A DNA stretch of 64,000 nt. It comes from Aestuariivirga litoralis (lineage in GTDB: Bacteria; Pseudomonadota; Alphaproteobacteria; Rhizobiales; Aestuariivirgaceae). The notes under the pieces were generated by a model, which was not told the DNA's origin, made no database searches, and worked only from the letters and a program-made list of their open reading frames with translations. The stretch covers positions 62,001-126,000 of the forward strand of contig NZ_QKVK01000001.1 in NCBI RefSeq assembly GCF_003234965.1. The letters run 5' to 3'. This document shows, piece after piece, positions 1 through 64,000 of the stretch (position 1 is the stretch's first letter; every line of letters starts with the position of its first letter). Made by a program: the position numbers and the translations under genes.

Positions 1-425
1 ACTACACCGTGGACGAAGTGATGACGGCGGTGGCGCATGTCTGCGTCGCGATCGAGGTCGTCAACCCGCGCACGCCGCGGGGCTTCGGCGACGAGGTGCC
101 GTGGTTCATCGTCGACGGCGGCTTGAACGAGGGGATCGTGCTGGGCGAGGCGCGGAAGCCGCTGTCACGCGCCGACTACGCCTCGCTGCGCGGGCAGGTG
201 TGGTGGAACGGCCGCGAGATGCAGGGCGGCGTGGGCGCCAATGCGCTGGGCGGTGGCGACCTGGCGCTCACCTGGCTGGCCAATCACCTCAATGGTCACG
301 GCCTGGGGCTGAAGGAAGGCGACATCATCACCACAGGCGTGATCACCGAATTCTTCTCCGCCGCACTGGGCGACGACATCGAGGTCCGCTTCGAGCACCT
401 TGGCGATGTGACGGTGAAGTTCTGA
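1..425 (+). CDS. 2-keto-4-pentenoate hydratase / fumarylacetoacetase-fold enzyme, 3' part
   Basis: The frame is open from the left edge, so only the C-terminal 140 or so residues are present. They match the end of the 2-keto-4-pentenoate hydratase (MhpD-like) group of the FAH fold: an AIEVV segment early, a glycine-rich GGVGANALGG stretch, then ALTWLANHLN and LKEGDIITTGVIT near the end. Family members hydrate or decarboxylate 2-oxo acids in aromatic or sugar-acid breakdown. The substrate cannot be told from this fragment, and the upstream neighbours are outside the window. Family call fairly sure, exact function open. Confidence 0.75.
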   Translation, partial: YTVDEVMTAVAHVCVAIEVVNPRTPRGFGDEVPWFIVDGGLNEGIVLGEARKPLSRADYASLRGQVWWNGREMQGGVGANALGGGDLALTWLANHLNGHGLGLKEGDIITTGVITEFFSAALGDDIEVRFEHLGDVTVKF

Positions 426-591
426 CCTGCGAAGCCGCCGCCGGCCTGCCCAGGCCCCAATCAATACACGCCTTAAAATTGCTTAATGAAGCATTGCCCG
501 CCTGAAGGCCTCGAAACTATAAACAATGCTATAGTGCGCCCTATATAACTTACAGAAGTCATTCACTTTTATTTACATCGGCTGCATTTTT

Positions 592-605
592 TTGACATAG
601 ATCAA
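592..605 (+). promoter_or_regulatory. FNR/FixK/NnrR-type box upstream of the cytochrome-flavoprotein pair
   Basis: TTGACATAGATCAA fits the Crp/FNR-family consensus TTGAy-N4-rTCAA with both half-sites intact. It lies 88 bp before the cytochrome c start at 694, in an AT-rich 268-bp intergenic stretch that otherwise shows no gene. Regulation of the downstream operon by oxygen or nitric oxide is inferred from the site; no such regulator gene is in the window. Confidence 0.6.
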
Positions 606-693
606 GCACACGACTTCATCGGCGGTGCTTCCTGTCAGTAGAGCCGGCGGACGCGTCCGTCGCGCGGTTCACCGATGGGAGGGAAGACAGATC

Positions 694-1035
694 ATGACCA
701 AGAGCAGACTCCTCGCATGCTGCCTGGCGCTTGCCGGCGTGCTGCTGGCAACCGATGCCGGGGCCTATGACCTCAACAACGGCCGCCTGCTGGCCTCGAA
801 CTGCACGCAGTGCCACTCCACCAACGTCCTGCCCAAGACCGGCGGCTACGACAGCCTGGTGGGCGAGTCTTACAGCGAGATCTACGGCGAACTGCGCGAG
901 TTCAAGCAGAAGTTCAACGCCACCACGAAAACCTGCACCGAGAATGATCCGAAGGAATGTCTCATGGCCGTGCACGCCATGCCCTACACCGACAAGGAAA
1001 TGCAGGACATCGCCTGGTACCTGTCCCAGCGCTAA
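694..1035 (+). CDS. Small secreted monoheme cytochrome c (FccA-like subunit)
   Basis: A 113-residue protein with a signal peptide (cleavage likely after DAGA, about residue 24) and one haem c motif CTQCH at residues 37-41. A methionine in HAMPYTD near residue 97 is a plausible sixth ligand. It is periplasmic and should take electrons from the flavoprotein encoded 26 bp downstream, as FccA does for FccB in flavocytochrome c sulfide dehydrogenase. The well-studied Allochromatium FccA has two haems and is longer, so this is a short monohaem form. The start is supported by GGGAGGGAAGAC just upstream. Confidence 0.75.
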   Translation: MTKSRLLACCLALAGVLLATDAGAYDLNNGRLLASNCTQCHSTNVLPKTGGYDSLVGESYSEIYGELREFKQKFNATTKTCTENDPKECLMAVHAMPYTDKEMQDIAWYLSQR

Positions 1036-1061
1036 CCCATCACCGGATCAAGGAGCCTCAC

Positions 1062-2492
1062 ATGCTTAGGCGCGAATTCGTCAAGTATCTCACCGCCGGT
1101 GCCGCCGGCCAGTTCATCCTTCCGGTGTCGGGCGCCAGCGCCGCGACCCCGCTCAACGTCGTGGTCATCGGCGGCGGCATGGCGGGCGCCACCGCGGCGA
1201 AGTACCTGCGCGTCTGGGCCAGGAAGCTCGCCCTCGATGCCCTTGTCAGCGTGACGATCATCGACAAGAGCGACCAGTATGTCTCCAACATCATGAGCAA
1301 CATGGTGCTGACGGGCGAGAAAACCATCGCCAACCTCACCTACACCTATGCCAGCCTGAAGACCAAGTATGGCATCAACTTCATCAAGGCGACGGTCTCC
1401 TCCGTCGATACGGCCAATGGCTGGGTCTATGGCAAGCTGAACAACACCGGCAGCGACATCCTGCTCAATGCCACGCCGTTCAACCGGCTCATCCTCGCCA
1501 CCGGCATCAGTTTCGACCCATCCACCTTCACGCTGAACGTTCCGTCGACCGTCTATGCCAACCCCTGGGAAGCCATCCCGCATGCCTGGCAGGCGGGCAC
1601 CCAGACGACGCTGCTGCGCAACCAGCTCGTCAACATGACGGCGGGCAACCACGTGGCGGTGACCATTCCCGTCTCCCCCTACCGCTGCCCCCCCGGGCCT
1701 TACGAACGCGCCTGCGTTCTCGCCGACTGGCTGCGGGTAAAGAAGCCGGGTTCGAAGATCTATCTCATCGACCCGGGCCAGACCGCCGATGGCCGGCCGC
1801 CGGTGGAGCCCAACAATTTCGGCTATGCCTTTGCCAACATCCACAAGAACCTCGTCTATGTGCAGAACGCCAGGCTGACGGCGGTGACCGGCTCGCTCGC
1901 CGGCACGACGAAGTTCAAGACCCTGTCACTGGTGCCGAACAGCGCCACGCCACTCAACACGGTCAATGCCCTCGCCAGCCCCACGGCGGTGAAGGTGGAG
2001 GTGGCGAACGTCATCCCCAAGATGCAGGCAGCCGACCTCACGCGCAGCGTGCTGGGCCCGGCGGGCCTTGACGCCGACGGCCGCTGGGCCGTGGTGGACG
2101 AGCGCAGCTACAAGTCGCTGGTTCCCAAGGTCTATGTGATCGGCGACTCGATCAAGTCGGCGAACCAGCCGAAGGCCGGCCACATCGGCAACCAGCAGGC
2201 CAAGGTCTGCGCCGATGCGATCCTGCGCGAACTCAGCAACGTGGCACTCTATGATGCCCCGGTGACCAACTCCGCCTGCTTCACGCCGGTGACCACCAAC
2301 CTCAACAGCCAGTATGGCGCCATGGCGTCATGGCTCACCGCCACCTTCCGCTATGGCGTCGACCCAACCGACAACGTCAGCCGGATGCTGCGGGTGAGCA
2401 CCAACATCGAGTCACCGGGACGTCCGTCGAAAGACAATTTCTCCTCGATGGGCAAGTGGTTCACCTCGCTGATGCAGGATGTCTATTCCTGA
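1062..2492 (+). CDS. Flavocytochrome c sulfide dehydrogenase-like flavoprotein lacking key cysteines
   Basis: A 476-residue FAD protein. It starts with a Tat-type signal (RREFVK, then a hydrophobic run to about residue 27), followed by the dinucleotide-binding motif VVVIGGGMAG (33-42), the family signature RCPPGPYERA around Cys209, and VYVIGDS in the C-terminal half. It pairs with the upstream cytochrome c, so it is probably a periplasmic FccB homologue. Two residues important in Allochromatium FccB are absent: the covalent FAD cysteine region reads YVSNIMSN (73-80), and the second redox cysteine (GWCPVD) reads RWAVVD (341-346). Whether it oxidises sulfide is therefore doubtful. AAGGAG precedes the start. 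Confidence 0.75.
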   Translation: MLRREFVKYLTAGAAGQFILPVSGASAATPLNVVVIGGGMAGATAAKYLRVWARKLALDALVSVTIIDKSDQYVSNIMSNMVLTGEKTIANLTYTYASLKTKYGINFIKATVSSVDTANGWVYGKLNNTGSDILLNATPFNRLILATGISFDPSTFTLNVPSTVYANPWEAIPHAWQAGTQTTLLRNQLVNMTAGNHVAVTIPVSPYRCPPGPYERACVLADWLRVKKPGSKIYLIDPGQTADGRPPVEPNNFGYAFANIHKNLVYVQNARLTAVTGSLAGTTKFKTLSLVPNSATPLNTVNALASPTAVKVEVANVIPKMQAADLTRSVLGPAGLDADGRWAVVDERSYKSLVPKVYVIGDSIKSANQPKAGHIGNQQAKVCADAILRELSNVALYDAPVTNSACFTPVTTNLNSQYGAMASWLTATFRYGVDPTDNVSRMLRVSTNIESPGRPSKDNFSSMGKWFTSLMQDVYS

Positions 2493-2530
2493 TCGCCACC
2501 TCGGTTCAGCAGGTGCGGTGAGACTTGGGC

Positions 2531-2550
2531 ATCCCGGCTTGCGCCGGGAT
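2531..2550. repeat. Single REP-like palindrome between convergent genes
   Basis: ATCCCGGC-TTGC-GCCGGGAT is a perfect 8-bp inverted repeat between the convergent ends of the flavoprotein gene and der. It resembles one half of the paired palindromes found elsewhere in the window and may also act as a bidirectional 3' end, although there is no T-run. Confidence 0.5.
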
Positions 2551-2564
2551 GTCCCGCGTTCCGG

Positions 2565-3908
2565 CTAGCGATCCTTGTCGAAGGGATTGCGGCCGCCGCG
2601 CAGGCTGAAGCGGATGGGCACGCCCTTGAGGTCGAAGCTCTCGCGCAGCCCGTTCATCAGATAGCGGATGTAGCTGTCCGGCAGCTTCGAGAGCTGGTTG
2701 CCGAAGATGGCGAAGGTCGGCGGCCGGGCGCTGGCCTGGGTGGCGTAGCGGATCTTGATGCGGCGGCCCGACGGCGCGGGTGGCGGGTTGCGCTCGATGG
2801 CGCCTTCGAGCCAGCGGTTGACCTGGCCGGTGGTGATGCGGCTGTTCCAGCGCTCCATCGCCTTCATCACGTTCTCGAGCAGCTTGTCGATTCCCTTCTC
2901 CTGCTTGGAGGAGATGGTGACGACGGGCACGCCGCGGATTTCCGGCAGCACGTCCTCGAGGTCGCTCTGCACTTCCTTCAGCTTCTTCTGCTTCTCCTCG
3001 ACGAGGTCCCACTTGGACAGCGCCAGCACGATGGCGCGGCCTTCGCCCGCCACCAGGTCGCAGAGCGAAAGGTCCTGCCGCTCGATGGGCAGCGAGGCGT
3101 CGATCAGCACCACCACGCATTCGGCGAAGCGGATGGCGCGCAGCGCGTCCGACACCGCGAGCTTCTCGATCTTGCCGACGACGCGCGACTTCCGCCGGAT
3201 GCCCGCAGTGTCCCACAGCTTGATCTTCTGGCCGCGCCACTCGAACTCGGAGGAGATCGCATCGCGCGTGATGCCGGCCTCGGGGCCGGTGAGCATGCGA
3301 TCCTCGCCCAGGATGGTGTTGACGAGGGTGGACTTGCCGGCATTGGGCTGGCCGATGATGGCCAGCCGCAGCGGGCCGTCGCCGCGGTCCTCGCCTTCCA
3401 TGTCGCCTGCCTTTTCCTCCGTATACGGAAGGATGGCGTCATAGAGCTGGTCCAGGCCCTCGCCGTGCTCGGCGGAAATCGCCAGCGGCTCGCCGAAGCC
3501 CAGCTCGAAAGCCTCGAGCAATGCGCCCTCATGGCCCCTGCCCTCGGCCTTGTTGGCAACGAGGATGACGGGCTTGCCGCGGCGGCGCACGCGGCCGGCG
3601 AATTCGCGGTCGGTGGGCGTGACACCGGCGCGCGCGTCATAGACGAAGAGCACGACGTCGGAGTCGTCGACGGCGGTCTCCGCCTGGGCGCTCATGCGGG
3701 CTTCCAGGCTGTCGCCCTTGATATCGTCGAGGCCGGCCGTGTCGAAGACGCGGAAGCGCAGGTCGCCGAGCCTCGCCTCGCCTTCGCGGCGGTCACGCGT
3801 GACGCCGGGCTGGTCGTCGACGAGGGCGATCTTGCGGCCGACGAGCCTGTTGAACAGGGTCGACTTGCCGACATTCGGCCGCCCCATGATGGCGACGGTT
3901 GCTGTCAT
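2565..3908 (-). CDS. der: GTPase Der (EngA), 50S ribosome assembly
   Basis: A 447-residue tandem GTPase. The first G domain has GRPNVGKS (9-16) and FDTAG; the second has GQPNAGKS (about 186-193), [12 protein letters not shown] and SKWD. A C-terminal KH-like domain ends in [12 protein letters not shown]. Der acts in the cytoplasm in maturation of the large ribosomal subunit. Length and motifs are complete. The start overlaps the upstream lipoprotein gene by 4 bp (ATGA), so it is translationally linked to the YfgM-like and lipoprotein genes. Confidence 0.97.
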
Positions 3909-4180
3909 TGCGGATCTTTGAAGGTTTCGCTTGTGGAGGACGGCGGCTTGCAGCCCGGATCATTCTCGGCGCAGCCCGCGCCGGCGCTGGCCGGCTGCGA
4001 CGCGGTGCCGACCTGCGGATCGGGCTTGTCGGGGAAGCTCGAACGGCCGGGAATGGCATCCTCGCGCGCGCCGGGCAGCACCTTGTTGTTGGTCTGGCCG
4101 GTGAAGGTGTCGATGTAGCTGCAGCCGGTCAGCAGCGTCATGATGCCTGCGGCCAGCAGCAGCCGGGCGGGAAGCCTCAT
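3905..4180 (-). CDS. Small lipoprotein of unknown function between the YfgM-like gene and der
   Basis: A 91-residue protein with a lipoprotein signal: a hydrophobic core and the lipobox LTGC, with acylation expected at Cys20. The rest is polar, rich in Pro, Ser, Gly and Asp, and looks disordered; two further cysteines sit in GCAENDPGC. It overlaps both neighbours by 4 bp. In many proteobacteria this place between yfgM and der holds bamB, a beta-propeller lipoprotein of about 380 residues; this gene shows no propeller repeats. Outer-membrane or periplasmic location is inferred and the role is unknown. Confidence 0.7.
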
Positions 4181-4857
4181 TGCGCGGTCACCATGGGCTG
4201 GATGAGCTGCGCCATCATGTTGGCGCGCTGGCGCAGCGTGGCGGGCGTTTCAGGATCGGCGAGCATGGCCTGCACCTGCTTGTCGGCGCCGGCATAGTCC
4301 TTCAGGCGATACTGCACCGAGGCCATGATCTCGCGCGCCATGTGGCGCCACGGGCTGGTCGCGGCGGTGAAGTCCTTCAGCCGCCCCTCGATGTCGGCGA
4401 AGGCGGCCGTATCGGCCAGCGCGGCAGCGGCGCGGATGCGGGCCACGTCGCGCAGCGTCGGGTCCACCTTGGCATCGGCGGCGATCGCGTCATAGAGCTT
4501 CACCGCCTCGTCGAGCTTCCCCTCGGTGGCGAGTTCGGCCGCGGCGCGCAGCCGGCCGAGATCGGCAAAGCCGGTCTTGTCGATGGCCTCGAACTGCTTG
4601 ACGGCGTCTGCCGCCTTGCCGCCGGTGGCAAGTTCGGCGGCAGCGAAGAAGCTGTCGCCCGCGGTTTCCGACTGCTTCAGCTGGAAATACTTCCAGCCTT
4701 CCATGCCGGCGACACCGAGAATGACGAGAATGCCCACGCCGATGACGAAGTTGCCATAGCGGGCCCACAGTTTCTTGTACTGTTCCTGGCGGACTTCTTC
4801 GTCCACCTCGCGAAACAGGGATTCGTCGCTCAAAGCGTGGCTCCTCATATCAGCCAA
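4177..4857 (-). CDS. YfgM-like tetratricopeptide membrane-anchored protein
   Basis: A 226-residue protein with a short cytoplasmic N-terminus (SLFREVDEEVRQEQYKKLW), one transmembrane helix at about 38-55 (FVIGVGILVILGVAG), and a helical periplasmic domain with TPR-like Ala/Leu repeats up to about residue 215. This architecture matches YfgM/AncA, an inner-membrane protein associated with the Sec translocon and periplasmic chaperones. It is the first gene of a tightly overlapping trio with the lipoprotein and der. A later Met (residue 4) is an alternative start. Confidence 0.8.
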   Translation of the reverse strand: MADMRSHALSDESLFREVDEEVRQEQYKKLWARYGNFVIGVGILVILGVAGMEGWKYFQLKQSETAGDSFFAAAELATGGKAADAVKQFEAIDKTGFADLGRLRAAAELATEGKLDEAVKLYDAIAADAKVDPTLRDVARIRAAAALADTAAFADIEGRLKDFTAATSPWRHMAREIMASVQYRLKDYAGADKQVQAMLADPETPATLRQRANMMAQLIQPMVTAQ

Positions 4858-4905
4858 GGGATTGAGAAGCGGCGTAGATCAGCCCCAAGGCAAGATCAAG
4901 GCAAT

Positions 4906-5040
4906 TCAGGCGCGCTGGCGCCCGCGGCGCACCCCGTAGACGCCCTCCACGACGCGGCTGCTGTCACGCTGGTAAAGTCCCCAGAAGGCCGCGCCGACGC
5001 CGGCCACGCCGAAGAGAAAGCCCAGAACCTCGAAGAGCAT
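4906..5040 (-). CDS. Predicted 44-residue single-span membrane protein
   Basis: A short frame reads MLFEVLGFLFGVAGVGAAFW in its first 20 residues, then a polar tail ending VRRGRQRA. The N-terminal 20 residues form one strong transmembrane helix and the tail is basic, suggesting an N-out/C-in small membrane protein. A possible AGGAG lies upstream and codon use looks like that of the neighbours. It lies between the YfgM-like gene and the multicopper oxidase-like gene. No family recognised; the prediction rests on composition only. Confidence 0.4.
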   Translation of the reverse strand: MLFEVLGFLFGVAGVGAAFWGLYQRDSSRVVEGVYGVRRGRQRA

Positions 5041-5110
5041 GATCCCACCCAGACTCCTATTGCCCGGACGAATGCTGGCGGGCCGCAGTTAACGGCAGGT
5101 TAAGCCGGGC

Positions 5111-6484
5111 TCATTCCGCAACCGTGAAGGTGCCGATCAGCCCGCCGTCGGCGCGCTCCGCCACCAGGGAGTGCAAAGCCCACAGTCCGGGATTGTCGGC
5201 GGTGAAGGCGAGGCTGACGGTCTGCCCGGCGGGGACCACCACCGTATCGAGGAAAGGCCCGGGCGGCTCGCCGCCAAGCACCTGCCAGGCATGGCCGTGG
5301 ATGTGAATGGGCTGGGCGAACGCCGTCCGGTTGACGATGTCGAGGCGGATGGTCTCGCCTTTCTTCGCCGTGAACATCGGCTCCGCAGCAGGCCCGGCCA
5401 CGCCATTGATGGCCCAGCCCTTGCCATTCTCGAGCAGGGTGCGGAGATCGCGCTCCTCACCGTTCAGGATGGCCCTGGCGAGGCCGCCCTTGATGCCGCC
5501 CTCGAGCGTGAGGGTGACACCCTTCATCTTGTCGGGCGCGGCAAGCGGCGGCACCGGGTTGGCTGGCAGGGCGAAATTGTCGGCAATGGCCGGCGGGTCG
5601 ATGCTGCCACCGGGCGCGATGAGCCAGCCGATCTCGGCCACGTCCTCGAACAGGTCCAGCGCCAGGCCGATATCGCCCTCACTGGCGCTGACGAGCAGGT
5701 CGGCGCGCTCGCCCGGGGCCAGCGCAATCGACTTGCCATTCAGCATCTCCGGCCTCACCGGCTGGCCGTCGCGCGCGATGAGCAGCGGGTTCTGGCCCTT
5801 GAACAGCAGGTACATGGTGCGGACATTGGCGGCATTGAGGACGCGCAGCCGCGTGAAGCTGTCCCTGGCGAGATCCAGCTTCGGGCGGAAACGATTGTTG
5901 ATGGTGAACCAGTTGCCCAGCCGCCCCTCGCCCACCATGGCCTCGACATCACCGAAATTGCCTTCGACGGCGCCGGTATCGTCGAGCTTCCAGTCATCGA
6001 GCACGAGGACAAGATCGGCGAGGCCGGGGATGGGCTGGGCCTCCTCCACCACCAGCACGGCGCCGAGCCCCATGTCGCGCAGGCGCGACTGGTCCGACAT
6101 GGGGGCGAGCCAGAAGGTGCCGGCATCGGGCGGGGTGAAGACGCAGTCGACCGCGTGGTCGGCCCCCGGCGGCACGTTGATGGTCATCAGCTCGGTCGGC
6201 CCGCGCACCCCGAAGAAATGCAGCCAGATCTCCCTGTCGAGATCGTTGATGAGGCGGAGCTTGAGGGGCTCGCCCTGCCGGGCGCGGATGATGGCGGGGC
6301 CGGGCCCGGGGCCAAGCAGCCAGGCTTCCGTCTTGCCCGCCCCCGCCTCGAGCAGGCCGAGCGTCACTTTCTGCGCATGGAGTTCGATGAAGCCATCGGC
6401 GGTGAGCTGCTGGGCGCGGGCCGCAGCACTCATGCCGGCCAGGGCCAGCGTGCCTCCAAGGAAATGCCGCCGCGTGATCACCAT
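5111..6484 (-). CDS. Multicopper oxidase-fold protein with degraded copper sites
   Basis: About 457 residues. The chosen start gives a Tat signal (TRRHFLGG followed by a hydrophobic run and ARA) preceded by GAAGGA; a longer start at 6520 is possible. Three cupredoxin domains follow. Of the four copper-ligand motifs only the third, PIHIHGHAW, is intact. The first (normally HWHG) reads LHFFGVRG, the second (normally WYHSH) reads FWLAPMSD, and the last (normally HCHxxxH) reads LHSLVAER, so the type 1 cysteine is gone. Oxidase activity is unlikely; a SufI/FtsP-like structural role in the periplasm is one alternative. Neighbours give no hint. Confidence 0.8.
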   Translation of the reverse strand: MVITRRHFLGGTLALAGMSAAARAQQLTADGFIELHAQKVTLGLLEAGAGKTEAWLLGPGPGPAIIRARQGEPLKLRLINDLDREIWLHFFGVRGPTELMTINVPPGADHAVDCVFTPPDAGTFWLAPMSDQSRLRDMGLGAVLVVEEAQPIPGLADLVLVLDDWKLDDTGAVEGNFGDVEAMVGEGRLGNWFTINNRFRPKLDLARDSFTRLRVLNAANVRTMYLLFKGQNPLLIARDGQPVRPEMLNGKSIALAPGERADLLVSASEGDIGLALDLFEDVAEIGWLIAPGGSIDPPAIADNFALPANPVPPLAAPDKMKGVTLTLEGGIKGGLARAILNGEERDLRTLLENGKGWAINGVAGPAAEPMFTAKKGETIRLDIVNRTAFAQPIHIHGHAWQVLGGEPPGPFLDTVVVPAGQTVSLAFTADNPGLWALHSLVAERADGGLIGTFTVAE

Positions 6485-6544
6485 CGTCATCCTTCGTTTG
6501 GAAGACCCTCGTGCCCGCAAGAGGCGGCAAGATGATGGCAGCGG

Positions 6545-7363
6545 CTAGTCCTTCATCTCGTAGGTATTCTCGGGGGCGGGAAAGGCACGGCTCCGCACGT
6601 CCTCGGCATACATCCGGATGGCGCCTTCGATGGCGGCCCCGACCTTGCCGAATTCCTTGACGAATTTCGGCACGCGCGGGGAGAGCCCCAGCATGTCCTC
6701 CATCACGAGGATCTGGCCATCGCAGGCGGGCGAGGCGCCGATGCCGATGGTCGGGATGGGGATCGTCCTGGTGATCTTCGCGGCGAGCGGCTCGGCAATC
6801 GCCTCGAGCACCACGGCGAAGGCGCCGGCCTCGGTGACGGCCTGTGCATCCTCCTCGATGATCGCCCATTGCGCCTGGGTGCGACCTTGCGTCTTGAAGC
6901 CGCCGAGGATGTTGATCGACTGCGGCGTCAACCCGATGTGCGCCATCACCGGAATGCCGCGCTCGGAGAGGAAGCGGATGGTCTCCGCCATGCGCTTGCC
7001 GCCTTCCAGCTTGATGGCGCCGCACTGGGTTTCCTTCATCACCAGCGCCGCATTGCGGAAGGCCTGCTGCGGGCTTTCCTCGTACGACCCGAAGGGCATG
7101 TCGACGACGACGAGGGCGTGCTTGGCTCCGCGCATCACCGCACGGCCATGCAGGATCATCAGTTCCAGCGGCACCGGCAGCGTCGACTCGAAGCCGTGCA
7201 TCACCATGCCGAGCGAGTCGCCCACCAGCAGGAAGTCCACATACTTGTCGGCAATCGCCGCCGTGTGGGCGTGGTAGGAGGTGAGCGAGACGATGGGATC
7301 CTTGCCCTTGCGGGCGGTGATGTCCGGCGCGGTGAGGCGTTTCGATGTGACGTGCTGCGACAT
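6545..7363 (-). CDS. panB: 3-methyl-2-oxobutanoate hydroxymethyltransferase
   Basis: A 272-residue PanB. It transfers a hydroxymethyl group from methylenetetrahydrofolate to 2-oxoisovalerate, giving ketopantoate for coenzyme A synthesis. Characteristic stretches are [11 protein letters not shown] near the N-terminus, [12 protein letters not shown] (metal-binding Asp), IKLEGG, GHIGLTPQ-like [11 protein letters not shown], and [12 protein letters not shown] with the catalytic Glu. Length is normal for the family. It stands alone, 60 bp downstream of the multicopper oxidase-like gene in map order, and no other pan gene is in the window. Confidence 0.97.
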
Positions 7364-7402
7364 GGGGCCGAGCCTAGTCCCCTTGCGTCAACCCGGCAAG
7401 CA

Positions 7403-7963
7403 TCAGCTGAGCTGGAAGACGGGCACGCCGATCAGCGCCATGTGGAGCTGGGTCATGATGCCATAGAGCGCGATGCCGCCCAGCACCGAGAGCAGGTTAT
7501 GGCCTTCACGCACGACGGGCGACGGCCTCACGCCATTTGCCGTGCCGATGATGATGTGGAGCACCGCATAGACGAGGAAGCCGCCGAACAGGATGATGCT
7601 GGCCAGATCGCCATTGGCGAGCAGGTGCCCGGTGGCCCAGAAGATCGCCGCGAAGGCCATGGGGAAACGCACCGTCTGGCGCCACGACCCGCGGAACAGG
7701 AAGATGCCGAGGAAGATGAAGGCGACCAGCGTGAGCAGGTAATTGGCATGCCTGCCCCACGCCGGCGGATCATAGACGAAAACGAAATCGGAGGCCCGCC
7801 AGCCGAGCACGATGAGCCCGATGCCGATGAGCGAGGCGATGCCGAAGACCGGGCCATAGGCCTTCTCGCCCACCCGCTGCTTGAAGCGGGCCTTGAGCGA
7901 AGGAACGGCGGCGACGAGATGCAGGACGGCGGTGAACAACACGCCAAAGGCAAGAAGCAGCAT
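7403..7963 (-). CDS. NnrU family membrane protein (second copy)
   Basis: A 186-residue integral membrane protein of the NnrU group with about five or six hydrophobic helices. Family hallmarks are ATGHLLANGDLAS in the middle and a polar loop EKAYGPVFGIASLIG. NnrU was named from a nitric oxide/nitrite reduction locus of Rhodobacter; its biochemical role is unsettled. The start codon overlaps the stop of the upstream NnrU paralogue (TGATG), so the two are cotranslated and may form a heteromer. A longer in-frame start exists but would run through the neighbour. Confidence 0.8.
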   Translation of the reverse strand: MLLLAFGVLFTAVLHLVAAVPSLKARFKQRVGEKAYGPVFGIASLIGIGLIVLGWRASDFVFVYDPPAWGRHANYLLTLVAFIFLGIFLFRGSWRQTVRFPMAFAAIFWATGHLLANGDLASIILFGGFLVYAVLHIIIGTANGVRPSPVVREGHNLLSVLGGIALYGIMTQLHMALIGVPVFQLS

Positions 7964-8520
7964 CAGACCACCGGAATTCCGAGAACATAGGGATGGAAGC
8001 CGAACAGGAACACGGCATAGAGCACGATGCCGATGACGACGGCCAGGATGTCGGAACGCACGCGCGGAATATAGTCCGGCCGCTTGCCGCGGATCTCCGA
8101 CATGATGATGTCGGCGAGGCCGACGACGAGGAAGGTGCCGAACAGCCAGATGTCGGCGCGCTGGCCGTTGACCAGCAGGTGGCCTGTCGACCACAGCACG
8201 ATGCCGAGCGACATCGGGTTGTGCAGCCACTTCTTGAGGTAGCCCTTGCCATGCGAAGCACCGATCAGGATGAAGGCGAAGAGCACCAGCAGCATGGTGA
8301 GGTGCTTCATGCCGGGCAGCCCGGCATAGATCACGTCGGGCTCGGCGCGCGCGAAGCCCATGATCATCAGCACCAGCCCGACGAGCGACACCAGACCGTA
8401 GAGCGCCTTCCAGGCCTTTTCGCCCAGCTGCGCCCGGAAGCTGTCACGAAGGCCCGGGAACAGGATGGAAAAGAGATGGCTGCCGCCGAACAGCAGGCTG
8501 CCGATGTAGAGCAGTGTCAT
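7963..8520 (-). CDS. NnrU family membrane protein (first copy)
   Basis: A 185-residue membrane protein with the NnrU features GLRDSFRAQLGEKAWKALYG near the N-terminus and WSTGHLLVNGQRADIWLF in the middle, and about six hydrophobic helices. It is the promoter-proximal member of a tandem NnrU pair and clearly paralogous to the next gene. No FNR/NnrR-type box was seen just upstream of it, and no denitrification gene is nearby, so the NnrU name describes the family and not a proven role. Confidence 0.8.
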   Translation of the reverse strand: MTLLYIGSLLFGGSHLFSILFPGLRDSFRAQLGEKAWKALYGLVSLVGLVLMIMGFARAEPDVIYAGLPGMKHLTMLLVLFAFILIGASHGKGYLKKWLHNPMSLGIVLWSTGHLLVNGQRADIWLFGTFLVVGLADIIMSEIRGKRPDYIPRVRSDILAVVIGIVLYAVFLFGFHPYVLGIPVV

Positions 8521-8561
8521 GTCGCGTTATCCTTCTCCCGGTGCCGCTTGTGCCAGATTAT

Positions 8562-9176
8562 TCATGCCGTTCCAAGCCCGCGGAGCGCTGCGGGAAGGCT
8601 GGCGAGGCTCTGCGCGATCACCGCGTCGGTGCCAAGGCCTGGCGGCAGGCGGCCATCGATGATGAGGCTCGCAAAGCCATGCACCAGCGCGAAGGCGTGG
8701 GCGGCACGCGCCTCGACGTCGGGCCGCTCCGCACCGATGACCGCAGCCACCGCCTCCTCGAGCTGCGTCCAGGCCGCTTCCGCCGCCGCGCTGTAATGCG
8801 GCGTGCGCTCGAAGCTGTCCTGGTCGCGGAACATCATCTGGTAGGCGGCGGGATTGGCGGTGGCGAAGCGCACATAGGCCGCGCCCATGGCCAACAGGCG
8901 CCCTTCCGCCGATGGCGACGGTGCTGCATCTGCTGCTGCCGCGAGTTCACGCTGCATCTGCTCGAAGCCGCGCGCGCCGATCTCGGCCTTGAGGTGCTCG
9001 ACCGTGGGGAAGTGGTTCTTGGGAGCCGCATGCGAGACGCCGGCCCGCCTGGCGCATTCGCGCAGCGTGAAGCTCGAAAGCCCACCCTCCGTCAGGATGT
9101 CGATCCCGGCCTGAACCAGCGCCTCGCGCAGGCCGCCATGGTGATAGGGCTTCTTGTTCGGGGGCGCTCGATCCAT
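8562..9176 (-). CDS. TetR/AcrR family transcriptional regulator
   Basis: A 204-residue one-component regulator. The N-terminal helix-turn-helix covers about residues 15-60 (REALVQAGIDILTEGG, then TLRECARRAGVSHAAPKNHF). The C-terminal domain, with AYVRFATANPAAYQMMF, is of the kind that follows the WHG-type HTH. It is transcribed away from an Aba4-like/membrane protein pair; the shared 107-bp intergenic stretch holds a TTGAC/GTCAA inverted repeat, so autoregulation and control of that pair are likely. The ligand is unknown. Confidence 0.9.
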   Translation of the reverse strand: MDRAPPNKKPYHHGGLREALVQAGIDILTEGGLSSFTLRECARRAGVSHAAPKNHFPTVEHLKAEIGARGFEQMQRELAAAADAAPSPSAEGRLLAMGAAYVRFATANPAAYQMMFRDQDSFERTPHYSAAAEAAWTQLEEAVAAVIGAERPDVEARAAHAFALVHGFASLIIDGRLPPGLGTDAVIAQSLASLPAALRGLGTA

Positions 9177-9207
9177 GGATCACCTTTTCCCACGATATAT
9201 TTACGCT

Positions 9208-9233
9208 GTCAATATTTATGTTGACGGCGTCAA
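9208..9233. promoter_or_regulatory. Candidate TetR operator in the divergent promoter
   Basis: Three half-sites are phased here: GTCAA (9208-9212), TTGAC (9221-9225) and GTCAA (9229-9233). The last two form the palindrome TTGAC-GGC-GTCAA; the first two form a wider inverted repeat. The stretch is AT-rich, lies 32 bp from the TetR start and 51 bp from the Aba4-like start, and fits a TetR-dimer operator. Inferred from position and symmetry. Confidence 0.55.
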
Positions 9234-9283
9234 TTTTACTGGGATAGCACAACCTCCACGGCATGATGCAAGGAGGTTCAGCA

Positions 9284-9709
9284 ATGCCCGAAACGGTCTT
9301 TTCACTTGCAGGCTACCTTGCCATGGGGGGCTGGCTCGCCCTCGTCCTCGGCATCGTGCTGGACAAGCCCCTGCTGCGCGACCGCATTGCGGGGCTGTGG
9401 ATCCCCCTCATCCTGGCTTCCGCCTACAGCGTGGCCATCGCGGTGTTCTGGTGGGACGCGGAAGGCAGCTTCGACAGCCTGGCCGGCGTACAGCAGCTTT
9501 TCACCTGGCCCTGGGTGGCGCTCGCCGGCTGGGTCCACTACCTCGCCTATGACCTGTTCATCGGCGCGCTGATGTCGCGCCGCATCATGGAGGCGAAGAT
9601 CAACCGCCTCGTGCTCGTCCCCATCCTGCCCTTGGCCTTCATGTTCGGCCCCATCGGCTTCGTCATGGCGCAAGCCCTGCTTCTCACCCGAAGGGAAAAC
9701 AACGCATGA
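9284..9709 (+). CDS. Aba4-like (DUF4281) membrane protein
   Basis: A 141-residue protein with four hydrophobic helices and the Aba4-type features GLWIPLILASAYSVAI, WPWVALAGWVHYLAYDLFIG and LPLAFMFGPIGF. The plant homologue ABA4 is needed for neoxanthin synthesis; the bacterial members have no assigned reaction. The start follows a perfect AAGGAGG at about 9269-9275; an upstream ATG in the same frame (9263) would overlap that ribosome site and is not favoured. It overlaps the next membrane protein gene by 4 bp. Confidence 0.75.
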   Translation: MPETVFSLAGYLAMGGWLALVLGIVLDKPLLRDRIAGLWIPLILASAYSVAIAVFWWDAEGSFDSLAGVQQLFTWPWVALAGWVHYLAYDLFIGALMSRRIMEAKINRLVLVPILPLAFMFGPIGFVMAQALLLTRRENNA

Positions 9710-10506
9710 CCTTTCTCGCTCCCACGCTGCACCCCACCCTTCCCGCCCCCGGCACGCTGCGCCGGGCCAACCCGGCCATGTGGAACACCGGCATCGTCTT
9801 CCTCGCACTGTGCCTCGTGTGCATGGGCCTCACGCTGGTCGACCACCGGCTGTTCAACGGCATCAACGTGTGGATCAAGCCGGCCAAGTTCTTCGGCGCG
9901 ATCGGCCTCCATCTCCTGACCGTGACGGCGGCCCTGCTGCTGCTGCCGGAGAAGACGCGCACCAGCGGCAGGATGACCGCCCTCGCCTCTCTGATGGTCG
10001 CCTTCATGATCTATGAGACAGGCTACATCTCGCTCCGTGCGGCACGCCTTGAAGCGTCGCACTACAATGAAACGCCGTGGGGTGCCCTGGGCTATGCGAT
10101 GATGGGCGTGGGCGCCGTGTCGGTGGTGATCTTCACCGCATGGGTCGGCATGCTGGTGCTGCGCCAGGGGCCGGGCACGCTGCTCGGCCGGGCCGTCGGC
10201 TGGTCATTCATCCTGTCGGCCCCGCTCACCATCGTCACCGCGGCAACGCTGAGCGCCATGGGGTCGCACTGGATCGGCGGCGACCAGACGGATGCGACGG
10301 GCCTGCCCTTCTTCCACTGGTCGACCACGGGCGGCGATCTCCGTCCGGCGCATTTCTTCGCGCTGCACCTCATCCAGATCGTGCCCGCCGCCGCGCTGAC
10401 TGGCAACCGGCGCTTCACCCTCGCCGTGGGTGCTTTCACCGTGGCAGCCGCGCTCGGCAGTTTCGGGCTGGGACTGGCCGGAATTCCACTCCTCCCCCTG
10501 CGCTGA
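9706..10506 (+). CDS. Polytopic membrane protein of unknown function
   Basis: A 266-residue protein with about seven transmembrane helices, starting after a 25-residue polar N-terminus. Recurring features are VWIKPAKFFGAIGLHLLTV in the second helix region, a periplasmic loop with MGSHWIGGDQTDATGLPFFHWSTTGG-like His and Trp residues, and HFFALHLIQ. I do not recognise a named family. It is cotranslated with the Aba4-like gene (ATGA overlap) and likely under the divergent TetR regulator, so the two may form one membrane system. Confidence 0.75.
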   Translation: MTFLAPTLHPTLPAPGTLRRANPAMWNTGIVFLALCLVCMGLTLVDHRLFNGINVWIKPAKFFGAIGLHLLTVTAALLLLPEKTRTSGRMTALASLMVAFMIYETGYISLRAARLEASHYNETPWGALGYAMMGVGAVSVVIFTAWVGMLVLRQGPGTLLGRAVGWSFILSAPLTIVTAATLSAMGSHWIGGDQTDATGLPFFHWSTTGGDLRPAHFFALHLIQIVPAAALTGNRRFTLAVGAFTVAAALGSFGLGLAGIPLLPLR

Positions 10507-10525
10507 GGCCGTCGCTGAAAACGTC

Positions 10526-10551
10526 GTCTCCGCCGCTCGCCCGGCGGAGAC
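10526..10551 (+). terminator. Hairpin after the Aba4-like operon
   Basis: GTCTCCGCC (10526-10534) pairs perfectly with GGCGGAGAC (10543-10551) across an 8-nt loop, 20 bp after the operon stop. There is no T-run (ATTTACC follows), so it is a 3' stem-loop and a weak terminator candidate. Confidence 0.45.
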
Positions 10552-10649
10552 ATTTACCGGGCGTATACGCGCAGGTTTCATGCTATCTGTCCGCGATCCG
10601 TCGCGGGGACCTGTCCGCCACCACGCGCATCCTGTGTGAAGCCAAGGAA

Positions 10650-11345
10650 ATGCCCGCTCCACCCACCATCTACATCGTCTGCTCCGACCGCGGCCGCAAT
10701 GGCAAGACGCTGCTGGCGCGCATCCTGGTCGACCACCTGCTGATCGCGGAACGCGACCCCTTCTGCTTCGACCTGAGTGCGCCCGAGGGGGCGCTGCGTG
10801 CCTATTTCCCCGGGCGCACGGCCCTCATCGACATGCACGAGGCGAAGGGCCGGGAGAAGCTGTTCGACATTCTGCTCAGCCGTGCGGGGCGCGACTATGT
10901 GATCGACGTCCCCAGCGCCCAGCTCGCCCGCTTTCTCGAGGCGGCGGGCGAGGCGCGGCTGCACGAGGAGGCAGCGGCCAGGGGCTTCCGCCTCTGCGTG
11001 CTCTTCGTGGTCGACCGCGACCCTGCCTCGCTCAAGACCGCGGTGGCGCTGGAGGAGATGCTGCAGCCGGACATGCTGGTGCCGGTGGTGAACCGCTTCG
11101 TCGGCACCTCGCTGCCCGAGGGTGTGCCCGGCCCCGTGGTGATGCTCGACAAGATCGAGGGTGAGTTGCGCGTCATCATCTCGCACCGGCGCTTCTCGCT
11201 CAGGAGCTTCCTGCTCGGCGACGAGCAGGAGGTGCCGGCGCGGCTGCGCCCGCAGCTGAAGAACGTGTTGCACGGCGTGATCGACGGGCTGCGCAACATC
11301 GAGCCCGCCATGAGCCTGCAGTCGCTGCACGGGGCCGACCTCTGA
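10650..11345 (+). CDS. P-loop NTPase-like protein of unknown role
   Basis: A 231-residue soluble protein. Near the N-terminus, IYIVCSDRGRNGKTLLARIL resembles the ParA/MinD deviant Walker A, with GRNGKT in place of GGVGKT, and FCFDLSAPEGALRAYFPG follows as in such ATPases. The C-terminal half has LFVVDRDPASLKTAVALEEML. There is no partner ParB or replication gene nearby. The start at ATG 10650 is preceded by CCAAGGAA. Fold assignment is by motif only. Confidence 0.6.
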   Translation: MPAPPTIYIVCSDRGRNGKTLLARILVDHLLIAERDPFCFDLSAPEGALRAYFPGRTALIDMHEAKGREKLFDILLSRAGRDYVIDVPSAQLARFLEAAGEARLHEEAAARGFRLCVLFVVDRDPASLKTAVALEEMLQPDMLVPVVNRFVGTSLPEGVPGPVVMLDKIEGELRVIISHRRFSLRSFLLGDEQEVPARLRPQLKNVLHGVIDGLRNIEPAMSLQSLHGADL

Positions 11346-11413
11346 AATTTGAATTTGAACGTCCCTGCCGCGGCGACTAGACTGCAGGTTGACCGAATTC
11401 CGGGAGTTTCCCC

Positions 11414-11848
11414 ATGAAGACCCTCAAGGCCCTGCCCTTCGCCCTGGCCCTTCTCGCCGCGAGCGCGATCGTTCCGCTGTGCGCGCCGCAGGCCGTTGCG
11501 CAGGTGACGAACATCGACGTGCAATGGGCCATTTCATCGATCCAGATGGCGGGCAAGCGCGCCAGCCAGGTGCCCGGCATCAAGAAGGTGCCGAGCGTCG
11601 GCGTCATCCGTCTCGACATCCCCACCGTGCCCATGTACCGCGGCGACATTCCGGACTGGCAGGACTTCAAGATCATGACCCAGCGCAATGCCGCGGGCGT
11701 CGCCAAGCTGCAGCGCAACCTGGCGGCCAATCCGGTGACGGCGGCAGCGCTTGCCAAGGTACGCGTCAAGCCCTCGCAGGTGGCAGGCGTGCAGATCGGC
11801 AGCAATGGCGCGCTGCGGCTCTACATCTTCTCGGCCCGCAACTGGTAG
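11414..11848 (+). CDS. Secreted hypothetical protein
   Basis: A 144-residue protein with a signal peptide cleaved after about residue 30 (AVAQ). The mature part has alternating charged and hydrophobic segments (IDVQWAISSIQMAG, VGVIRLDIPTVP, GSNGALRLYIFS) and no cysteines after the signal region. No family recognised. It is convergent with the SRPBCC gene, the two stop codons being 1 bp apart. GGGAGTTTCCCC lies just before the start. Confidence 0.65.
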   Translation: MKTLKALPFALALLAASAIVPLCAPQAVAQVTNIDVQWAISSIQMAGKRASQVPGIKKVPSVGVIRLDIPTVPMYRGDIPDWQDFKIMTQRNAAGVAKLQRNLAANPVTAAALAKVRVKPSQVAGVQIGSNGALRLYIFSARNW

Positions 11849-11849
11849 C

Positions 11850-12317
11850 TCAGGCGGCGATACGCCGGGCCACGTCTTCCAGCTGGTCCGCCGCCTTTCC
11901 CCAGCCGTCGTGGAAACCCATCTCCTCGTGGCGCTGGCGGGCGGCCTCCGACCAGTGGCGCACCCGCGCCTCGTAGCGCGTGCCGCCTGCCTCGTCGGCA
12001 AAGCTGGCGATGGCGGTCATGAAGGGTTCGGCCGAGGGCACCCAGGCTTCCACATAGGCATCGGTGAAGACCAGGCGCTGCTGCGGCACCACCTCCAGAT
12101 AGATCCCGCGGTTGGGGAATTCCTCGCCGTTGGGGCCGCGGAACAGCATGTAGCTGGCGCCGCCGGGGCGCAGGTCGATCTCGACGACGGGCGTGGTCCA
12201 CGGCCTCGGCGTGAACCATTGCTTGATCAGCTCGGGCTCCGTCCAGCAGCGCCAGACGGCAGCCCGCGGCGCGGCGATGAGGCGGGTGAGCGAGAGTTCG
12301 TGGAGCGGTTCAGCCAT
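11850..12317 (-). CDS. SRPBCC (AHSA1-like) domain protein
   Basis: A 155-residue START-fold protein of the activator-of-Hsp90 (AHSA1) type: LTRLIAAPRAAVWRCWTEPELIKQWFTP at the N-terminus, GGASYMLFRGPNGEE in the middle, and a C-terminal helix with RHEEMGFHDGWGKAADQLEDV. Such proteins bind hydrophobic ligands in a deep cavity and are often found beside ArsR-type regulators; none is next to it here. The start is fixed by CCGGAGGAAGCCCC directly upstream. Confidence 0.85.
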   Translation of the reverse strand: MAEPLHELSLTRLIAAPRAAVWRCWTEPELIKQWFTPRPWTTPVVEIDLRPGGASYMLFRGPNGEEFPNRGIYLEVVPQQRLVFTDAYVEAWVPSAEPFMTAIASFADEAGGTRYEARVRHWSEAARQRHEEMGFHDGWGKAADQLEDVARRIAA

Positions 12318-12415
12318 GGGGCTTCCTCCGGAATGCGTATCGCGCAACAATTGCTTTCGGCCGCTTCGGCTAGGTGCAAGACTAGCATCCCGCATCGGCA
12401 GAAAGGACCAGCATC

Positions 12416-13435
12416 ATGATCCGGCATTTTTCGTGGGGGCGCCAGTACCTCTGGGTTCAGTTCGCGGCCCTCTTGCTCGTGCTGCTGACGGCGGGCCACG
12501 CCCGGGCGGATGATCCGCTGCCCTCATGGAACGAGGGAGCGGCCAAGAGCGCCATCATCGGCTACGTGACGAAGGTGACACGGCAGGGCACCCCGGATTT
12601 CGTTCCCGAAGGCGAGCGCGTCGCGGTGTTCGACAATGACGGGACGCTGTGGCCGGAAAACCCCATGCCCTTCCAGATGGCCTATGCCATCGACGTGGCG
12701 AAGCAGCTTGCCGCCACCGACCCCAAGATCGCGGCAAACCCGATGGTGAAGGCGCTCATCGCCGATGACTGGGCAACGCTGATGGCCGCGCCGCACCACC
12801 AGGGCTTCCTCGAGATCGTGGCGCTCACCCACGCCGGCACCACGGTGGACGAGTTCCGCCAGTCGGTGGAGGCGTGGATGAAAACCGCGACGCATCCGCG
12901 CTTCAAGCGCCGCTATGACCAGCTCACCTACCAGCCGATGCAGGAGGTGCTGGCCTATTTCCGCGCCAACGGCTTCAAGACCTTCATCGTCTCCGGCGGC
13001 GGGGCGGACTTCATGCGGGTCTGGAGCGAGCGCGTCTATGGCATTCCGCCGGCCCAGGTCGTGGGTTCCACCACCAGGGTGGTCTACGAGCTACGCGACT
13101 CGGGGCCGGTGCTGGTCAAGACGATGGACAACCTCGTCGTCGACGACAAGGCGGGCAAGCCCGCCGGCATCCATGCCTATATCGGCCAGCGCCCCATCGC
13201 GGTCTTCGGCAACAGCGACGGCGACAAGGAGATGCTGGAATATGGCACCATCGCCAACCCGCTTCCGAGCCTCGGCGTCATCGTGCACCACACCGATGCG
13301 GAGCGCGAATACCAGTATGACGTGAACCCGAAGAGCAGCGGCACGCTGGTCGAGGCGCTGAAGGAAGCCCCGCAGCGCGGCTGGACCGTGGTCAGCATGA
13401 AGGACGACTGGAAGACGATCTTCGCGCCGGAGTGA
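12416..13435 (+). CDS. Secreted HAD-superfamily phosphatase
   Basis: A 339-residue haloacid dehalogenase-type hydrolase with a signal peptide (cleavage after about HARA, residue 31). HAD motif I is VFDNDGTLWP with Asp73 and Asp75, motif II FIVSGGG, and motif IV GNSDGDKEML. Location in the periplasm suggests phosphomonoester scavenging; acid phosphatases of this HAD type are common in this niche. Substrate unknown. Preceded by AAAGGACCAGCATC. It ends 1 bp before the stop of the convergent DUF1622 gene. Confidence 0.85.
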   Translation: MIRHFSWGRQYLWVQFAALLLVLLTAGHARADDPLPSWNEGAAKSAIIGYVTKVTRQGTPDFVPEGERVAVFDNDGTLWPENPMPFQMAYAIDVAKQLAATDPKIAANPMVKALIADDWATLMAAPHHQGFLEIVALTHAGTTVDEFRQSVEAWMKTATHPRFKRRYDQLTYQPMQEVLAYFRANGFKTFIVSGGGADFMRVWSERVYGIPPAQVVGSTTRVVYELRDSGPVLVKTMDNLVVDDKAGKPAGIHAYIGQRPIAVFGNSDGDKEMLEYGTIANPLPSLGVIVHHTDAEREYQYDVNPKSSGTLVEALKEAPQRGWTVVSMKDDWKTIFAPE

Positions 13436-13436
13436 G

Positions 13437-13820
13437 TCAGCCCGCCGCGGAGTCCGGGGCCGCCCTGCGCCGGTCGGCCTTGTCGATCTCGATCTGCAGG
13501 AAATAGTTGAGCGCCGTCCGGATGGTGGCGATGGCCGCCAGCTGGCCGATTTCAGACCAGGTGGGCGCCACCGCGGTGCGCAGGATGTCGGCGGCGAGCA
13601 GGAATTCCAGCGCCAGGGCCAGCCAGCGGCCGAGACGCAGGCGCACATCCTCCTTGGCCTCGTGGGTGGAGGCGGCATCGCCGGGCGCGAAGCTCTGCAG
13701 GATCAGCAGCAGGGTGCGGAAGGCCCCCTCGATGACCGCGATGGCAATGACGAAGGCCGCCACTCCCTCCGTGATGGTGGAGAGCATCAGGGTCAGTTCC
13801 TTGATCAGCTCGGCGGTCAT
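13437..13820 (-). CDS. DUF1622 family membrane protein
   Basis: A 127-residue protein with an N-terminal helix (TEGVAAFVIAIAVIEGAF), a second hydrophobic segment (RLGRWLALALEFLLAADIL) and a third (IGQLAAIATIRTALNYFL), matching DUF1622. Function in the cell is unknown. The start at 13820 has AAGGAC about 8 nt upstream; an in-frame Met 15 codons earlier is less likely because it lacks such a site. Confidence 0.75.
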   Translation of the reverse strand: MTAELIKELTLMLSTITEGVAAFVIAIAVIEGAFRTLLLILQSFAPGDAASTHEAKEDVRLRLGRWLALALEFLLAADILRTAVAPTWSEIGQLAAIATIRTALNYFLQIEIDKADRRRAAPDSAAG

Positions 13821-14008
13821 CCGACGTCCTTCAGCACCAGTGTCTGTCCTGCCCCCTTGTGCCACGGGCGCGGCAACCCGTCACGCCCCCAGATCGCCGG
13901 ACGCCGGACGATTGCCGCGGAACCATTTGCGCCATTTTGCCCCTTTGACGGCAACCGGAGCAGGTCCTAAAAGATGTATTGTAAATGCAACTAAATCCGG
14001 GAGGCACC

Positions 14009-14494
14009 ATGAAACTGCTGAAACTGTCGTTGCAGGCGGCTGCACTGTCGACGCTCATCTCCACCGCCGCACTGGCCGAGCCGGTGGTGACCGTGACCCT
14101 CATCGACAAGGTGGGAAGCAGCACCAGCGAGGTGCCGGAAATGGGCATGGGCACCGGCGGCGACATGGCCATGGCCAAGATGGGCGTCAACGCCAGCCCC
14201 CGCCAGGTGCGCCCCGGCCCGGTGACCTTCAAGGTCACCAACCTCGCCAGCCAGATCGTGCATGAGGTGATCGTGGCAAGGCTGCCGGAGGGCACGGAGA
14301 AACTGCCCTACGACGAGAAGACCATGCTGGTGGACGAAAACGCCCTGCAGTCCTTCGGCGCCGTGAAGGAGATCGACCCCAGCCGCAGCGCCGCGCTGAC
14401 GGTCACGCTGAAGCCCGGCAAGTACCTGCTCTACTGCAACCTTCCCGGCCACTACATGGCGGGCATGTGGACGGTGATCGACGTCGTCCCCTGA
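14009..14494 (+). CDS. Secreted cupredoxin (type 1 copper protein)
   Basis: A 161-residue periplasmic protein with a signal peptide ending ALAEP (about residue 23). It carries a full blue-copper site: His85 (IVHEV), Cys143, His148 and Met153 in YCNLPGHYMAGM. A Met-rich loop (EMGMGTGGDMAMAKM, 44-58) is inserted, of the kind that binds Cu(I). Likely an electron carrier or copper carrier. It is monocistronic, with GGGAGGCACC before the start, and no oxidase or reductase gene adjoins it. Confidence 0.85.
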   Translation: MKLLKLSLQAAALSTLISTAALAEPVVTVTLIDKVGSSTSEVPEMGMGTGGDMAMAKMGVNASPRQVRPGPVTFKVTNLASQIVHEVIVARLPEGTEKLPYDEKTMLVDENALQSFGAVKEIDPSRSAALTVTLKPGKYLLYCNLPGHYMAGMWTVIDVVP

Positions 14495-14516
14495 CGGCGG
14501 GCGGAGCAGGACAGGC

Positions 14517-14539
14517 GGGCGCCGGGAACCACGGCGCCC
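14517..14539 (+). terminator. Hairpin after the cupredoxin gene
   Basis: GGGCGCC and GGCGCCC form a perfect 7-bp stem 22 bp after the cupredoxin stop. The following CCTTGCTGCGTTT is only weakly T-rich, so termination is plausible and not certain. Confidence 0.4.
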
Positions 14540-14584
14540 CTTGCTGCGTTTGGCGGCGTTCCCTCAACGAGTGACAGACGGATC

Positions 14585-15052
14585 ATGCCAGAGAAAGCTC
14601 CCGCCATTTCCCGTGAACGGCTCGCGGCACTGCTGAACGACGACCTCGCGCGCGAATATCAGGCGATCATCGCCTATACGGTCTACTCGCAGGTGCTGAA
14701 GGGCGCGCAATACATGAGCATTGCCGACCAGCTGCAGCTGCACGCGGCGGAGGAGCTGAAGCATGCCCTCACCATCGCCCGCCAGATCGACTATCTCGGC
14801 GCCATGCCCACCGCCACGCCGAAGCCGGTGAAGCTCACCGACAGCGCCGAGGAGATGCTGCGCGCCGACCTCGCGAACGAGGTCGACACCATTCGCCACT
14901 ATCGCACCCGCGTGCGGCAGTGCGAGGCGCTGGGCGAGTTCGCCATTGCCGAACACATCCGCGAAATCCTGCTCGATGAGCAGGACCACCTCATCGATCT
15001 CGCCACCGCACTGGGCGAGGATGCTCCGGCGGTGGGCGACGCACAGCCCTGA
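14585..15052 (+). CDS. Ferritin-like (bacterioferritin-type) di-iron domain protein
   Basis: A 155-residue four-helix-bundle protein. Metal-ligand patterns are in order: LAREYQAIIAYTVY (helix 1), HAAEELKHALTIAR (helix 2), NEVDTIRHYRTRV (helix 3) and EILLDEQDHLIDLA (helix 4), so two E-x-x-H type pairs are present. Members store iron or act in oxidative-stress protection. There is no haem-binding Met pattern that I can place, so it is not called Bfr itself. Transcribed alone after the cupredoxin gene. Confidence 0.85.
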   Translation: MPEKAPAISRERLAALLNDDLAREYQAIIAYTVYSQVLKGAQYMSIADQLQLHAAEELKHALTIARQIDYLGAMPTATPKPVKLTDSAEEMLRADLANEVDTIRHYRTRVRQCEALGEFAIAEHIREILLDEQDHLIDLATALGEDAPAVGDAQP

Positions 15053-15101
15053 CCCGCGCCGCCCATTGACATGGCGCGGACACGCGGCGAAGGCTCGCTC
15101 C

Positions 15102-15392
15102 ATGCTGCGCGTGTGTTGCCTGAGTCTCCTGCTGGTGCTGTCCACAAGTCTCCCTGCCCAGGCCGGGGACAGCGGCGAGGTCATCGACTTTCCCTGCCTC
15201 AAGAATCTCGGCGATGGCCGCGTGCTGGTCGACGGCACGCAATGGGATGACGCAATGCGCAGCCTGGGCCACGTTCTCACGGACGGCGCCTATGTGCCTT
15301 ACGAGGTGCTCTCCTTCGAACTGAAGAAGAAGCAGGACGACACCTGGGCGGAAGGCCAGTGCCGCATGAAGCTGCTGCCCGTGGCCAGGTGA
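15102..15392 (+). CDS. Small secreted hypothetical protein
   Basis: A 96-residue protein with a signal peptide ending PAQAG (residue 21), followed by a short mature chain with Cys in DFPCLKN and near the end in EGQCRMKLL, which could form one disulfide. Motif GTQWDDAMRSLGHVL in the centre. No family recognised. CGAAGGCTCGCTCC lies before the start. It follows the ferritin-like gene by 49 bp and may be cotranscribed with it. Confidence 0.55.
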   Translation: MLRVCCLSLLLVLSTSLPAQAGDSGEVIDFPCLKNLGDGRVLVDGTQWDDAMRSLGHVLTDGAYVPYEVLSFELKKKQDDTWAEGQCRMKLLPVAR

Positions 15393-15566
15393 GCCGCGGC
15401 GCCGCCCAATGCACCATCTCTGCGCTCTAAGCTTCTGATTGTATTGTTGTTTTCTGGCAACAAGCGACGGCTTTTGCGCGCCACCGCTAGGTTTCGGGCG
15501 GGCTTGCCACTATGCCTCTCTCACGGGTCCACGAGAGACTCACATACTGTCAGGGGATATTCAAAC

Positions 15567-16337
15567 ATGACCTTCCGTTCCTGCCCGGCGCTTGTCGCCG
15601 GCCTTCTTCTGTCTGTGTCCGCCGGTGCGATGACCGCCCAGGCCGCTGACGTCGCCGTTCCTGCAAGTGATCTTTGGAATGGCTTCTATGTTGGCGCCCA
15701 GGCCGGATACCTGCAGGGCTCCTACAGCAATTCGGACCTCTGCCAGAACATCACGGGCGAGGGCCGCATCTGCCTCGGCGACATGGAGAACAATTTCAAC
15801 ATCGGCGATTCCAGCCCGGACGGCGTCACCGCCGGCGGCTATGTGGGCTACAACTACCGCATCGAGTCCGTCGTGCTCGGCCTCGAGGGCGACTGGAACT
15901 GGGACAATGGCCAGGACAGCAAGAGCCTGCTCGGCGAACTGAGCTACGACACCTCGCTCAACTGGGATGCGGCGATCCGCGCCCGCCTCGGCTATGTGTT
16001 GGATGAGCGCGCGCTGCTCTACGTGACGGGCGGCCCGAGCTGGCTCAACACCGAGCTCTCCACCAGCTTCAACATCAACGTCAATGCCCCCGCCCCCAAC
16101 GTCAAGAAGGGCGACAGCAGCACCGAGTTCGGCTGGGTCCTCGGCGCGGGCGCGGAATATGCCATCACCGAGCACCTGAGCGTCAAGGCCGAGTACCTGC
16201 ACGGCTGGTACGGCGATGCCGATCTCGACATCCTGAGCGGCACCAGCGGCGGCGAGACGGAGAAAATCTACATCAAGCAGGACCTGCAGACCAACCTGGT
16301 GCGCGCCGGCGTCGCCTATCACTTCGGCGGCCTCTGA
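15567..16337 (+). CDS. Outer-membrane beta-barrel protein (Omp25/RopB-like)
   Basis: A 256-residue protein with a signal peptide (cleaved after TAQAA, residue 27). The mature chain begins with WNGFYVGAQAGY, repeats of alternating aromatic/polar strands follow (NYRIESVVLGLEGDWNW, AAIRARLGYVLDERALLYVTGG, GAGAEYAITEHLSVKAEYLHG), and it ends with VRAGVAYHFGGL, close to the terminal-Phe barrel signature. This is the eight-stranded barrel type common in Hyphomicrobiales outer membranes. An intrinsic terminator follows directly. Confidence 0.9.
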   Translation: MTFRSCPALVAGLLLSVSAGAMTAQAADVAVPASDLWNGFYVGAQAGYLQGSYSNSDLCQNITGEGRICLGDMENNFNIGDSSPDGVTAGGYVGYNYRIESVVLGLEGDWNWDNGQDSKSLLGELSYDTSLNWDAAIRARLGYVLDERALLYVTGGPSWLNTELSTSFNINVNAPAPNVKKGDSSTEFGWVLGAGAEYAITEHLSVKAEYLHGWYGDADLDILSGTSGGETEKIYIKQDLQTNLVRAGVAYHFGGL

Positions 16338-16360
16338 GAAGAAGCGCCACACCAAACGGA

Positions 16361-16386
16361 AAACCCCGCCGCGAGGCGGGGTTTTT
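16361..16386 (+). terminator. Intrinsic terminator of the outer-membrane protein gene
   Basis: AAACCCCGCC-GCGA-GGCGGGGTTTTT is a 9-10-bp GC-rich stem with a 4-nt loop and a T-run, 24 bp after the stop. The A-run on the other side means it may also end slyX transcription from the minus strand. Confidence 0.9.
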
Positions 16387-16394
16387 GTTTGGGC

Positions 16395-16607
16395 TCAGTA
16401 ATGCGGCGGCGGCTTCTCCGGCCCGCCACCCTGCATCCGGCCGGCCTCGTCGAACTCCTCGCGCAGCTCCGACACGCGCCGCTCCAGTGAGTCGATCTTG
16501 CGCCACTGCGCCACCACCATGTCGTTCAGGTCGGCGATCACCTTGTCCTGCTCGGCAATGCGCAGTTCGAGCTCGGCGATGAGCAGGGCCGTCCCGTCAC
16601 CCGGCAT
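16395..16607 (-). CDS. slyX: SlyX-like coiled-coil protein
   Basis: A 70-residue protein with the SlyX pattern: an acidic coiled coil (LIAELELRIAEQDKVIADLND, then WRKIDSLERRVSELREEF) and the C-terminal PEKPPPHY tail that marks the family. Function is unknown despite wide conservation. It lies 5 bp downstream of guaA and is probably cotranscribed. GGGAG sits 8 nt before the chosen start; a start five codons earlier would overlap guaA. Confidence 0.85.
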   Translation of the reverse strand: MPGDGTALLIAELELRIAEQDKVIADLNDMVVAQWRKIDSLERRVSELREEFDEAGRMQGGGPEKPPPHY

Positions 16608-16612
16608 GGCGG

Positions 16613-18163
16613 TCACTCCCACTCGATCGTGCCGGGCGGCTTCGACGTCACGTCGTAGACCACGCGGCTCACACCCTTCACCTCGTTGATGATGCGGGTG
16701 GCCACGCGGGCGAGGAAGGCGTGGTCGAAGGGATAGCTCTCGGCCGTCATGCCGTCGGTGGAGGTGACGGCGCGCAGGCCCAGCACGCGGTCATAGGTGC
16801 GGCCATCGCCCATCACGCCCACGGTGCGCACGGGGAGCAGCACGGCGAAGGCCTGCCAGATCGCATCATAGAGGCCGGCCTTGCGGATCTCGTCCAGGTA
16901 GATGGCGTCGGCCTTGCGCAGGATGTCGAGCTTTTCCTGCGTGATGTCGTCATGCGGAATGCGGATGGCGAGGCCCGGACCGGGGAATGGGTGGCGGCCG
17001 ACGAAATGCGGCGGCAGGCCCAGTTCCTTGCCGAGCAGCCGCACCTCGTCCTTGAACAATTCGCGCAGCGGCTCCACGAGCTTCATGTTCATGCGCTCAG
17101 GCAGCCCGCCCACATTGTGGTGCGACTTGATGGTGACGGAGGGGCCGCCGGTGAAGGAGACGCTCTCGATCACGTCCGGGTAGAGTGTTCCCTGTGCGAG
17201 ATAGGCCGCGCCGCCGATCTTCTTGGCCTCGGCTTCGAACACGTCGATGAACAGCTTGCCGATGATCTTGCGCTTCTTCTCGGGGTCGGTGACACCTTCC
17301 AGTTCCCTGAGGAACAGCTTCGAGGCATCCACGTGCACGAGCGGGATGTTGTAGGCCTCGCGGAACAGCCTGACCACCTCGTCCGCCTCGTTGAGGCGCA
17401 TCAGGCCATGATCGACGAAGATGCAGGTGAGCTGCTCGCCGATCGCCTCGTGGATCAGCACCGCGGTCACGGCGGAATCCACACCACCCGAGAGGCCGCA
17501 GATCACCCGGTCGAGGCCGACCTGCTTCTTGATCTTGTGCACCATCTCCGACTTGAAATGCGCCATCGACCAGTCGCCCTTGCAGCCGCAGATGTCGCGG
17601 GCGAAATTGGCGAGCAGCTTCGCGCCATCCGGCGTGTGCACCACTTCCATGTGGAACTGCGTCGCATAGAACTGGCGCTGCTCGTCGGCGATGGCCGCGA
17701 AGGGCGCACCCTCGGAGGTGGCGATGGCCTTGAAGCCCGAAGGGATCGCGCTCACGCGGTCGCCATGGCTCATCCACACCTGGTGGCGCTCGTCCTTTTC
17801 CCACACGCCGTCGAACAGCGCGTTCGCTTCCTTCACCTCGACGAAGGCCTTGCCGAATTCGCGGTGGTCGGAGGGCTCCACCTTGCCGCCCAGCTGGGCG
17901 CACATGGTCTGCTCGCCATAACAGATGCCGAGAACCGGCAGGCCGCGGGTGAAGACCCGCTCCGGCGCCCGCGGGCTGCCGCCCTCATGCACCGAGGCCG
18001 GGCCGCCCGACAGGATGATGCCCTTGAGGCCGGGCCAGTCCAGCGCCTTGTCAGCCGACTGGAAGGGCACGATTTCCGAGTAGACCCCCGCCTCGCGGAT
18101 GCGCCGGGCGATGAGCTGGGTGACCTGTGAGCCGAAGTCGATGATGAGGATACGGTCTTGCAT
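16613..18163 (-). CDS. guaA: GMP synthase (glutamine-hydrolysing)
   Basis: A 516-residue GuaA that aminates XMP to GMP with glutamine and ATP. The class I amidotransferase domain has nucleophile Cys81 in GICYGEQ and the His/Glu pair in FHMEVVHTP. The ATP pyrophosphatase domain has SGGVDSAV, and the C-terminal dimerisation domain ends in [12 protein letters not shown]. Complete and standard. guaB, the preceding pathway step, is at 24034-25500. Confidence 0.98.
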
Positions 18164-18292
18164 GCGGGGCTATTAAGGAAGCGGACACGAGTCTGCAAGC
18201 ATGCGCCACCTGCCCCCCGAATCGCACGCCATCTTGACGCTTGATAAATACATCTTTAGCGTGAATCATTCACCCGAAACAACAGGTGCGGC

Positions 18293-18886
18293 ATGTGTGA
18301 CTTCGACAAGATCTCCCGCCTCATCATCGGGGCGCAGGCCGCCTATCTGGTGAGCCTCGGCATCGTGGCGGCAGCCGTCATACTGGGCTCGAACCCCTTC
18401 ACCTCGGGTGCCAATATCCCGGCCATGGTCATCGCCTCGGCCTCCGCTGCAACGGCTGCCCTCCTCATGGCCGGCGCCATTGCGGAGCTGGACAAATGCG
18501 CCAGCGGGCCCTGCGGGCCCTCGGTGGCGACGCTCCGCACCAACCTGGTCGCGCTGGCCGCCTCGATCGGCATCTTCAGCGTTTCGCTTGCGGCACTCGC
18601 GCTGGTCGCCGGGGTGCCCTTCGCGGGATCCGTGGCGGCGGGGGCACTCGCCATCTGGGCCGTCAGCCTCACCAGCCTCTTCGCGGCCGTGGCCTCGGGC
18701 TATCTTGGCAATGCGGTGCAGGCCTTCAATTCATGCCTCAGCGCCAGCGGATCGGGCAACACCGGCACCACCACGGTCATCGTGGTGCTCGGCGTGCTCA
18801 CCATCCTGCTGACAGTTGTGTTCAATGCCTTCGGCACGGCCAGCGGCGTCATTCCGGTAAAGTCGATCCTGACCATCTTCGGCTGA
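18293..18886 (+). CDS. Membrane protein of unknown function
   Basis: A 197-residue protein with four to five hydrophobic helices (for example AAYLVSLGIVAAAVILG, AALLMAGAIAELDKCAS, FSVSLAALALVAGVPFAG, VIVVLGVLTILLTVVFNAFG). Cysteine pair in KCASGPCGPS after helix 2 and MCDF at the N-terminus. I do not recognise a family. It converges with mntH (3 bp between stop codons). Its 5' region between 18164 and 18292 is AT-rich and probably holds the promoter; no motif stood out. Confidence 0.6.
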   Translation: MCDFDKISRLIIGAQAAYLVSLGIVAAAVILGSNPFTSGANIPAMVIASASAATAALLMAGAIAELDKCASGPCGPSVATLRTNLVALAASIGIFSVSLAALALVAGVPFAGSVAAGALAIWAVSLTSLFAAVASGYLGNAVQAFNSCLSASGSGNTGTTTVIVVLGVLTILLTVVFNAFGTASGVIPVKSILTIFG

Positions 18887-18889
18887 CAC

Positions 18890-20245
18890 TCAGCCGGTCG
18901 CGATGTCCCACAGCAGCTTGACGTTGAGGCTGATGATGATGGCGGCGATCAGCCCTGCCACCAGCGTCAGCCATGTGGGCGCCGTGAAGACCCCCATCTT
19001 GGCCCTGTCGCGGGTGAACATGACCAGCGGCACGATGGCGAAGGGCAGCTGGAAGGCCAGGATCACCTGGCTGAGGATCAGCAGCATGCCGGTCCCCTCC
19101 GCCCCGTAATAGAGCGTCACCAGTGCCGCCGGCACGATGGCCACGATGCGGGTGATGAGGCGGCGGGCCCAGGCCGGCAGCCGGATGTCGAGGAAGCCCT
19201 CCATCACGATCTGCCCCGCCATGGTGGCGGTGACGGTGGAGTTGAGCCCGCAGCACAGCAGCGCGATGGCGAAGAGCTTCGGCGCCAGCAGCGAGCCTAC
19301 CAGCGGCGCCAGCATGGAATGGGCCTCGCCGATTTCGGCCACCGTCGTCTGCCCGCCGGCATGGAAGGTGGCGGCGGCGAGAATGAGGATCGAGGCGTTG
19401 ATGAGCAGCGCGAACATCAGAGCCGTCGTCGAATCCCAGGTGGCGAAGCGCAGCGCCTCGCGCTTTTCGGGCAGGCTCTCGCCATAGGCCCTGGTCTGCA
19501 CGATGCCGGAATGGAGGTAGAGATTGTGCGGCATCACGGTGGCGCCGATGATGCCGAGCGCCAGGTAGAGCATGGCCGGGTTCTTGACGATCTCGACGGT
19601 GGGCGCGAAGCCGCGGATCACCTGCCCCCACTCCGGGTCCGCCATGGCGATCTGCAGCAGGAAGCAGACGAAGATCACGCCCAGCAGCGTAATGATGAAG
19701 GCCTCGATCCAGCGGAAGCCGAGGCGCTGCAGCCACAGGATCAGGAACACGTCGAGCGCCGTGATGATGACGCCCAGTTCCAGCGGGATGCCGAACAGCA
19801 GGTTGAGGCCGATGGCCGTTCCCACCACCTCGGCGATGTCGGTGGCGATGATGGCGATCTCGGCGAAGAGCCAGAGGATCCAAGCGACAGGCCGCGGGAA
19901 GGCATCGCGGCAGGCCTGCGCGAGGTCGCGGCCGGAGCCGATGGCGAGCCTGGCGCAGAGCGACTGCAGGATGATGGCCATGATGTTGGACATCAGTGCC
20001 ACGGTGAGCAGCGCATAGCCGAACTGCGCGCCCCCGGCGATGGAGGTGGCCCAGTTGCCGGGGTCCATGTAGCCGACCGCCACGAGGAAGCCGGGCCCGA
20101 CGAAGGCCATGGCCCGGCGGAACAGCGAGGCCTTGTCGGAGACGCGAACGGTGCGGAACACGTCGACCAGCGGCGGTTCGCCCCGGCTGCGGCGCCAGCC
20201 CGTCTCGTCCGGCATTTCGGTGGATATCGTCACGCGATCGGCCAT
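18890..20245 (-). CDS. mntH: Nramp family divalent metal (Mn2+) transporter
   Basis: A 451-residue proton-coupled metal importer with 11 predicted helices. The two metal-site motifs are present: [11 protein letters not shown] in helix 1 and MPHNLYLHS in helix 6. Length and pattern are those of bacterial MntH. A perfect inverted repeat lies 7 bp before the start codon, and the DtxR-type regulator mntR is 1.4 kb away, so repression by Mn-loaded MntR is likely. The chosen start has TGGAAG immediately upstream, inside the gap between operator and ATG. Confidence 0.95.
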
Positions 20246-20251
20246 CTTCCA

Positions 20252-20273
20252 AAGTTTAGCATTGGCTAAACTT
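20252..20273 (-). promoter_or_regulatory. Mn-responsive operator of mntH
   Basis: AAGTTTAGC (20252-20260) and GCTAAACTT (20265-20273) form a perfect 9-bp inverted repeat with spacer ATTG, directly before mntH. Sequence and position fit a DtxR-family (MntR) operator; assignment to the MntR encoded at 21695 is inferred. Confidence 0.75.
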
Positions 20274-20317
20274 CTTTCAAGGGGAATTCCGGGCGGCCTG
20301 TTCCGGTTCCCTCCGGC

Positions 20318-21676
20318 TCAGCCGAAATGGTGCATCAGCAGCGAGGCCAGCACCACCATGCCGGCCCCGCCCAGCCGCGTCACCATCTGGGAAAAGGGCA
20401 TCAGGTTCATGCGGTTGGCAGCCGACAGGATAGCGACGTCGCCAGTGCCGCCGAGGCCTGAATGGCAGACGGTCACCACCGCCGTCTCGACCGGATACAT
20501 CTTCATCATCTGCCCGGTGAGGAAGGCGGTGGAGACGAGCGCCAGCACGGTCGCGGCACAGACCACGAAATAGCCGGGTGACAGCGAGGCGACGAGCTGG
20601 TTCCAGGAAATGAAGATCGCCCCCAGCCCCACCAGCACGGCAGGCGTCAGGTTCACCGCCACGAAGCGGTACATCTGGTAGCAGCCGAGTTCCATGCGCT
20701 CCGGCATCACGCGGGTGAGCTTCAGCGCCGCGGTGAGCACGATCATCATCACCGGCCCCGAAATGCCGGTGATGGGCGCCAGCAGCCCGCCGAAGGTGAA
20801 CATCACGCAGATGATCAAGAGCCCCGCCCCCATCAGCTTCAGGTCATAAGCCTGCTCCTCCGGCTCCGGCTTGAGGTCCAGCTCGTCGCCGAGCTTCACC
20901 AGCCTGCCCTTGCCGCTGAAGCGCGGGTGGCGCTCGCCGAACCAGCCGAGGGTGCCGGCGGAGAGGATCGCCACCACATTGCCGATCAGCGCCGCCGGGA
21001 TCATCAGGGCGATGAGGTCCGCCTGCGACTTTCCCGCCGTCTGCGCATAGGCGATCGACAGCGGCAGGATGCCCTCGCCGATGCCGCCGCCGAGGATGGG
21101 TGTGACGATGTAGAAGAAGGTGTGCTTGAGCTCGAAGCCCATCAGCGCGCCGACACCCAGGCCCACCACCACCGCCATCACGGTTCCGGCGAGGAAGGGC
21201 ACCAGCATCCTGAGGAAGCCCGTGCCCAGCACCCGGTGGTCGATGCCGAGGATCGAGCCGACGACGAGGCTGGCGATATAGAGATAAAGCAGGTTGTCGG
21301 TCTTGATCGCCGCTGTCACTGCCGCCAGCATCTGCGGCTGGAACAGGCCATAGCCAACCAGCGCCGCCGGCACGAAGAGGCAGAAGATGGCAGGCCCCCC
21401 GATGTTGCGCAGGATCGGCACGTTGCGCCCGGCCCAGTCCAGCACCACGCCCGCCACCATCATCACCGCCAGCCCGCCGATCAGGTCCGCCGTCAGCCGC
21501 CCGGCATAGCCGGCGATGACGACGATCACGGCGGCACAGAGGAAGACCGGCACGGGCAGCACGCCCAGTTCGAGGCGGCTGGCGCGCGACCAGAGCGAGG
21601 GGCTGGTATCCGGCAAGGTGTTCTCCAGTTCCGGGTTGGACGCGCGCACTCTCCCGTTTAGGATGCCGAAAACCAT
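20318..21676 (-). CDS. 2-hydroxycarboxylate transporter (2HCT/CitS family)
   Basis: A protein of about 450 residues with roughly 11 helices and the two re-entrant-loop signatures of the 2HCT family: GGGIGEGILPLS in the first half and CHSGLGGTGDVAILSAANR in the second. Such carriers move citrate, malate or lactate with Na+ or H+. The start is uncertain: ATG 21676 has no clear ribosome site, while a TTG start about 19 codons in is preceded by GGAGAACACC. It is divergent from mntR across 18 bp or a little more, depending on the start. Confidence 0.85.
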   Translation of the reverse strand: MVFGILNGRVRASNPELENTLPDTSPSLWSRASRLELGVLPVPVFLCAAVIVVIAGYAGRLTADLIGGLAVMMVAGVVLDWAGRNVPILRNIGGPAIFCLFVPAALVGYGLFQPQMLAAVTAAIKTDNLLYLYIASLVVGSILGIDHRVLGTGFLRMLVPFLAGTVMAVVVGLGVGALMGFELKHTFFYIVTPILGGGIGEGILPLSIAYAQTAGKSQADLIALMIPAALIGNVVAILSAGTLGWFGERHPRFSGKGRLVKLGDELDLKPEPEEQAYDLKLMGAGLLIICVMFTFGGLLAPITGISGPVMMIVLTAALKLTRVMPERMELGCYQMYRFVAVNLTPAVLVGLGAIFISWNQLVASLSPGYFVVCAATVLALVSTAFLTGQMMKMYPVETAVVTVCHSGLGGTGDVAILSAANRMNLMPFSQMVTRLGGAGMVVLASLLMHHFG

Positions 21677-21694
21677 TGGCAGAAACACGGACTC

Positions 21695-22129
21695 ATGGCG
21701 CAGCGCGCAAAGAAGCAAGGGGCGATCCGCTCGGCCGCCTTCCGGCGGATCCGGGCCGACCACTCCTCCGAGCTGGCGGAGGACTATGTCGAGCTGATCG
21801 CCGACCTGATCGACGAGAAGGGCGAGGCGCGCGGCTCCGACGTTGCCATGCGGCTCGGCGTCGCCAATGCCACCGTGGTCAAGACGCTGAAGCGCCTGCA
21901 GGACGCAGGCCTCGTCACCCAGGAACCCTACCGCTCCATCTTCCTCACCGGCGAAGGCTGGAAAATGGCCGAGGACGGCCGCAGGAAGCACAAGATCGTC
22001 GAGGCCTTCCTGCTGGCGCTGGGCGTCTCCGAGGAGACGGCGCGGATCGACTCCGAAGGGATCGAGCACCACGTGAGCGAGGAGACGCTGCGGGCCATGG
22101 CCCGGTTCCTGGCGCGGAAGGTGCTGTAG
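21695..22129 (+). CDS. mntR: DtxR/MntR family metal-dependent repressor
   Basis: A 144-residue regulator: winged helix in residues about 25-90 (DYVELIADLIDEKGEARGSDVAMRLGVANATVVKTLKRL), then a metal-binding dimerisation part with RRKHKIVEAFLLALGV and EGIEHHVSEETL, where the Glu and His residues are the expected Mn ligands. There is no C-terminal SH3 domain, as in MntR. Regulation of mntH is inferred from the palindrome there and proximity. A weak similar sequence (GTTTAGGATGCC, 21656-21667) lies upstream. Confidence 0.88.
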   Translation: MAQRAKKQGAIRSAAFRRIRADHSSELAEDYVELIADLIDEKGEARGSDVAMRLGVANATVVKTLKRLQDAGLVTQEPYRSIFLTGEGWKMAEDGRRKHKIVEAFLLALGVSEETARIDSEGIEHHVSEETLRAMARFLARKVL

Positions 22130-22162
22130 GGTCGCCGCCCATCACCACTCCACCCACTCAAG

Positions 22163-22252
22163 CCGTCATCCCGGCGAAGGCCGGGATCCAGCTTCCTTTC
22201 CATCCGCACCTGCTGACCCAAAGCTGGGCCCCGGCTTTCGCCGGGGTGACGG
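22163..22252. repeat. REP-like palindrome pair, family A
   Basis: Two palindromic units in inverted order: CCGTCATCCCGGCGAAGG... at the left and its near-complement ending CGCCGGGGTGACGG at the right, each with an inner CCGGC/GCCGG stem, about 30 bp apart. It sits between the convergent 3' ends of mntR and rsmB. Three related pairs occur at 49676, 55222 and 59440. Confidence 0.85.
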
Positions 22253-22310
22253 TCGGAGGGAGGGTGACGGCATGGGAGGGTGGGTGACGGCATCGAGAGT
22301 GTGTGACGGA

Positions 22311-23600
22311 CTACCCGCCCTTCTTCATCACCGCCATGAAGAACCCGTCCGTGTCATGCCGTGCGGGCGTCAGGACCAGCGTGTCCGCAGCACCATCGGC
22401 CGAGTCCGGCGCCACACCGCCGATCATGCGCGCCCAAACCTGTTTGTAAGGAACGAGTCGCATCTCCTTGTGATGACTCAGGAATGCGGCGACCTGCTCG
22501 GTGTTCTCCTCGGGCAGCACGGAGCACGTGATGTAGAGGATGATCCCACCCGGCTTCGCCAATTGGAATCCCTTTTCAAGAACTTGGGCCTGGTCCTTGA
22601 TTCTTTGTGCGAACTGCTTGGGCGTGAGGCGCCATTTGGCGTCTGGCTTCCGCCGCCACGAGCCCGAGCCCGAGCAGGGCGCATCGATCACCACGGTATC
22701 GAAGGGGCCTGCGGCCTCCAGCTTGCCCTTGTCCTGCGCCGAGATCACCTCGCAGTTGGTGACCCCCGCCCGGGTGAGGCGCTCGAAGATCGGGCGCAGG
22801 CGGAAGCGGTCGAGGTCATGGGCGACGAGCGTCCCCTCGTTCTTCATCATGGCGGCGAGCGCCAGCGTCTTGCCGCCTGCTCCCGCGCAGATGTCGGCAA
22901 CTTTCATGCCGGGCTCGACGCCGGACAGCAGTGCGGCCACCTGCGAGCCCGCATCCTGCACCTCGAACCAGCCGAGCCCATGGGCGGGCTCGGCCTCGAC
23001 ATTGGCATTGCGGGTCTCGGGCCCCGGCGCCGCAATGCGCACGGCAAGCGGCGACCATGGTCCTTCAATCGCGCCGAAGCGCTCGAGCGCGGAGAGCACC
23101 TGGCCCCGCTCCGCCTTCAGCAAGTTGACTCGCAGGTCAACCGGCGCGCGCTGGGCGAGTGCGGCCCCCTCCGCCGCCGCGCGCGGCCCGAAGGCCTTCT
23201 CGTAGGAGGCCACCAGCCACTCGGGAACATCGCCCGCCACATGGACGGGGAGATCGGCGGGTAACGCGCGGGAAAGTGCCGTCCGCTCCTCCACCGTCAG
23301 TTTGCCCGGCCCGTGCTGCTCCTCGGCCATCGATCCGATGGCATCGGTGGAGAGCCCCCAGACATCCCGCAACCCGGCCAAGGCCAGCGCCCGGGGCGCG
23401 TCGCTCCCCATGCGGAACCCAAGCGAGTTCCGCCGCCGGAGCGCGTCATAGACCAGCGTGCCGATGGCGTGGCGGTCGGTGGACCCGGCAAAGCGATGCG
23501 CCTTGCCCCAGTCCTTCAGCGCTTCAGACGCCGGGCGGTGACGCTCGAAGATCTCGGTCAGGACGTCGATTGCCGCAGAGACGCGGCCGGCGAGGCGCAT
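22311..23600 (-). CDS. rsmB: RsmB/NOP-type rRNA cytosine-C5 methyltransferase
   Basis: A 429-residue SAM-dependent RNA m5C methyltransferase. The N-terminal NusB-like part (about 1-130) precedes the catalytic domain, with SAM motif ADICAGAGGKTLALA, catalytic-loop DAPCSGSGSWRR and the nucleophile-region TCSVLPEEN. This agrees with RsmB, which modifies C967 of 16S rRNA. It is the last gene of the guaB-MAPEG-rsmB run (3-bp gap). Assignment within the RsmB/RsmF group is by the N-terminal region and context. Confidence 0.85.
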   Translation of the reverse strand: MRLAGRVSAAIDVLTEIFERHRPASEALKDWGKAHRFAGSTDRHAIGTLVYDALRRRNSLGFRMGSDAPRALALAGLRDVWGLSTDAIGSMAEEQHGPGKLTVEERTALSRALPADLPVHVAGDVPEWLVASYEKAFGPRAAAEGAALAQRAPVDLRVNLLKAERGQVLSALERFGAIEGPWSPLAVRIAAPGPETRNANVEAEPAHGLGWFEVQDAGSQVAALLSGVEPGMKVADICAGAGGKTLALAAMMKNEGTLVAHDLDRFRLRPIFERLTRAGVTNCEVISAQDKGKLEAAGPFDTVVIDAPCSGSGSWRRKPDAKWRLTPKQFAQRIKDQAQVLEKGFQLAKPGGIILYITCSVLPEENTEQVAAFLSHHKEMRLVPYKQVWARMIGGVAPDSADGAADTLVLTPARHDTDGFFMAVMKKGG

Positions 23601-23603
23601 GGA

Positions 23604-24029
23604 TTATCCGATCACATAGAGGCGGAGCGCGAACCACGCCCACAGGGTGACGAGCGTGATGAAGCCGAAGACGAAGGCGCGGAAGCGGTTGAGCACCACG
23701 TTGTCGCCCGTATGAATGACCGAGTGCACGATGCGGCTGGCGATGAACACCCAGGCCAGCACCACCGAGAACCAGTCGACCTTCACCAGCAGGATCAGCA
23801 GCGGCAGGATGGCGTAGAACAGCATCGGCAGCTGGAACTGGTTGTCGTAATTGTTGGAGAGCTTGCGGATCTCGTCCGGCCAGCGCGAATTGTCCAGCGC
23901 CACGTCCCTGATATTCACCTGACCCGCCTTCACTGCCTGGACGCGCGCTGTGCCCATCCGGCGTGCCAGGAAGAGCAGCCAGAACACATGCACGAAGGCC
24001 GGCAGCAGCAGCCACTGGACGATGGTCAT
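23604..24029 (-). CDS. MAPEG family membrane protein
   Basis: A 141-residue four-helix membrane protein of the MAPEG group (eicosanoid and glutathione metabolism): helix 1 VQWLLLPAFVHVFWLLFLARR, then SNNYDNQFQLPMLFYAILPLL with the conserved N-x-x-E/Q-P-type motif, and VFIASRIVHSVIHTGDNVVLNR. Bacterial members have unclear substrates. It lies 4 bp after guaB and 3 bp before rsmB, an arrangement often kept in Hyphomicrobiales. Confidence 0.88.
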   Translation of the reverse strand: MTIVQWLLLPAFVHVFWLLFLARRMGTARVQAVKAGQVNIRDVALDNSRWPDEIRKLSNNYDNQFQLPMLFYAILPLLILLVKVDWFSVVLAWVFIASRIVHSVIHTGDNVVLNRFRAFVFGFITLVTLWAWFALRLYVIG

Positions 24030-24033
24030 GGGG

Positions 24034-26208
<2,175 letters not shown>

Positions 26209-26304
26209 CCTTCGCGGGCGCTGCGGAGCCCATTCCTCTTCCCTAACCCCCTGAAATCTTTCTTTAGAACGCTTTGTTCGGCAAATAGAACTTTCTCACT
26301 TGAT

Positions 26305-26332
26305 TCCCTACTAATCCCGTATAGTATAGGGA
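26305..26332 (+). promoter_or_regulatory. Candidate operator upstream of the sulfate transporter operon
   Basis: TCCCTA (26305-26310) and TAGGGA (26327-26332) flank ACTA...TAGT, forming a nested imperfect dyad that ends 21 bp before the sbp start. It lies in an AT-rich promoter stretch. An Rrf2-dimer site is the natural candidate, given the neighbouring regulator, but this is inference from symmetry and position. Confidence 0.45.
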
Positions 26333-26353
26333 CATCAACTGAAGGAGACCCCG

Positions 26354-27376
26354 ATGCGCCTGCTCACCCGCCGTTCCCTCGCCCTTGGCACCGCAGCCCT
26401 GTTCCTGTCCGTCGGAGCCGCCCAGGCACTGGCCGACCGCACGCTGCTCAACGTGTCCTATGACCCGACCCGCGAGTTCTACAAGGAGTTCAACGCCGCC
26501 TTCGCCGCCGACTGGAAGGCCAAGACGGGCGAGGCCGTCACCATCGAACAGTCGCATGGCGGCTCCGGCAAGCAGGCCCGCGCCGTGATTGACGGCCTCC
26601 AGGCCGACGTGGTCACCCTGGCACTCGCCGGCGACATCGACCAGATCGCCAGCAAGACCGACAAGCTGCCCAAGGACTGGGCGAGCAAGCTCCCGCACAA
26701 TTCCGCGCCCTATACCTCGACCATCGTTTTCCTCGTCCGGAAAGGCAACCCCAAGGCCATCAAGGACTGGGGCGACCTGGTGAAGGAGGGCGTGCAGGTG
26801 ATCACGCCCAACCCCAAGACCTCCGGCGGCGCGCGCTGGAACTACCTTGCCGCCTGGGCCTATGCCGCAAAGCAGCTGGGTGGTGACGAGGCCAAGACCA
26901 AGGAATGGATCGCCGACCTCTATCGCAACGTGCCGGTGCTCGACACCGGTGCGCGCGGCTCCACCACCACCTTCGCCCAGCGCGGCATCGGCGACGTGCT
27001 GATCAGCTGGGAGAACGAGGCCTTCCTCGTCCAGAAGGAATTCGGCGCCGACAATTTCGACATCGTCGTCCCCTCGCTCTCGATCCTCGCCGAGCCGCCG
27101 GTGGCCGTCGTCGAAGGCAATGCCAAGGCCAAGGGCAACCTCGATGTGGCCGAGGCCTACCTGAAGTTCCTCTATTCGCCGGAGGGCCAGAAGCTGGCGG
27201 CGAAGAACTTCTTCCGCCCGGTCGATCCGGCTTCGGCCGACCCCGCTGACCTCGCCCGCTTCCCCAAGCTCGAGCTCGTGTCGATCGACAAGGACTTCGG
27301 CGGCTGGGCCAAGGCGCAGAAGGACTTCTTCGCCGACGGCGCGATCTTCGACCAGATCTACCGCCCGACCAACTGA
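26354..27376 (+). CDS. sbp: Periplasmic sulfate-binding protein
   Basis: A 340-residue sulfate/thiosulfate-binding protein with signal peptide (cleaved after QALA, residue 24). Family features: [20 protein letters not shown] at the mature N-terminus, [31 protein letters not shown] and [18 protein letters not shown]. The stop overlaps the start of cysT (TGATG). Strong ribosome site GAAGGAGACCCCG. Confidence 0.96.
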
Positions 27377-28221
27377 TGACCTTCCTGCCGTCCTCCCTGC
27401 GGCAGCCGAGCGCCCTTCCCGGTTTCGGGTTGGCGCTCGGTTTCACGCTGGCCGCCCTCAGCATCATTGTGCTCATCCCGCTCGCAGCCCTCGTGCTGCG
27501 CGCGGCCTCGATCGGCCCTGCCGAATTCCTCAAGATCGCGACGGACCCGCGCACCATTGCCGCCCTTCGCCTGTCCTTCGGCACGGCGCTGGTCGCGGCG
27601 CTGATCAACACCGTCTTCGGGCTCCTCATCGCCTGGGTGCTGGTGCGCTACCGCTTCCCCGGCCGCCGCATCATCGATGCCGCGGTGGACCTGCCCTTCG
27701 CGCTTCCCACCGCGGTGGCCGGCATCGCCATGGCGGCGATCTATGCGCCCAACGGCCCCATCGGCTCGGTCGCACAGAGCCTCGGTTTCAAGATCGCCTA
27801 TACGCCGCTCGGCATCGTGGTGGCCCTCGTCTTCATCGGCCTGCCCTTCGTGGTGCGCACCGTGCAGCCGATCCTCGAGGAGGTCGAGACCGACATCGAG
27901 GAAGCCTCGGCCCTCCTCGGCGCCAGCCGGCTCCGCACCGTCTTCCAGGTGGTGCTGCCGCATGTCTATCCGGCGCTGCTCACCGGCTTCGCGCTGGCCT
28001 TCGCGCGCGGCGTGGGTGAATATGGCTCCGTCATCTTCATCGCCGGCAACATTCCGCTCGTCTCGGAAATCGCGCCGCTATTGATCGTCATCAAGCTCGA
28101 GGAATTCGACTATGGCGGGGCGACCGTCATCGCCACGCTGATGCTGGCCATCTCGTTTGCCATGCTCTTCCTCATCAACGCCATCCAGGGCTGGAGCCGC
28201 AAGAAATATGGCAATGTCTGA
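27376..28221 (+). CDS. cysT: Sulfate ABC transporter permease CysT
   Basis: A 281-residue inner-membrane permease with six helices. It has the CysT pattern LPFALPTAVAGIAM and the EAA loop VEEASALLGASRLRTVFQVVLP-like segment (EVETDIEEASALLGASR) that docks to CysA. Overlaps sbp by 1 bp. Part of the sbp-cysTWA import system for sulfate and thiosulfate. Confidence 0.95.
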   Translation: MTFLPSSLRQPSALPGFGLALGFTLAALSIIVLIPLAALVLRAASIGPAEFLKIATDPRTIAALRLSFGTALVAALINTVFGLLIAWVLVRYRFPGRRIIDAAVDLPFALPTAVAGIAMAAIYAPNGPIGSVAQSLGFKIAYTPLGIVVALVFIGLPFVVRTVQPILEEVETDIEEASALLGASRLRTVFQVVLPHVYPALLTGFALAFARGVGEYGSVIFIAGNIPLVSEIAPLLIVIKLEEFDYGGATVIATLMLAISFAMLFLINAIQGWSRKKYGNV

Positions 28222-29089
28222 CCGCGTCCTGCCGCTCGCGCACCATCCAGAGCGCGCGACGACTGAAACCGCCACGACCAAGGTGATCCTCATCGCCATC
28301 GCCGTGCTGTTCCTTGCAGCGATCCTCTTCCTGCCGCTCGTCACCGTCTTCATCGAGGCGCTGCGCAAGGGGTGGGGCACGCTGTTCGAAAGCTTCAGCG
28401 ATCCGGATACGCTCGCCGCCATCCGCCTCACCCTGCTGGTCGCCGCCATCGCCGTGCCCTTCAACGCGGTCGTTGGACTGGCCGCCTCCTGGGCCATCGC
28501 CAAGTTCGAGTTCAAGGGCAAGAACCTGCTGCTGACGCTGATCGACCTCCCCTTCTCGATCTCGCCCGTCATATCGGGCCTCGTCTATGTGCTGCTTTTC
28601 GGCGCTCAAGGGTGGCTCGGGCCCTGGCTGGTGGCGCACGACATCCAGATCATCTTCGCCGTGCCCGGCATCGTGCTCGCCACCGTGCTCGTCACCTTCC
28701 CCTTCGTGGCGCGCGAGCTGATCCCGCTCATGCAATCCCAGGGCACCTCCGAGGAGGAAGCCGCCCTGATGCTCGGCGCGTCGGGCTGGTACACCTTCTT
28801 GCACGTGACGCTGCCCAACGTGAAATGGGCGCTGCTCTATGGCGTGCTGCTCTGCAATGCCCGCGCCATGGGCGAATTCGGTGCCGTGTCCGTCGTCTCG
28901 GGCCATATCCGCGGCCTCACCAACACCATGCCGCTCCACATCGAGATCCTCTACAACGAATACAACTTCGTCGGCGCCTTCGCCGTCGCCTCGCTGCTCG
29001 CGGGCCTCGCGCTTTTCACGCTGCTGGCCAAGACCTTCCTCGAATGGCGCTTCGCCGGCGAACTCGCCGCCAGCGCGCGCCGCCACTAG
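28208..29089 (+). CDS. cysW: Sulfate ABC transporter permease CysW
   Basis: A permease of about 293 residues with six helices, the motif [18 protein letters not shown] and the EAA loop [19 protein letters not shown]. It overlaps the end of cysT by 14 bp; starts at 28208 (MAMSDRV) and 28214 are both possible, the first being better spaced from GGAG. Paired with CysT to form the channel. Confidence 0.95.
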
Positions 29090-29105
29090 ATCAAGGAGAC
29101 ACAGA

Positions 29106-29891
29106 ATGTCCGTCCCCGTCCGCGTCAGGAACCTCGAAAAGAACTTCGGCCGGTATCCGGCCTTGAAGGGTGTCTCGCTCGATGTCGAGGCGGGCGAACT
29201 CGTCGCCCTGCTCGGGCCGTCGGGTTCCGGCAAGACCACCCTGCTGCGCGCCATCGCCGGCCTCGAGCAGCCCGATGGCGGCCAGGTGCTGTTCGGCGAC
29301 ATCGATGCCAACAGCCTGAGCCTTCGCGAGCGCCGCATCGGCTTCGTGTTCCAGCAATATGCGCTGTTCAAGCACATGAAGGTCTTCGACAACATCGCCT
29401 TCGGCCTGCGTGCGAGGCCGCGCACCTCCAGGCCGTCCGAGTCCGCCATCAAGGCGAAGGTGCTGGAGCTCCTCCACCTCGTGCAGCTCGACGGGCTCGA
29501 GGCGCGGTATCCCGCCCAGCTCTCCGGCGGCCAGCGCCAGCGCGTGGCGCTTGCCCGCGCACTTGCCATCGAGCCCCGCGTGCTGCTGCTGGACGAGCCC
29601 TTCGGCGCCCTCGACGCCCGCGTCAGGAAGGACCTTCGCAAGTGGCTGCGCGAACTCCACCAGCGCACCGGCCATACGACCCTCTTCGTCACCCATGACC
29701 AGGATGAGGCCTTCGAACTCGCCGACCGCATCGCCATCCTCGACCACGGCAGGATCGAGCAGGTCGGCACCGCGCAGGAGATCCTCGACCATCCCGCAAC
29801 CCCCTTCATCGACAGCTTCATCGAGGGCATCGCCCGGCGCGAGGCGCAGGCCCGCGAATGGACCAAGCCCCATGTGGTGGCGAGCAGGTAA
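29106..29891 (+). CDS. cysA: Sulfate ABC transporter ATPase CysA, short form
   Basis: A 261-residue ATPase: Walker [10 protein letters not shown] (about 38-46), Q-loop [11 protein letters not shown], signature [15 protein letters not shown], Walker [14 protein letters not shown] and switch His in THDQDEA. It stops soon after the nucleotide-binding domain, whereas most CysA proteins run to about 340-365 residues with a C-terminal beta domain. The stop is followed by a hairpin, and no frameshift remnant is evident, so it appears to be a naturally short version. Preceded by AAGGAGACACAGA. Confidence 0.93.
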
Positions 29892-29921
29892 AGAGCCGCC
29901 AGCCAGGCCCTGAAAATGAAA

Positions 29922-29944
29922 ATGGCCGGGGCGAACCCGGCCAT
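29922..29944 (+). terminator. Stem-loop after the sulfate transport operon
   Basis: ATGGCCGGG-GCGAA-CCCGGCCAT is a perfect 9-bp stem 30 bp after cysA, followed by GAAGAGTTTT. It probably ends the sbp-cysTWA transcript, though the T-run is displaced by 6 nt. Confidence 0.6.
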
Positions 29945-30022
29945 GAAGAGTTTTCTGGACATTGCGCCTTCCTAGCACATCGAGCGCGCGCTGTCAAGGA
30001 CTAAATTCGTATATTAGGAAGC

Positions 30023-30589
30023 TCACATCTTCGGCAGCAGCACGTGGTCGATCACGTGGATCACGCCATTCGACTGCTCGACATCGGCGATGGTCACCGT
30101 CGCCATGCCGCCCGCCTCGTCCTTGATCATCACCATGCCGTCCTTGGCGGAGAGCCACAGCTTGCAGCCGCCGACGGTGGTCACCTCGTGCGTCCCGCCA
30201 TCGGCCATCGCCATCTTGGCGACGTCGGCGGCGGTGGCCTTGGCGGCCAGCACATGGCAGGTGAGGATCTTGGTGAGCGTCTTCTTGTTCTCGGGCTTGA
30301 GCAGCGTCTCCACGGTTCCCGCCGGCAGGGCGGCGAAGGCCTCGTTGGTGGGCGCGAAGACGGTGAAGGGGCCCTTGCCCTCGAGGGTGGGCACCAGGTC
30401 CGCGGCCTTCACCGCGGCAACCAGCGTCGTATGGTCCTTCGAGTTGACGGCGTTCTCGACGATGTTCTTCGTCGCATACATCGGGGCACCCCCGACCATC
30501 GGGTTCTCCGCCAGCACCGGCGTGGCGGCGGCGCAGGCGATGACGGCTGACAGGGCGGCGGCGAAGAGCGGGGTGTTCACACGGTTCAT
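30023..30589 (-). CDS. Secreted fasciclin (FAS1) domain protein
   Basis: A 188-residue protein: signal peptide (cleaved after VLA, residue 27) and one FAS1 domain, shown by [39 protein letters not shown] and [14 protein letters not shown]. It acts outside the inner membrane, in adhesion or envelope functions. It is the third gene after an ECF sigma factor and its anti-sigma factor, echoing the mycobacterial SigK-RskA control of the fasciclin proteins MPT70 and MPT83. Ribosome site CAGGAG before the start. Confidence 0.92.
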
Positions 30590-30706
30590 GACGATCTCCT
30601 GTTATGGGTCTGTCCTCATCTGGACAGCCGCAGTCACGAGAGGCCGGGTGGGAGAGTTTCAGCGCGCCGGGCTGCGTCCGGTCACAAACCCGTGACCCCC
30701 GTGTGA

Positions 30707-31405
30707 TCACATGGCGATGAGCGGAGCGGTGGCGAGGACCGCGCCCGTCGGCTGTCCGGTGGGAGAACCGCCCAGCGGTTCGTCGCTGACGGCGAGCAGC
30801 GCCTTGGGCGCAAGCTTCGCCGCAATGGCGGATGCCAGCTCCAGGCTGGCGCTGGTCGCAGCCGGAACCACGCCGAGCGAGATCGGCGCCTCATTGCCGG
30901 CGATGAGCCAGAGCTGCAGGTCACGTCCCTGCGCCGGACCACCGCTGACGCGGTTGAGCTTCAGCACGCGGCTCCCGGCATCATAGAGCACCTCGATCTG
31001 CAACGGTGCCGCGCTGGCCGTCAGGCTCGCGACATAGGAGGGCCCCACCGGCAGGTTCGCGCGCTGCGTGGAGAACAGGCCCAGCCCCGCCACGACGAGA
31101 ACGAGAAGCAGGGCCGTGGCGGCGCGCCAAAAAGCCAGGCTGCCCCACAGCCCGCGCGGCTGCACCGCGTGCGGGAACAGGCGCTTCTCCACCGCCGCCA
31201 GCACATGCGCCGGTGGCCGAACCGGCTCGACCTCGGCGCCGAGCGGCGCGAACTCGTCTTCCCAGAAGCGCCGGCGCGCCTCCAGCGCAGGCTCGGCCTC
31301 GAGACGCGCCGCCAGCGCCACACGCTCCTCATGCGGCAGCACGCCGAGCACATATTCGGCTACCAGCAGGTCGTCTTCCGGCGTCATGTCGGTGCCATCG
31401 GTCAT
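30707..31405 (-). CDS. Membrane anti-sigma factor (RskA-like)
   Basis: A 232-residue protein with an N-terminal cytoplasmic sigma-binding domain (LLVAEYVLGVLPHEERVALAARLEAEP), one transmembrane helix (AATALLLVLVVAGLGLF, about 93-110) and a periplasmic RskA-type domain with LQLWLIAGNEAPISLGVVP. It holds the ECF factor encoded upstream. The start overlaps the sigma stop by 4 bp (ATGA), which favours 31405 over an ATG four codons earlier. Confidence 0.92.
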   Translation of the reverse strand: MTDGTDMTPEDDLLVAEYVLGVLPHEERVALAARLEAEPALEARRRFWEDEFAPLGAEVEPVRPPAHVLAAVEKRLFPHAVQPRGLWGSLAFWRAATALLLVLVVAGLGLFSTQRANLPVGPSYVASLTASAAPLQIEVLYDAGSRVLKLNRVSGGPAQGRDLQLWLIAGNEAPISLGVVPAATSASLELASAIAAKLAPKALLAVSDEPLGGSPTGQPTGAVLATAPLIAM

Positions 31406-31938
31406 TGCTGCAGGCACTCCCGCAATTGCAGCAGGCTGCGGCGCAGCCAGGTGCGCACCGTGTTGAGCGGCAGGCGGAAGCGCTCCGCCAGCTCCTGGTA
31501 GCTGTGTCCATCGACATAGGCCGCGCGCACCGCATCGGCGCGTTCGGCCTTCAGCCGCGACAGGCAGTCGTCGATCCGCCGGCGCTCGGCAGTCGCCAGG
31601 ACAGCCCGTTCCGGATCAGGCCCATCGTCCGGAATCTCCGGCGCATCGCTGATCGCGACGGCCAGCGGCTTGCGCGCCCTGATCCTGTCGATCGCATGAT
31701 TGCGCGCAATGGCGGCGAGCCAGCTGACCGGGCTTTGCCCCGTCACGGCAAAACGCGGCGCGCCATGCCAGACCTTGATGTAGACCTCCTGCAATGCGTC
31801 CTCGGCGTCTGACCTCTCGCGCAAGACACGGAGGCAGACGGCATAGAGTTTCGGGCTGGTGAGGGAATAGAGCGTCCGGAAGGCTTGCCTGTCGCCAAGC
31901 CCCACGCGCTGAATCAGTGTCGACAGATCTTCCGGCAT
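31402..31938 (-). CDS. ECF (extracytoplasmic function) RNA polymerase sigma factor
   Basis: About 178 residues with sigma region 2 (AFRTLYSLTSPKLYAVCLRVLRERSDAEDALQEVYIKVW) and region 4 (SYQELAERFRLPLNTVRTWLRRSLLQLRECL). The SPVSWLAAIARNHAIDRIR segment is the usual region 2.4 helix. It is in one transcription unit with its anti-sigma factor and, further down, the fasciclin gene, which is the most likely target. Starts at 31953 or 31938 are both possible; the family N-terminus does not decide. Confidence 0.92.
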   Translation of the reverse strand: MPEDLSTLIQRVGLGDRQAFRTLYSLTSPKLYAVCLRVLRERSDAEDALQEVYIKVWHGAPRFAVTGQSPVSWLAAIARNHAIDRIRARKPLAVAISDAPEIPDDGPDPERAVLATAERRRIDDCLSRLKAERADAVRAAYVDGHSYQELAERFRLPLNTVRTWLRRSLLQLRECLQQ

Positions 31939-32065
31939 CGCCCCACGGACCATTCCCCTGCGCAGGATTGAAGAGTTGCGGAGCGCGGTCCAGTCAATTC
32001 TGCTGGCGCTGCAACGCCGCACAACCGGCAGGTGCGGCGATGGTGCAAGTCCTCGTTGGGGTCAT

Positions 32066-32764
32066 TCACGCCCCGCCGCGGAATCCCATGGCCAGAACGA
32101 AGAGTTCCGCCGAGTCATCACGGCTCGCCATCGGCTTGACGTGGCGGACGGAAGCGAAGTCCTTCTTCATCATCTTCAGCATCTCGCCCTCGGTGCCGCC
32201 GCGCAGCACCTTGGCGAGATAGGTGCCGCCGGGCTTCAGCACCTCTTTCGCGAATTCATAGCCCGCTTCGGCCAGCGCCATGATGTTGATGTGGTCGGTC
32301 TGCCGGTGGCCCGTGGCATGGGCCGCCATGTCGGAGAGCACGCAGTCGGCCTTCTCGCCGCCCAGCGCCTCGATCAGCAGGGCCGGCGCGTCCTCCTCGA
32401 GGAAGTCCTTCTTGAAGATGGTGACGGCGCTGAGCGGGTCCATGCCATGCATGTCGATGGCAATCACCTTGCCGCGGCCCTCTTCCGCCTTTGTGCGCTT
32501 CACCGCCACCTGGCTCCAGCCGCCGGGGGCGGCGCCCAAGTCGACGATGCGGCCGCCGGGCTTCAGGAACTTGTACTTGTCGTCGATCTCGGTGAGCTTG
32601 AAGGCGGCGCGCGAGCGGTAGCCCAGCTTCTTGGCCTCCTGCACGTAAGGATCGTTGAGCTGGCGCTCAAGCCAGTTCTTCTGCGAGACCGTGCGGCCCT
32701 TGCCGGTCTTCACCCGCACCTTGAGCCGCACGCCCGGCTTCTTGCCGCTTCCCGGCCTGCTCAT
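32066..32764 (-). CDS. rlmE: 23S rRNA (uridine-2'-O) methyltransferase
   Basis: A 232-residue RlmE/FtsJ with SAM motif DLGAAPGGWSQV, DMHGMDPLSAVTI and the catalytic K-D-K-E set in SRAAFKL, LSDMAAH, LAKVLRGG and SAELFVLAM. An N-terminal basic extension of about 25 residues (GSGKKPGVRLKVRVKTGKGR) is typical of alphaproteobacterial forms. It modifies U2552 of 23S rRNA. The start overlaps ppx by 4 bp. Confidence 0.97.
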   Translation of the reverse strand: MSRPGSGKKPGVRLKVRVKTGKGRTVSQKNWLERQLNDPYVQEAKKLGYRSRAAFKLTEIDDKYKFLKPGGRIVDLGAAPGGWSQVAVKRTKAEEGRGKVIAIDMHGMDPLSAVTIFKKDFLEEDAPALLIEALGGEKADCVLSDMAAHATGHRQTDHINIMALAEAGYEFAKEVLKPGGTYLAKVLRGGTEGEMLKMMKKDFASVRHVKPMASRDDSAELFVLAMGFRGGA

Positions 32765-33906
32765 GCGGTCCTCCCGTAGGTTCCGTCTTCCTTCATCAGC
32801 ATGGTGAGGATTCCTTCGCGAAGCCCGCGGTCGGCAACGCGGATGCGCTGCGCCGGAAAGGCGAGGCGGATTTCCTCGAGGATCGCACAGCCCGCCAGCA
32901 CGAGGTCGGCACGCTCGCGCCCGATGCAGGGGTTCGCCGCCCGCTGCTCATAGCTGAGATGCAGCAGCCGGTGCGTCACCGCGCCGATCTCGTCGCTCTC
33001 GAGCCAGCAGCCATCGACGCGCGCGCGGTCATAGCGCTGCAGGCCAAGCTGCACGCCGGCGATGGTCGTCACCGTGCCGGAGGTGCCGAGAAGGTGCGAA
33101 GGGACGGGCGAGGTTCCGCCATTGGCCGCCGAGACGCGCTGCGCGAACTCCTGAAGCATGGGCCGCAGGTACTCGCGCATCGCCGCGAAGGACGCAGGTG
33201 TCACGTCGACGCCACCGCCAAACCGCTCCGAGATGGTCACGACACCCGCCGCCAGCGAGGTCCAGGCCACGGTCTCGAAACGCTCACCGGCCCGGCGCAT
33301 CCACAGCACTTCGGTGGATCCGCCGCCGATGTCGAAGACCAGCGCGGTCTCGGCGTCACGGTCGACCAGCGGCTCGGCGCCCACCGCGGCAAGGCCCGCT
33401 TCCGTCTCGCGGTCGATGATCTCGAGCCTGAGGCCCGTCTCGCTCTTCACGCGGTCGATGAAGGCAGGTCCGTTCTCGGCCATGCGGCAGGCCTCGGTCG
33501 CCACCAGCCGCACCCGGTCGACATTGCGCCAGCGCAGCTTGTTGGCGCAGACCCGCAAGGCCTCGATGGTGCGCCCCATGGCGTCATCGCTCAGCCGGCC
33601 GGTCTGGGCCAGCCGCTCGCCCAGCCGCACGATGCGCGAAAACGCATCGACCACCGAGAACCCGTTGTGGGTGGGGGTTGCGATCAGAAGTCGACAATTG
33701 TTCGTGCCGAGGTCGAGGGCGCCATAAAGGCCCCCCGGCGGCGGCTCGCGCGAAGCCGACGGTTTCCGGGCGTGAGGACTCCCGGCCGCCGGTTTGCGCC
33801 GTGGCCGGTCCCTGCCCGGCCTGCTGGTCGCATCCACGTCCAAACCTTTCGAGGGCAGCCGGGCTCGACGGAGAACCGGAGCAGCAGCGGCCGCCCTTAC
33901 AATCAT
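32761..33906 (-). CDS. Ppx/GppA exopolyphosphatase family protein
   Basis: About 381 residues. The N-terminal 60 are basic and disordered, then the actin-like ATPase-fold phosphatase begins: LDLGTNNCRLLIA (phosphate 1), FDIGGGSTEV (phosphate 2) and LLGTSGTVTTIAG. It cleaves polyphosphate or pppGpp. It lacks the C-terminal HD domain of long GppA. Directly upstream of rlmE with ATGA overlap, a frequent pairing in this order. Start 33906 is chosen from GGAAT 8 nt upstream. Confidence 0.9.
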   Translation of the reverse strand: MIVRAAAAAPVLRRARLPSKGLDVDATSRPGRDRPRRKPAAGSPHARKPSASREPPPGGLYGALDLGTNNCRLLIATPTHNGFSVVDAFSRIVRLGERLAQTGRLSDDAMGRTIEALRVCANKLRWRNVDRVRLVATEACRMAENGPAFIDRVKSETGLRLEIIDRETEAGLAAVGAEPLVDRDAETALVFDIGGGSTEVLWMRRAGERFETVAWTSLAAGVVTISERFGGGVDVTPASFAAMREYLRPMLQEFAQRVSAANGGTSPVPSHLLGTSGTVTTIAGVQLGLQRYDRARVDGCWLESDEIGAVTHRLLHLSYEQRAANPCIGRERADLVLAGCAILEEIRLAFPAQRIRVADRGLREGILTMLMKEDGTYGRTA

Positions 33907-33956
33907 TGCGTTATTCCGAATGTACCAGTTTCCGCCCCCCCTCACAAAGCAAATCT

Positions 33957-33974
33957 CCCGCCGGAAACGGCGGG
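33957..33974. other. GAAA-tetraloop hairpin in the ppx/kinase divergent gap
   Basis: CCCGCCG-GAAA-CGGCGGG is a perfect 7-bp stem with a GNRA tetraloop, 23 bp before the histidine kinase start at 33998. It lies in the 5' leader of the kinase mRNA or in the promoter. A leader structure or protein site are both possible; nothing else in the gap decides. Confidence 0.5.
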
Positions 33975-33997
33975 CCACATTAACCGGAAGTTGAGAC

Positions 33998-34885
33998 ATG
34001 AGGTTGCAAATGATCCCTGTAACGTTCGGGTGTGTCATGCGTACTTTCGGCCCCAAATGGTTCAAGGACGGCTCGCTGATCGGCGAATTCTCCGATCATC
34101 TCGGCCTCGCCATCCCGCAGCGCAAGCAGGCCATGGCCCTGCAGGCGGCCAAGGTCGATGCCGAACTCGCCTCCAAGGCAAAGTCCGAGTTCATCGCCAA
34201 CATGAGCCATGAGCTCAGGACGCCGCTCAACGCCATCATCGGCTTCTCCGACATGCTGCACACCAGGACGGCGACGAGCCCGGAGAAGGTTCACCAGTAC
34301 ACGGGCTACATCAAGCAGGCAGCCGAACACCTGCTGGAACTGATCAACGGCATCCTCGACGTCTCCAAGATACAGGCCGGCAAGCTCGCGGTGGAGAAGG
34401 AGCAGGTCGAGCTGGGGCCGGTGCTGGCCTCCTGCCTGCTCATCGTCGACGCCCGGGCGCGCGACAAGCACATCTCGGTCGAGCACAGGGTGGACGATGA
34501 CCTGCCGCCGCTGGCGGCCGATCCGCTGCGGCTGAAGCAGATCCTCATCAACCTCCTCGGCAATGCCGTGAAATTCACGCCCGAGAACGGCCACGTGCGG
34601 ATCACTGCCGCGGCCACGGCGGCTTCGGCGGTGATCGTGGTCGAGGACACCGGCATCGGCATGACCCCGGCGGAGGTCGAAACCGCGCTCCGCCCCTTCG
34701 GGCAGGTCGACTCGGGCTTCAACAAGCGCCACGAAGGCACGGGCCTCGGGTTGCCCATCGCCTTCGCGCTGGCCAGGCTGCATGGCGGCGATCTGCGCAT
34801 CCAGTCCGAGAAGGGCCAGGGCACGCGCATCAGCGTGCGGCTGCCCCTCGCCCTCCCCGCCGAGCCCGAACCCCACATCCATTGA
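33998..34885 (+). CDS. Soluble sensor histidine kinase without sensor domain
   Basis: A 295-residue kinase: short N-terminus, HisKA with phospho-acceptor His71 in [11 protein letters not shown], and a complete HATPase domain ([13 protein letters not shown]-box, VEDTGIGM G1, FGQVDSGF F-box, [10 protein letters not shown]2). No transmembrane helix or PAS domain is present, so input must come from a partner. No receiver gene is adjacent. It is followed after 10 bp by a HerA-like ATPase gene, suggesting cotranscription. An alternative start is ATG 34010. Confidence 0.9.
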
Positions 34886-34895
34886 GAGTGCGCCG

Positions 34896-36719
34896 ATGAC
34901 CTCCCCGGACAAGACCACCTCCCGCATCGGCCGCATCGTGGCGGTGACGGGCGCCCATGCGGTGATCCTCATCGACGGCGGATCTGACGCCGATGCGCGC
35001 GCCAAGACCCCCGAGATCGGCACGCTGCTGAGGGTCGACACGCCGCGCACCATCTCCCTGTGCATCGTGTCCGCCCTGTCCTCGCCCATGCCGAGCCACA
35101 TGCCGGACGAACCCGAGACGCGGATCATCGAAGTCGAGTTCCTCGGCGAACTGCCGCGCGACGAGCGGGGCGAGCCGATGCATTTCCGCCGCGGCGTGTC
35201 GTGCTACCCGTCACTCGGCGACACGGTGTTCCGCGCCTCGAAACACGAGCTCGCCAAGGCCTATGCCTATCACACCGACATGGCCATCCGCGTCGGCCAC
35301 ATCACCCAGGACGAGGCCATCCCCGCCATGGTGAAGGTCGACGACCTGCTGGGAAAGCACTTCGCCATCCTCGGCACCACCGGCACCGGCAAGTCCTGCA
35401 CGGTTGCCCTCCTCCTGCGCCGCATCCTCGAGAAGAACCCGCAGGGCCACGTGCTGCTCCTCGACGTCCACCGCGAATATGCCCATGCCTTCCGCGACAT
35501 CGCGGAGGTCATCAGCCCCGCCAACATGAACCTGCCGTTCTGGCTGCTGAACTTCGAGGAGATCGTCGAGATCCTCATCGGCCAGCAGCCCAACCGCGAG
35601 GCGGACGTGGAGGTACTGCGGGAACTCATTCCCATTGCCAAGCTGCGCTTCATGAACAACCAGCGCCGCGAGCGGCCGGCGCTGCAGCGCGCCCGCGAGC
35701 AGATCGAGCCGTCCTCCATCGGCGTCGACACGCCGGTGCCCTATCGCTCGTCCGACCTCATCGGCCTCCTCGACGAGCATCTGGGCAAGCTCGAACTGCG
35801 CGGCGAACTCGCCCCCTACAAGCGGCTCAAGTCGCGGCTCGAGGCAATCAACCGCGACAGCCGCTATGCCTTCATGTTCGGCTCGCTCACGGTGCAGGAC
35901 ACCATGTCCCAGGTGCTGTCGCGGCTGTTCCGCATCCCGGTCAACGGCAAGCCCATTGCCATTCTCGAGCTGGGCGGATTGCCGTCGGAGATCATCAACG
36001 TCGTGGTGTCGGTGCTGGCCCGCCTCGCCTTCGACTTCGGGGTGTGGAGTGCCGGCCGCATTCCCATCACCTTCGTCTGCGAGGAGGCGCATCGCTATGT
36101 GCCAGTGGACAAGACACTGGGCTTCGAGCCCACCAAGCGGTCGATCTCCCGCATCGCCAAGGAGGGCCGCAAATACGGGATCTCGCTGTGCATCGTGTCG
36201 CAACGCCCGGCCGAGCTGGACGCCACCATCCTGTCCCAGTGCAACACCATCTTCTCGATGCGGCTGGCCAACGAGCGCGACCAGGAGATCCTGCGCGCCG
36301 GCATTTCGGACGCCGCCTCGAGCCTTCTCGACTTCATGCCCACCATGGGCACGGGCGAGGCCATCACCTTCGGCGAGGGCGTGGCGCTGCCCACCCGCAT
36401 CAAGTTCGACACGCTTCCCGCCGATGAATGGCCGATGAGCAACACCGCCTCGGTGACCGGCAGCTGGGCCCGCGAAATGCCGGAAGACGGCTTCCTGCAG
36501 GACATCGTGCTGCGCTGGCGCGCCCAGAGCTTCGCGCCGGAGGGCACCGTCTTCGACATGCCGCAGCAGGCAACCTTCGGCCAGCAGCAGCAGACCTCAC
36601 CCACCGCCGCAGACCTCACGGCCCCGCTCCGCCGCCTGTCCGCCGCCGCCAACCGCCCTGTGGGCAGCGGCGAGGAGCGACCGAGCCTCGCCAGCCTCAT
36701 CCGCCAGATCAAGAGCTGA
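34896..36719 (+). CDS. HerA-like ATPase (DUF87, FtsK/HerA group)
   Basis: A 607-residue ATPase. The N-terminal part is a HAS-type barrel (SRIGRIVAVTGAHAVILIDG), then Walker A GTTGTGKS (160-167), Walker B ITFVCEEAHRYVP and sensor-like ISLCIVSQRPAELD with an arginine-rich C-terminus. HerA proteins are hexameric DNA translocases, in archaea with nuclease NurA, and in bacteria also in anti-phage pairs. No NurA, Sir2 or DUF4297 gene is nearby; the partner here is the histidine kinase. Role unknown. Confidence 0.88.
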   Translation: MTSPDKTTSRIGRIVAVTGAHAVILIDGGSDADARAKTPEIGTLLRVDTPRTISLCIVSALSSPMPSHMPDEPETRIIEVEFLGELPRDERGEPMHFRRGVSCYPSLGDTVFRASKHELAKAYAYHTDMAIRVGHITQDEAIPAMVKVDDLLGKHFAILGTTGTGKSCTVALLLRRILEKNPQGHVLLLDVHREYAHAFRDIAEVISPANMNLPFWLLNFEEIVEILIGQQPNREADVEVLRELIPIAKLRFMNNQRRERPALQRAREQIEPSSIGVDTPVPYRSSDLIGLLDEHLGKLELRGELAPYKRLKSRLEAINRDSRYAFMFGSLTVQDTMSQVLSRLFRIPVNGKPIAILELGGLPSEIINVVVSVLARLAFDFGVWSAGRIPITFVCEEAHRYVPVDKTLGFEPTKRSISRIAKEGRKYGISLCIVSQRPAELDATILSQCNTIFSMRLANERDQEILRAGISDAASSLLDFMPTMGTGEAITFGEGVALPTRIKFDTLPADEWPMSNTASVTGSWAREMPEDGFLQDIVLRWRAQSFAPEGTVFDMPQQATFGQQQQTSPTAADLTAPLRRLSAAANRPVGSGEERPSLASLIRQIKS

Positions 36720-36777
36720 GGCAGATACCCCTTGCGCAGCGGGCACCTAGCGGCTATCTAGCCGCCACCTGAACCGT

Positions 36778-36851
36778 TGGGGGATCGTCTAACGGTAGGA
36801 CCGCGGACTCTGACTCCGCTAGTCTAGGTTCGAATCCTAGTCCCCCAGCCA
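36778..36851 (+). tRNA. tRNA-Gln (anticodon CTG)
   Basis: A full cloverleaf: acceptor TGGGGGA paired with TCCCCCA, anticodon stem GCGGA/TCCGC with the 7-nt loop CTCTGAC giving anticodon CTG (36810-36812), T arm CTAGGTTCGAATCCTAG, discriminator G and an encoded CCA. AT-richer DNA follows directly. Confidence 0.97.
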
Positions 36852-37039
36852 TTTGTTTTTGAAGCGAATTTTATCGTCATGCGGGCGCCGGCGACTGGGC
36901 CGAGCGGGCTTGGTCACAGCCGCGCCAACCGCAGAAACTCTATCGGTCGAGATTTCCTGGAAATCAGGGGTGCAATCCAATCCGCCGCGAATGCGTCGCG
37001 CGCGGGCAATTGCCTGGACCAAGGCCCGCCACGAACAGG

Positions 37040-37978
37040 TTATCGGCGTGAGATGGCATTGGTCATGTTGTTTGCAGTCCAAAGCGAAATGCCATCAGAT
37101 GCGACGTCCAACGGCGCGGCTCCAACTGGTATCGTTTTCAAGAGTGAGCCGTTAGAGGACCTCAAGACGCTGACGGTATTCGAAGTCTGGTTCGCGACGT
37201 AAACATACGTTCCGTCGGAGTCGATGCCTCCGGGTCGAGTTCCAACCGGATAGCTTCCGATCACCGCCGCTGTAGCCGCCACGATCTTTGTGACGCTGTT
37301 TGCAGTTTGATTTGTAACCCAGATATAGGTTCCATCAAAAACGGAATAGACAGTTACGGAAGGTGTCGCCACGGTCGCCACGACGGTGCCAGCAGTATTC
37401 AGTTTCTTGAGACCCGAAGATCCTGCATTCGAAACCCAGAGATTTACTCCATCAAAAGTAATGCCATACGGGTTGGATCCACCAGACGAAAACTTTGCGG
37501 CCACGACACCCGTTGAGGGGTTCACCTTGGCGACCTGATTAGCATCACACAGCGTCACATAGAGCCAGGCGCCATCAAAAGCGAACGACTGCGGACCGCT
37601 TCCAACTGCATAAGTACCAAGGATTGCCCCAGTCGATGCCCTGATCTTTGTTATGGACCCACTAAAGCGGTTGGTGGCCCAAATGTTCTCGCCGTCGAAA
37701 ATGATGCCGGAAACATTCCCGGGGGTCGCATATGTTCCAATTACCGTACCATAAACAGGGTCAATCTTACTGACCGACTTGCCATTGAAATTGCCGACCC
37801 AGATATACCTGCCATCGAACAGCACTTCGGTGAAACTAAACGAAGTCGTTGAGCCGATTGGATAATTTCTATTGCCCGTCCACCACTTGTTGGTGATCCG
37901 CTGCTCGACAGTCTGCGCTGGACTTGGACTGGCGAGCAGCAGCAATCCGAGAAGCGAGAGCGTGAACACCTTGAGCAT
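37040..37978 (-). CDS. Secreted YncE/NHL-type beta-propeller protein
   Basis: A 312-residue protein with a signal peptide (cleaved after SPAQ, residue 22) and about seven repeats of a 40-residue unit carrying FDG-x-x-I/L-W/Y-V-x-N, for example FDGRYIWVGN, FDGENIWATN, FDGAWLYVTL, FDGVNLWVSN, FDGTYIWVTN. This is the surface-layer-type YVTN beta-propeller found in secreted proteins. Base composition is lower in GC than in the flanking genes, so horizontal origin is likely. Ribosome site AGGGGGATCC. Ligand unknown. Confidence 0.8.
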   Translation of the reverse strand: MLKVFTLSLLGLLLLASPSPAQTVEQRITNKWWTGNRNYPIGSTTSFSFTEVLFDGRYIWVGNFNGKSVSKIDPVYGTVIGTYATPGNVSGIIFDGENIWATNRFSGSITKIRASTGAILGTYAVGSGPQSFAFDGAWLYVTLCDANQVAKVNPSTGVVAAKFSSGGSNPYGITFDGVNLWVSNAGSSGLKKLNTAGTVVATVATPSVTVYSVFDGTYIWVTNQTANSVTKIVAATAAVIGSYPVGTRPGGIDSDGTYVYVANQTSNTVSVLRSSNGSLLKTIPVGAAPLDVASDGISLWTANNMTNAISRR

Positions 37979-38370
37979 TGGATCCCCCTGAACTGGCTCT
38001 CGGACAGAGACCTGGCCCATGGTCTCCGATCATGACCATGTCAAATACGAAAGTTAATCATTTATGTCAAACAACTAAGCTTATGCGCAATCTGTCCATC
38101 TTGATCACGGTCAGCCTCGTTTACGCGCAATGATCCTTGCCTGCGGACTGCGGCGTCGAGCGGCAGCAACCGATGCAATGCCTGACTGAACAAACTTAGG
38201 GCGGACATAAGCGAAGTTTTGATCCCTGGCTGGACTCCGTCGATCCCTACCCGACACTTTCATCAAGTTTGCTGCTGTTTGCTCAGTACCGGGAAAGCAT
38301 GCTGCGGTTCTCGCGGACGCGGGTGACGAATGTTGCTACAATCGTTATCAGAAACCGATTGGAGGCTCTC
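37979..38370. other. AT-richer intergenic stretch, no gene seen
   Basis: This 392-bp gap between the propeller gene and a short frame at 38371 is AT-richer than the window. It holds the likely promoter for the leftward propeller gene in its first 100 bases (TTAATCATTTATG region). No tRNA-like copy, direct repeat of the tRNA 3' end, integrase or other coding frame is visible. Confidence 0.5.
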
Positions 38371-38580
38371 ATGCCCGGCATCGACCGTGAAACCCGCAAT
38401 GCTTTCAACGAACTGGCCTTGATGGACCAGCTGTCGCGGTTGCCGGTGGGTGGGCTGCTGCGGGTACTGCAAACGATACCACTTCCCGTGCTGGAGGCGG
38501 CGGTCAGCGGAGCTTCTCGAAGCCCTTGCCGAGGTGGGTCGGGCTGGCGTGATGGCAGCCTTCGGCCAGGTTCTCGATGA
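38371..38580 (+). CDS. Short frame running into cueR, possibly a truncated gene
   Basis: ATG 38371 follows a good ribosome site (TTGGAGGCTCTC). The first 46 residues (from MPGIDRETRNAFNELALMDQ onward) have a protein-like composition, amphipathic and Leu-rich. After about codon 46 the frame enters the antisense of the cueR 3' end and reads Arg/Ser/Gly-rich sequence to the stop at 38580, a 77-bp overlap. It looks like the 5' part of a gene cut by a rearrangement. Coding status is uncertain. Confidence 0.35.
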   Translation: MPGIDRETRNAFNELALMDQLSRLPVGGLLRVLQTIPLPVLEAAVSGASRSPCRGGSGWRDGSLRPGSR

Positions 38581-38940
38581 TCGGGCAATCGGGCCTGCCG
38601 TCGCCATGACAGTTGGCGGCCAGGTGCTTGAGGGTATTGGCCATTTCCTCGATCTCGCGCGTCTTGGCCTCGAGCGCCTCGACATGCTCCAGGGCGATGC
38701 GCTTGACGTCGGCGCTGGCGCGCGAGCGGTCGCGCCAGAGATGCATGAGGCCTGAGATCTGCTCCACCGTGAAGCCGAGGTCACGCGCGCGGCGGATGAA
38801 CTTGAGCTCGTGGATGTTGCTCTTGTCGTAGGCGCGGTAGCCATTCTGGTTGCGCGCCGGTGCACGGATGAGGCCAACCTCCTCGTAGTAGCGGATCATC
38901 TTGGCGGACACGCCGGACTCCTTCGCAGCGTCACCGATGT

Positions 38941-38944
<4 letters not shown>
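38504..38944 (-). CDS. cueR: Copper efflux regulator CueR (MerR family)
   Basis: A 146-residue MerR regulator: HTH with [21 protein letters not shown], wing region NGYRAYD, a long dimerisation helix, and the copper loop with Cys112 and Cys120 (CHGDGRPDC), the same numbering as the Cu(I) ligands of Escherichia coli CueR. It overlaps the end of copA by 4 bp, so regulator and pump are cotranscribed and it should control its own operon from the promoter upstream of copA. Confidence 0.95.
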
Positions 38945-41400
<2,456 letters not shown>

Positions 41401-41426
41401 GGTGGCGGTCCTTTCCTGCCACGCCT

Positions 41427-41457
41427 CATATGGACCTTCCAATGATGGGAGGGTCAA
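41427..41457 (-). promoter_or_regulatory. CueR-type promoter of copA-cueR
   Basis: On the minus strand: -35 TTGACC (41457 to 41452), a 19-bp spacer holding the dyad ACCTTCC-N7-GGAGGGT (read on the plus strand at 41434-41454), then -10 CATATG (41432 to 41427). The long spacer with a dyad between the hexamers is the MerR/CueR promoter form, and the dyad closely resembles the Escherichia coli copA site. Confidence 0.88.
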
Positions 41458-41531
41458 GCGATGATTTCAAGCTTCGCAAGCCACCGTATTCCTACCTATA
41501 ACGAAGACCGGCATTTCATCAGGGGGCGGCA

Positions 41532-42671
41532 ATGACGGACGGCAGCAAGGACATTCAACCCATCAGGGGCAACAAGGGCGCAACCGATCCGGGCCCCCGC
41601 AATCCTTTGCTGGATGCGCAGAACCCGGATGTGCTGATCCCGCCGGAAACCGACAATGGCGGGCTGCCCAACCTCAAATTCTCCTTCGGCATGGCCCACA
41701 ACCGGCTGGAGGATGGCGGCTGGGCGCGCGAGGTGACGGTGCGCGAACTGCCGGCGGCCAGGACAATGGCGGGCGTGGACATGCGGCTCGACGCCGGGGT
41801 GGTGCGCGAGCTCCATTGGCACAAGGAGGCGGAGTGGGCCTATGTGCTGCAAGGCCGCGTGCGCTTCACCGTGGTGGACCCCGACCGCGGCGTGTGGATC
41901 GACGACCTGGGGCCGGGCGACCTGTGGTTTGCCCCGGCGGGCGTTCCGCACTCGATCCAGGGCCTGGAGGGCGGCACCGAATTCCTGCTGGTCTTCGACG
42001 ACGGCAATTTTTCCGAAAACCAGACGCTGCTGATCACCGAATTCATGGCCCACATGCCGCCCGAGGTGGTGGCCAAGAATTTCGGCCTGCCGCCATCGCA
42101 GTTCGCCTCCATTCCGAAATCGCAGAAATACATCTTCCGCATGCCGGTGCCCGACGCGCTGGAGAAGGTGCGGGCCGAGGTGGGCGGCAGCACGGCGAAG
42201 CAGGCCTTCACCTATCACACCGCGGCCAAGGAACCGGTCTCCTATCCGGGCGGCAAGGCCACGGTGATCGATGCCGCCGACTTTCCCGTCACCAGCATGG
42301 CGGCACTCATCATGGAGATCGAGCCGGGCGGCATGCGCGAACTGCACTGGCACCCGGATGCCGACGAGTGGCAGTTCTACAAGGAAGGCCAGGCGCGCAT
42401 GACGGTGTTCGACGCCACCGCCAATGCCCGCACCTTCAACTACACGGCGGGCGACGTGGGCTTCGTGCCGCGCACACTGGGCCACTACATCGAGAACATC
42501 GGGACCGGCGTGCTGCGCATCGTCAATGTCTTCAACCGCCCCCTCTACAAGGACATCTCGCTCAACAACTGGATGGCGCTGACACCCCCCGCCCTGGTGC
42601 AGGCCCACCTGAACCTCGACGAGACCGTGATGAAGGCGCTGCGCAAGGAGCGCTCGACGCTGGTGCGCTGA
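41532..42671 (+). CDS. oxdC: Oxalate decarboxylase (bicupin, Mn-dependent)
   Basis: A 379-residue bicupin. Domain 1 has the Mn set His95, His97, Glu101 and His140; domain 2 has His272, His274, Glu279 and His318. The active-site lid, SENS at 161-164 in Bacillus OxdC, reads SENQ here with Glu162 kept, which favours decarboxylase over oxidase activity; the fourth lid residue is changed. It converts oxalate to formate and CO2. It is divergent from copA, but no shared regulation is evident. Confidence 0.9.
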   Translation: MTDGSKDIQPIRGNKGATDPGPRNPLLDAQNPDVLIPPETDNGGLPNLKFSFGMAHNRLEDGGWAREVTVRELPAARTMAGVDMRLDAGVVRELHWHKEAEWAYVLQGRVRFTVVDPDRGVWIDDLGPGDLWFAPAGVPHSIQGLEGGTEFLLVFDDGNFSENQTLLITEFMAHMPPEVVAKNFGLPPSQFASIPKSQKYIFRMPVPDALEKVRAEVGGSTAKQAFTYHTAAKEPVSYPGGKATVIDAADFPVTSMAALIMEIEPGGMRELHWHPDADEWQFYKEGQARMTVFDATANARTFNYTAGDVGFVPRTLGHYIENIGTGVLRIVNVFNRPLYKDISLNNWMALTPPALVQAHLNLDETVMKALRKERSTLVR

Positions 42672-43214
42672 GTCTCGCTGCAGCGACCGGCGGCTGCCGC
42701 CTGACGATCGGCCGTTCTTCCACGCAAGGCTGTCGACAGTGCCGTGCCATGCCGACACCATGAGCTGGTCCTGCACTTCGTTGGTGAACCCCGGGGATCA
42801 GCGGTCCACGGCTTCCGTCTCCCGAAGCGGGACCACGGCTTTCTCCCGGTATCCGGACCTGCCCATCCCGCCACCCCGGCGCGCAACTTATGCTAATAAG
42901 CAAATAGGCAAAACCGGAGCCACCACTCCCGCGGGAGTGGCGCTTTGCAACCAAGCCAAGAAGGACAAAATCGGCGACATACTGCAATGCACGCTATGAG
43001 GGTATTCATTTTATTTATTATTTTCAATAATTTACAAAGCACAACCCGTCACAATTCCCACCACAATACATTACGATGAGTTAATGCAATTTTCACTTGC
43101 AGGCCACAATTGGGTCCGGATTTACACCTACGTGCAGCCTTGCTTACACTAAGTAATTCCAATCAGTGAAAGCATGAACGAAGCAATCTGACACGTAACA
43201 ATGGAGATCCAATC
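42672..43214. other. Intergenic stretch with an 18-bp perfect palindrome
   Basis: No coding sequence is convincing in this 543-bp gap. The first 220 bp are of ordinary GC content; a structured element follows at 42908-42948, and from 43000 onward the DNA is AT-rich (TTTATTTATTATTTTCAATAA) and probably carries the promoter of the next gene. I saw no tRNA or known riboswitch consensus. Confidence 0.5.
42908..42948 (+). other. Palindromic element within an outer stem
   Basis: CCACTCCCGCGGGAGTGG (42923-42940) is a perfect 18-bp palindrome. It is enclosed by GCAAA (42908-42912) and TTTGC (42944-42948), which can pair as an outer stem. No T-run follows, so termination is unlikely. It could be an RNA structure in a leader or a protein-binding dyad, 266 bp before the GlcG-like gene. 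Confidence 0.45.
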
Positions 43215-43967
43215 TTGATTCGTATGCTCACCCTTTTCACCGCGACGGCGCTTTCGGCGGGCGTTGCCATGTCCGCCGCGGCCAACGCGGCGTGCTCGGA
43301 CCTGCCCTCGCATGATGCCCTGACCAAGGCGCTGCAAGGTGCGGTGAAGGCCTCTGGCGGCCCGTCGAACGGCGGCCTGGACCTCAACATGTGGGCCACC
43401 GTCGTCGACAAGGACGGCACGGTCTGTGCCGTCACCTATTCCGGCAAGGAATACACCGACCAGTGGCTCGGCAGCCGTGTGATCTCGGCCCAGAAAGCCA
43501 ACACCGCGAATGCCTTCAGCCTCGACGGCCTCGCCCTCTCGACCGCCAACATCTACTCGCCGGTGCAGCCCGGCGGCAGCCTGTTCGGCCTGCAGGAGAG
43601 CAACCCGGTCGACACCGCCGTCGCCTATGCCGGCAAGGCTTCGAAGTTCGGTACGGAGCATGACCCGATGGTCGACCACCGCATCGGCGGCGTGAACGTG
43701 TTCGGCGGTGGCCTCGCCCTCTACAAGGACGGCAAGAAGGTCGGCGCTGTGGGCGTTTCCGGCGACACCTCCTGCGCCGACCACAACATCGCATGGCGGG
43801 TGCGCGGCACCCTCGACCTCGGCAAGGTTCCCGCCGGCGTGAGCCCGAACAAGGATGACGGCGTGATCTACGACATCACCGACGGCAAGAGCGCGAGCGG
43901 CTTCGGCCACCCGGCCTGCGGCGGCAAGGAGATCGACGTCGCCAAGGAGATCAAGGCCGGCAGCTGA
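43215..43967 (+). CDS. Secreted GlcG/HbpS-like (DUF336) protein
   Basis: A 250-residue protein with a signal peptide (cleaved after NAA, about residue 26) and a DUF336/HbpS fold: ALTKALQGAVKASGG, MWATVVDKDGTVCAVTYSG, SRVISAQKANTANAFS and GGLALYKDGKKVGAVGVSGD. Homologues bind haem or are accessory to glycolate oxidase. Four cysteines are present in the mature part. The start is TTG 43215, chosen because ATGGAG sits 8 nt upstream; ATG 43224 is the alternative. It lies downstream of an AT-rich promoter region. Confidence 0.8.
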   Translation: MIRMLTLFTATALSAGVAMSAAANAACSDLPSHDALTKALQGAVKASGGPSNGGLDLNMWATVVDKDGTVCAVTYSGKEYTDQWLGSRVISAQKANTANAFSLDGLALSTANIYSPVQPGGSLFGLQESNPVDTAVAYAGKASKFGTEHDPMVDHRIGGVNVFGGGLALYKDGKKVGAVGVSGDTSCADHNIAWRVRGTLDLGKVPAGVSPNKDDGVIYDITDGKSASGFGHPACGGKEIDVAKEIKAGS

Positions 43968-44083
43968 TGCTGCCCCGCGAACACGCCTTTGCGGCAGGCT
44001 GCTGCAGGAGAGCTTGCGCCTCGCCTGCAGCGGCCGATCCCACACAAGACAAATCCCTTCAATTCACATGAGGTCGTCACATC

Positions 44084-45187
44084 GTGACATCATCACTCCT
44101 GCGCGCCGTAGCCGGCGCGTCGCTCGCGCTCTGCGTCATGGCAGGCACGAGCCTTGCGGCTACCATGAACTATAACGGCTCATGGCTGAACACCAAGAAC
44201 TATGCCATCGGCGCCGTCGTCTCCTACGACAACGAGATCTACTACGCCCTGGCCGCGAACCTGAACGCAGTTCCCTCTCCCACCTCCGCCAAGTGGAAGC
44301 TGCTTGGCGTCAACGGCATGGACTTCAAGGGCATGTGGTCCGGTACCGCGACCTACAAGCTCGGCGCCGTGGTGAGACTCGGATCCCAGGTGTTCTATTC
44401 GCTGCAGAACGGCAACTTGAACAAGGCCCCGGCGACCGAGACCACGTTCTGGGCGCCGATCGGCACCAACGGCAACACCCTGCGCTCGGGCGCCGGTGCG
44501 CCGGCGGCAAATCTCGGCGTGCCGGGCGACTTCTACATCGACACCACGGCCAAGGCCCTGCGCGGCCCCAAGACTGCGGCCGGCTGGCCGATTGCCATCA
44601 CCGCTCTCATCGGGCCCCAGGGCCCCAAGGGCAGCACCGGCGCCCAGGGACCGGCCGGCCCGGCGGGGCCGGCAGGCCCGGCCGGACCGACGGGCCTTGC
44701 AGGACCGCCGGGCCTGATGGGGTTCCGGGGACCGGTGGGTCTTCAGGGACCCGTGGGCCCGACCCTGATGAAGCGCGCGTCCTTCCAGTTCGTCGCGGCC
44801 CCGGCTCCGGGCGTCACGCCGGCAACGGCGGCGACCCTGAGCTTCACGCCCACCGTGAGCGGCACGGTGCTGCTGCGCAGCCGCGGCCACTGCAACCTCA
44901 CCAGCGGCCCCGTCGGCTTCAACGAGATCGACCTCGACGCGGCCAGCAGCGTGGCAACGTCCTTCGGCGGAACATCGGCCGACTGGGGCGTCATCCACGT
45001 GCCCATGGACCTGCTGCTCAACACCCAGCTGTTCGGATTCACCACCGAGGAGCCGATAACGGTCAGCGCCGGCGTTCCCGTGACCTACTCGCTCTTCCTG
45101 CGGCACACCCCCGCATTCGGCAGCACACCGCTGCCAGCCGACTGCTCGGGCTCCTTCACCGCCGAACTCTACAACGGCACGCTCTGA
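44084..45187 (+). CDS. Secreted collagen-like protein with carbohydrate-binding-like repeats
   Basis: A 367-residue protein. The signal peptide ends near SLAA (residue 26). Two repeats of about 45 residues ([20 protein letters not shown] and the [20 protein letters not shown] copy) resemble CBM5/12-type chitin-binding modules. A collagen stretch of 17 Gly-x-y triplets follows (about 177-227), then a C-terminal beta-rich domain of about 135 residues with two cysteines. Such trimeric stalk proteins display a head at the cell surface. GTG start with GAGG 10 nt upstream. Confidence 0.8.
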
Positions 45188-45211
45188 GCCAACCACCCGA
45201 TGACCATGCAG

Positions 45212-45237
45212 AGGCCCGGCACACCGCCGGGCCTTTC
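45212..45237 (+). terminator. Terminator of the collagen-like gene
   Basis: AGGCCCGGC-ACACC-GCCGGGCCTTTCG forms a 9-bp stem with short T-run, 24 bp after the stop. The 306-bp gap to the next gene holds this, a second hairpin at 45313, and an AT-rich promoter from 45355; no other gene is seen in it. Confidence 0.75.
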
Positions 45238-45312
45238 GCATGGGTCGACTGAAGCAAGGCTTGCAGGGGTCGGAAAGCGTAGGTCCGCCTCGTCCCGCAG
45301 CCGACCCGCAGG

Positions 45313-45338
45313 AACCGCCGGCATGACCGGCGGTTTTC
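45313..45338 (+). terminator. Second hairpin with T-run in the same gap
   Basis: AACCGCCGG-CATGA-CCGGCGGTT followed by TTCGG is a perfect 9-bp stem. With the terminator 80 bp upstream it brackets a short stretch that could be a small transcript or a backup termination site. Confidence 0.65.
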
Positions 45339-45494
45339 GGCTCCTGCAACCTGGAGTGATTTTACGTAGAAGTACCTTCTTGTAAGAAGTTTCAATAAGT
45401 CATAGGCCCCATGCGGGCGTCGAAAGTGACCTTCGCTGCGCGCCCGCCTTGTGAATTCATCGCATCAACATCCGCTACAGCCGGGCCCTGCACC

Positions 45495-46430
45495 ATGACA
45501 CGCACCTCCTTCGCCAATAGCCTTCTTGCCATCGCCGCCTTCGCCACCCTCGCGCTCACCACCCCCGTTCGCGCCGACGATTTCAAGGCGGAGGTGAAAT
45601 ACGTCGAGGTGAATGGCGTGAAGCTCGCCTATTACACGCGCGGACAGGGCAAGCCGCTCGTCATGATCAACGGCTTCATCTCGACGATGAGCCTGTGGGA
45701 CCCGTTGCTGGTCCAGGACCTTGCGAAGAACCACCAGCTGATCCTGTTCGACAATCGCGGTGTCGGCCTGTCGACCGACACTGCGGAGAACAACACCACG
45801 ATCCCGCAGATGGCGGATGACGCGGTGGCCCTCATCCAGGCGCTGGGCCTGAAGCAGCCTGACGTGCTGGGCTGGTCGATGGGTGCTCGCATCGCGCAGC
45901 AAGTGGTGATCCGCCACCCGGATGCGGTGGGCAAGGTCATTCTCGCAGCCCCCAACCCCGGCGGCAGCCACAACATTCCCGCCACCAAGGAGGTCGAGGA
46001 CAAGCTCAACGACCCGAACCTGCCGATGGAAGGCAAGATCGGTCTCGTCTTCCCGCCGGAAGTGGGCGGCGTAAAGGCCGGCACGGAGATCTTCGCGCGC
46101 ATCAAGCAGGCGGCGGCCGACGGCACCGCCCCCAACGACATCGATGTCTCGAAGCAGACGACCGAGCGCCAGGACCGCGCCCGCACCACGCTGTGGTCGG
46201 CCGATGAGACGAATTTCGAGAACCTCAAGAACGTCAAGAACCCGATGCTGGTGACCGACGGGCAATATGACCTGATCGACAACCCGGCAAATTCGGCGCT
46301 GATCGCACAGCAGGTGCCCTTCGCGTGGCTTGCCTTCTTCGATGGCGGCCACGCTTTCCTGTTCCAGCAGCATGAAAAGTTCACAGCGACCGTCGAGGCC
46401 TTCCTGCAGGACTCTGCACCGACCGAGTAA
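45495..46430 (+). CDS. Secreted alpha/beta hydrolase
   Basis: A 311-residue hydrolase with a signal peptide ending PVRA (residue 27). Catalytic features: GFISTMSLWDPLL oxyanion region, FDNRGVGLS, nucleophile Ser128 in GWSMG, acid in DGQYDLID and His in FDGGHAFLF. Substrate unknown, periplasmic by the signal peptide. ATG 45495 is preferred over an upstream start because it begins the signal peptide; a codon-poor leader precedes it. It is followed 49 bp later by another secreted hydrolase. Confidence 0.85.
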   Translation: MTRTSFANSLLAIAAFATLALTTPVRADDFKAEVKYVEVNGVKLAYYTRGQGKPLVMINGFISTMSLWDPLLVQDLAKNHQLILFDNRGVGLSTDTAENNTTIPQMADDAVALIQALGLKQPDVLGWSMGARIAQQVVIRHPDAVGKVILAAPNPGGSHNIPATKEVEDKLNDPNLPMEGKIGLVFPPEVGGVKAGTEIFARIKQAAADGTAPNDIDVSKQTTERQDRARTTLWSADETNFENLKNVKNPMLVTDGQYDLIDNPANSALIAQQVPFAWLAFFDGGHAFLFQQHEKFTATVEAFLQDSAPTE

Positions 46431-46479
46431 TGCAGGCGGCAGGCACGCACACCATTCCACTCTCCCCCTGGAGTCACTC

Positions 46480-47652
46480 ATGAACACCCTCAAGACCAGT
46501 TTCCGCAGCTGGCAGAAAGTCTGTGCGACCTCGCTCTCCGCGCTGACGGCGCTCGGCGCAGGACCCGCCGCCGCCTGCACGGCGCTGATGATCACCGATG
46601 CCAATGGCGTCGCCTACAGCGGCAAGACCATGGAGTATTCAACGCCCATCCCGCTGCTGATGACCTACATGCCGGCCGGCACCAGGGTCGTCTCGCTGGC
46701 GCCCGACGGCTCGGACGGCATGAGCTTCACCACCAGGTATCCGATCCTCGGCGGCGCCACGGCGGCCGCCCTGCAGCCCGGCGCGCACCAGGGCATGATG
46801 GTGGAGGCGGCGAATGACCAGGGCCTTTCGGTGAGCTCCAACGAGTTGCCGGAAACGGTCGAACCCACCGATGTCGGCACTGACAAGGCAAAGCAGCTGG
46901 CGGGCACCGATCTTTCGAACTGGGTGCTCGGCAATTTCGCCACCGTGGCGGAAGCCAAGGCGGCGCTGGCCAAGGGCGAGGTGAAGGTCTGGCTGCCGAA
47001 GCTCGATTTCGTCAGCGGCATCCTGCCCGAGCATTACATCTTCTTCGACAAGACCGGCGACGGCATGGTGATCGAGTTCACCGGCGGCAGGATGAATGTC
47101 TATGACAACCCGGTCGGCGTGGCCACCAATGGCCCGGAGTTCCCCTGGCACCTCGCCAATCTGCGGAACTATTCCTTCCTCGACAACATGGACCGCAACT
47201 CAGGACAGTTCGGCAAGCTGAAGGTGACATCGCCCGACAGCGGCAACGCCCTGGCCGGAGTGCCCTCGACCCAGATTTCCTATGGCCGCTTCGTCAAGGC
47301 CGCCTACTACACCACCTTCACGCGGAAGGCGAAGACCCCGCAGGACGCCGTGGTGACGCTCGCCCACATCCTCAACAACTTCGACCGGCCCTATAACCTC
47401 TCGGAGGATGCGGCGGGAACGGGTGGCGACGGCACCAAGATCTGGGACACCTCGTCGGAAGTGACGATCTTCACCTGGATGAACGACAAGGCCCGCAACC
47501 GCTACTACCTGCGCACCATCGACGCGCTGAGCTTCACGGCGTTCGACATCGCCAGGCTCGCCTCGCTCAAGAAGGTGGTGGCGGTGGACTTCACCAAGTT
47601 CGTCGACCAGCCCGACGGCACCCAGATGCTGCTGGACGCGGCCGCCCAGTGA
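46480..47652 (+). CDS. Linear amide C-N hydrolase (choloylglycine hydrolase family)
   Basis: A 390-residue Ntn hydrolase. The signal peptide ends AAA, and Cys33 (AACTALMITD) becomes the N-terminal nucleophile after processing. Family features: GKTMEYSTPI, AANDQGLSVSSNELP, NPVGVATNGPEFPWHLANLRNY and FTWMNDKARNRYYLRTID. Bacterial members cleave bile salts, penicillin V or N-acyl homoserine lactones. Being secreted, a role against acyl amides or quorum signals is possible; the substrate is not determined. Ribosome site CTGGAGTCACTC. Confidence 0.88.
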   Translation: MNTLKTSFRSWQKVCATSLSALTALGAGPAAACTALMITDANGVAYSGKTMEYSTPIPLLMTYMPAGTRVVSLAPDGSDGMSFTTRYPILGGATAAALQPGAHQGMMVEAANDQGLSVSSNELPETVEPTDVGTDKAKQLAGTDLSNWVLGNFATVAEAKAALAKGEVKVWLPKLDFVSGILPEHYIFFDKTGDGMVIEFTGGRMNVYDNPVGVATNGPEFPWHLANLRNYSFLDNMDRNSGQFGKLKVTSPDSGNALAGVPSTQISYGRFVKAAYYTTFTRKAKTPQDAVVTLAHILNNFDRPYNLSEDAAGTGGDGTKIWDTSSEVTIFTWMNDKARNRYYLRTIDALSFTAFDIARLASLKKVVAVDFTKFVDQPDGTQMLLDAAAQ

Positions 47653-47660
47653 GGGAAGCG

Positions 47661-47689
47661 GCACGGCCACCCGACCCCGGTGGCCGTGC
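47661..47689 (+). terminator. Stem-loop after the amide hydrolase gene
   Basis: GCACGGCCACC pairs with GGTGGCCGTGC, a perfect 11-bp stem with a 7-nt loop, 8 bp after the stop. It has no T-run (CCCCTTG follows) and immediately precedes the CueR-type promoter of copZ, so it may insulate the two genes. Confidence 0.65.
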
Positions 47690-47693
47690 CCCC

Positions 47694-47724
47694 TTGACCT
47701 TCCCACGCTGGCAAGGCCCATATG
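47694..47724 (+). promoter_or_regulatory. CueR-type promoter of copZ
   Basis: -35 TTGACC (47694-47699), 19-bp spacer TTCCCACGCTGGCAAGGCC, -10 CATATG (47719-47724). The hexamers and spacer length are the same as those of the copA-cueR promoter in this window, and the dyad CCTT...AAGG is kept. The copZ start is 35 bp downstream of the -10 element. Confidence 0.85.
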
Positions 47725-47758
47725 GCCTGGCAGGCACGGAAACCAGAGGAGTTCGACC

Positions 47759-47953
47759 ATGAAGTTCAACGTTCCCGACATGACCTGCGGCCATTGCGTG
47801 GCCACCATCACCAGGGCCGTGAAGGCGCTGGACCCCACAGCCGAGGTGCAGGCGGATCTCGCGGGCAAGACGGTGACGGTGGAGAGCACGGTGCCGGCCG
47901 CCGCCATGGCCCAGGCGCTGGACCAGGCGGGGTACCCCAATACGGGGGCATGA
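47759..47953 (+). CDS. copZ: Copper chaperone (CopZ-type HMA domain)
   Basis: A 64-residue heavy-metal-associated domain protein with the metal loop MTCGHC near the N-terminus and the typical beta-alpha-beta-beta-alpha-beta length. It should pass Cu(I) to CopA in the cytoplasm. It is 6.3 kb from copA on the other strand, but has the same CueR-type promoter, so they form one regulon. Preceded by AGAGGAGTTCGACC. Confidence 0.92.
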   Translation: MKFNVPDMTCGHCVATITRAVKALDPTAEVQADLAGKTVTVESTVPAAAMAQALDQAGYPNTGA

Positions 47954-47965
47954 CGCCTCCTTCAC

Positions 47966-48045
47966 TCATCATCGCCGGGCTTGACCCGGCGATCCTTTTC
48001 GGTGGCCCTTGGAAAGGTTGCCCGGGTCAAGCCCGGGCATGATGG
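47966..48045. repeat. REP-like palindrome pair, family B
   Basis: TCATCATCGCCGGGCTTGAC-type unit followed by the inverted unit ending CCCGGGCATGATGG; inner stems are GCCGGG/CCCGGC and GCCCGGG/CCCGGGC. It lies between copZ and exoD. Related pairs are at 58799 and 60226. Confidence 0.8.
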
Positions 48046-48137
48046 CATCGGGAGCGCGTGCTGCGCAGGCCGGCGCGAAATGTGGGACAATCGTGCCCCA
48101 TTCCCCATATAGTTGCCCATGCGGCCCGCGGCGGGCT

Positions 48138-48803
48138 ATGGAATTGGGAGTGAACGTGCAGCAGGACGAGATTTACGACGGCGGGTTGGACAAGAGGCAG
48201 AAACCGTCGCGGCTTTCCGACATCGTCCGCTCCATGGACACCAGCCAGGACACCACCATCGGCGAGCTGGCGGATTCATTGGGCGAGCGGGCCTTCGGCG
48301 CGCTGATGTTCATTTTCGCCGTGCCCAATGCCATTCCCACGCCGCCCGGCACCTCGGCCATCCTCGGCCTGCCGCTGGTGATCCTCACCTGGCAGGTGCT
48401 GGTGGGGCGCCAGACGCTGTGGCTGCCGGAGGTGGTGCGCAAGCGCCGCATCTCGAAGGAGATGCTGCATGCCTTCGTGACCAAGGTGACGCCGATCATG
48501 GCCAAGCTCGAACGCGTGCTGAAGCCGCGGCTTGGCTTCATCGTGACCTCCGACATCGCCGAGCGGCTGATCGGGCTCGTGGCCTTTCCGCTCGCCCTGA
48601 TCCTGTTCCTGCCCATTCCCTTCGGAAACATTCCGCCCGCCGCCGCCATCGCCTGCCTCGCGCTGGGGCTCGCCGAGCGCGACGGACTGGCGGTGATCGT
48701 GGGCTATGTGCTGTCGGCCGCCTCGGTGGCGATCCTCGCGGCGGTGTCCTCCGCCCTCTATGCGGGCGTGGTGGCCTTCTTCCAGGCGCTGTTCGGGGTC
48801 TAG
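48138..48803 (+). CDS. exoD: ExoD family membrane protein
   Basis: About 221 residues with the ExoD features SLGERAFGALMFIFAVPNAIPTPPGTSAILGLPLV near the N-terminus, WLPEVVRKRRIS, and four to five hydrophobic helices. ExoD was found in Sinorhizobium as affecting exopolysaccharide and alkaline tolerance; the reaction is unknown. The start is uncertain: ATG 48138, or GTG 48156 with GGGAG well spaced. Both are in frame. Confidence 0.85.
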   Translation: MELGVNVQQDEIYDGGLDKRQKPSRLSDIVRSMDTSQDTTIGELADSLGERAFGALMFIFAVPNAIPTPPGTSAILGLPLVILTWQVLVGRQTLWLPEVVRKRRISKEMLHAFVTKVTPIMAKLERVLKPRLGFIVTSDIAERLIGLVAFPLALILFLPIPFGNIPPAAAIACLALGLAERDGLAVIVGYVLSAASVAILAAVSSALYAGVVAFFQALFGV

Positions 48804-48869
48804 CTTCCCCTGCCCGGCCAATCCTGCTATCGGGCCTCATCAATCGAGCTTGCGAAGGAAGTTCCACCC

Positions 48870-49664
48870 TTGTCCTCCCCCGTCATCACCGTCATGACCG
48901 CCGCCGTCCGCAAGGCGGCCCGCACCCTCCAGCGCGACTATGGCGAACTCGCCAACCTGCAGGTGTCGCAGAAGGCGCCGGGCGACTATGTCACCATCGC
49001 CGACCAGAAGGTCGACAAGATCCTGCGCGAGGAACTGGCCAAGGTGCGCCCCGGCTATGCCTTCCTCACCGAGGAGACGGGCGTGGTGGCGGGCACCGAC
49101 CCCGACCACCGCTTCATCATCGACCCGATCGACGGCACCATGAACTTCATGCATGCCGTGCCCTTCTTCGCCATCACCGTGGCGCTGGAACGGAAGGGCG
49201 AACTGGTCGCGGCGCTGACCTACAACCCGATCACCGACGAGATGTATTCCGCCGAAAAGGGCGGCGGCGCCTTCCTCAACAACAAGCGCATCCGCGTGGC
49301 CCAGCGCCGCGACATCCACGATACGCTGGTGAGCTATGAGGTGCCGCACCGCGGCGGCAAGGACCTGCCCCTGTCGCGCGCCGAGATCTCGGTGCTGCAG
49401 GCGCGCGTCGTCGGCATCCGCGGCACGGGTTCGGCCGCCCTCTCGCTCGCCTATGTGGCGGCCGGGCGCTTCGATGCCATGGTGTGCCGCAACATCAAGC
49501 CGTGGGACATGGCGGCGGGCATCCTGCTCGTGCGCGAGGCCGGCGGCTTCGTGGCCGACCCCGATGGCGAGAAGAACCCGATGGAGACCGGCAACATCCT
49601 CGCCACCAACGCCGACCTGCTGCCGCATTTCAAGGACGCGCTGAGCAAGGCGCGGGAGCAGTAA
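48870..49664 (+). CDS. Inositol monophosphatase family protein
   Basis: A 264-residue Mg-dependent phosphatase: EETG metal motif in FLTEETGVV, DPIDGTMNFMHAVP (metal and catalysis), and WDMAAGILLVREAGG at the C-terminus. The family covers inositol-1-phosphatase SuhB and related sugar phosphatases. Start is TTG, with GAAGGAAG upstream. It is separate from exoD by 66 bp on the same strand. Confidence 0.92.
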   Translation: MSSPVITVMTAAVRKAARTLQRDYGELANLQVSQKAPGDYVTIADQKVDKILREELAKVRPGYAFLTEETGVVAGTDPDHRFIIDPIDGTMNFMHAVPFFAITVALERKGELVAALTYNPITDEMYSAEKGGGAFLNNKRIRVAQRRDIHDTLVSYEVPHRGGKDLPLSRAEISVLQARVVGIRGTGSAALSLAYVAAGRFDAMVCRNIKPWDMAAGILLVREAGGFVADPDGEKNPMETGNILATNADLLPHFKDALSKAREQ

Positions 49665-49675
49665 CCGTTTTGGTG

Positions 49676-49762
49676 CCGTCATCCCGGCGAAAGCCGGGAC
49701 CCAGCTTCGGGCGGCAACCACGTGGACGGAAAGCTGGGCCCCGGCTTTCGCCGGGGTGACGG
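49676..49762. repeat. REP-like palindrome pair, family A
   Basis: CCGTCATCCCGGCGAAAGCC at the left and the inverted unit ending CGCCGGGGTGACGG at the right; nearly identical in the units to the pair at 22163, with a different middle. It lies in the gap between the inositol phosphatase and amidase genes, 26 bp before the amidase start. Confidence 0.9.
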
Positions 49763-49788
49763 ACATATTGGTTTGCTGGGAGCACGAC

Positions 49789-51192
49789 ATGACCGACCTT
49801 CACTGGAAGTCCGCCGCGAAGCTCGTGAAGGGTTATGCGAAGAAGAAGTTCTCTCCCGTCGAGGTGACGCAAGCCTGCCTTGCGCAGATCGAGCGGCACG
49901 ACAAGCAGCTGAACGCCATGGTCGCCGTCCATGCCGAGGAGGCCCTCGCCCAGGCCAGGGCCAGCGAGGCGCGCTGGATGAAGGGGACGCCCCAGGGGCC
50001 GGTCGATGGCGTGCCCACCCTGATCAAGGACCTCCTGCTGGTACGCGGCTGGCCGACGCTGCGCGGCTCGCTCACCGTCGACCGGAACCAGGCCTGGGAC
50101 CAGGACGCGCCGAGCGTTGCGCGCCTGCGCGAATGCGGGGCGGTGTTCCTCGGTGCCGCAACAACGCCGGAGTTCGGCTGGAAGGGTGTGACTGACTCTC
50201 CGCTCACCGGCATCACCCGCAACCCGTGGGACGTGACGAAGACACCGGGCGGCTCGTCGGGCGGATCGTCGGCGGCGGCAGCGGCGGGCTATGCGCCCCT
50301 GACCCTCGGCACCGATGGCGGCGGGTCGATCCGCATCCCGGCGGGCTTCACCGGAATCTTCGGGTTGAAGCCGTCCTTCGGGCGGGTGCCCGCCTATCCG
50401 CTCTCGCCCTTCGGCACGGTGGCGCATGTGGGGCCGATGACCCGCACGGTGGAGGATGCCTGCCTGATGATGAACGTCATCGCGCAGCCCGATGCGCGTG
50501 ACTGGACTTCGCTGCCGCCGGACGGCACCGACTACACGGCGAAGCTCGGCAAGGGCGTAAAGGGCCTGAAGATCGCCTTCAGCCCGACGCTCGGCTACGT
50601 CGACGTCGACCCCGAGATCGCCCAGCTGGTGCAGGACGCCGTGCGCGTGCTGGAGGAACTGGGCGCCGAGGTAGAGGAGGTCGATCCCGGCTTCGCGGAC
50701 CCCGCCGCCTGCTTCCGCACCCTGTGGTGGTCCGGCGCGCGCGCCCTTCTCGGCAAGCTGCCGGAGGAGAAGAAGGCGCTGCTCGACCCGGCGCTGGCCG
50801 ATGTGGTGGCGCAGTCGATGGCGATCTCGCTCGACGAGTATCAGGATGCCGTGAAGGCCCGTGGCGCGCTGGGCAGCCAGATGCGCCAGTTCATGGAGGG
50901 CTTTGACCTGCTGGTGACGCCAACCCTTCCCATCCCTGCCTTCGAGGCCGGCAGGCTGGCGCCGGCCGCCCCCGACAACACGGGCAAATGGGTGAACTGG
51001 ACGCCCTTCAGCTATCCCTTCAACCTCACCCAGCAGCCGGCGGCGAGCGTGCCCTGCGGCTTTACCGCGACGGGCCTGCCCGCCGGCCTGCACCTCGTCG
51101 GGCGCATGTTCGACGACCGCACGGTGCTTGACGCAGCCCACGCCTACGAACATGCGACCGCGTGGCACAAAGCCCGGCCGCCAGGCTATTGA
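49789..51192 (+). CDS. Amidase signature family enzyme
   Basis: A 467-residue amidase with the Ser-cisSer-Lys centre: Lys in GVPTLIKDLLL, cis-Ser/nucleophile in PGGSSGGSSAAAAAGYAPL and GTDGGGSIRIPAGFTGIFGLKPS. The family includes AtzF-like, nylon-oligomer and aryl amidases; no gatB or gatC is nearby, so it is not called GatA. Ribosome site GGGAG before ATG 49789. It is followed by a convergent DUF465 gene. Confidence 0.9.
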   Translation: MTDLHWKSAAKLVKGYAKKKFSPVEVTQACLAQIERHDKQLNAMVAVHAEEALAQARASEARWMKGTPQGPVDGVPTLIKDLLLVRGWPTLRGSLTVDRNQAWDQDAPSVARLRECGAVFLGAATTPEFGWKGVTDSPLTGITRNPWDVTKTPGGSSGGSSAAAAAGYAPLTLGTDGGGSIRIPAGFTGIFGLKPSFGRVPAYPLSPFGTVAHVGPMTRTVEDACLMMNVIAQPDARDWTSLPPDGTDYTAKLGKGVKGLKIAFSPTLGYVDVDPEIAQLVQDAVRVLEELGAEVEEVDPGFADPAACFRTLWWSGARALLGKLPEEKKALLDPALADVVAQSMAISLDEYQDAVKARGALGSQMRQFMEGFDLLVTPTLPIPAFEAGRLAPAAPDNTGKWVNWTPFSYPFNLTQQPAASVPCGFTATGLPAGLHLVGRMFDDRTVLDAAHAYEHATAWHKARPPGY

Positions 51193-51204
51193 GCAACTCC
51201 GCCC

Positions 51205-51381
51205 TCAGGCGGCGTGCTGGTGCTCGAGGCGGGAGATTTCGTCCTTGATCTTGAGTTTCTTGCGCTTGAGTTCGGCGATTTCGGCGTCAGACGAGGCCGG
51301 GTGGTTGATGGCGTCCGCGAGTTCGGCCTCCAGGGCCTTATGCTTCGCGTGCAGTTCGCCAAGATGCGCTTGAAGACTCAT
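51205..51381 (-). CDS. DUF465 (YdcH-like) small protein
   Basis: A 58-residue helical protein, HAKHKALEAELADAINHP and ELKRKKLKIKDEISRLEHQ, the two-helix hairpin of the YdcH/DUF465 family. Function unknown. Preceded by TGGAGGATCGC. It is divergent from another DUF465 gene 126 bp away. Confidence 0.88.
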   Translation of the reverse strand: MSLQAHLGELHAKHKALEAELADAINHPASSDAEIAELKRKKLKIKDEISRLEHQHAA

Positions 51382-51507
51382 GCGATCCTCCATTGTTTGG
51401 CTATGGATTGAGAACATCTTTGCACAGAGTTGGGGGCTTGTCGAACCCTCGCAAAGGGCATTAGTGAAGAAAGCCGGAAAACAAATTCGTGAACTGTCGG
51501 GGACGGA

Positions 51508-51723
51508 ATGCCGAAGCTGGACGTGATACAGGAGGTGCAGCTTCGCGCGCAGCTGCAATCATTGATCCAGCAGCACCGCGACCTCGACACCGCCATCACG
51601 TCCCTTGCCGAGACCGGAACGGGCGACCAGCTGCAGCTGCGCCGCCTCAAGAAGATGAAGCTGGACATCAAGGACAAGATCCAGACCATCGAGAACATGC
51701 TCATCCCCGACATCATCGCCTGA
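51508..51723 (+). CDS. DUF465 (YdcH-like) small protein
   Basis: A 71-residue two-helix protein ([19 protein letters not shown], then [20 protein letters not shown]), a paralogue of the divergent gene at 51205. The loop between helices is longer (AETGTGDQ). It ends 10 bp before purE and may be in the purE-purK unit. Function unknown. Confidence 0.88.
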
Positions 51724-51733
51724 GGACGGCCCC

Positions 51734-52225
51734 ATGACCACGCCCCCCGTCGCCATCATCATGGGCAGCCAGTCCGACTGGGCCACCATGAAACACGCCG
51801 CCGAAACCCTCGACCGGCTGGGCATCGCCCATGACGACCGCATCGTCTCGGCCCACCGCACGCCCAAGCGGCTCTATGACTTCGCCACCTCCGCGCGTGC
51901 CGCGGGCGTCCAGGTGATCATCGCCGGGGCCGGTGGCGCAGCACACCTGCCGGGGATGGCGGCCGCCATGACCTCGCTTCCCGTCTTCGGCGTGCCGGTC
52001 GAATCCCGGGCGCTGTCGGGCCAGGACTCGCTCCTCTCCATCGTGCAGATGCCGGCGGGCATTCCGGTGGGGACGCTTGCCATCGGCAAGGCCGGGGCGG
52101 TGAATGCCGCGCTCCTGGCGGCGAGCGTGCTGTCGCTCGGCGATCCGGCGCTGGCCCGGCGCCTCGACGCCTTCCGCGCCGAGCAGACCGCCGCCGTGGC
52201 CGAGCGCCCGAAGGACGAGGCATGA
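51734..52225 (+). CDS. purE: N5-carboxyaminoimidazole ribonucleotide mutase
   Basis: A 163-residue class I Pur[32 protein letters not shown] with catalytic His, [16 protein letters not shown] and [33 protein letters not shown]. Rearranges N5-CAIR to CAIR in purine synthesis. ATGA overlap with purK, the preceding step. Confidence 0.98.
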
Positions 52226-53337
52226 AGAAGATTTCCGCCCCCCTGCCCCCCGGCTCCACCGTCGGCATCCTCGGCGGCGGGCAGCTCGCCCGCATGCTGG
52301 CGCTGGCGGCGGGGCGGCTCGGCATCGACTGCCATGTCTATGCGCCGGAAGCCGACAGCCCGGCCTTCGCCGTCTCCGCCGCGAGGACGGTGGCGGGTTA
52401 TGACGACTTCGCGGCGCTGGAGGCCTTCGCCAGAGAGGTCGATGTCGTCACCTATGAGTTCGAGAACGTGCCGGGTGACACGGCGGGCTTCCTCGACAGC
52501 CGTGTTCCCGTGGCCCCGGGCGTGGCGGCGCTGAAGACGGCGCAGGACCGGATTGCGGAAAAGAGCTTCATCGCCGGGCTCGGCATTCCCGTGGCGCCCT
52601 TCGCCGAGGTGTGCGACCTCGCTTCGCTGGAAGCCGCCATCGCCCGCATCGGCCGGCCCGCCGTGCTGAAGACGAGGCGCTTCGGCTATGACGGCAAGGG
52701 CCAGACCAAGATCCACGACGGCACGGACCCAGGCACCGCCTTCGCCGAGATCGGCCGCCAGCCGGCGATTCTCGAAGGTTTCGTGCAGTTCGAGAAGGAA
52801 ATCTCGGTCATCGCTGCCCGCAGCTGGTCCGGCGAGGTGCAGGTCTATGACGTGCCTGAGAACCACCACGAGAACCACATCCTCAAGACCTCGACGGTTC
52901 CCGCCCGGATTTCCCCCGCCGTCGCCCGCGCCGCCATGGATTTCGGCAGCAGGATCATCGCGGCGCTGGACTATGTGGGGGTGATCGGCATCGAGATGTT
53001 CGTGGCGGGGGATGATGTAATCGTCAATGAAATCGCGCCCCGCGTGCATAATTCCGGGCACTGGACGATGGACGCCTGCGCCGTCTCGCAGTTCGAGCAG
53101 CACATCCGGGCGGTCTGCGGCTGGCCGCTGGGAAGCCCGGAGCGCTATGCCGACGTGGTGATGACCAACCTGCTGGGGGACGAGGCCGGCCGCTGGCGGG
53201 AACTGGCCGCCGAGCCCCGCGTCCACCTCCATCTCTATGGCAAGCGGGAAGCGCGGCCGGGTCGCAAAATGGGTCATTTCAACAGGGTGACCCCTCGACA
53301 GCCTCAAGACTCTATGCTAACCCGCCGCCCACGCTGA
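52222..53337 (+). CDS. purK: N5-carboxyaminoimidazole ribonucleotide synthase
   Basis: A 371-residue ATP-grasp enzyme, [21 protein letters not shown] at the N-terminus, [12 protein letters not shown] (phosphate loop), [11 protein letters not shown] and [14 protein letters not shown] with metal-binding Asn. Makes N5-CAIR from AIR, bicarbonate and ATP. Cotranslated with purE. Confidence 0.98.
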
Positions 53338-53388
53338 GGCTCGAAAGGCGCCTCGATCACCAATCCAACCTGTTTGCAGAGGTAGCAC

Positions 53389-53643
53389 TTGCAAGTCGTA
53401 GTCCGTGACAACAACGTCGATCAGGCCCTCAAGGCGCTCAAGAAGAAGATGCAGCGCGAGGGTATTTTCCGCGAGATGAAGCTGCGCGGCCACTATGAGA
53501 AGCCCTCCGAGAAGAAGGCCCGCGAAAAGGCGGAAGCCGTGCGCCGGGCGCGCAAGCTGCAGCGCAAGAAGCTGCAGCGCGAGGGCCTGCTGCCGATGCC
53601 GAAGAAGGTCGAAGGTCCGGCCCGCGGCCCGCGCCCGCAGTAA
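53389..53643 (+). CDS. rpsU: Small ribosomal subunit protein bS21
   Basis: An 84-residue bS21: [51 protein letters not shown] and a basic C-terminus typical of alphaproteobacteria. It begins at TTG 53389, preceded by AGAGG; there is no in-frame ATG that would keep the conserved N-terminus. A terminator follows 26 bp after the stop. Confidence 0.97.
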
Positions 53644-53669
53644 AAAGCCTTTCCGGTTCGCCGGTTAGA

Positions 53670-53701
53670 GGGCCGCATCCCCCCGGGAGAGCGGCCCTTT
53701 T
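53670..53701 (+). terminator. Intrinsic terminator of rpsU
   Basis: GGGCCGC (53670-53676) pairs with GCGGCCC (53691-53697) across a 14-nt loop that itself is GC-rich (CCCCCCGGGAG), then TTTTC. Ends rpsU. Confidence 0.8.
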
Positions 53702-53832
53702 CAATTGTGGCAGCCGCCGCAATTGCCCCAAACTGAACACAACCTACCACAAACTGGTTACAGGATCGTCCTACGGTTGGACGGATCGCCCCCTAGATCA
53801 GGATCATCGAAAGAGATCGAGAGGGGAAGACA

Positions 53833-54036
53833 ATGATCCGCTACGCCATCATCCTGATCGCCGCCATGGGCACCGTCGCCGGCGCCGCCGCGATGCAGAA
53901 TGCGCCCGCTGCAGCGCAGTCGGCCCCCCTCACCAACCAGACCGTGATCGAAAAGAACAGCCCCTTCCCGGTGCTGGGCCCACTCGTCGTCACCGAATGC
54001 CGCCTCGACGACTGCTCGGACGTTCCTAACGGATAA
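53833..54036 (+). CDS. Secreted C-x4-C peptide 1 of a tandem family
   Basis: A 67-residue predicted secreted peptide: signal peptide with cleavage near AAAMQ/AQSA, then a mature part of about 37 residues with TVIEKN (37-42), PFPVLGPLVV (44-53) and Cys56-x4-Cys61. The same block recurs in the genes at 54291 and 54637. No known family is recognised. Strong ribosome site GAGGGGAAGACA. A C-rich-loop hairpin and terminator follow, so it is a monocistronic unit. Confidence 0.75.
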   Translation: MIRYAIILIAAMGTVAGAAAMQNAPAAAQSAPLTNQTVIEKNSPFPVLGPLVVTECRLDDCSDVPNG

Positions 54037-54102
54037 TTCATGCGCGGCCGCCGCCAGCGGCATTGAATAATCACATTCAGCTCCCAACATGTTTCCCATC
54101 CC

Positions 54103-54142
54103 CAGGCAGTACTTCCCCCCCATCCCCTGCAAACACTGCCTG
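54103..54142 (+). ncRNA. C-rich-loop hairpin, copy 1, in the 3' region of peptide 1
   Basis: CAGGCAGT (54103-54110) pairs perfectly with ACTGCCTG (54135-54142). The 24-nt loop (54111-54134) starts ACTTCCCCCCC and ends CCCTGCAAAC. The same loop, one C shorter, sits in a different stem at 54505. CTTCCCC in the loop is complementary to GGGGAAG of the peptide 1 ribosome site. Possible 3'-derived regulatory RNA or mRNA structure; expression not proven. Confidence 0.55.
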
Positions 54143-54150
54143 TACCTGAA

Positions 54151-54181
54151 CCCCGGCCGCCAACTGCGCCGGGGTTTTTTT
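54151..54181 (+). terminator. Intrinsic terminator of peptide 1
   Basis: CCCCGGC (54151-54157) and GCCGGGG (54168-54174) with a 10-nt loop, then seven T residues. Strong. Confidence 0.9.
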
Positions 54182-54290
54182 CTCGCCGCCAACAAAGTTT
54201 CCGAAAACTTAACGGGTGTGACGCGCGTTACAGTCCCAACCCCGGCCGTGGCCTACAAAGGGACCATCAAGACCGACGGGAACCACGACA

Positions 54291-54494
54291 ATGAAGCGCA
54301 CCACCCTTTACATGCTGATCGCCCTGGCCACCGCCGCAAGCGCGCTCGCTTCGGTGTCGCCCAAGGAAGCCACCTCGATCGAACCCGCATCGCGCAACGA
54401 AACGGTGATCGAGAAGAACCAGGCCTTTCCGCTGGTGGGCCCGCTCACCGTGCAGGAATGCCTGAACGAGGACTGCACGCAACTTCGAAGCTGA
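54291..54494 (+). CDS. Secreted C-x4-C peptide 2 of a tandem family
   Basis: A 67-residue peptide: signal peptide to about ALASV (residue 21), then TVIEKN (38-43), AFPLVGPLTV (45-54) and Cys57-x4-Cys62. Closest to peptide 1, about 450 bp upstream. Followed by a second copy of the C-rich-loop hairpin and a GC-rich terminator. Ribosome site is weak (GACGGGAACCACGACA). Function unknown; location expected in the periplasm. Confidence 0.75.
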   Translation: MKRTTLYMLIALATAASALASVSPKEATSIEPASRNETVIEKNQAFPLVGPLTVQECLNEDCTQLRS

Positions 54495-54504
54495 CGATTT
54501 CCCT

Positions 54505-54543
54505 GGGCCGCCACTTCCCCCCATCCCCTGCAAACGGCAGCCC
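54505..54543 (+). ncRNA. C-rich-loop hairpin, copy 2, in the 3' region of peptide 2
   Basis: GGGCCGCC (54505-54512) pairs with GGCAGCCC (54536-54543), seven of eight positions. The 23-nt loop (54513-54535) is ACTTCCCCCC... to ...CCCTGCAAAC, the same as in copy 1 minus one C. The stem bases differ from copy 1 while pairing is kept, which is covariation. A terminator follows. Confidence 0.55.
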
Positions 54544-54553
54544 ACAACTTGGC

Positions 54554-54588
54554 GGCCCCGGGCTTCGCGCCTGGGGCCACCATTTTCC
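54554..54588 (+). terminator. Terminator of peptide 2
   Basis: GGCCCCGGGC (54554-54563) pairs with GCCTGGGGCC (54569-54578), ten pairs including one G-T, loop TTCGC, then ACCATTTT. Same order as in the peptide 1 unit: gene, C-rich hairpin, GC terminator. Confidence 0.75.
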
Positions 54589-54636
54589 CGAAACCAAATT
54601 CCGCCCACTGACGTTTCTCCTCCATGGAGCAAGGCA

Positions 54637-54843
54637 ATGAAGACGCTGACCACATCGATTGTCCTGAGCGTGATGTTCCTCTCGGCGGGAGCCTTCGCCG
54701 GATCGAGCCGCGGCGTGCACCCCGCCGTCATGCCGGCAGCGAGCCCTGCCAACGTCACCATCGTCACCAAGAACGCGGCCTGGCCGCCGGTGGGGCAGAT
54801 CTCGGTCGAGCCCTGCAGCCGCGCCCGCTGCATCGCCATCTGA
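54637..54843 (+). CDS. Secreted C-x4-C peptide 3 of a tandem family
   Basis: A 68-residue peptide: signal to about AGAFAG (residue 22), then VTIVTKN, AAWPPVGQISV and Cys60-x4-Cys65. More divergent than peptides 1 and 2 (KN and the x-P-x-V-G frame kept, FP replaced by WP). Ribosome site GGAGCAAGGCA. It is followed 18 bp later by the six-cysteine secreted protein gene and may be cotranscribed with it. Confidence 0.7.
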   Translation: MKTLTTSIVLSVMFLSAGAFAGSSRGVHPAVMPAASPANVTIVTKNAAWPPVGQISVEPCSRARCIAI

Positions 54844-54861
54844 CCCTCGAGGAGCAAATCC

Positions 54862-55185
54862 ATGCGCCTGCTGTTCGCCTCGCTGATCCTGCTGACCGTC
54901 GCGGCACCGGCCCATGCGGCCGAAGTGCGCAATTATTTCGCACCGCAGCTGGACGGGCAGCGCATCGCCGCCTGCCTCTCCGACGGCGCCTGCGGCAAGC
55001 CGGCGGCCGACGCCTTCTGCCAGTCGGAGGGCTATGACAAGGCCATGCTGTTCCAGCGCGAGCGGTCGAATTCGGCCCGCCTGATCGATTCGGACAAGGT
55101 CTGCGATGGCGACTGCCCGACCTTCCGGCAGGTGAAGTGCTTCACCGTGCGCAGCGACCTGCAGGTGAGCAACGCGGCGCTTTAG
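54862..55185 (+). CDS. Secreted six-cysteine protein
   Basis: A 107-residue protein with a signal peptide ending AHAA (residue 20) and a mature chain with Cys38, 44, 53, 81, 85 and 93, an even number fitting disulfides. Motif GACGKPAADAFCQSEGYDKAM resembles small periplasmic Cys-rich proteins of unknown function. Preceded by GAGGAGCAAATCC. It ends the peptide cluster. Confidence 0.65.
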   Translation: MRLLFASLILLTVAAPAHAAEVRNYFAPQLDGQRIAACLSDGACGKPAADAFCQSEGYDKAMLFQRERSNSARLIDSDKVCDGDCPTFRQVKCFTVRSDLQVSNAAL

Positions 55186-55221
55186 AACGGCTCGCGTCCG
55201 GACACCACTCGCCCCTACGTT

Positions 55222-55304
55222 CCGTCACCCCGGCGAAAGCCGGGGCCCCGCTTCGGGCGGCAGTCGCGCGGAAAGCGGGGTCCCGGCTTTCGCCGGGATG
55301 ACGG
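55222..55304. repeat. REP-like palindrome pair, family A
   Basis: CCGTCACCCCGGCGAAAGCC at the left and the inverted unit ending CGCCGGGATGACGG at the right. Lies between the six-cysteine gene and the carB leader. Confidence 0.85.
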
Positions 55305-55377
55305 CATTCGGGTGGGAAACCTCGCCCCGTCCACAGGCGTCCCCGATTGGGCTTGGAATCCCTCCCCCTTGTGTGTA

Positions 55378-55400
55378 GGAAACCCAAAATTCGGGTTTCC
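55378..55400 (+). other. Hairpin just before the carB start
   Basis: GGAAACCC (55378-55385) and GGGTTTCC (55393-55400) form a perfect 8-bp stem with a 7-nt AT-rich loop. It ends 5 bp before the carB start and no clean ribosome site is visible outside it, so the structure could limit initiation. Confidence 0.6.
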
Positions 55401-55405
55401 CTCAC

Positions 55406-58400
55406 ATGCCAAAACGCGACGACATCAAATCCATCCTCATCATCGGGGCTGGACCGATCATTATCGGCCAGGCTTGCGAGTTCGACTATTCCGGCACCCA
55501 GGCCTGCAAGGCCCTGAAGGCCGAGGGCTACCGCATCATCCTGGTGAACTCCAATCCGGCCACCATCATGACGGACCCGGACCTGGCGGATGCCACCTAC
55601 ATCGAGCCGATCACGCCCGAAGTCGTCGCCCGCATCATCGAGAAGGAGCGGCCTGACGCGCTGCTGCCCACCATGGGCGGCCAGACGGCGCTCAACACCG
55701 CCCTGTCGCTCAACAGGATGGGCGTGCTCGAGAAGTTCAACGTCGAGCTGATCGGCGCCAAGGCCGATGCCATCGACAAGGCGGAAGACCGCGAGCTGTT
55801 CCGCGAGGCGATGAAGAAGATCGGCCTCGACACGCCGAAGTCGCGGCTGGCCAATGCCTCCGCCGCCAAGGACGCCGACAAGGACTTCTACGCTGCCGAG
55901 ATCGCCCGTCTTCAGAAGGAGGGCGGCGACATCGAGGGTTTCGAGAAGAAGTGGGCGGCGGAAGAGCCCGAGCGCCAGAGGAACTACCGCAACCGCGCCA
56001 TGGTCGAGGCCTTCGAGGCCATGCTGGAGGTGGGGCTTCCCTGCATCATCCGCCCGTCCTTCACGCTGGGCGGAACGGGCGGCGGCATCGCCTACAACCG
56101 GGAGGAATTCTTCGACATCGTGGAAAAGGGCCTCGACGCCTCTCCCACGGCGGAAGTCCTCATCGAGGAGTCGGTCCTGGGCTGGAAGGAATATGAGATG
56201 GAAGTGGTCCGCGATCACGCGGACAACTGCATCATCATCTGCTCGATCGAGAACGTCGACCCGATGGGCGTGCATACGGGTGACTCGATCACCGTCGCCC
56301 CGGCGCTGACGCTGACCGACAAGGAATACCAGATCATGCGCAACGCCTCGATCGCGGTGCTGCGCGAGATCGGCATCGAGACCGGCGGCTCCAACGTGCA
56401 GTTCGGCGTCAACCCCGCCGATGGCCGCCTCGTCGTCATCGAGATGAACCCGCGCGTGTCGCGCTCCTCCGCACTCGCCTCCAAGGCCACCGGCTTCCCC
56501 ATCGCCAAGGTCGCGGCCAAGCTGGCGGTGGGCTACACGCTGGACGAACTGGCCAACGACATCACCGGCGGGGCCACGCCTGCGGCCTTCGAGCCGACCA
56601 TCGACTACGTCGTCACCAAGATCCCGCGTTTCGCCTTCGAGAAGTTCCCGGGCTCTTCCCCCACGCTGACCACTGCCATGAAGTCGGTGGGCGAGGTGAT
56701 GGCCATCGGCCGCTCCTTCCAGGAGTCGATGCAGAAGGCGCTGCGCGGCCTCGAGACGGGCCTCACCGGCTTCAACGAGGTCGAGATCCCCGGGGCCGGC
56801 GAAGGCGACGACAAGAACGCCATTCGCGCGGCACTGGGCACCCCCACGCCCGACCGCCTGCTGAAGATCGCCCAGGCCTTCCGCATGGGCGCCACCGTCG
56901 AGCAGATCTTCGCGTCGTGCAAATACGAGCCGTGGTTCCTGCGCCAGATCGAAGAGATCGTGCAGACGGAGGAAAAGATCCGGGAACGCGGCCTGCCGAA
57001 GGACGCCGTCAACATGAAGAAGCTCAAGGCCATGGGCTTCTCCGACAAGCGCCTGGGCGAGCTTGTGAAGCTCTCCGAGGACAAGGTGCGCGCGCATCGC
57101 CACAAGATCGGCGTCCGCCCCGTGTTCAAGCGCATCGACACCTGTGCGGCGGAATTCGCCTCGCCCACCGCCTACATGTATTCGACCTACGATGCCGAGG
57201 ACGAGGCCAAGCCCTCCGACCGCCAAAAGGTGATCATCCTCGGCGGCGGGCCGAACCGCATCGGGCAAGGGATCGAGTTCGACTACTGCTGCTGCCATGC
57301 CTGCTTTGCGCTGCATGACGCGGGCTATGAATCGATCATGGTCAACTGCAACCCCGAGACCGTGTCGACCGACTATGACACCTCCGACCGCCTCTATTTC
57401 GAGCCGCTGACGGCCGAAGACGTGCAGGAGATCATCCACAAGGAGCAGCAGAACGGCACGCTGAAGGGCGTCATCGTCCAGTTCGGCGGCCAGACGCCGC
57501 TGAAGCTGGCGGACGCGCTGGAAAAGGCGGGCGTTCCCATCCTCGGCACCACGCCCGATGCGATCGACCTCGCGGAGGACCGTGACCGCTTCTCGAAGCT
57601 CCTCAAGAAGCTGAAGCTGCGCCAGCCGGAAAACGGCATCGCGCATTCAGGTGCAGAGGCCAAGAAGATCGCCAAGAAGATCGGCTTCCCCGTGGTGATC
57701 CGCCCGTCCTATGTGCTGGGCGGCCGCGCCATGGAGATCGTCAAGGACGATGCGCAGCTCGAACGCTACATCACCGAGGCCGTGGTCGTTTCGGGCGACT
57801 CGCCGGTGCTGATCGACAGCTATCTCTCCAACGCCATCGAGGTCGACGTCGACGCGATCTGCGACGGCAAGGACGTGTTCATCGCCGGCGTGATGGAGCA
57901 CATCGAGGAGGCGGGCATCCATTCGGGCGACTCGGCCTGCTCGCTGCCGCCCTATTCGCTGAAGCCCGCGGTGATCGCCGAGCTCGAGCGCCAGGCCAAG
58001 GTGATGGCGCTGGCCTTGAACGTCGTGGGCCTGATGAACGTGCAGTTCGCCATCAAGGACGATGACATCTATGTCCTCGAAGTGAACCCGCGTGCGTCCC
58101 GCACCGTGCCCTTCGTCGCCAAGGTGATCGGCCTTCCCGTCGCCAAGATCGCGGCGCGCGTGATGGCTGGCGAGTCGCTCGCCAGCTTCAGGCTGAAGCA
58201 GAAGAAGCTCAACCACGTCGCCGTGAAGGAAGCCGTCTTCCCCTTCAACCGCTTCCCCGGCGTCGACGTGCTGCTCGGCCCCGAGATGCGCTCGACCGGC
58301 GAAGTCATGGGCCTCGACATGAGCTACGACATGGCCTTTGCCAAGAGCCAGCTCGGTGCCGGCATGAGGATGCCGCAGGCGGGCACGGTGTTCATCTCGG

Positions 58401-58771
58401 TCAAGGATGCCGACAAGCCGAAGATCCTCCCCGCCATGAAGAAGCTCGTCGAGATGGGCTTCAAGCTCGTCGCCACGGGCGGCACGCAGCGCTACTTCGA
58501 GGACAAGGGTGTTCCTTCCACCAAGATCAACAAGGTGCTGGAAGGCCGCCCGCATGTGGTGGACGCCATCAAGAACGGCGACATCCAGCTGGTGCTGAAC
58601 ACCACCGAGACACGCGCCTCGCAGTCGGACTCCAAGCCCATCCGCCAGACGGCGCTGATGCAGAAGGTGCCCTACTACACCACGCTGCCAGGCATCCTCG
58701 CCGTCACCAAGGCCATCGCCGCCCAGCGCGAGGGCCGCCTGGACGTGAAGCCGCTGCAGGATTATTTCTGA
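55406..58771 (+). CDS. carB: Carbamoyl-phosphate synthase large subunit
   Basis: A 1121-residue CarB: two ATP-grasp halves (each with [24 protein letters not shown] and [17 protein letters not shown] motifs) and a C-terminal MGS-like regulatory domain ([19 protein letters not shown]). Makes carbamoyl phosphate for pyrimidines and arginine. About 45 residues longer than the E. coli enzyme, an insertion in the first half (around residues 155-190). carA is not in the window. Confidence 0.98.
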
Positions 58772-58798
58772 GGCGGCTCTCCCCGCGTTCTCAACACG

Positions 58799-58876
58799 TC
58801 ATCATGGCCGGGCTCGTCCCGGCCATCTTTTTTGCAGCAACCCAAAGGATGGCCGGGTCAAGCCCGGCCATGATGG
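58799..58876. repeat. REP-like palindrome pair, family B
   Basis: TCATCATGGCCGGGCTCGTC at the left and GGCCGGGTCAAGCCCGGCCATGATGG at the right (written here as two overlapping stems GGCCGGG/CCCGGCC). Between the convergent ends of carB and the DUF1499 gene. Confidence 0.8.
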
Positions 58877-58900
58877 GAGTGGGTGGGGGTCTTCAGGACC

Positions 58901-59425
58901 TTAGGGCCCGCTCTTACGCGCCTCCGTCACGATCAAGTCCGCCCACCTCTTCACCCGTGCGAGGTTCACGCCCATGTCGGACTTGCCGAGCTGCGAGCGG
59001 GAATAGAGCAGCACGGCTGAACCGCCATTGGCCGTGGGCACGACCTTGACGTTGATGGTGTCGGGGAAACCCATCACCCGGCTCCGCTGGACGAAGCGCA
59101 GGGTGCCCTGCTCCGCGTTGGCATCGACCTGTTCGAGGCCCGGCTCATGCACCACCGCGTCCTGCACCGCGAGGAACACATCACCGAAGGGCCTGGCGAT
59201 CACCACAGCGGGGATGTCGGCTTTCGCGGCGCAGAATTCGGCTGAACAGGCCAGAGCATCATTCGGCGTGTCGCGGCGGGTGAGCGTGGCGAAGTCGACC
59301 TCGCCCAGGTCGGCCGGGCCGAACCGGGCCCACAGCCGCTCCGGTCCGAGGATGAGGAAGGCGGCGGCGAAGAGGACAACGACGGCAGCAACCAGAACCG
59401 CAACGGCTGTGAGGAATTTGCGCAT
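58901..59425 (-). CDS. DUF1499 membrane-anchored protein
   Basis: A 174-residue protein with an N-terminal transmembrane helix (AVAVLVAAVVVLFAAAFLIL) and a DUF1499 domain: ALACSAEFCAAKAD, then the QVDANAEQGTLRFVQRSRVMGFPDTINVKV core and a C-terminal SRSQLGKSDMGVNLARVKRW. Function unknown. Located between carB and greA on the opposite strand. Confidence 0.85.
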   Translation of the reverse strand: MRKFLTAVAVLVAAVVVLFAAAFLILGPERLWARFGPADLGEVDFATLTRRDTPNDALACSAEFCAAKADIPAVVIARPFGDVFLAVQDAVVHEPGLEQVDANAEQGTLRFVQRSRVMGFPDTINVKVVPTANGGSAVLLYSRSQLGKSDMGVNLARVKRWADLIVTEARKSGP

Positions 59426-59439
59426 GGCGGGAGATTAAT

Positions 59440-59527
59440 CACCCTCCCCGCCGGCTTGCCAGCGAAAGCTGGCGCCCAGCTTCCTTTACGGCAGCCAAAG
59501 CTGGGCCCCCGCTTTCGCTGGGGTAAC
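59440..59527. repeat. Degenerate REP-like pair, family A
   Basis: A diverged copy: GCCAGCGAAAGCTGGC-like left unit and CAAAGCTGGGCCCCCGCTTTCGCTGGGGTAACGG-type right unit, with changed stem bases. Upstream of both DUF1499 and greA. Confidence 0.65.
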
Positions 59528-59570
59528 GGCCTGTAAAATCAGTGACTTAAGCGGCACACTCCCGCTCCCC

Positions 59571-59652
59571 TTGAAATCCGGGCCGAGTTGGGCCATGTTT
59601 CTGCTTCGCCCGGCAGGATACGGTTCACTCCGTATCGCCGGGTGTCGTTTTT
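59571..59652 (+). promoter_or_regulatory. greA promoter with attenuator-like leader hairpin
   Basis: A -35 TTGAAA (59571-59576), 17-bp spacer and -10 CATGTT (59594-59599) are followed by a hairpin: CCCGGC-AG-GATACGG (59609-59623) pairs with CCGTATC-GCCGGG (59630-59642), loop TTCACT, then TTTTT at 59648. The greA start is 74 bp on. A transcript started here could stop after about 45 nt, as in the leader of E. coli greA. Confidence 0.55.
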
Positions 59653-59726
59653 CCCAGACACGGATGGAATTACGCCTCCGGGCCAGCCCGGGGGATGAAG
59701 AAACTGGAATAGATTGGACGAGACCG

Positions 59727-60200
59727 ATGGACAAAGTGCCAATGACCGCCGAAGGCCACTCCGCCATGATGGATGAGGTGAAGCACCTCAAGACCGTGGA
59801 GCGCCCGCGCATCATCAAGGCCATCGAGGAAGCCCGTTCGCACGGCGATCTCTCCGAAAATGCCGAATACCATGCCGCCAAGGAGCAGCAGGGCTGGACC
59901 GAGGCCCGCGTCGCGGAGCTGGAGGACAAGCTGTCGCGCGCCGAGATCATCGACATCTCGAAGCTGTCGGGCGACACCGTGATGTTCGGCGCCAAGGTGA
60001 CGCTGATCGACGAGGAGACCGACGAGAAGACGGCCTACCAGATCGTCGGCGAATTTGAGGCCGACGTGAAGAAGGGCAAGATCTCCGTCTCCTCCCCCAT
60101 CGCGCGCGCCATCATCGGCAAGAAGAAGGGCGACTCGGTCGAGGTCAACACGCCCGGCGGCGGCAAGTCCTACGAGATTGCCAAGGTGGCCTGGCGCTGA
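59727..60200 (+). CDS. greA: Transcription elongation factor GreA
   Basis: A 157-residue GreA: N-terminal coiled coil ([22 protein letters not shown], then [20 protein letters not shown] with the acidic tip) and the C-terminal FKBP-like domain ([23 protein letters not shown]). Rescues backtracked RNA polymerase. Start at ATG 59727 gives the family N-terminus; a longer frame upstream runs through the leader hairpin. Confidence 0.97.
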
Positions 60201-60225
60201 GGCGCTGACCACATCGCTCTGCCAT

Positions 60226-60303
60226 TCATCATCGCCGGGCTCGTCCCGGCGATCTTCTTTGGTGCGCGCAAAATAATGCCCGGGACGAGCCCGGGCATGA
60301 TGA
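60226..60303. repeat. REP-like palindrome pair, family B
   Basis: TCATCATCGCCGGGCTCGTC at the left and GCCCGGGACGAGCCCGGGCATGATG at the right (inverted unit; stems GCCCGGG/CCCGGGC). Between the convergent ends of greA and the glutathione peroxidase gene. Confidence 0.85.
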
Positions 60304-60324
60304 GTTCACGAGAGGTGAGACGCC

Positions 60325-60870
60325 CTACTTCGCCGCCAGCGCCTTGTCGACCGCAGCGGTGATCTTCGGCCCCATGGGCTTGGTGGGCGTCGAGAACCAG
60401 TCGATGAAGCGGCCATCCGCCCCGATCAGGTATTTGTGGAAGTTCCACTTGGGCCGGCCCAGAGCGCCGGCCTTCTCGCCCGCCCACTTGTAGAAGGGAT
60501 CGGCCTTGTCACCCTTCACCACCGTCTTGTCGGCGAGCGGGAAGGTGACGCCGTAATTCACCTTGCAGAACGTGGCGATCTCCTCTGACGTTCCCGGCTC
60601 CTGGCCGCCGAAATCGTTGGACGGCACGCCGATGATCACGAGACCCTTGTCCTTGTAGGCCAGCCAGAGCTTCTCCAGGTCCTCGTATTGCGGGGTGTAG
60701 CCGCATTCCGATGCCGTGTTGACGATCAGCATCGGGTGGCCCCTGAACTGGGCGAGCGGCATCGGCTTGCCGTCGATGCCGGTGAGGGTGAAGTCATAGG
60801 CGGTGGTCTCGGCCATGGCGGCGGTGCTCGCGAAGACAAGGGCGCAAAGGGTGAGGAACAGCTGTCGCAT
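60325..60870 (-). CDS. Secreted glutathione peroxidase-like thiol peroxidase
   Basis: A 181-residue protein with signal peptide (cleaved after AAMA, residue 20). GPx features: NTASECGYTPQYEDL with peroxidatic Cys56 in place of selenocysteine, VPSNDFGGQEPG with the Gln, and KWNFHKYLIG with Trp and Asn. Being periplasmic, it probably uses thioredoxin-like or another thiol donor. Start at 60870 matches the signal peptide. Confidence 0.92.
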   Translation of the reverse strand: MRQLFLTLCALVFASTAAMAETTAYDFTLTGIDGKPMPLAQFRGHPMLIVNTASECGYTPQYEDLEKLWLAYKDKGLVIIGVPSNDFGGQEPGTSEEIATFCKVNYGVTFPLADKTVVKGDKADPFYKWAGEKAGALGRPKWNFHKYLIGADGRFIDWFSTPTKPMGPKITAAVDKALAAK

Positions 60871-60901
60871 GCTCCTCAAACGCGCGCAAGCCGCCTGCGG
60901 A

Positions 60902-61390
60902 TCAGCGCAGGTCCACCTTGGCCACATGCTCCCGCGCATCCTGCTTCGGATCATGCCCGAACAGCATCTTGAGGCCGGCGAAGAGGCCGCCCTCGTTCTC
61001 CCAGATCTCCGCGCGGTCGGCATCGAAGCGGATGAGCGCCAGCTCCGGGTCATCCTTGCCGCCCTCGAACCACGCCTCGACATAGGGGTTCCACAACTCG
61101 TCGATGATCTCCGGATCGTTGCTGAGGCTCAGTCTCCCGTGCACCGAGGCGAAGATCTCATGATCCTTCGCCGCGAAGGTGCCGATGGCCCGGCTGTCGG
61201 CGCGCAGGTTCTGCACCAGCGAGGTGTCGCGCGCGGTGAAGAAGAAGATCGGCCCTTCCGAGCCCCGCAGCTGCGCCGTCATGGGCCGCGTGTGGCTTTC
61301 CTCGACGCCGACGAGGCCGAGCATCATCGTCATGTCGGACTTGAGCGCCATCCAGAACTTGGTTTCGAGCTCGTGGTTCTTGCTGCCCAT
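60902..61390 (-). CDS. FMN-binding split-barrel (general stress 26-like) protein
   Basis: A 162-residue protein of the pyridoxamine 5'-phosphate oxidase-like group: KFWMALKSDMTMMLGLVG, RPMTAQLRGSEGPIFFFTARDTSLV and VHGRLSLSNDPEIIDELWNPYVEAWF, the general stress protein 26 pattern. Binds flavin in related proteins; substrate unknown. Ribosome site CAGGAGATGTCCC before the start. It is 31 bp upstream of the glutathione peroxidase gene. Confidence 0.85.
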   Translation of the reverse strand: MGSKNHELETKFWMALKSDMTMMLGLVGVEESHTRPMTAQLRGSEGPIFFFTARDTSLVQNLRADSRAIGTFAAKDHEIFASVHGRLSLSNDPEIIDELWNPYVEAWFEGGKDDPELALIRFDADRAEIWENEGGLFAGLKMLFGHDPKQDAREHVAKVDLR

Positions 61391-61433
61391 GGGACATCTC
61401 CTGTGTGATGGGCAGGAACGTGGGACCTCCGGC

Positions 61434-62618
61434 TCAGTTCCGCTGGATCAGGTGACGCGCCCCAAACAGCACGAGCCCCGCAACGAGGCCCCAGAAGGCG
61501 GAACCCACACCCATGATGGTGAGGCCGCTCGCCGTGACGAGGAAGGTGACGAGCGCGCTCTCGATGTCGCGTGGCTCCTTCATCATGGCCGTGACGCCGC
61601 CCATCAGCGGCGAGAACAGGGCAAGGCCCGCAATCGCCGTGATCAGGTCCTTCGGCAGGGCCCCCAGCACATGGACGAAGCTGGCGGCCATGAGCCCGAT
61701 CAGTCCGTAGAGCACGAGATAGGGATAGGCGACGAGCCAGCGCTTCTTCGGGTCCGGGTGGCAGTCGGGGCCGGTGACGATCGATGCCGTGATCGCCGCC
61801 ATGTTGATGGCGTGGCTGCCGAAGGGCGCCATCAGCGTGGAGCCGATGCCGGTGACGAGCAGCGCAGGCTGCACCGGAGGCTGGTAACCCGACGCGCGCA
61901 GCACCGCAAAGCCCGGCAGGTTCTGCGACGCCATGGTGACAAGGAACAGCGGCACGCCGATGGAGAGGATCGTCTGCCAGTCGAAGCTCGGCGTCGTCCA
62001 TTCAAGCGCCGTGATGCCGAAGCTGCAGCAATCGCCCGTCAGACCGCCGCCGAAAGCCGCGAGCACCACGCCGAGCACCACGACCACCGGCACGGCATAG
62101 AGCGGATAGGACAGGCGCAGGCCGAAGAACACGATGACCAGCGGCAGCACCGCCCAGGGCATGGCCATGGCGGCACCGGGAACGCCCAGCGTATAGCGCA
62201 GCAGCACGCCCGCCAGCATGGCGGCAGCGACGGGTGCGGGAATCTTCTCGATGGCCTTTTCCAGCGGCTTGATGAGGCCGGCGACCACCATCAGCAGGCC
62301 CGCGACGAGGAAGGCGCCCAATGCGTTGGAATAGGTGATCCCTGTCCCGCTGGTGGCGATCAGCACCGCGCCCGGCGTCGACCAGGCGGTGATCATCGGC
62401 ATCCTGTAGCGCCATGAGAGAATGAACGAGGTCGCCGCCATCCCGAAGCACAGCGCCGCCGCCCAGGAGGCCTGCTGCGAAGGCGAGGCGCCGACGTTGC
62501 GCGCCGCCTCCATGATGACGAGGATGGTGGACGCGAAGCCCACCACGACGGCGGTGAGGGTCGAGGAAAAGATGCTGAACCAGCCGGAATGGTCGCGCTT
62601 CAGGGCCGTCTCGGTCAC
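61434..62618 (-). CDS. BenE family benzoate/H+ symporter
   Basis: A 394-residue membrane transporter with about 12 helices and BenE features: WSTPGAVLIATSG in the first third, GAFLVAGLLMVVAGL, and FGSHAINMAAITASI in the second half. BenE imports benzoate in Acinetobacter; no benzoate pathway gene is here, so the substrate may differ. It overlaps the upstream lrp-type gene by 4 bp, so they share a transcript. Confidence 0.88.
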   Translation of the reverse strand: MTETALKRDHSGWFSIFSSTLTAVVVGFASTILVIMEAARNVGASPSQQASWAAALCFGMAATSFILSWRYRMPMITAWSTPGAVLIATSGTGITYSNALGAFLVAGLLMVVAGLIKPLEKAIEKIPAPVAAAMLAGVLLRYTLGVPGAAMAMPWAVLPLVIVFFGLRLSYPLYAVPVVVVLGVVLAAFGGGLTGDCCSFGITALEWTTPSFDWQTILSIGVPLFLVTMASQNLPGFAVLRASGYQPPVQPALLVTGIGSTLMAPFGSHAINMAAITASIVTGPDCHPDPKKRWLVAYPYLVLYGLIGLMAASFVHVLGALPKDLITAIAGLALFSPLMGGVTAMMKEPRDIESALVTFLVTASGLTIMGVGSAFWGLVAGLVLFGARHLIQRN

Positions 62619-63076
62619 GGGATGGGAACTCCAGGCTGGTATTTCGCCACGCGAAGCATGAGCGTGGTCTTGACGTTCTCCACGTTGGGCGCGGAGGTCA
62701 ATTCACGAATGATGTAGTCTTGCAACGACGGCAGGTCGCGCGCCACGCATTTGAGCAGGAAGTCGGCCTCTCCCGAGATCGCATAGGCCTCGCGCACCAG
62801 CGGCCACTGCGCCACGCGCTCGGTGAAGGCGCGCAGCTCGGCCTCCGCCTGGCTCCGGAGGCCGACGAAGACGAAAAGCGTCACCTCGAAGCCCAGGGCC
62901 GCGGCATCGAGCAGTGCCCGGTAGCCGGCAATCACCCCTGCCCTTTCCAGCGCCTGCACCCGCCGCAGGCAGGGCGGCGGCGACAGGCCGACGCGGCTCG
63001 CCAGCTCGACATTGGTCAGCCGTCCATGACGCTGCAATTCGCGCAGGATCTTCCAGTCGGTGGCATCGAGTTCCAT
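62615..63076 (-). CDS. Lrp/AsnC family transcriptional regulator
   Basis: A 153-residue feast/famine regulator: HTH in WKILRELQRHGRLTNVELASRVGLSPPPCLRRVQALE, then the RAM ligand domain (VTLFVFVGLRSQAEAELRAF, AYAISGEADFLLKCVARDLPSLQDYI). Divergent from trxB, a pair often conserved in Hyphomicrobiales. It is cotranscribed with the BenE gene and may sense an amino acid. Confidence 0.94.
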   Translation of the reverse strand: MELDATDWKILRELQRHGRLTNVELASRVGLSPPPCLRRVQALERAGVIAGYRALLDAAALGFEVTLFVFVGLRSQAEAELRAFTERVAQWPLVREAYAISGEADFLLKCVARDLPSLQDYIIRELTSAPNVENVKTTLMLRVAKYQPGVPIP

Positions 63077-63337
63077 ATCTCCGCTCTAGCAACTCCGCAG
63101 CCATGCGGCGAGTGGATGATGCCGCGCGCCTACCTCGCCCATTTCTGCATTGCTCCGATGGTGCAGCGCCGCATTGCGGATTGTGCAGAGCAGCACAGCT
63201 GCGGCCCGCAACCTCCGGAAGAGACACGCAAATTCCGCTTGTAACTCATGAAGTAAAATTCGGGCAGAACCTCTGTTCACAACAGCTTGTAGTACCCTTG
63301 CCGTTGCGCCCAATTAAGCTATGCTGTTTTTTCATAG

Positions 63338-64000
<663 letters not shown>

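Follow-up and report, generated by a model that had tools for sequence, protein, structure and literature searches.

Two hairpins that share a C-rich loop and stand behind two small-peptide genes are best read as trans-acting small RNAs that pair with the 5' leaders of porin mRNAs and probably repress their translation, a reading to which we give a probability of about 0.78. The window, i.e. the whole stretch of 64,000 nucleotides analysed here, is part of contig C1 of a 4.23-Mb genome (the own genome, G000, in the comparisons below). The pairing of the loop with the leader is well supported by sequence comparison; we infer the transcription of the RNA, its processing, and repression rather than activation. 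Because the loop is a near-perfect mirror of the leader and both have changed together, the hairpins very probably represent a porin-controlling regulatory RNA that has not been described before. The open-licence literature on Aestuariivirga, alphaproteobacterial porin sRNAs, RopA1 and C-rich loops holds no description of it among the matches listed.

A duplicated hairpin and its family

By our assignment of the genes, the locus has purE/purK and rpsU upstream and carB downstream, and between rpsU and carB it encodes three small secreted peptides (67, 67 and 68 aa) and a 107-aa protein. The features, in window positions, are:

53833-54036, + strand: peptide 1 gene, 67 aa, with a signal-peptide-like N terminus (by eye) and two Cys near the C terminus
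54063-54091, + strand: candidate promoter of copy 1, TTGAAT - 17 nt - AACATG; the start would lie just before the stem
54103-54142, + strand: hairpin copy 1, stem 54103-54110/54135-54142, loop 54111-54134 with the core ATCCCCTGCAAA (seed)
54149-54181, + strand: intrinsic terminator of copy 1 (AACCCCGG...CCGGGGTTTTTTT) with 7 T; helix 2 of the 35-copy alignment
54217-54232, + strand: palindrome TGTGA-N6-TTACA upstream of peptide 2, which we take to be a CRP/FNR-like site
54291-54494, + strand: peptide 2 gene, 67 aa, a paralogue of peptide 1
54504-54544, + strand: hairpin copy 2, stem 54504-54512/54536-54544 with one C-A mismatch, loop 54513-54535
54550-54582, + strand: GC-rich hairpin 3' of copy 2, terminator-like, without a T run

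The duplicated hairpin is confirmed. The initial annotation had described two loops identical save for one C, which is what we find: the loop of copy 1, ACTTCCCCCCCATCCCCTGCAAAC, has 24 nt and that of copy 2 has 23 nt. It had also described stems that differ and still pair. For copy 1 the pairing is perfect, with all 8 bp of CAGGCAGT/ACTGCCTG formed and a fold of -11.2 kcal/mol (z -3.18; 2 of 200 shuffles equal or better), but copy 2 pairs imperfectly, its 9-bp stem TGGGCCGCC/GGCAGCCCA including the mismatch and its fold of -12.6 kcal/mol reaching a z of only -1.47 (14 of 200 shuffles equal or better). The terminator claimed after each hairpin holds for copy 1, and not for copy 2, where ACCATTTT follows the GC hairpin in the place of a T run; a simple terminator consensus scan of the window calls neither 54149-54181 nor 54550-54582. 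The loop pattern ACTTCCCCN{0,3}ATCCCCTGCAAA has two matches in the whole genome, both of them the loops of the window, and a control pattern has none.

Of the 61 genomes searched, 32 have the peptide, all of them within the genus, and 30 loci were fetched. Among the 15 peptide loci carrying names, two are Aestuariivirga sp. and the rest are various Hyphomicrobiales, alphaproteobacterial or broader. Hairpins are present in 29 of the 30 loci, with 41 copies counted after six core-like matches outside 3'UTR hairpins were dropped (L027 2616, L029 3058, L030 649, L035 586, L037 587, L039 585). The core TCCCCTGCAA is exact in 40 of the 41; the lone variant, in a search that allowed one mismatch, is TCCCCTGCAC in L047 (G024). 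The stems include CAGGCAGT/ACTGCCTG, GGGCGGCC/GGCCGCCC, CAAGCAG/CTGCTTG, GCCAATGG/CCATCGGC (one mismatch) and GGACAGC/GCTGTCC. With 41 genus copies and covarying stems, the hairpin goes beyond chance. In G013 the loop core is absent from the peptide 3'UTR and the site from the porin leader; the 12-mer ATCCCCTGCAAA occurs once elsewhere in this genome, without an open hairpin loop or a terminator.

Since a second alignment (A2) had left the 5' arm unaligned, a third one (A3) was started at the stem; both lack six of the 41 copies (L033, L036, L038, both of L040, L047). Among the 35 copies of A3, 94.9% of the cells are paired, double changes occur at 10 of 17 pairs versus 5.9 in shuffles, and the covariation score is 0.303 versus 0.145 in shuffles; the slid controls favour the structure, because the structure was drawn from the same copies. 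Helix 1, in which five GGTCCCC copies count as gaps, has double changes at 6 of 8 pairs and 94.5% of its cells paired. Further pair types (18 versus 20.6) are not above the shuffles. A functional RNA marked by a conserved loop and a covarying stem, as had been proposed, is thus borne out by the copies of the genus. The suggested search of related genomes with a model built from the copies gives the same answer: of the 37 genus genomes, 32 have a match to the model (R1) at E <= 0.001, a count that includes the training copies. In G014, G016 and G033 the core is present and the match to the model is weak or absent. At E <= 0.01, 28 of 199 genomes of the order have matches; four that were read outside the family (L171-L174) have no core, and two of the four have CCTCCTCCC loops.

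Several related hairpins are observed. The model also matches a hairpin with another loop, TGTCTCCCTCCCCC, in G000:C12, G029:C15 and G035:C511. It belongs to a second hairpin-terminator family (L212, G000:C12:408866-408932, minus strand; seen also in G029, G035 and G001), which resembles cuckoo RNAs and lies between the genes of an operon that we assign as YqjD/YqjE-like. A third copy, recognised by eye, has the loop CCCCTATCCCCTGCAAACCCC and lies in G000:C20, with a similar one in G001, and a copy of this third type in G034 sits behind another small secreted-protein gene; the minimum-energy folds of the third copies do not show every stem drawn by eye. In many species outside the clade of the window, a second hairpin, A (GGAACCGGGG...CCCGCCCCCTCGC...CCCCGGTTCC), lies 5' of the main one, as seen in the 3'UTRs of L033, L034, L036-L038, L040, L044, L047 and others. 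For the target of its loop CCCGCCCCCTCGC, the list of matches to GAGGGGGCGGG before ATG gives no consistent gene.

How would the RNA be made? For copy 1, an RNA of some 75-85 nt probably arises from its own promoter. Of the 13 copies that have the stem CAGGCAG, 12 show a TTGAA box that precedes the stem by 38-40 nt and is separated by a 17-nt spacer from AACATG, GATATG or a similar hexamer; it is the best sigma-70-like pair in only 6 of those 12, the copy of the window not among them, and a promoter scan of the window finds no promoter-like site. The gene of peptide 2 ends 9 nt before the stem of copy 2, which therefore lies in its 3'UTR. With this distance from the stop codon and no such box by eye, copy 2 should come from the mRNA and is probably released from the 3' end of the peptide 2 message. 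A 3'-derived small RNA, which had been considered plausible, is a reasonable form, and copy 1 has a candidate promoter of its own in addition.

Against Pfam and NCBIfam the peptides give no family above the cut-off, peptide 2 having sub-threshold Pfam matches only. The motif TGTGA-N8-ACA upstream of peptide 2 is kept in 10 of 10 genomes compared, the own one included; the porin promoters carry a different palindrome, CTGTGGC...TTACAG. Before carB lies a large REP-like palindrome (window 55226-55301), which has sub-threshold matches to a plant miRNA family on both strands (L018 2893-2969).

The porin leader as probable partner of the loop

The complement of the loop, TTGCAGGGGATGGGGG, occurs exactly four times in the own genome: once in each of the two loops, and once in the 5' leader of each of two porin-like genes that stand in tandem. 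The 16-mer TTGCAGGGGAYSGGGG likewise has four occurrences (two loops, two porin leaders), where base composition by itself predicts 0.006. The exact complement of the loop, TTGCAGGGGATGGGGGG, stands before the same gene in G000, G031, G011 and G018. Before start codons the complement has 55 matches in 37 genomes versus 2 for the reversed pattern, a count that includes overlapping matches and a control that is unfair for DNA bearing Shine-Dalgarno sequences.

The target gene appears porin-like by family, as judged from sequence. Its protein in G000 has 492 aa, a signal-peptide-like start (by eye) and the C-terminal end DLVSVWRF, and its complete relatives mostly have 349-516 aa (one has 689, and one is interrupted at 105). 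Among 16 proteins compared with Pfam, two match Porin_2 (best 2.8e-9) and two match Porin_4 (best 3.7e-6); the G000 protein itself has no Pfam porin match, nor is there a substantial match in the PDB. Of the 30 porin loci fetched, 25 have the site upstream. Among the remaining five, L113 and L118 begin at the edge of a contig, and L098 (a paralogue in G011), L117 (the only porin read in G019) and L121 (G013) have no site; L206, a G001 paralogue, is a further porin-like gene without one. The distance from the end of the site to the Shine-Dalgarno sequence is 20-24 nt in 31 of 33 leaders and 17 and 26 nt in the other two. A TTGAC box and a GA-AA box, spaced as in a promoter, are common to the leaders upstream of the site, which should therefore lie in the 5'UTR.

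The initial annotation had the loop pair with purine-rich ribosome sites, that of peptide 1 among them. We do not retain this, the best-supported target being a 16-18 nt stretch of the porin leader. It is literally true that CTTCCCC can pair with the GGGGAAG before peptide 1, but only 3 of 12 genomes, the own one included, have GGGGAAG at this place, and pairing with this ribosome site is rejected. Other candidates are not general. In the rpsU leader (window 53370-53380), TTTGCAGAGG is complementary to the loop in part; as a target it is rejected, having one mismatch and being seen in only six genomes including the own one. A search for the rpsU start motif in the other loci finds none. The sequence TTGCAGGGGAT lies directly before genes that we name ihfA-like or ferredoxin-like in L070 (G028), L191 (G005) and L196 (G023). 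An ihfA-like leader (G028, G031) and a ferredoxin-like gene (G005, G023) are possible as extra targets specific to a lineage.

We turn to the co-variation of loop and leader. In the 29 genomes where both are found, the contiguous complementarity within a genome is 11-21 nt. The search required leaders with TTGCAGGGGA(T/C)(C/G)GGG and loops with the core at no more than one mismatch, so that the search itself fixed the first 10-11 nt and the test lies in two free positions and the flanks. Three states are seen, with loop/leader CAT/ATG in 12 genomes, GAT/ATC in 10 and GGT/ACC in 6, and both variable positions fit in 28 of 29 genomes, or in 27 of 28 without G019, whose site, at the edge of its contig, has no visible porin next to it and is not linked to one. 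The misfit is G033, a single copy with loop CGT and leader ACC; G006 and G017 each have one additional copy that misfits. Counted as pairs of own loop and own leader, 48 of 53 fit, and the five misfits include a chance one-mismatch row for G036; the 53 pairs leave out the six dropped core-like matches, one chance match in L179 and the third copies. The mean duplex energy is -37.0 kcal/mol for own pairs, -37.5 for other genomes of the same state and -30.8 for a different state. The leader of G012 is cut before an ORF, as is that of G005, which was added later and fits (GAT/ATC); no leader was found for G016, G021, G026 or G030.

In a tree of CarB from 30 genomes, the three states occupy successive groups, which requires two concerted changes. 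The relevant branches have 100/100 and 100/99 support, while the root and the position of G019 are weak; uneven base composition was warned of for many rows, and G006, G011, G012 and G033 are among the genomes absent. With only two concerted changes, the co-variation rests on few events. By sequence, then, the loop has a conserved and co-varying complementarity to an mRNA leader in trans, as expected of a trans-acting base-pairing RNA.

Outside the genus, G349 (same family, another genus) carries CCCCCCGATCCCCTGCAAA at three intergenic places, at two of which the sequence folds into a hairpin with the core in its loop, and it has TTTGCAGGGGA before two tandem porin genes and not before a third. 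Its locus L260 (G349:C5:254500-260500) contains three similar intergenic stretches of about 150 nt with the 16-mer, the minus strand reading CCCCCCGATCCCCTGCAAA; no relative of the small peptides is seen among the ORFs listed. In G259, also of the family, two of the seven porin matches have a variant leader, TTTCG(T/C)AGGGGATCGGGG; a loop matching it would read CCCCGATCCCCT(A/G)CGAAA. No site is found before the porin matches of G061, G169 and G386. Single 16-mer matches elsewhere in the order (G059, G166, G236, G255, G256) look like chance.

Proposed direction of regulation and alternative readings

The proposed mechanism would work as follows. The RNAs would form a small multi-copy family in which a short stem of free sequence presents the loop, of 23-24 nt in this case, and a terminator or a terminator-like hairpin comes next. 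The loop would pair with TTGCAGGGGAT(G/C)GGGG in the 5' leader of the porin mRNA. In the free leader this G-run could pair with a conserved CUCC; once the sRNA occupies the G-run, the CUCC would be freed to fold onto the Shine-Dalgarno sequence (UUGGGAG), and porin translation would fall. The combination CTCC...GGAG is found in 33 of 33 leaders from 27 genomes, where it could fold onto the Shine-Dalgarno sequence, and the G-run of the site with the leader CTCC gives -5.6 to -8.8 kcal/mol. In silico, the mean accessibility of the Shine-Dalgarno sequence is 0.29 in the free leader versus 0.21 with the site blocked, and it is unchanged or reversed in some leaders. These folding models weakly suggest such a switch in the leader.

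The same RNA and target could also work in the opposite direction, the pairing activating or stabilising the porin mRNA by opening the leader or by masking an RNase site. We consider this unlikely. The site lies upstream of the Shine-Dalgarno sequence and not on it, its G-run can also pair inside the leader, and GsrN of Caulobacter activates katG with a C-rich loop on a G-rich leader (PMC5869019). Against these points, blocking the site in silico lowers rather than raises the mean accessibility, the CUCC that faces the Shine-Dalgarno sequence is kept in every leader, and the C-rich loops of sX13 act as repressors on G-motifs, one of which precedes the AUG by 21 nt (PMC3771888). Repression is weakly preferred, because the CTCC is kept and blocking lowers the mean accessibility. 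In GsrN and sX13, as in our RNA, a C-rich loop pairs with the G-rich leader of an mRNA; for those two, pairing is described over 4-7 nt with many candidate targets, while here it extends up to 21 nt with a porin family.

A general anti-Shine-Dalgarno RNA of the cuckoo type, acting on many purine-rich ribosome sites, comes near to the view of the initial annotation and seems quite improbable to us. There is a likeness: cuckoo and CcsR RNAs of Rhizobiales and other Alphaproteobacteria have a conserved C-rich loop and fast-changing stems, with a terminator (PMC3927594), and the CcsR RNAs arise downstream of a gene for a small protein (PMC3927594, PMC10253847). This architecture of conserved loop, variable stems and terminator is found here as well, copy 2 lacking the T run. 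The model R1 finds CCTCCTCCC loops in other families, TTGCAGGGGA also stands before other ATGs (the 55-versus-2 count and its unfair control), and in G000 and three relatives the site is directly 5' of an in-frame upstream ATG of the porin. The loop, however, is conserved past the C-run through TGCAA and co-varies with the porin leaders, and the 16-mer is limited to loops and porin leaders in the own genome. The cuckoo loop is CCUCCUCCC and the neighbour of CcsR is DUF1127 (PMC3927594, PMC10253847), whereas the loop here is CCCCCCAUCCCCUGCAAA, or in full ACTTCCCCCC(C)ATCCCCTGCAAAC, without CCUCCUCCC, and the peptides have no family, giving only sub-threshold matches unrelated to DUF1127.

A plain stabilising hairpin or protein-binding site of the 3'UTR, for which the location behind small genes would speak and in which loop and leader would share a protein or DNA motif on opposite strands, is barely credible, since loop and leader are reverse complements that change together at two positions and the stem covaries as RNA.

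Relation to known systems and meaning

Small RNAs control porins in enterobacteria (MicF, MicC, RybB), and CpxQ is a 3'UTR-derived sRNA from the gene of an envelope protein; these use Hfq-dependent seeds, and the comparison with them is one of description. In Rfam 15, only tRNA is above the gathering threshold in the window and in 15 of the loci from relatives. In those loci the hairpins have sub-threshold matches only, among them Betaproteobacteria_toxic_sRNA (31.9 of 50), suhB (25.3 of 41) and ar14 (24 of 58.8). Among Alphaproteobacteria, ChvR of Caulobacter crescentus represses chvT through two stem-loops (PMC6237742). It is likewise a structured sRNA, its stem-loops pairing with the 5'UTR of the mRNA for an outer-membrane transporter, where one site lies far upstream at -70 to -59; compared by description only, it differs in having its own sRNA gene under ChvI-ChvG, two loops, and the TonB receptor chvT as target (PMC6237742).

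A wider picture can be put forward only tentatively, and we think it may well not hold: the gene arrays of the tiny secreted two-cysteine peptides would double as factories of porin-silencing RNA, every peptide message ending in a hairpin with the whole 23-24 nt loop, in place of a short seed, as antisense to the porin leaders, pairing over up to 21 nt in a long duplex fit for RNase III, and peptide and RNA would act jointly on the envelope, the stems drifting and the loop and its target co-evolving.

As a trans-acting RNA on porin leaders, the hairpins would add a family of porin-controlling sRNAs whose target can be named, in a branch of Hyphomicrobiales without such a report among the open-licence papers listed. 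They would offer a natural record of the co-evolution of loop and target, open to compensatory mutation, and would tie uncharacterised secreted micropeptides to the regulation of the outer membrane.
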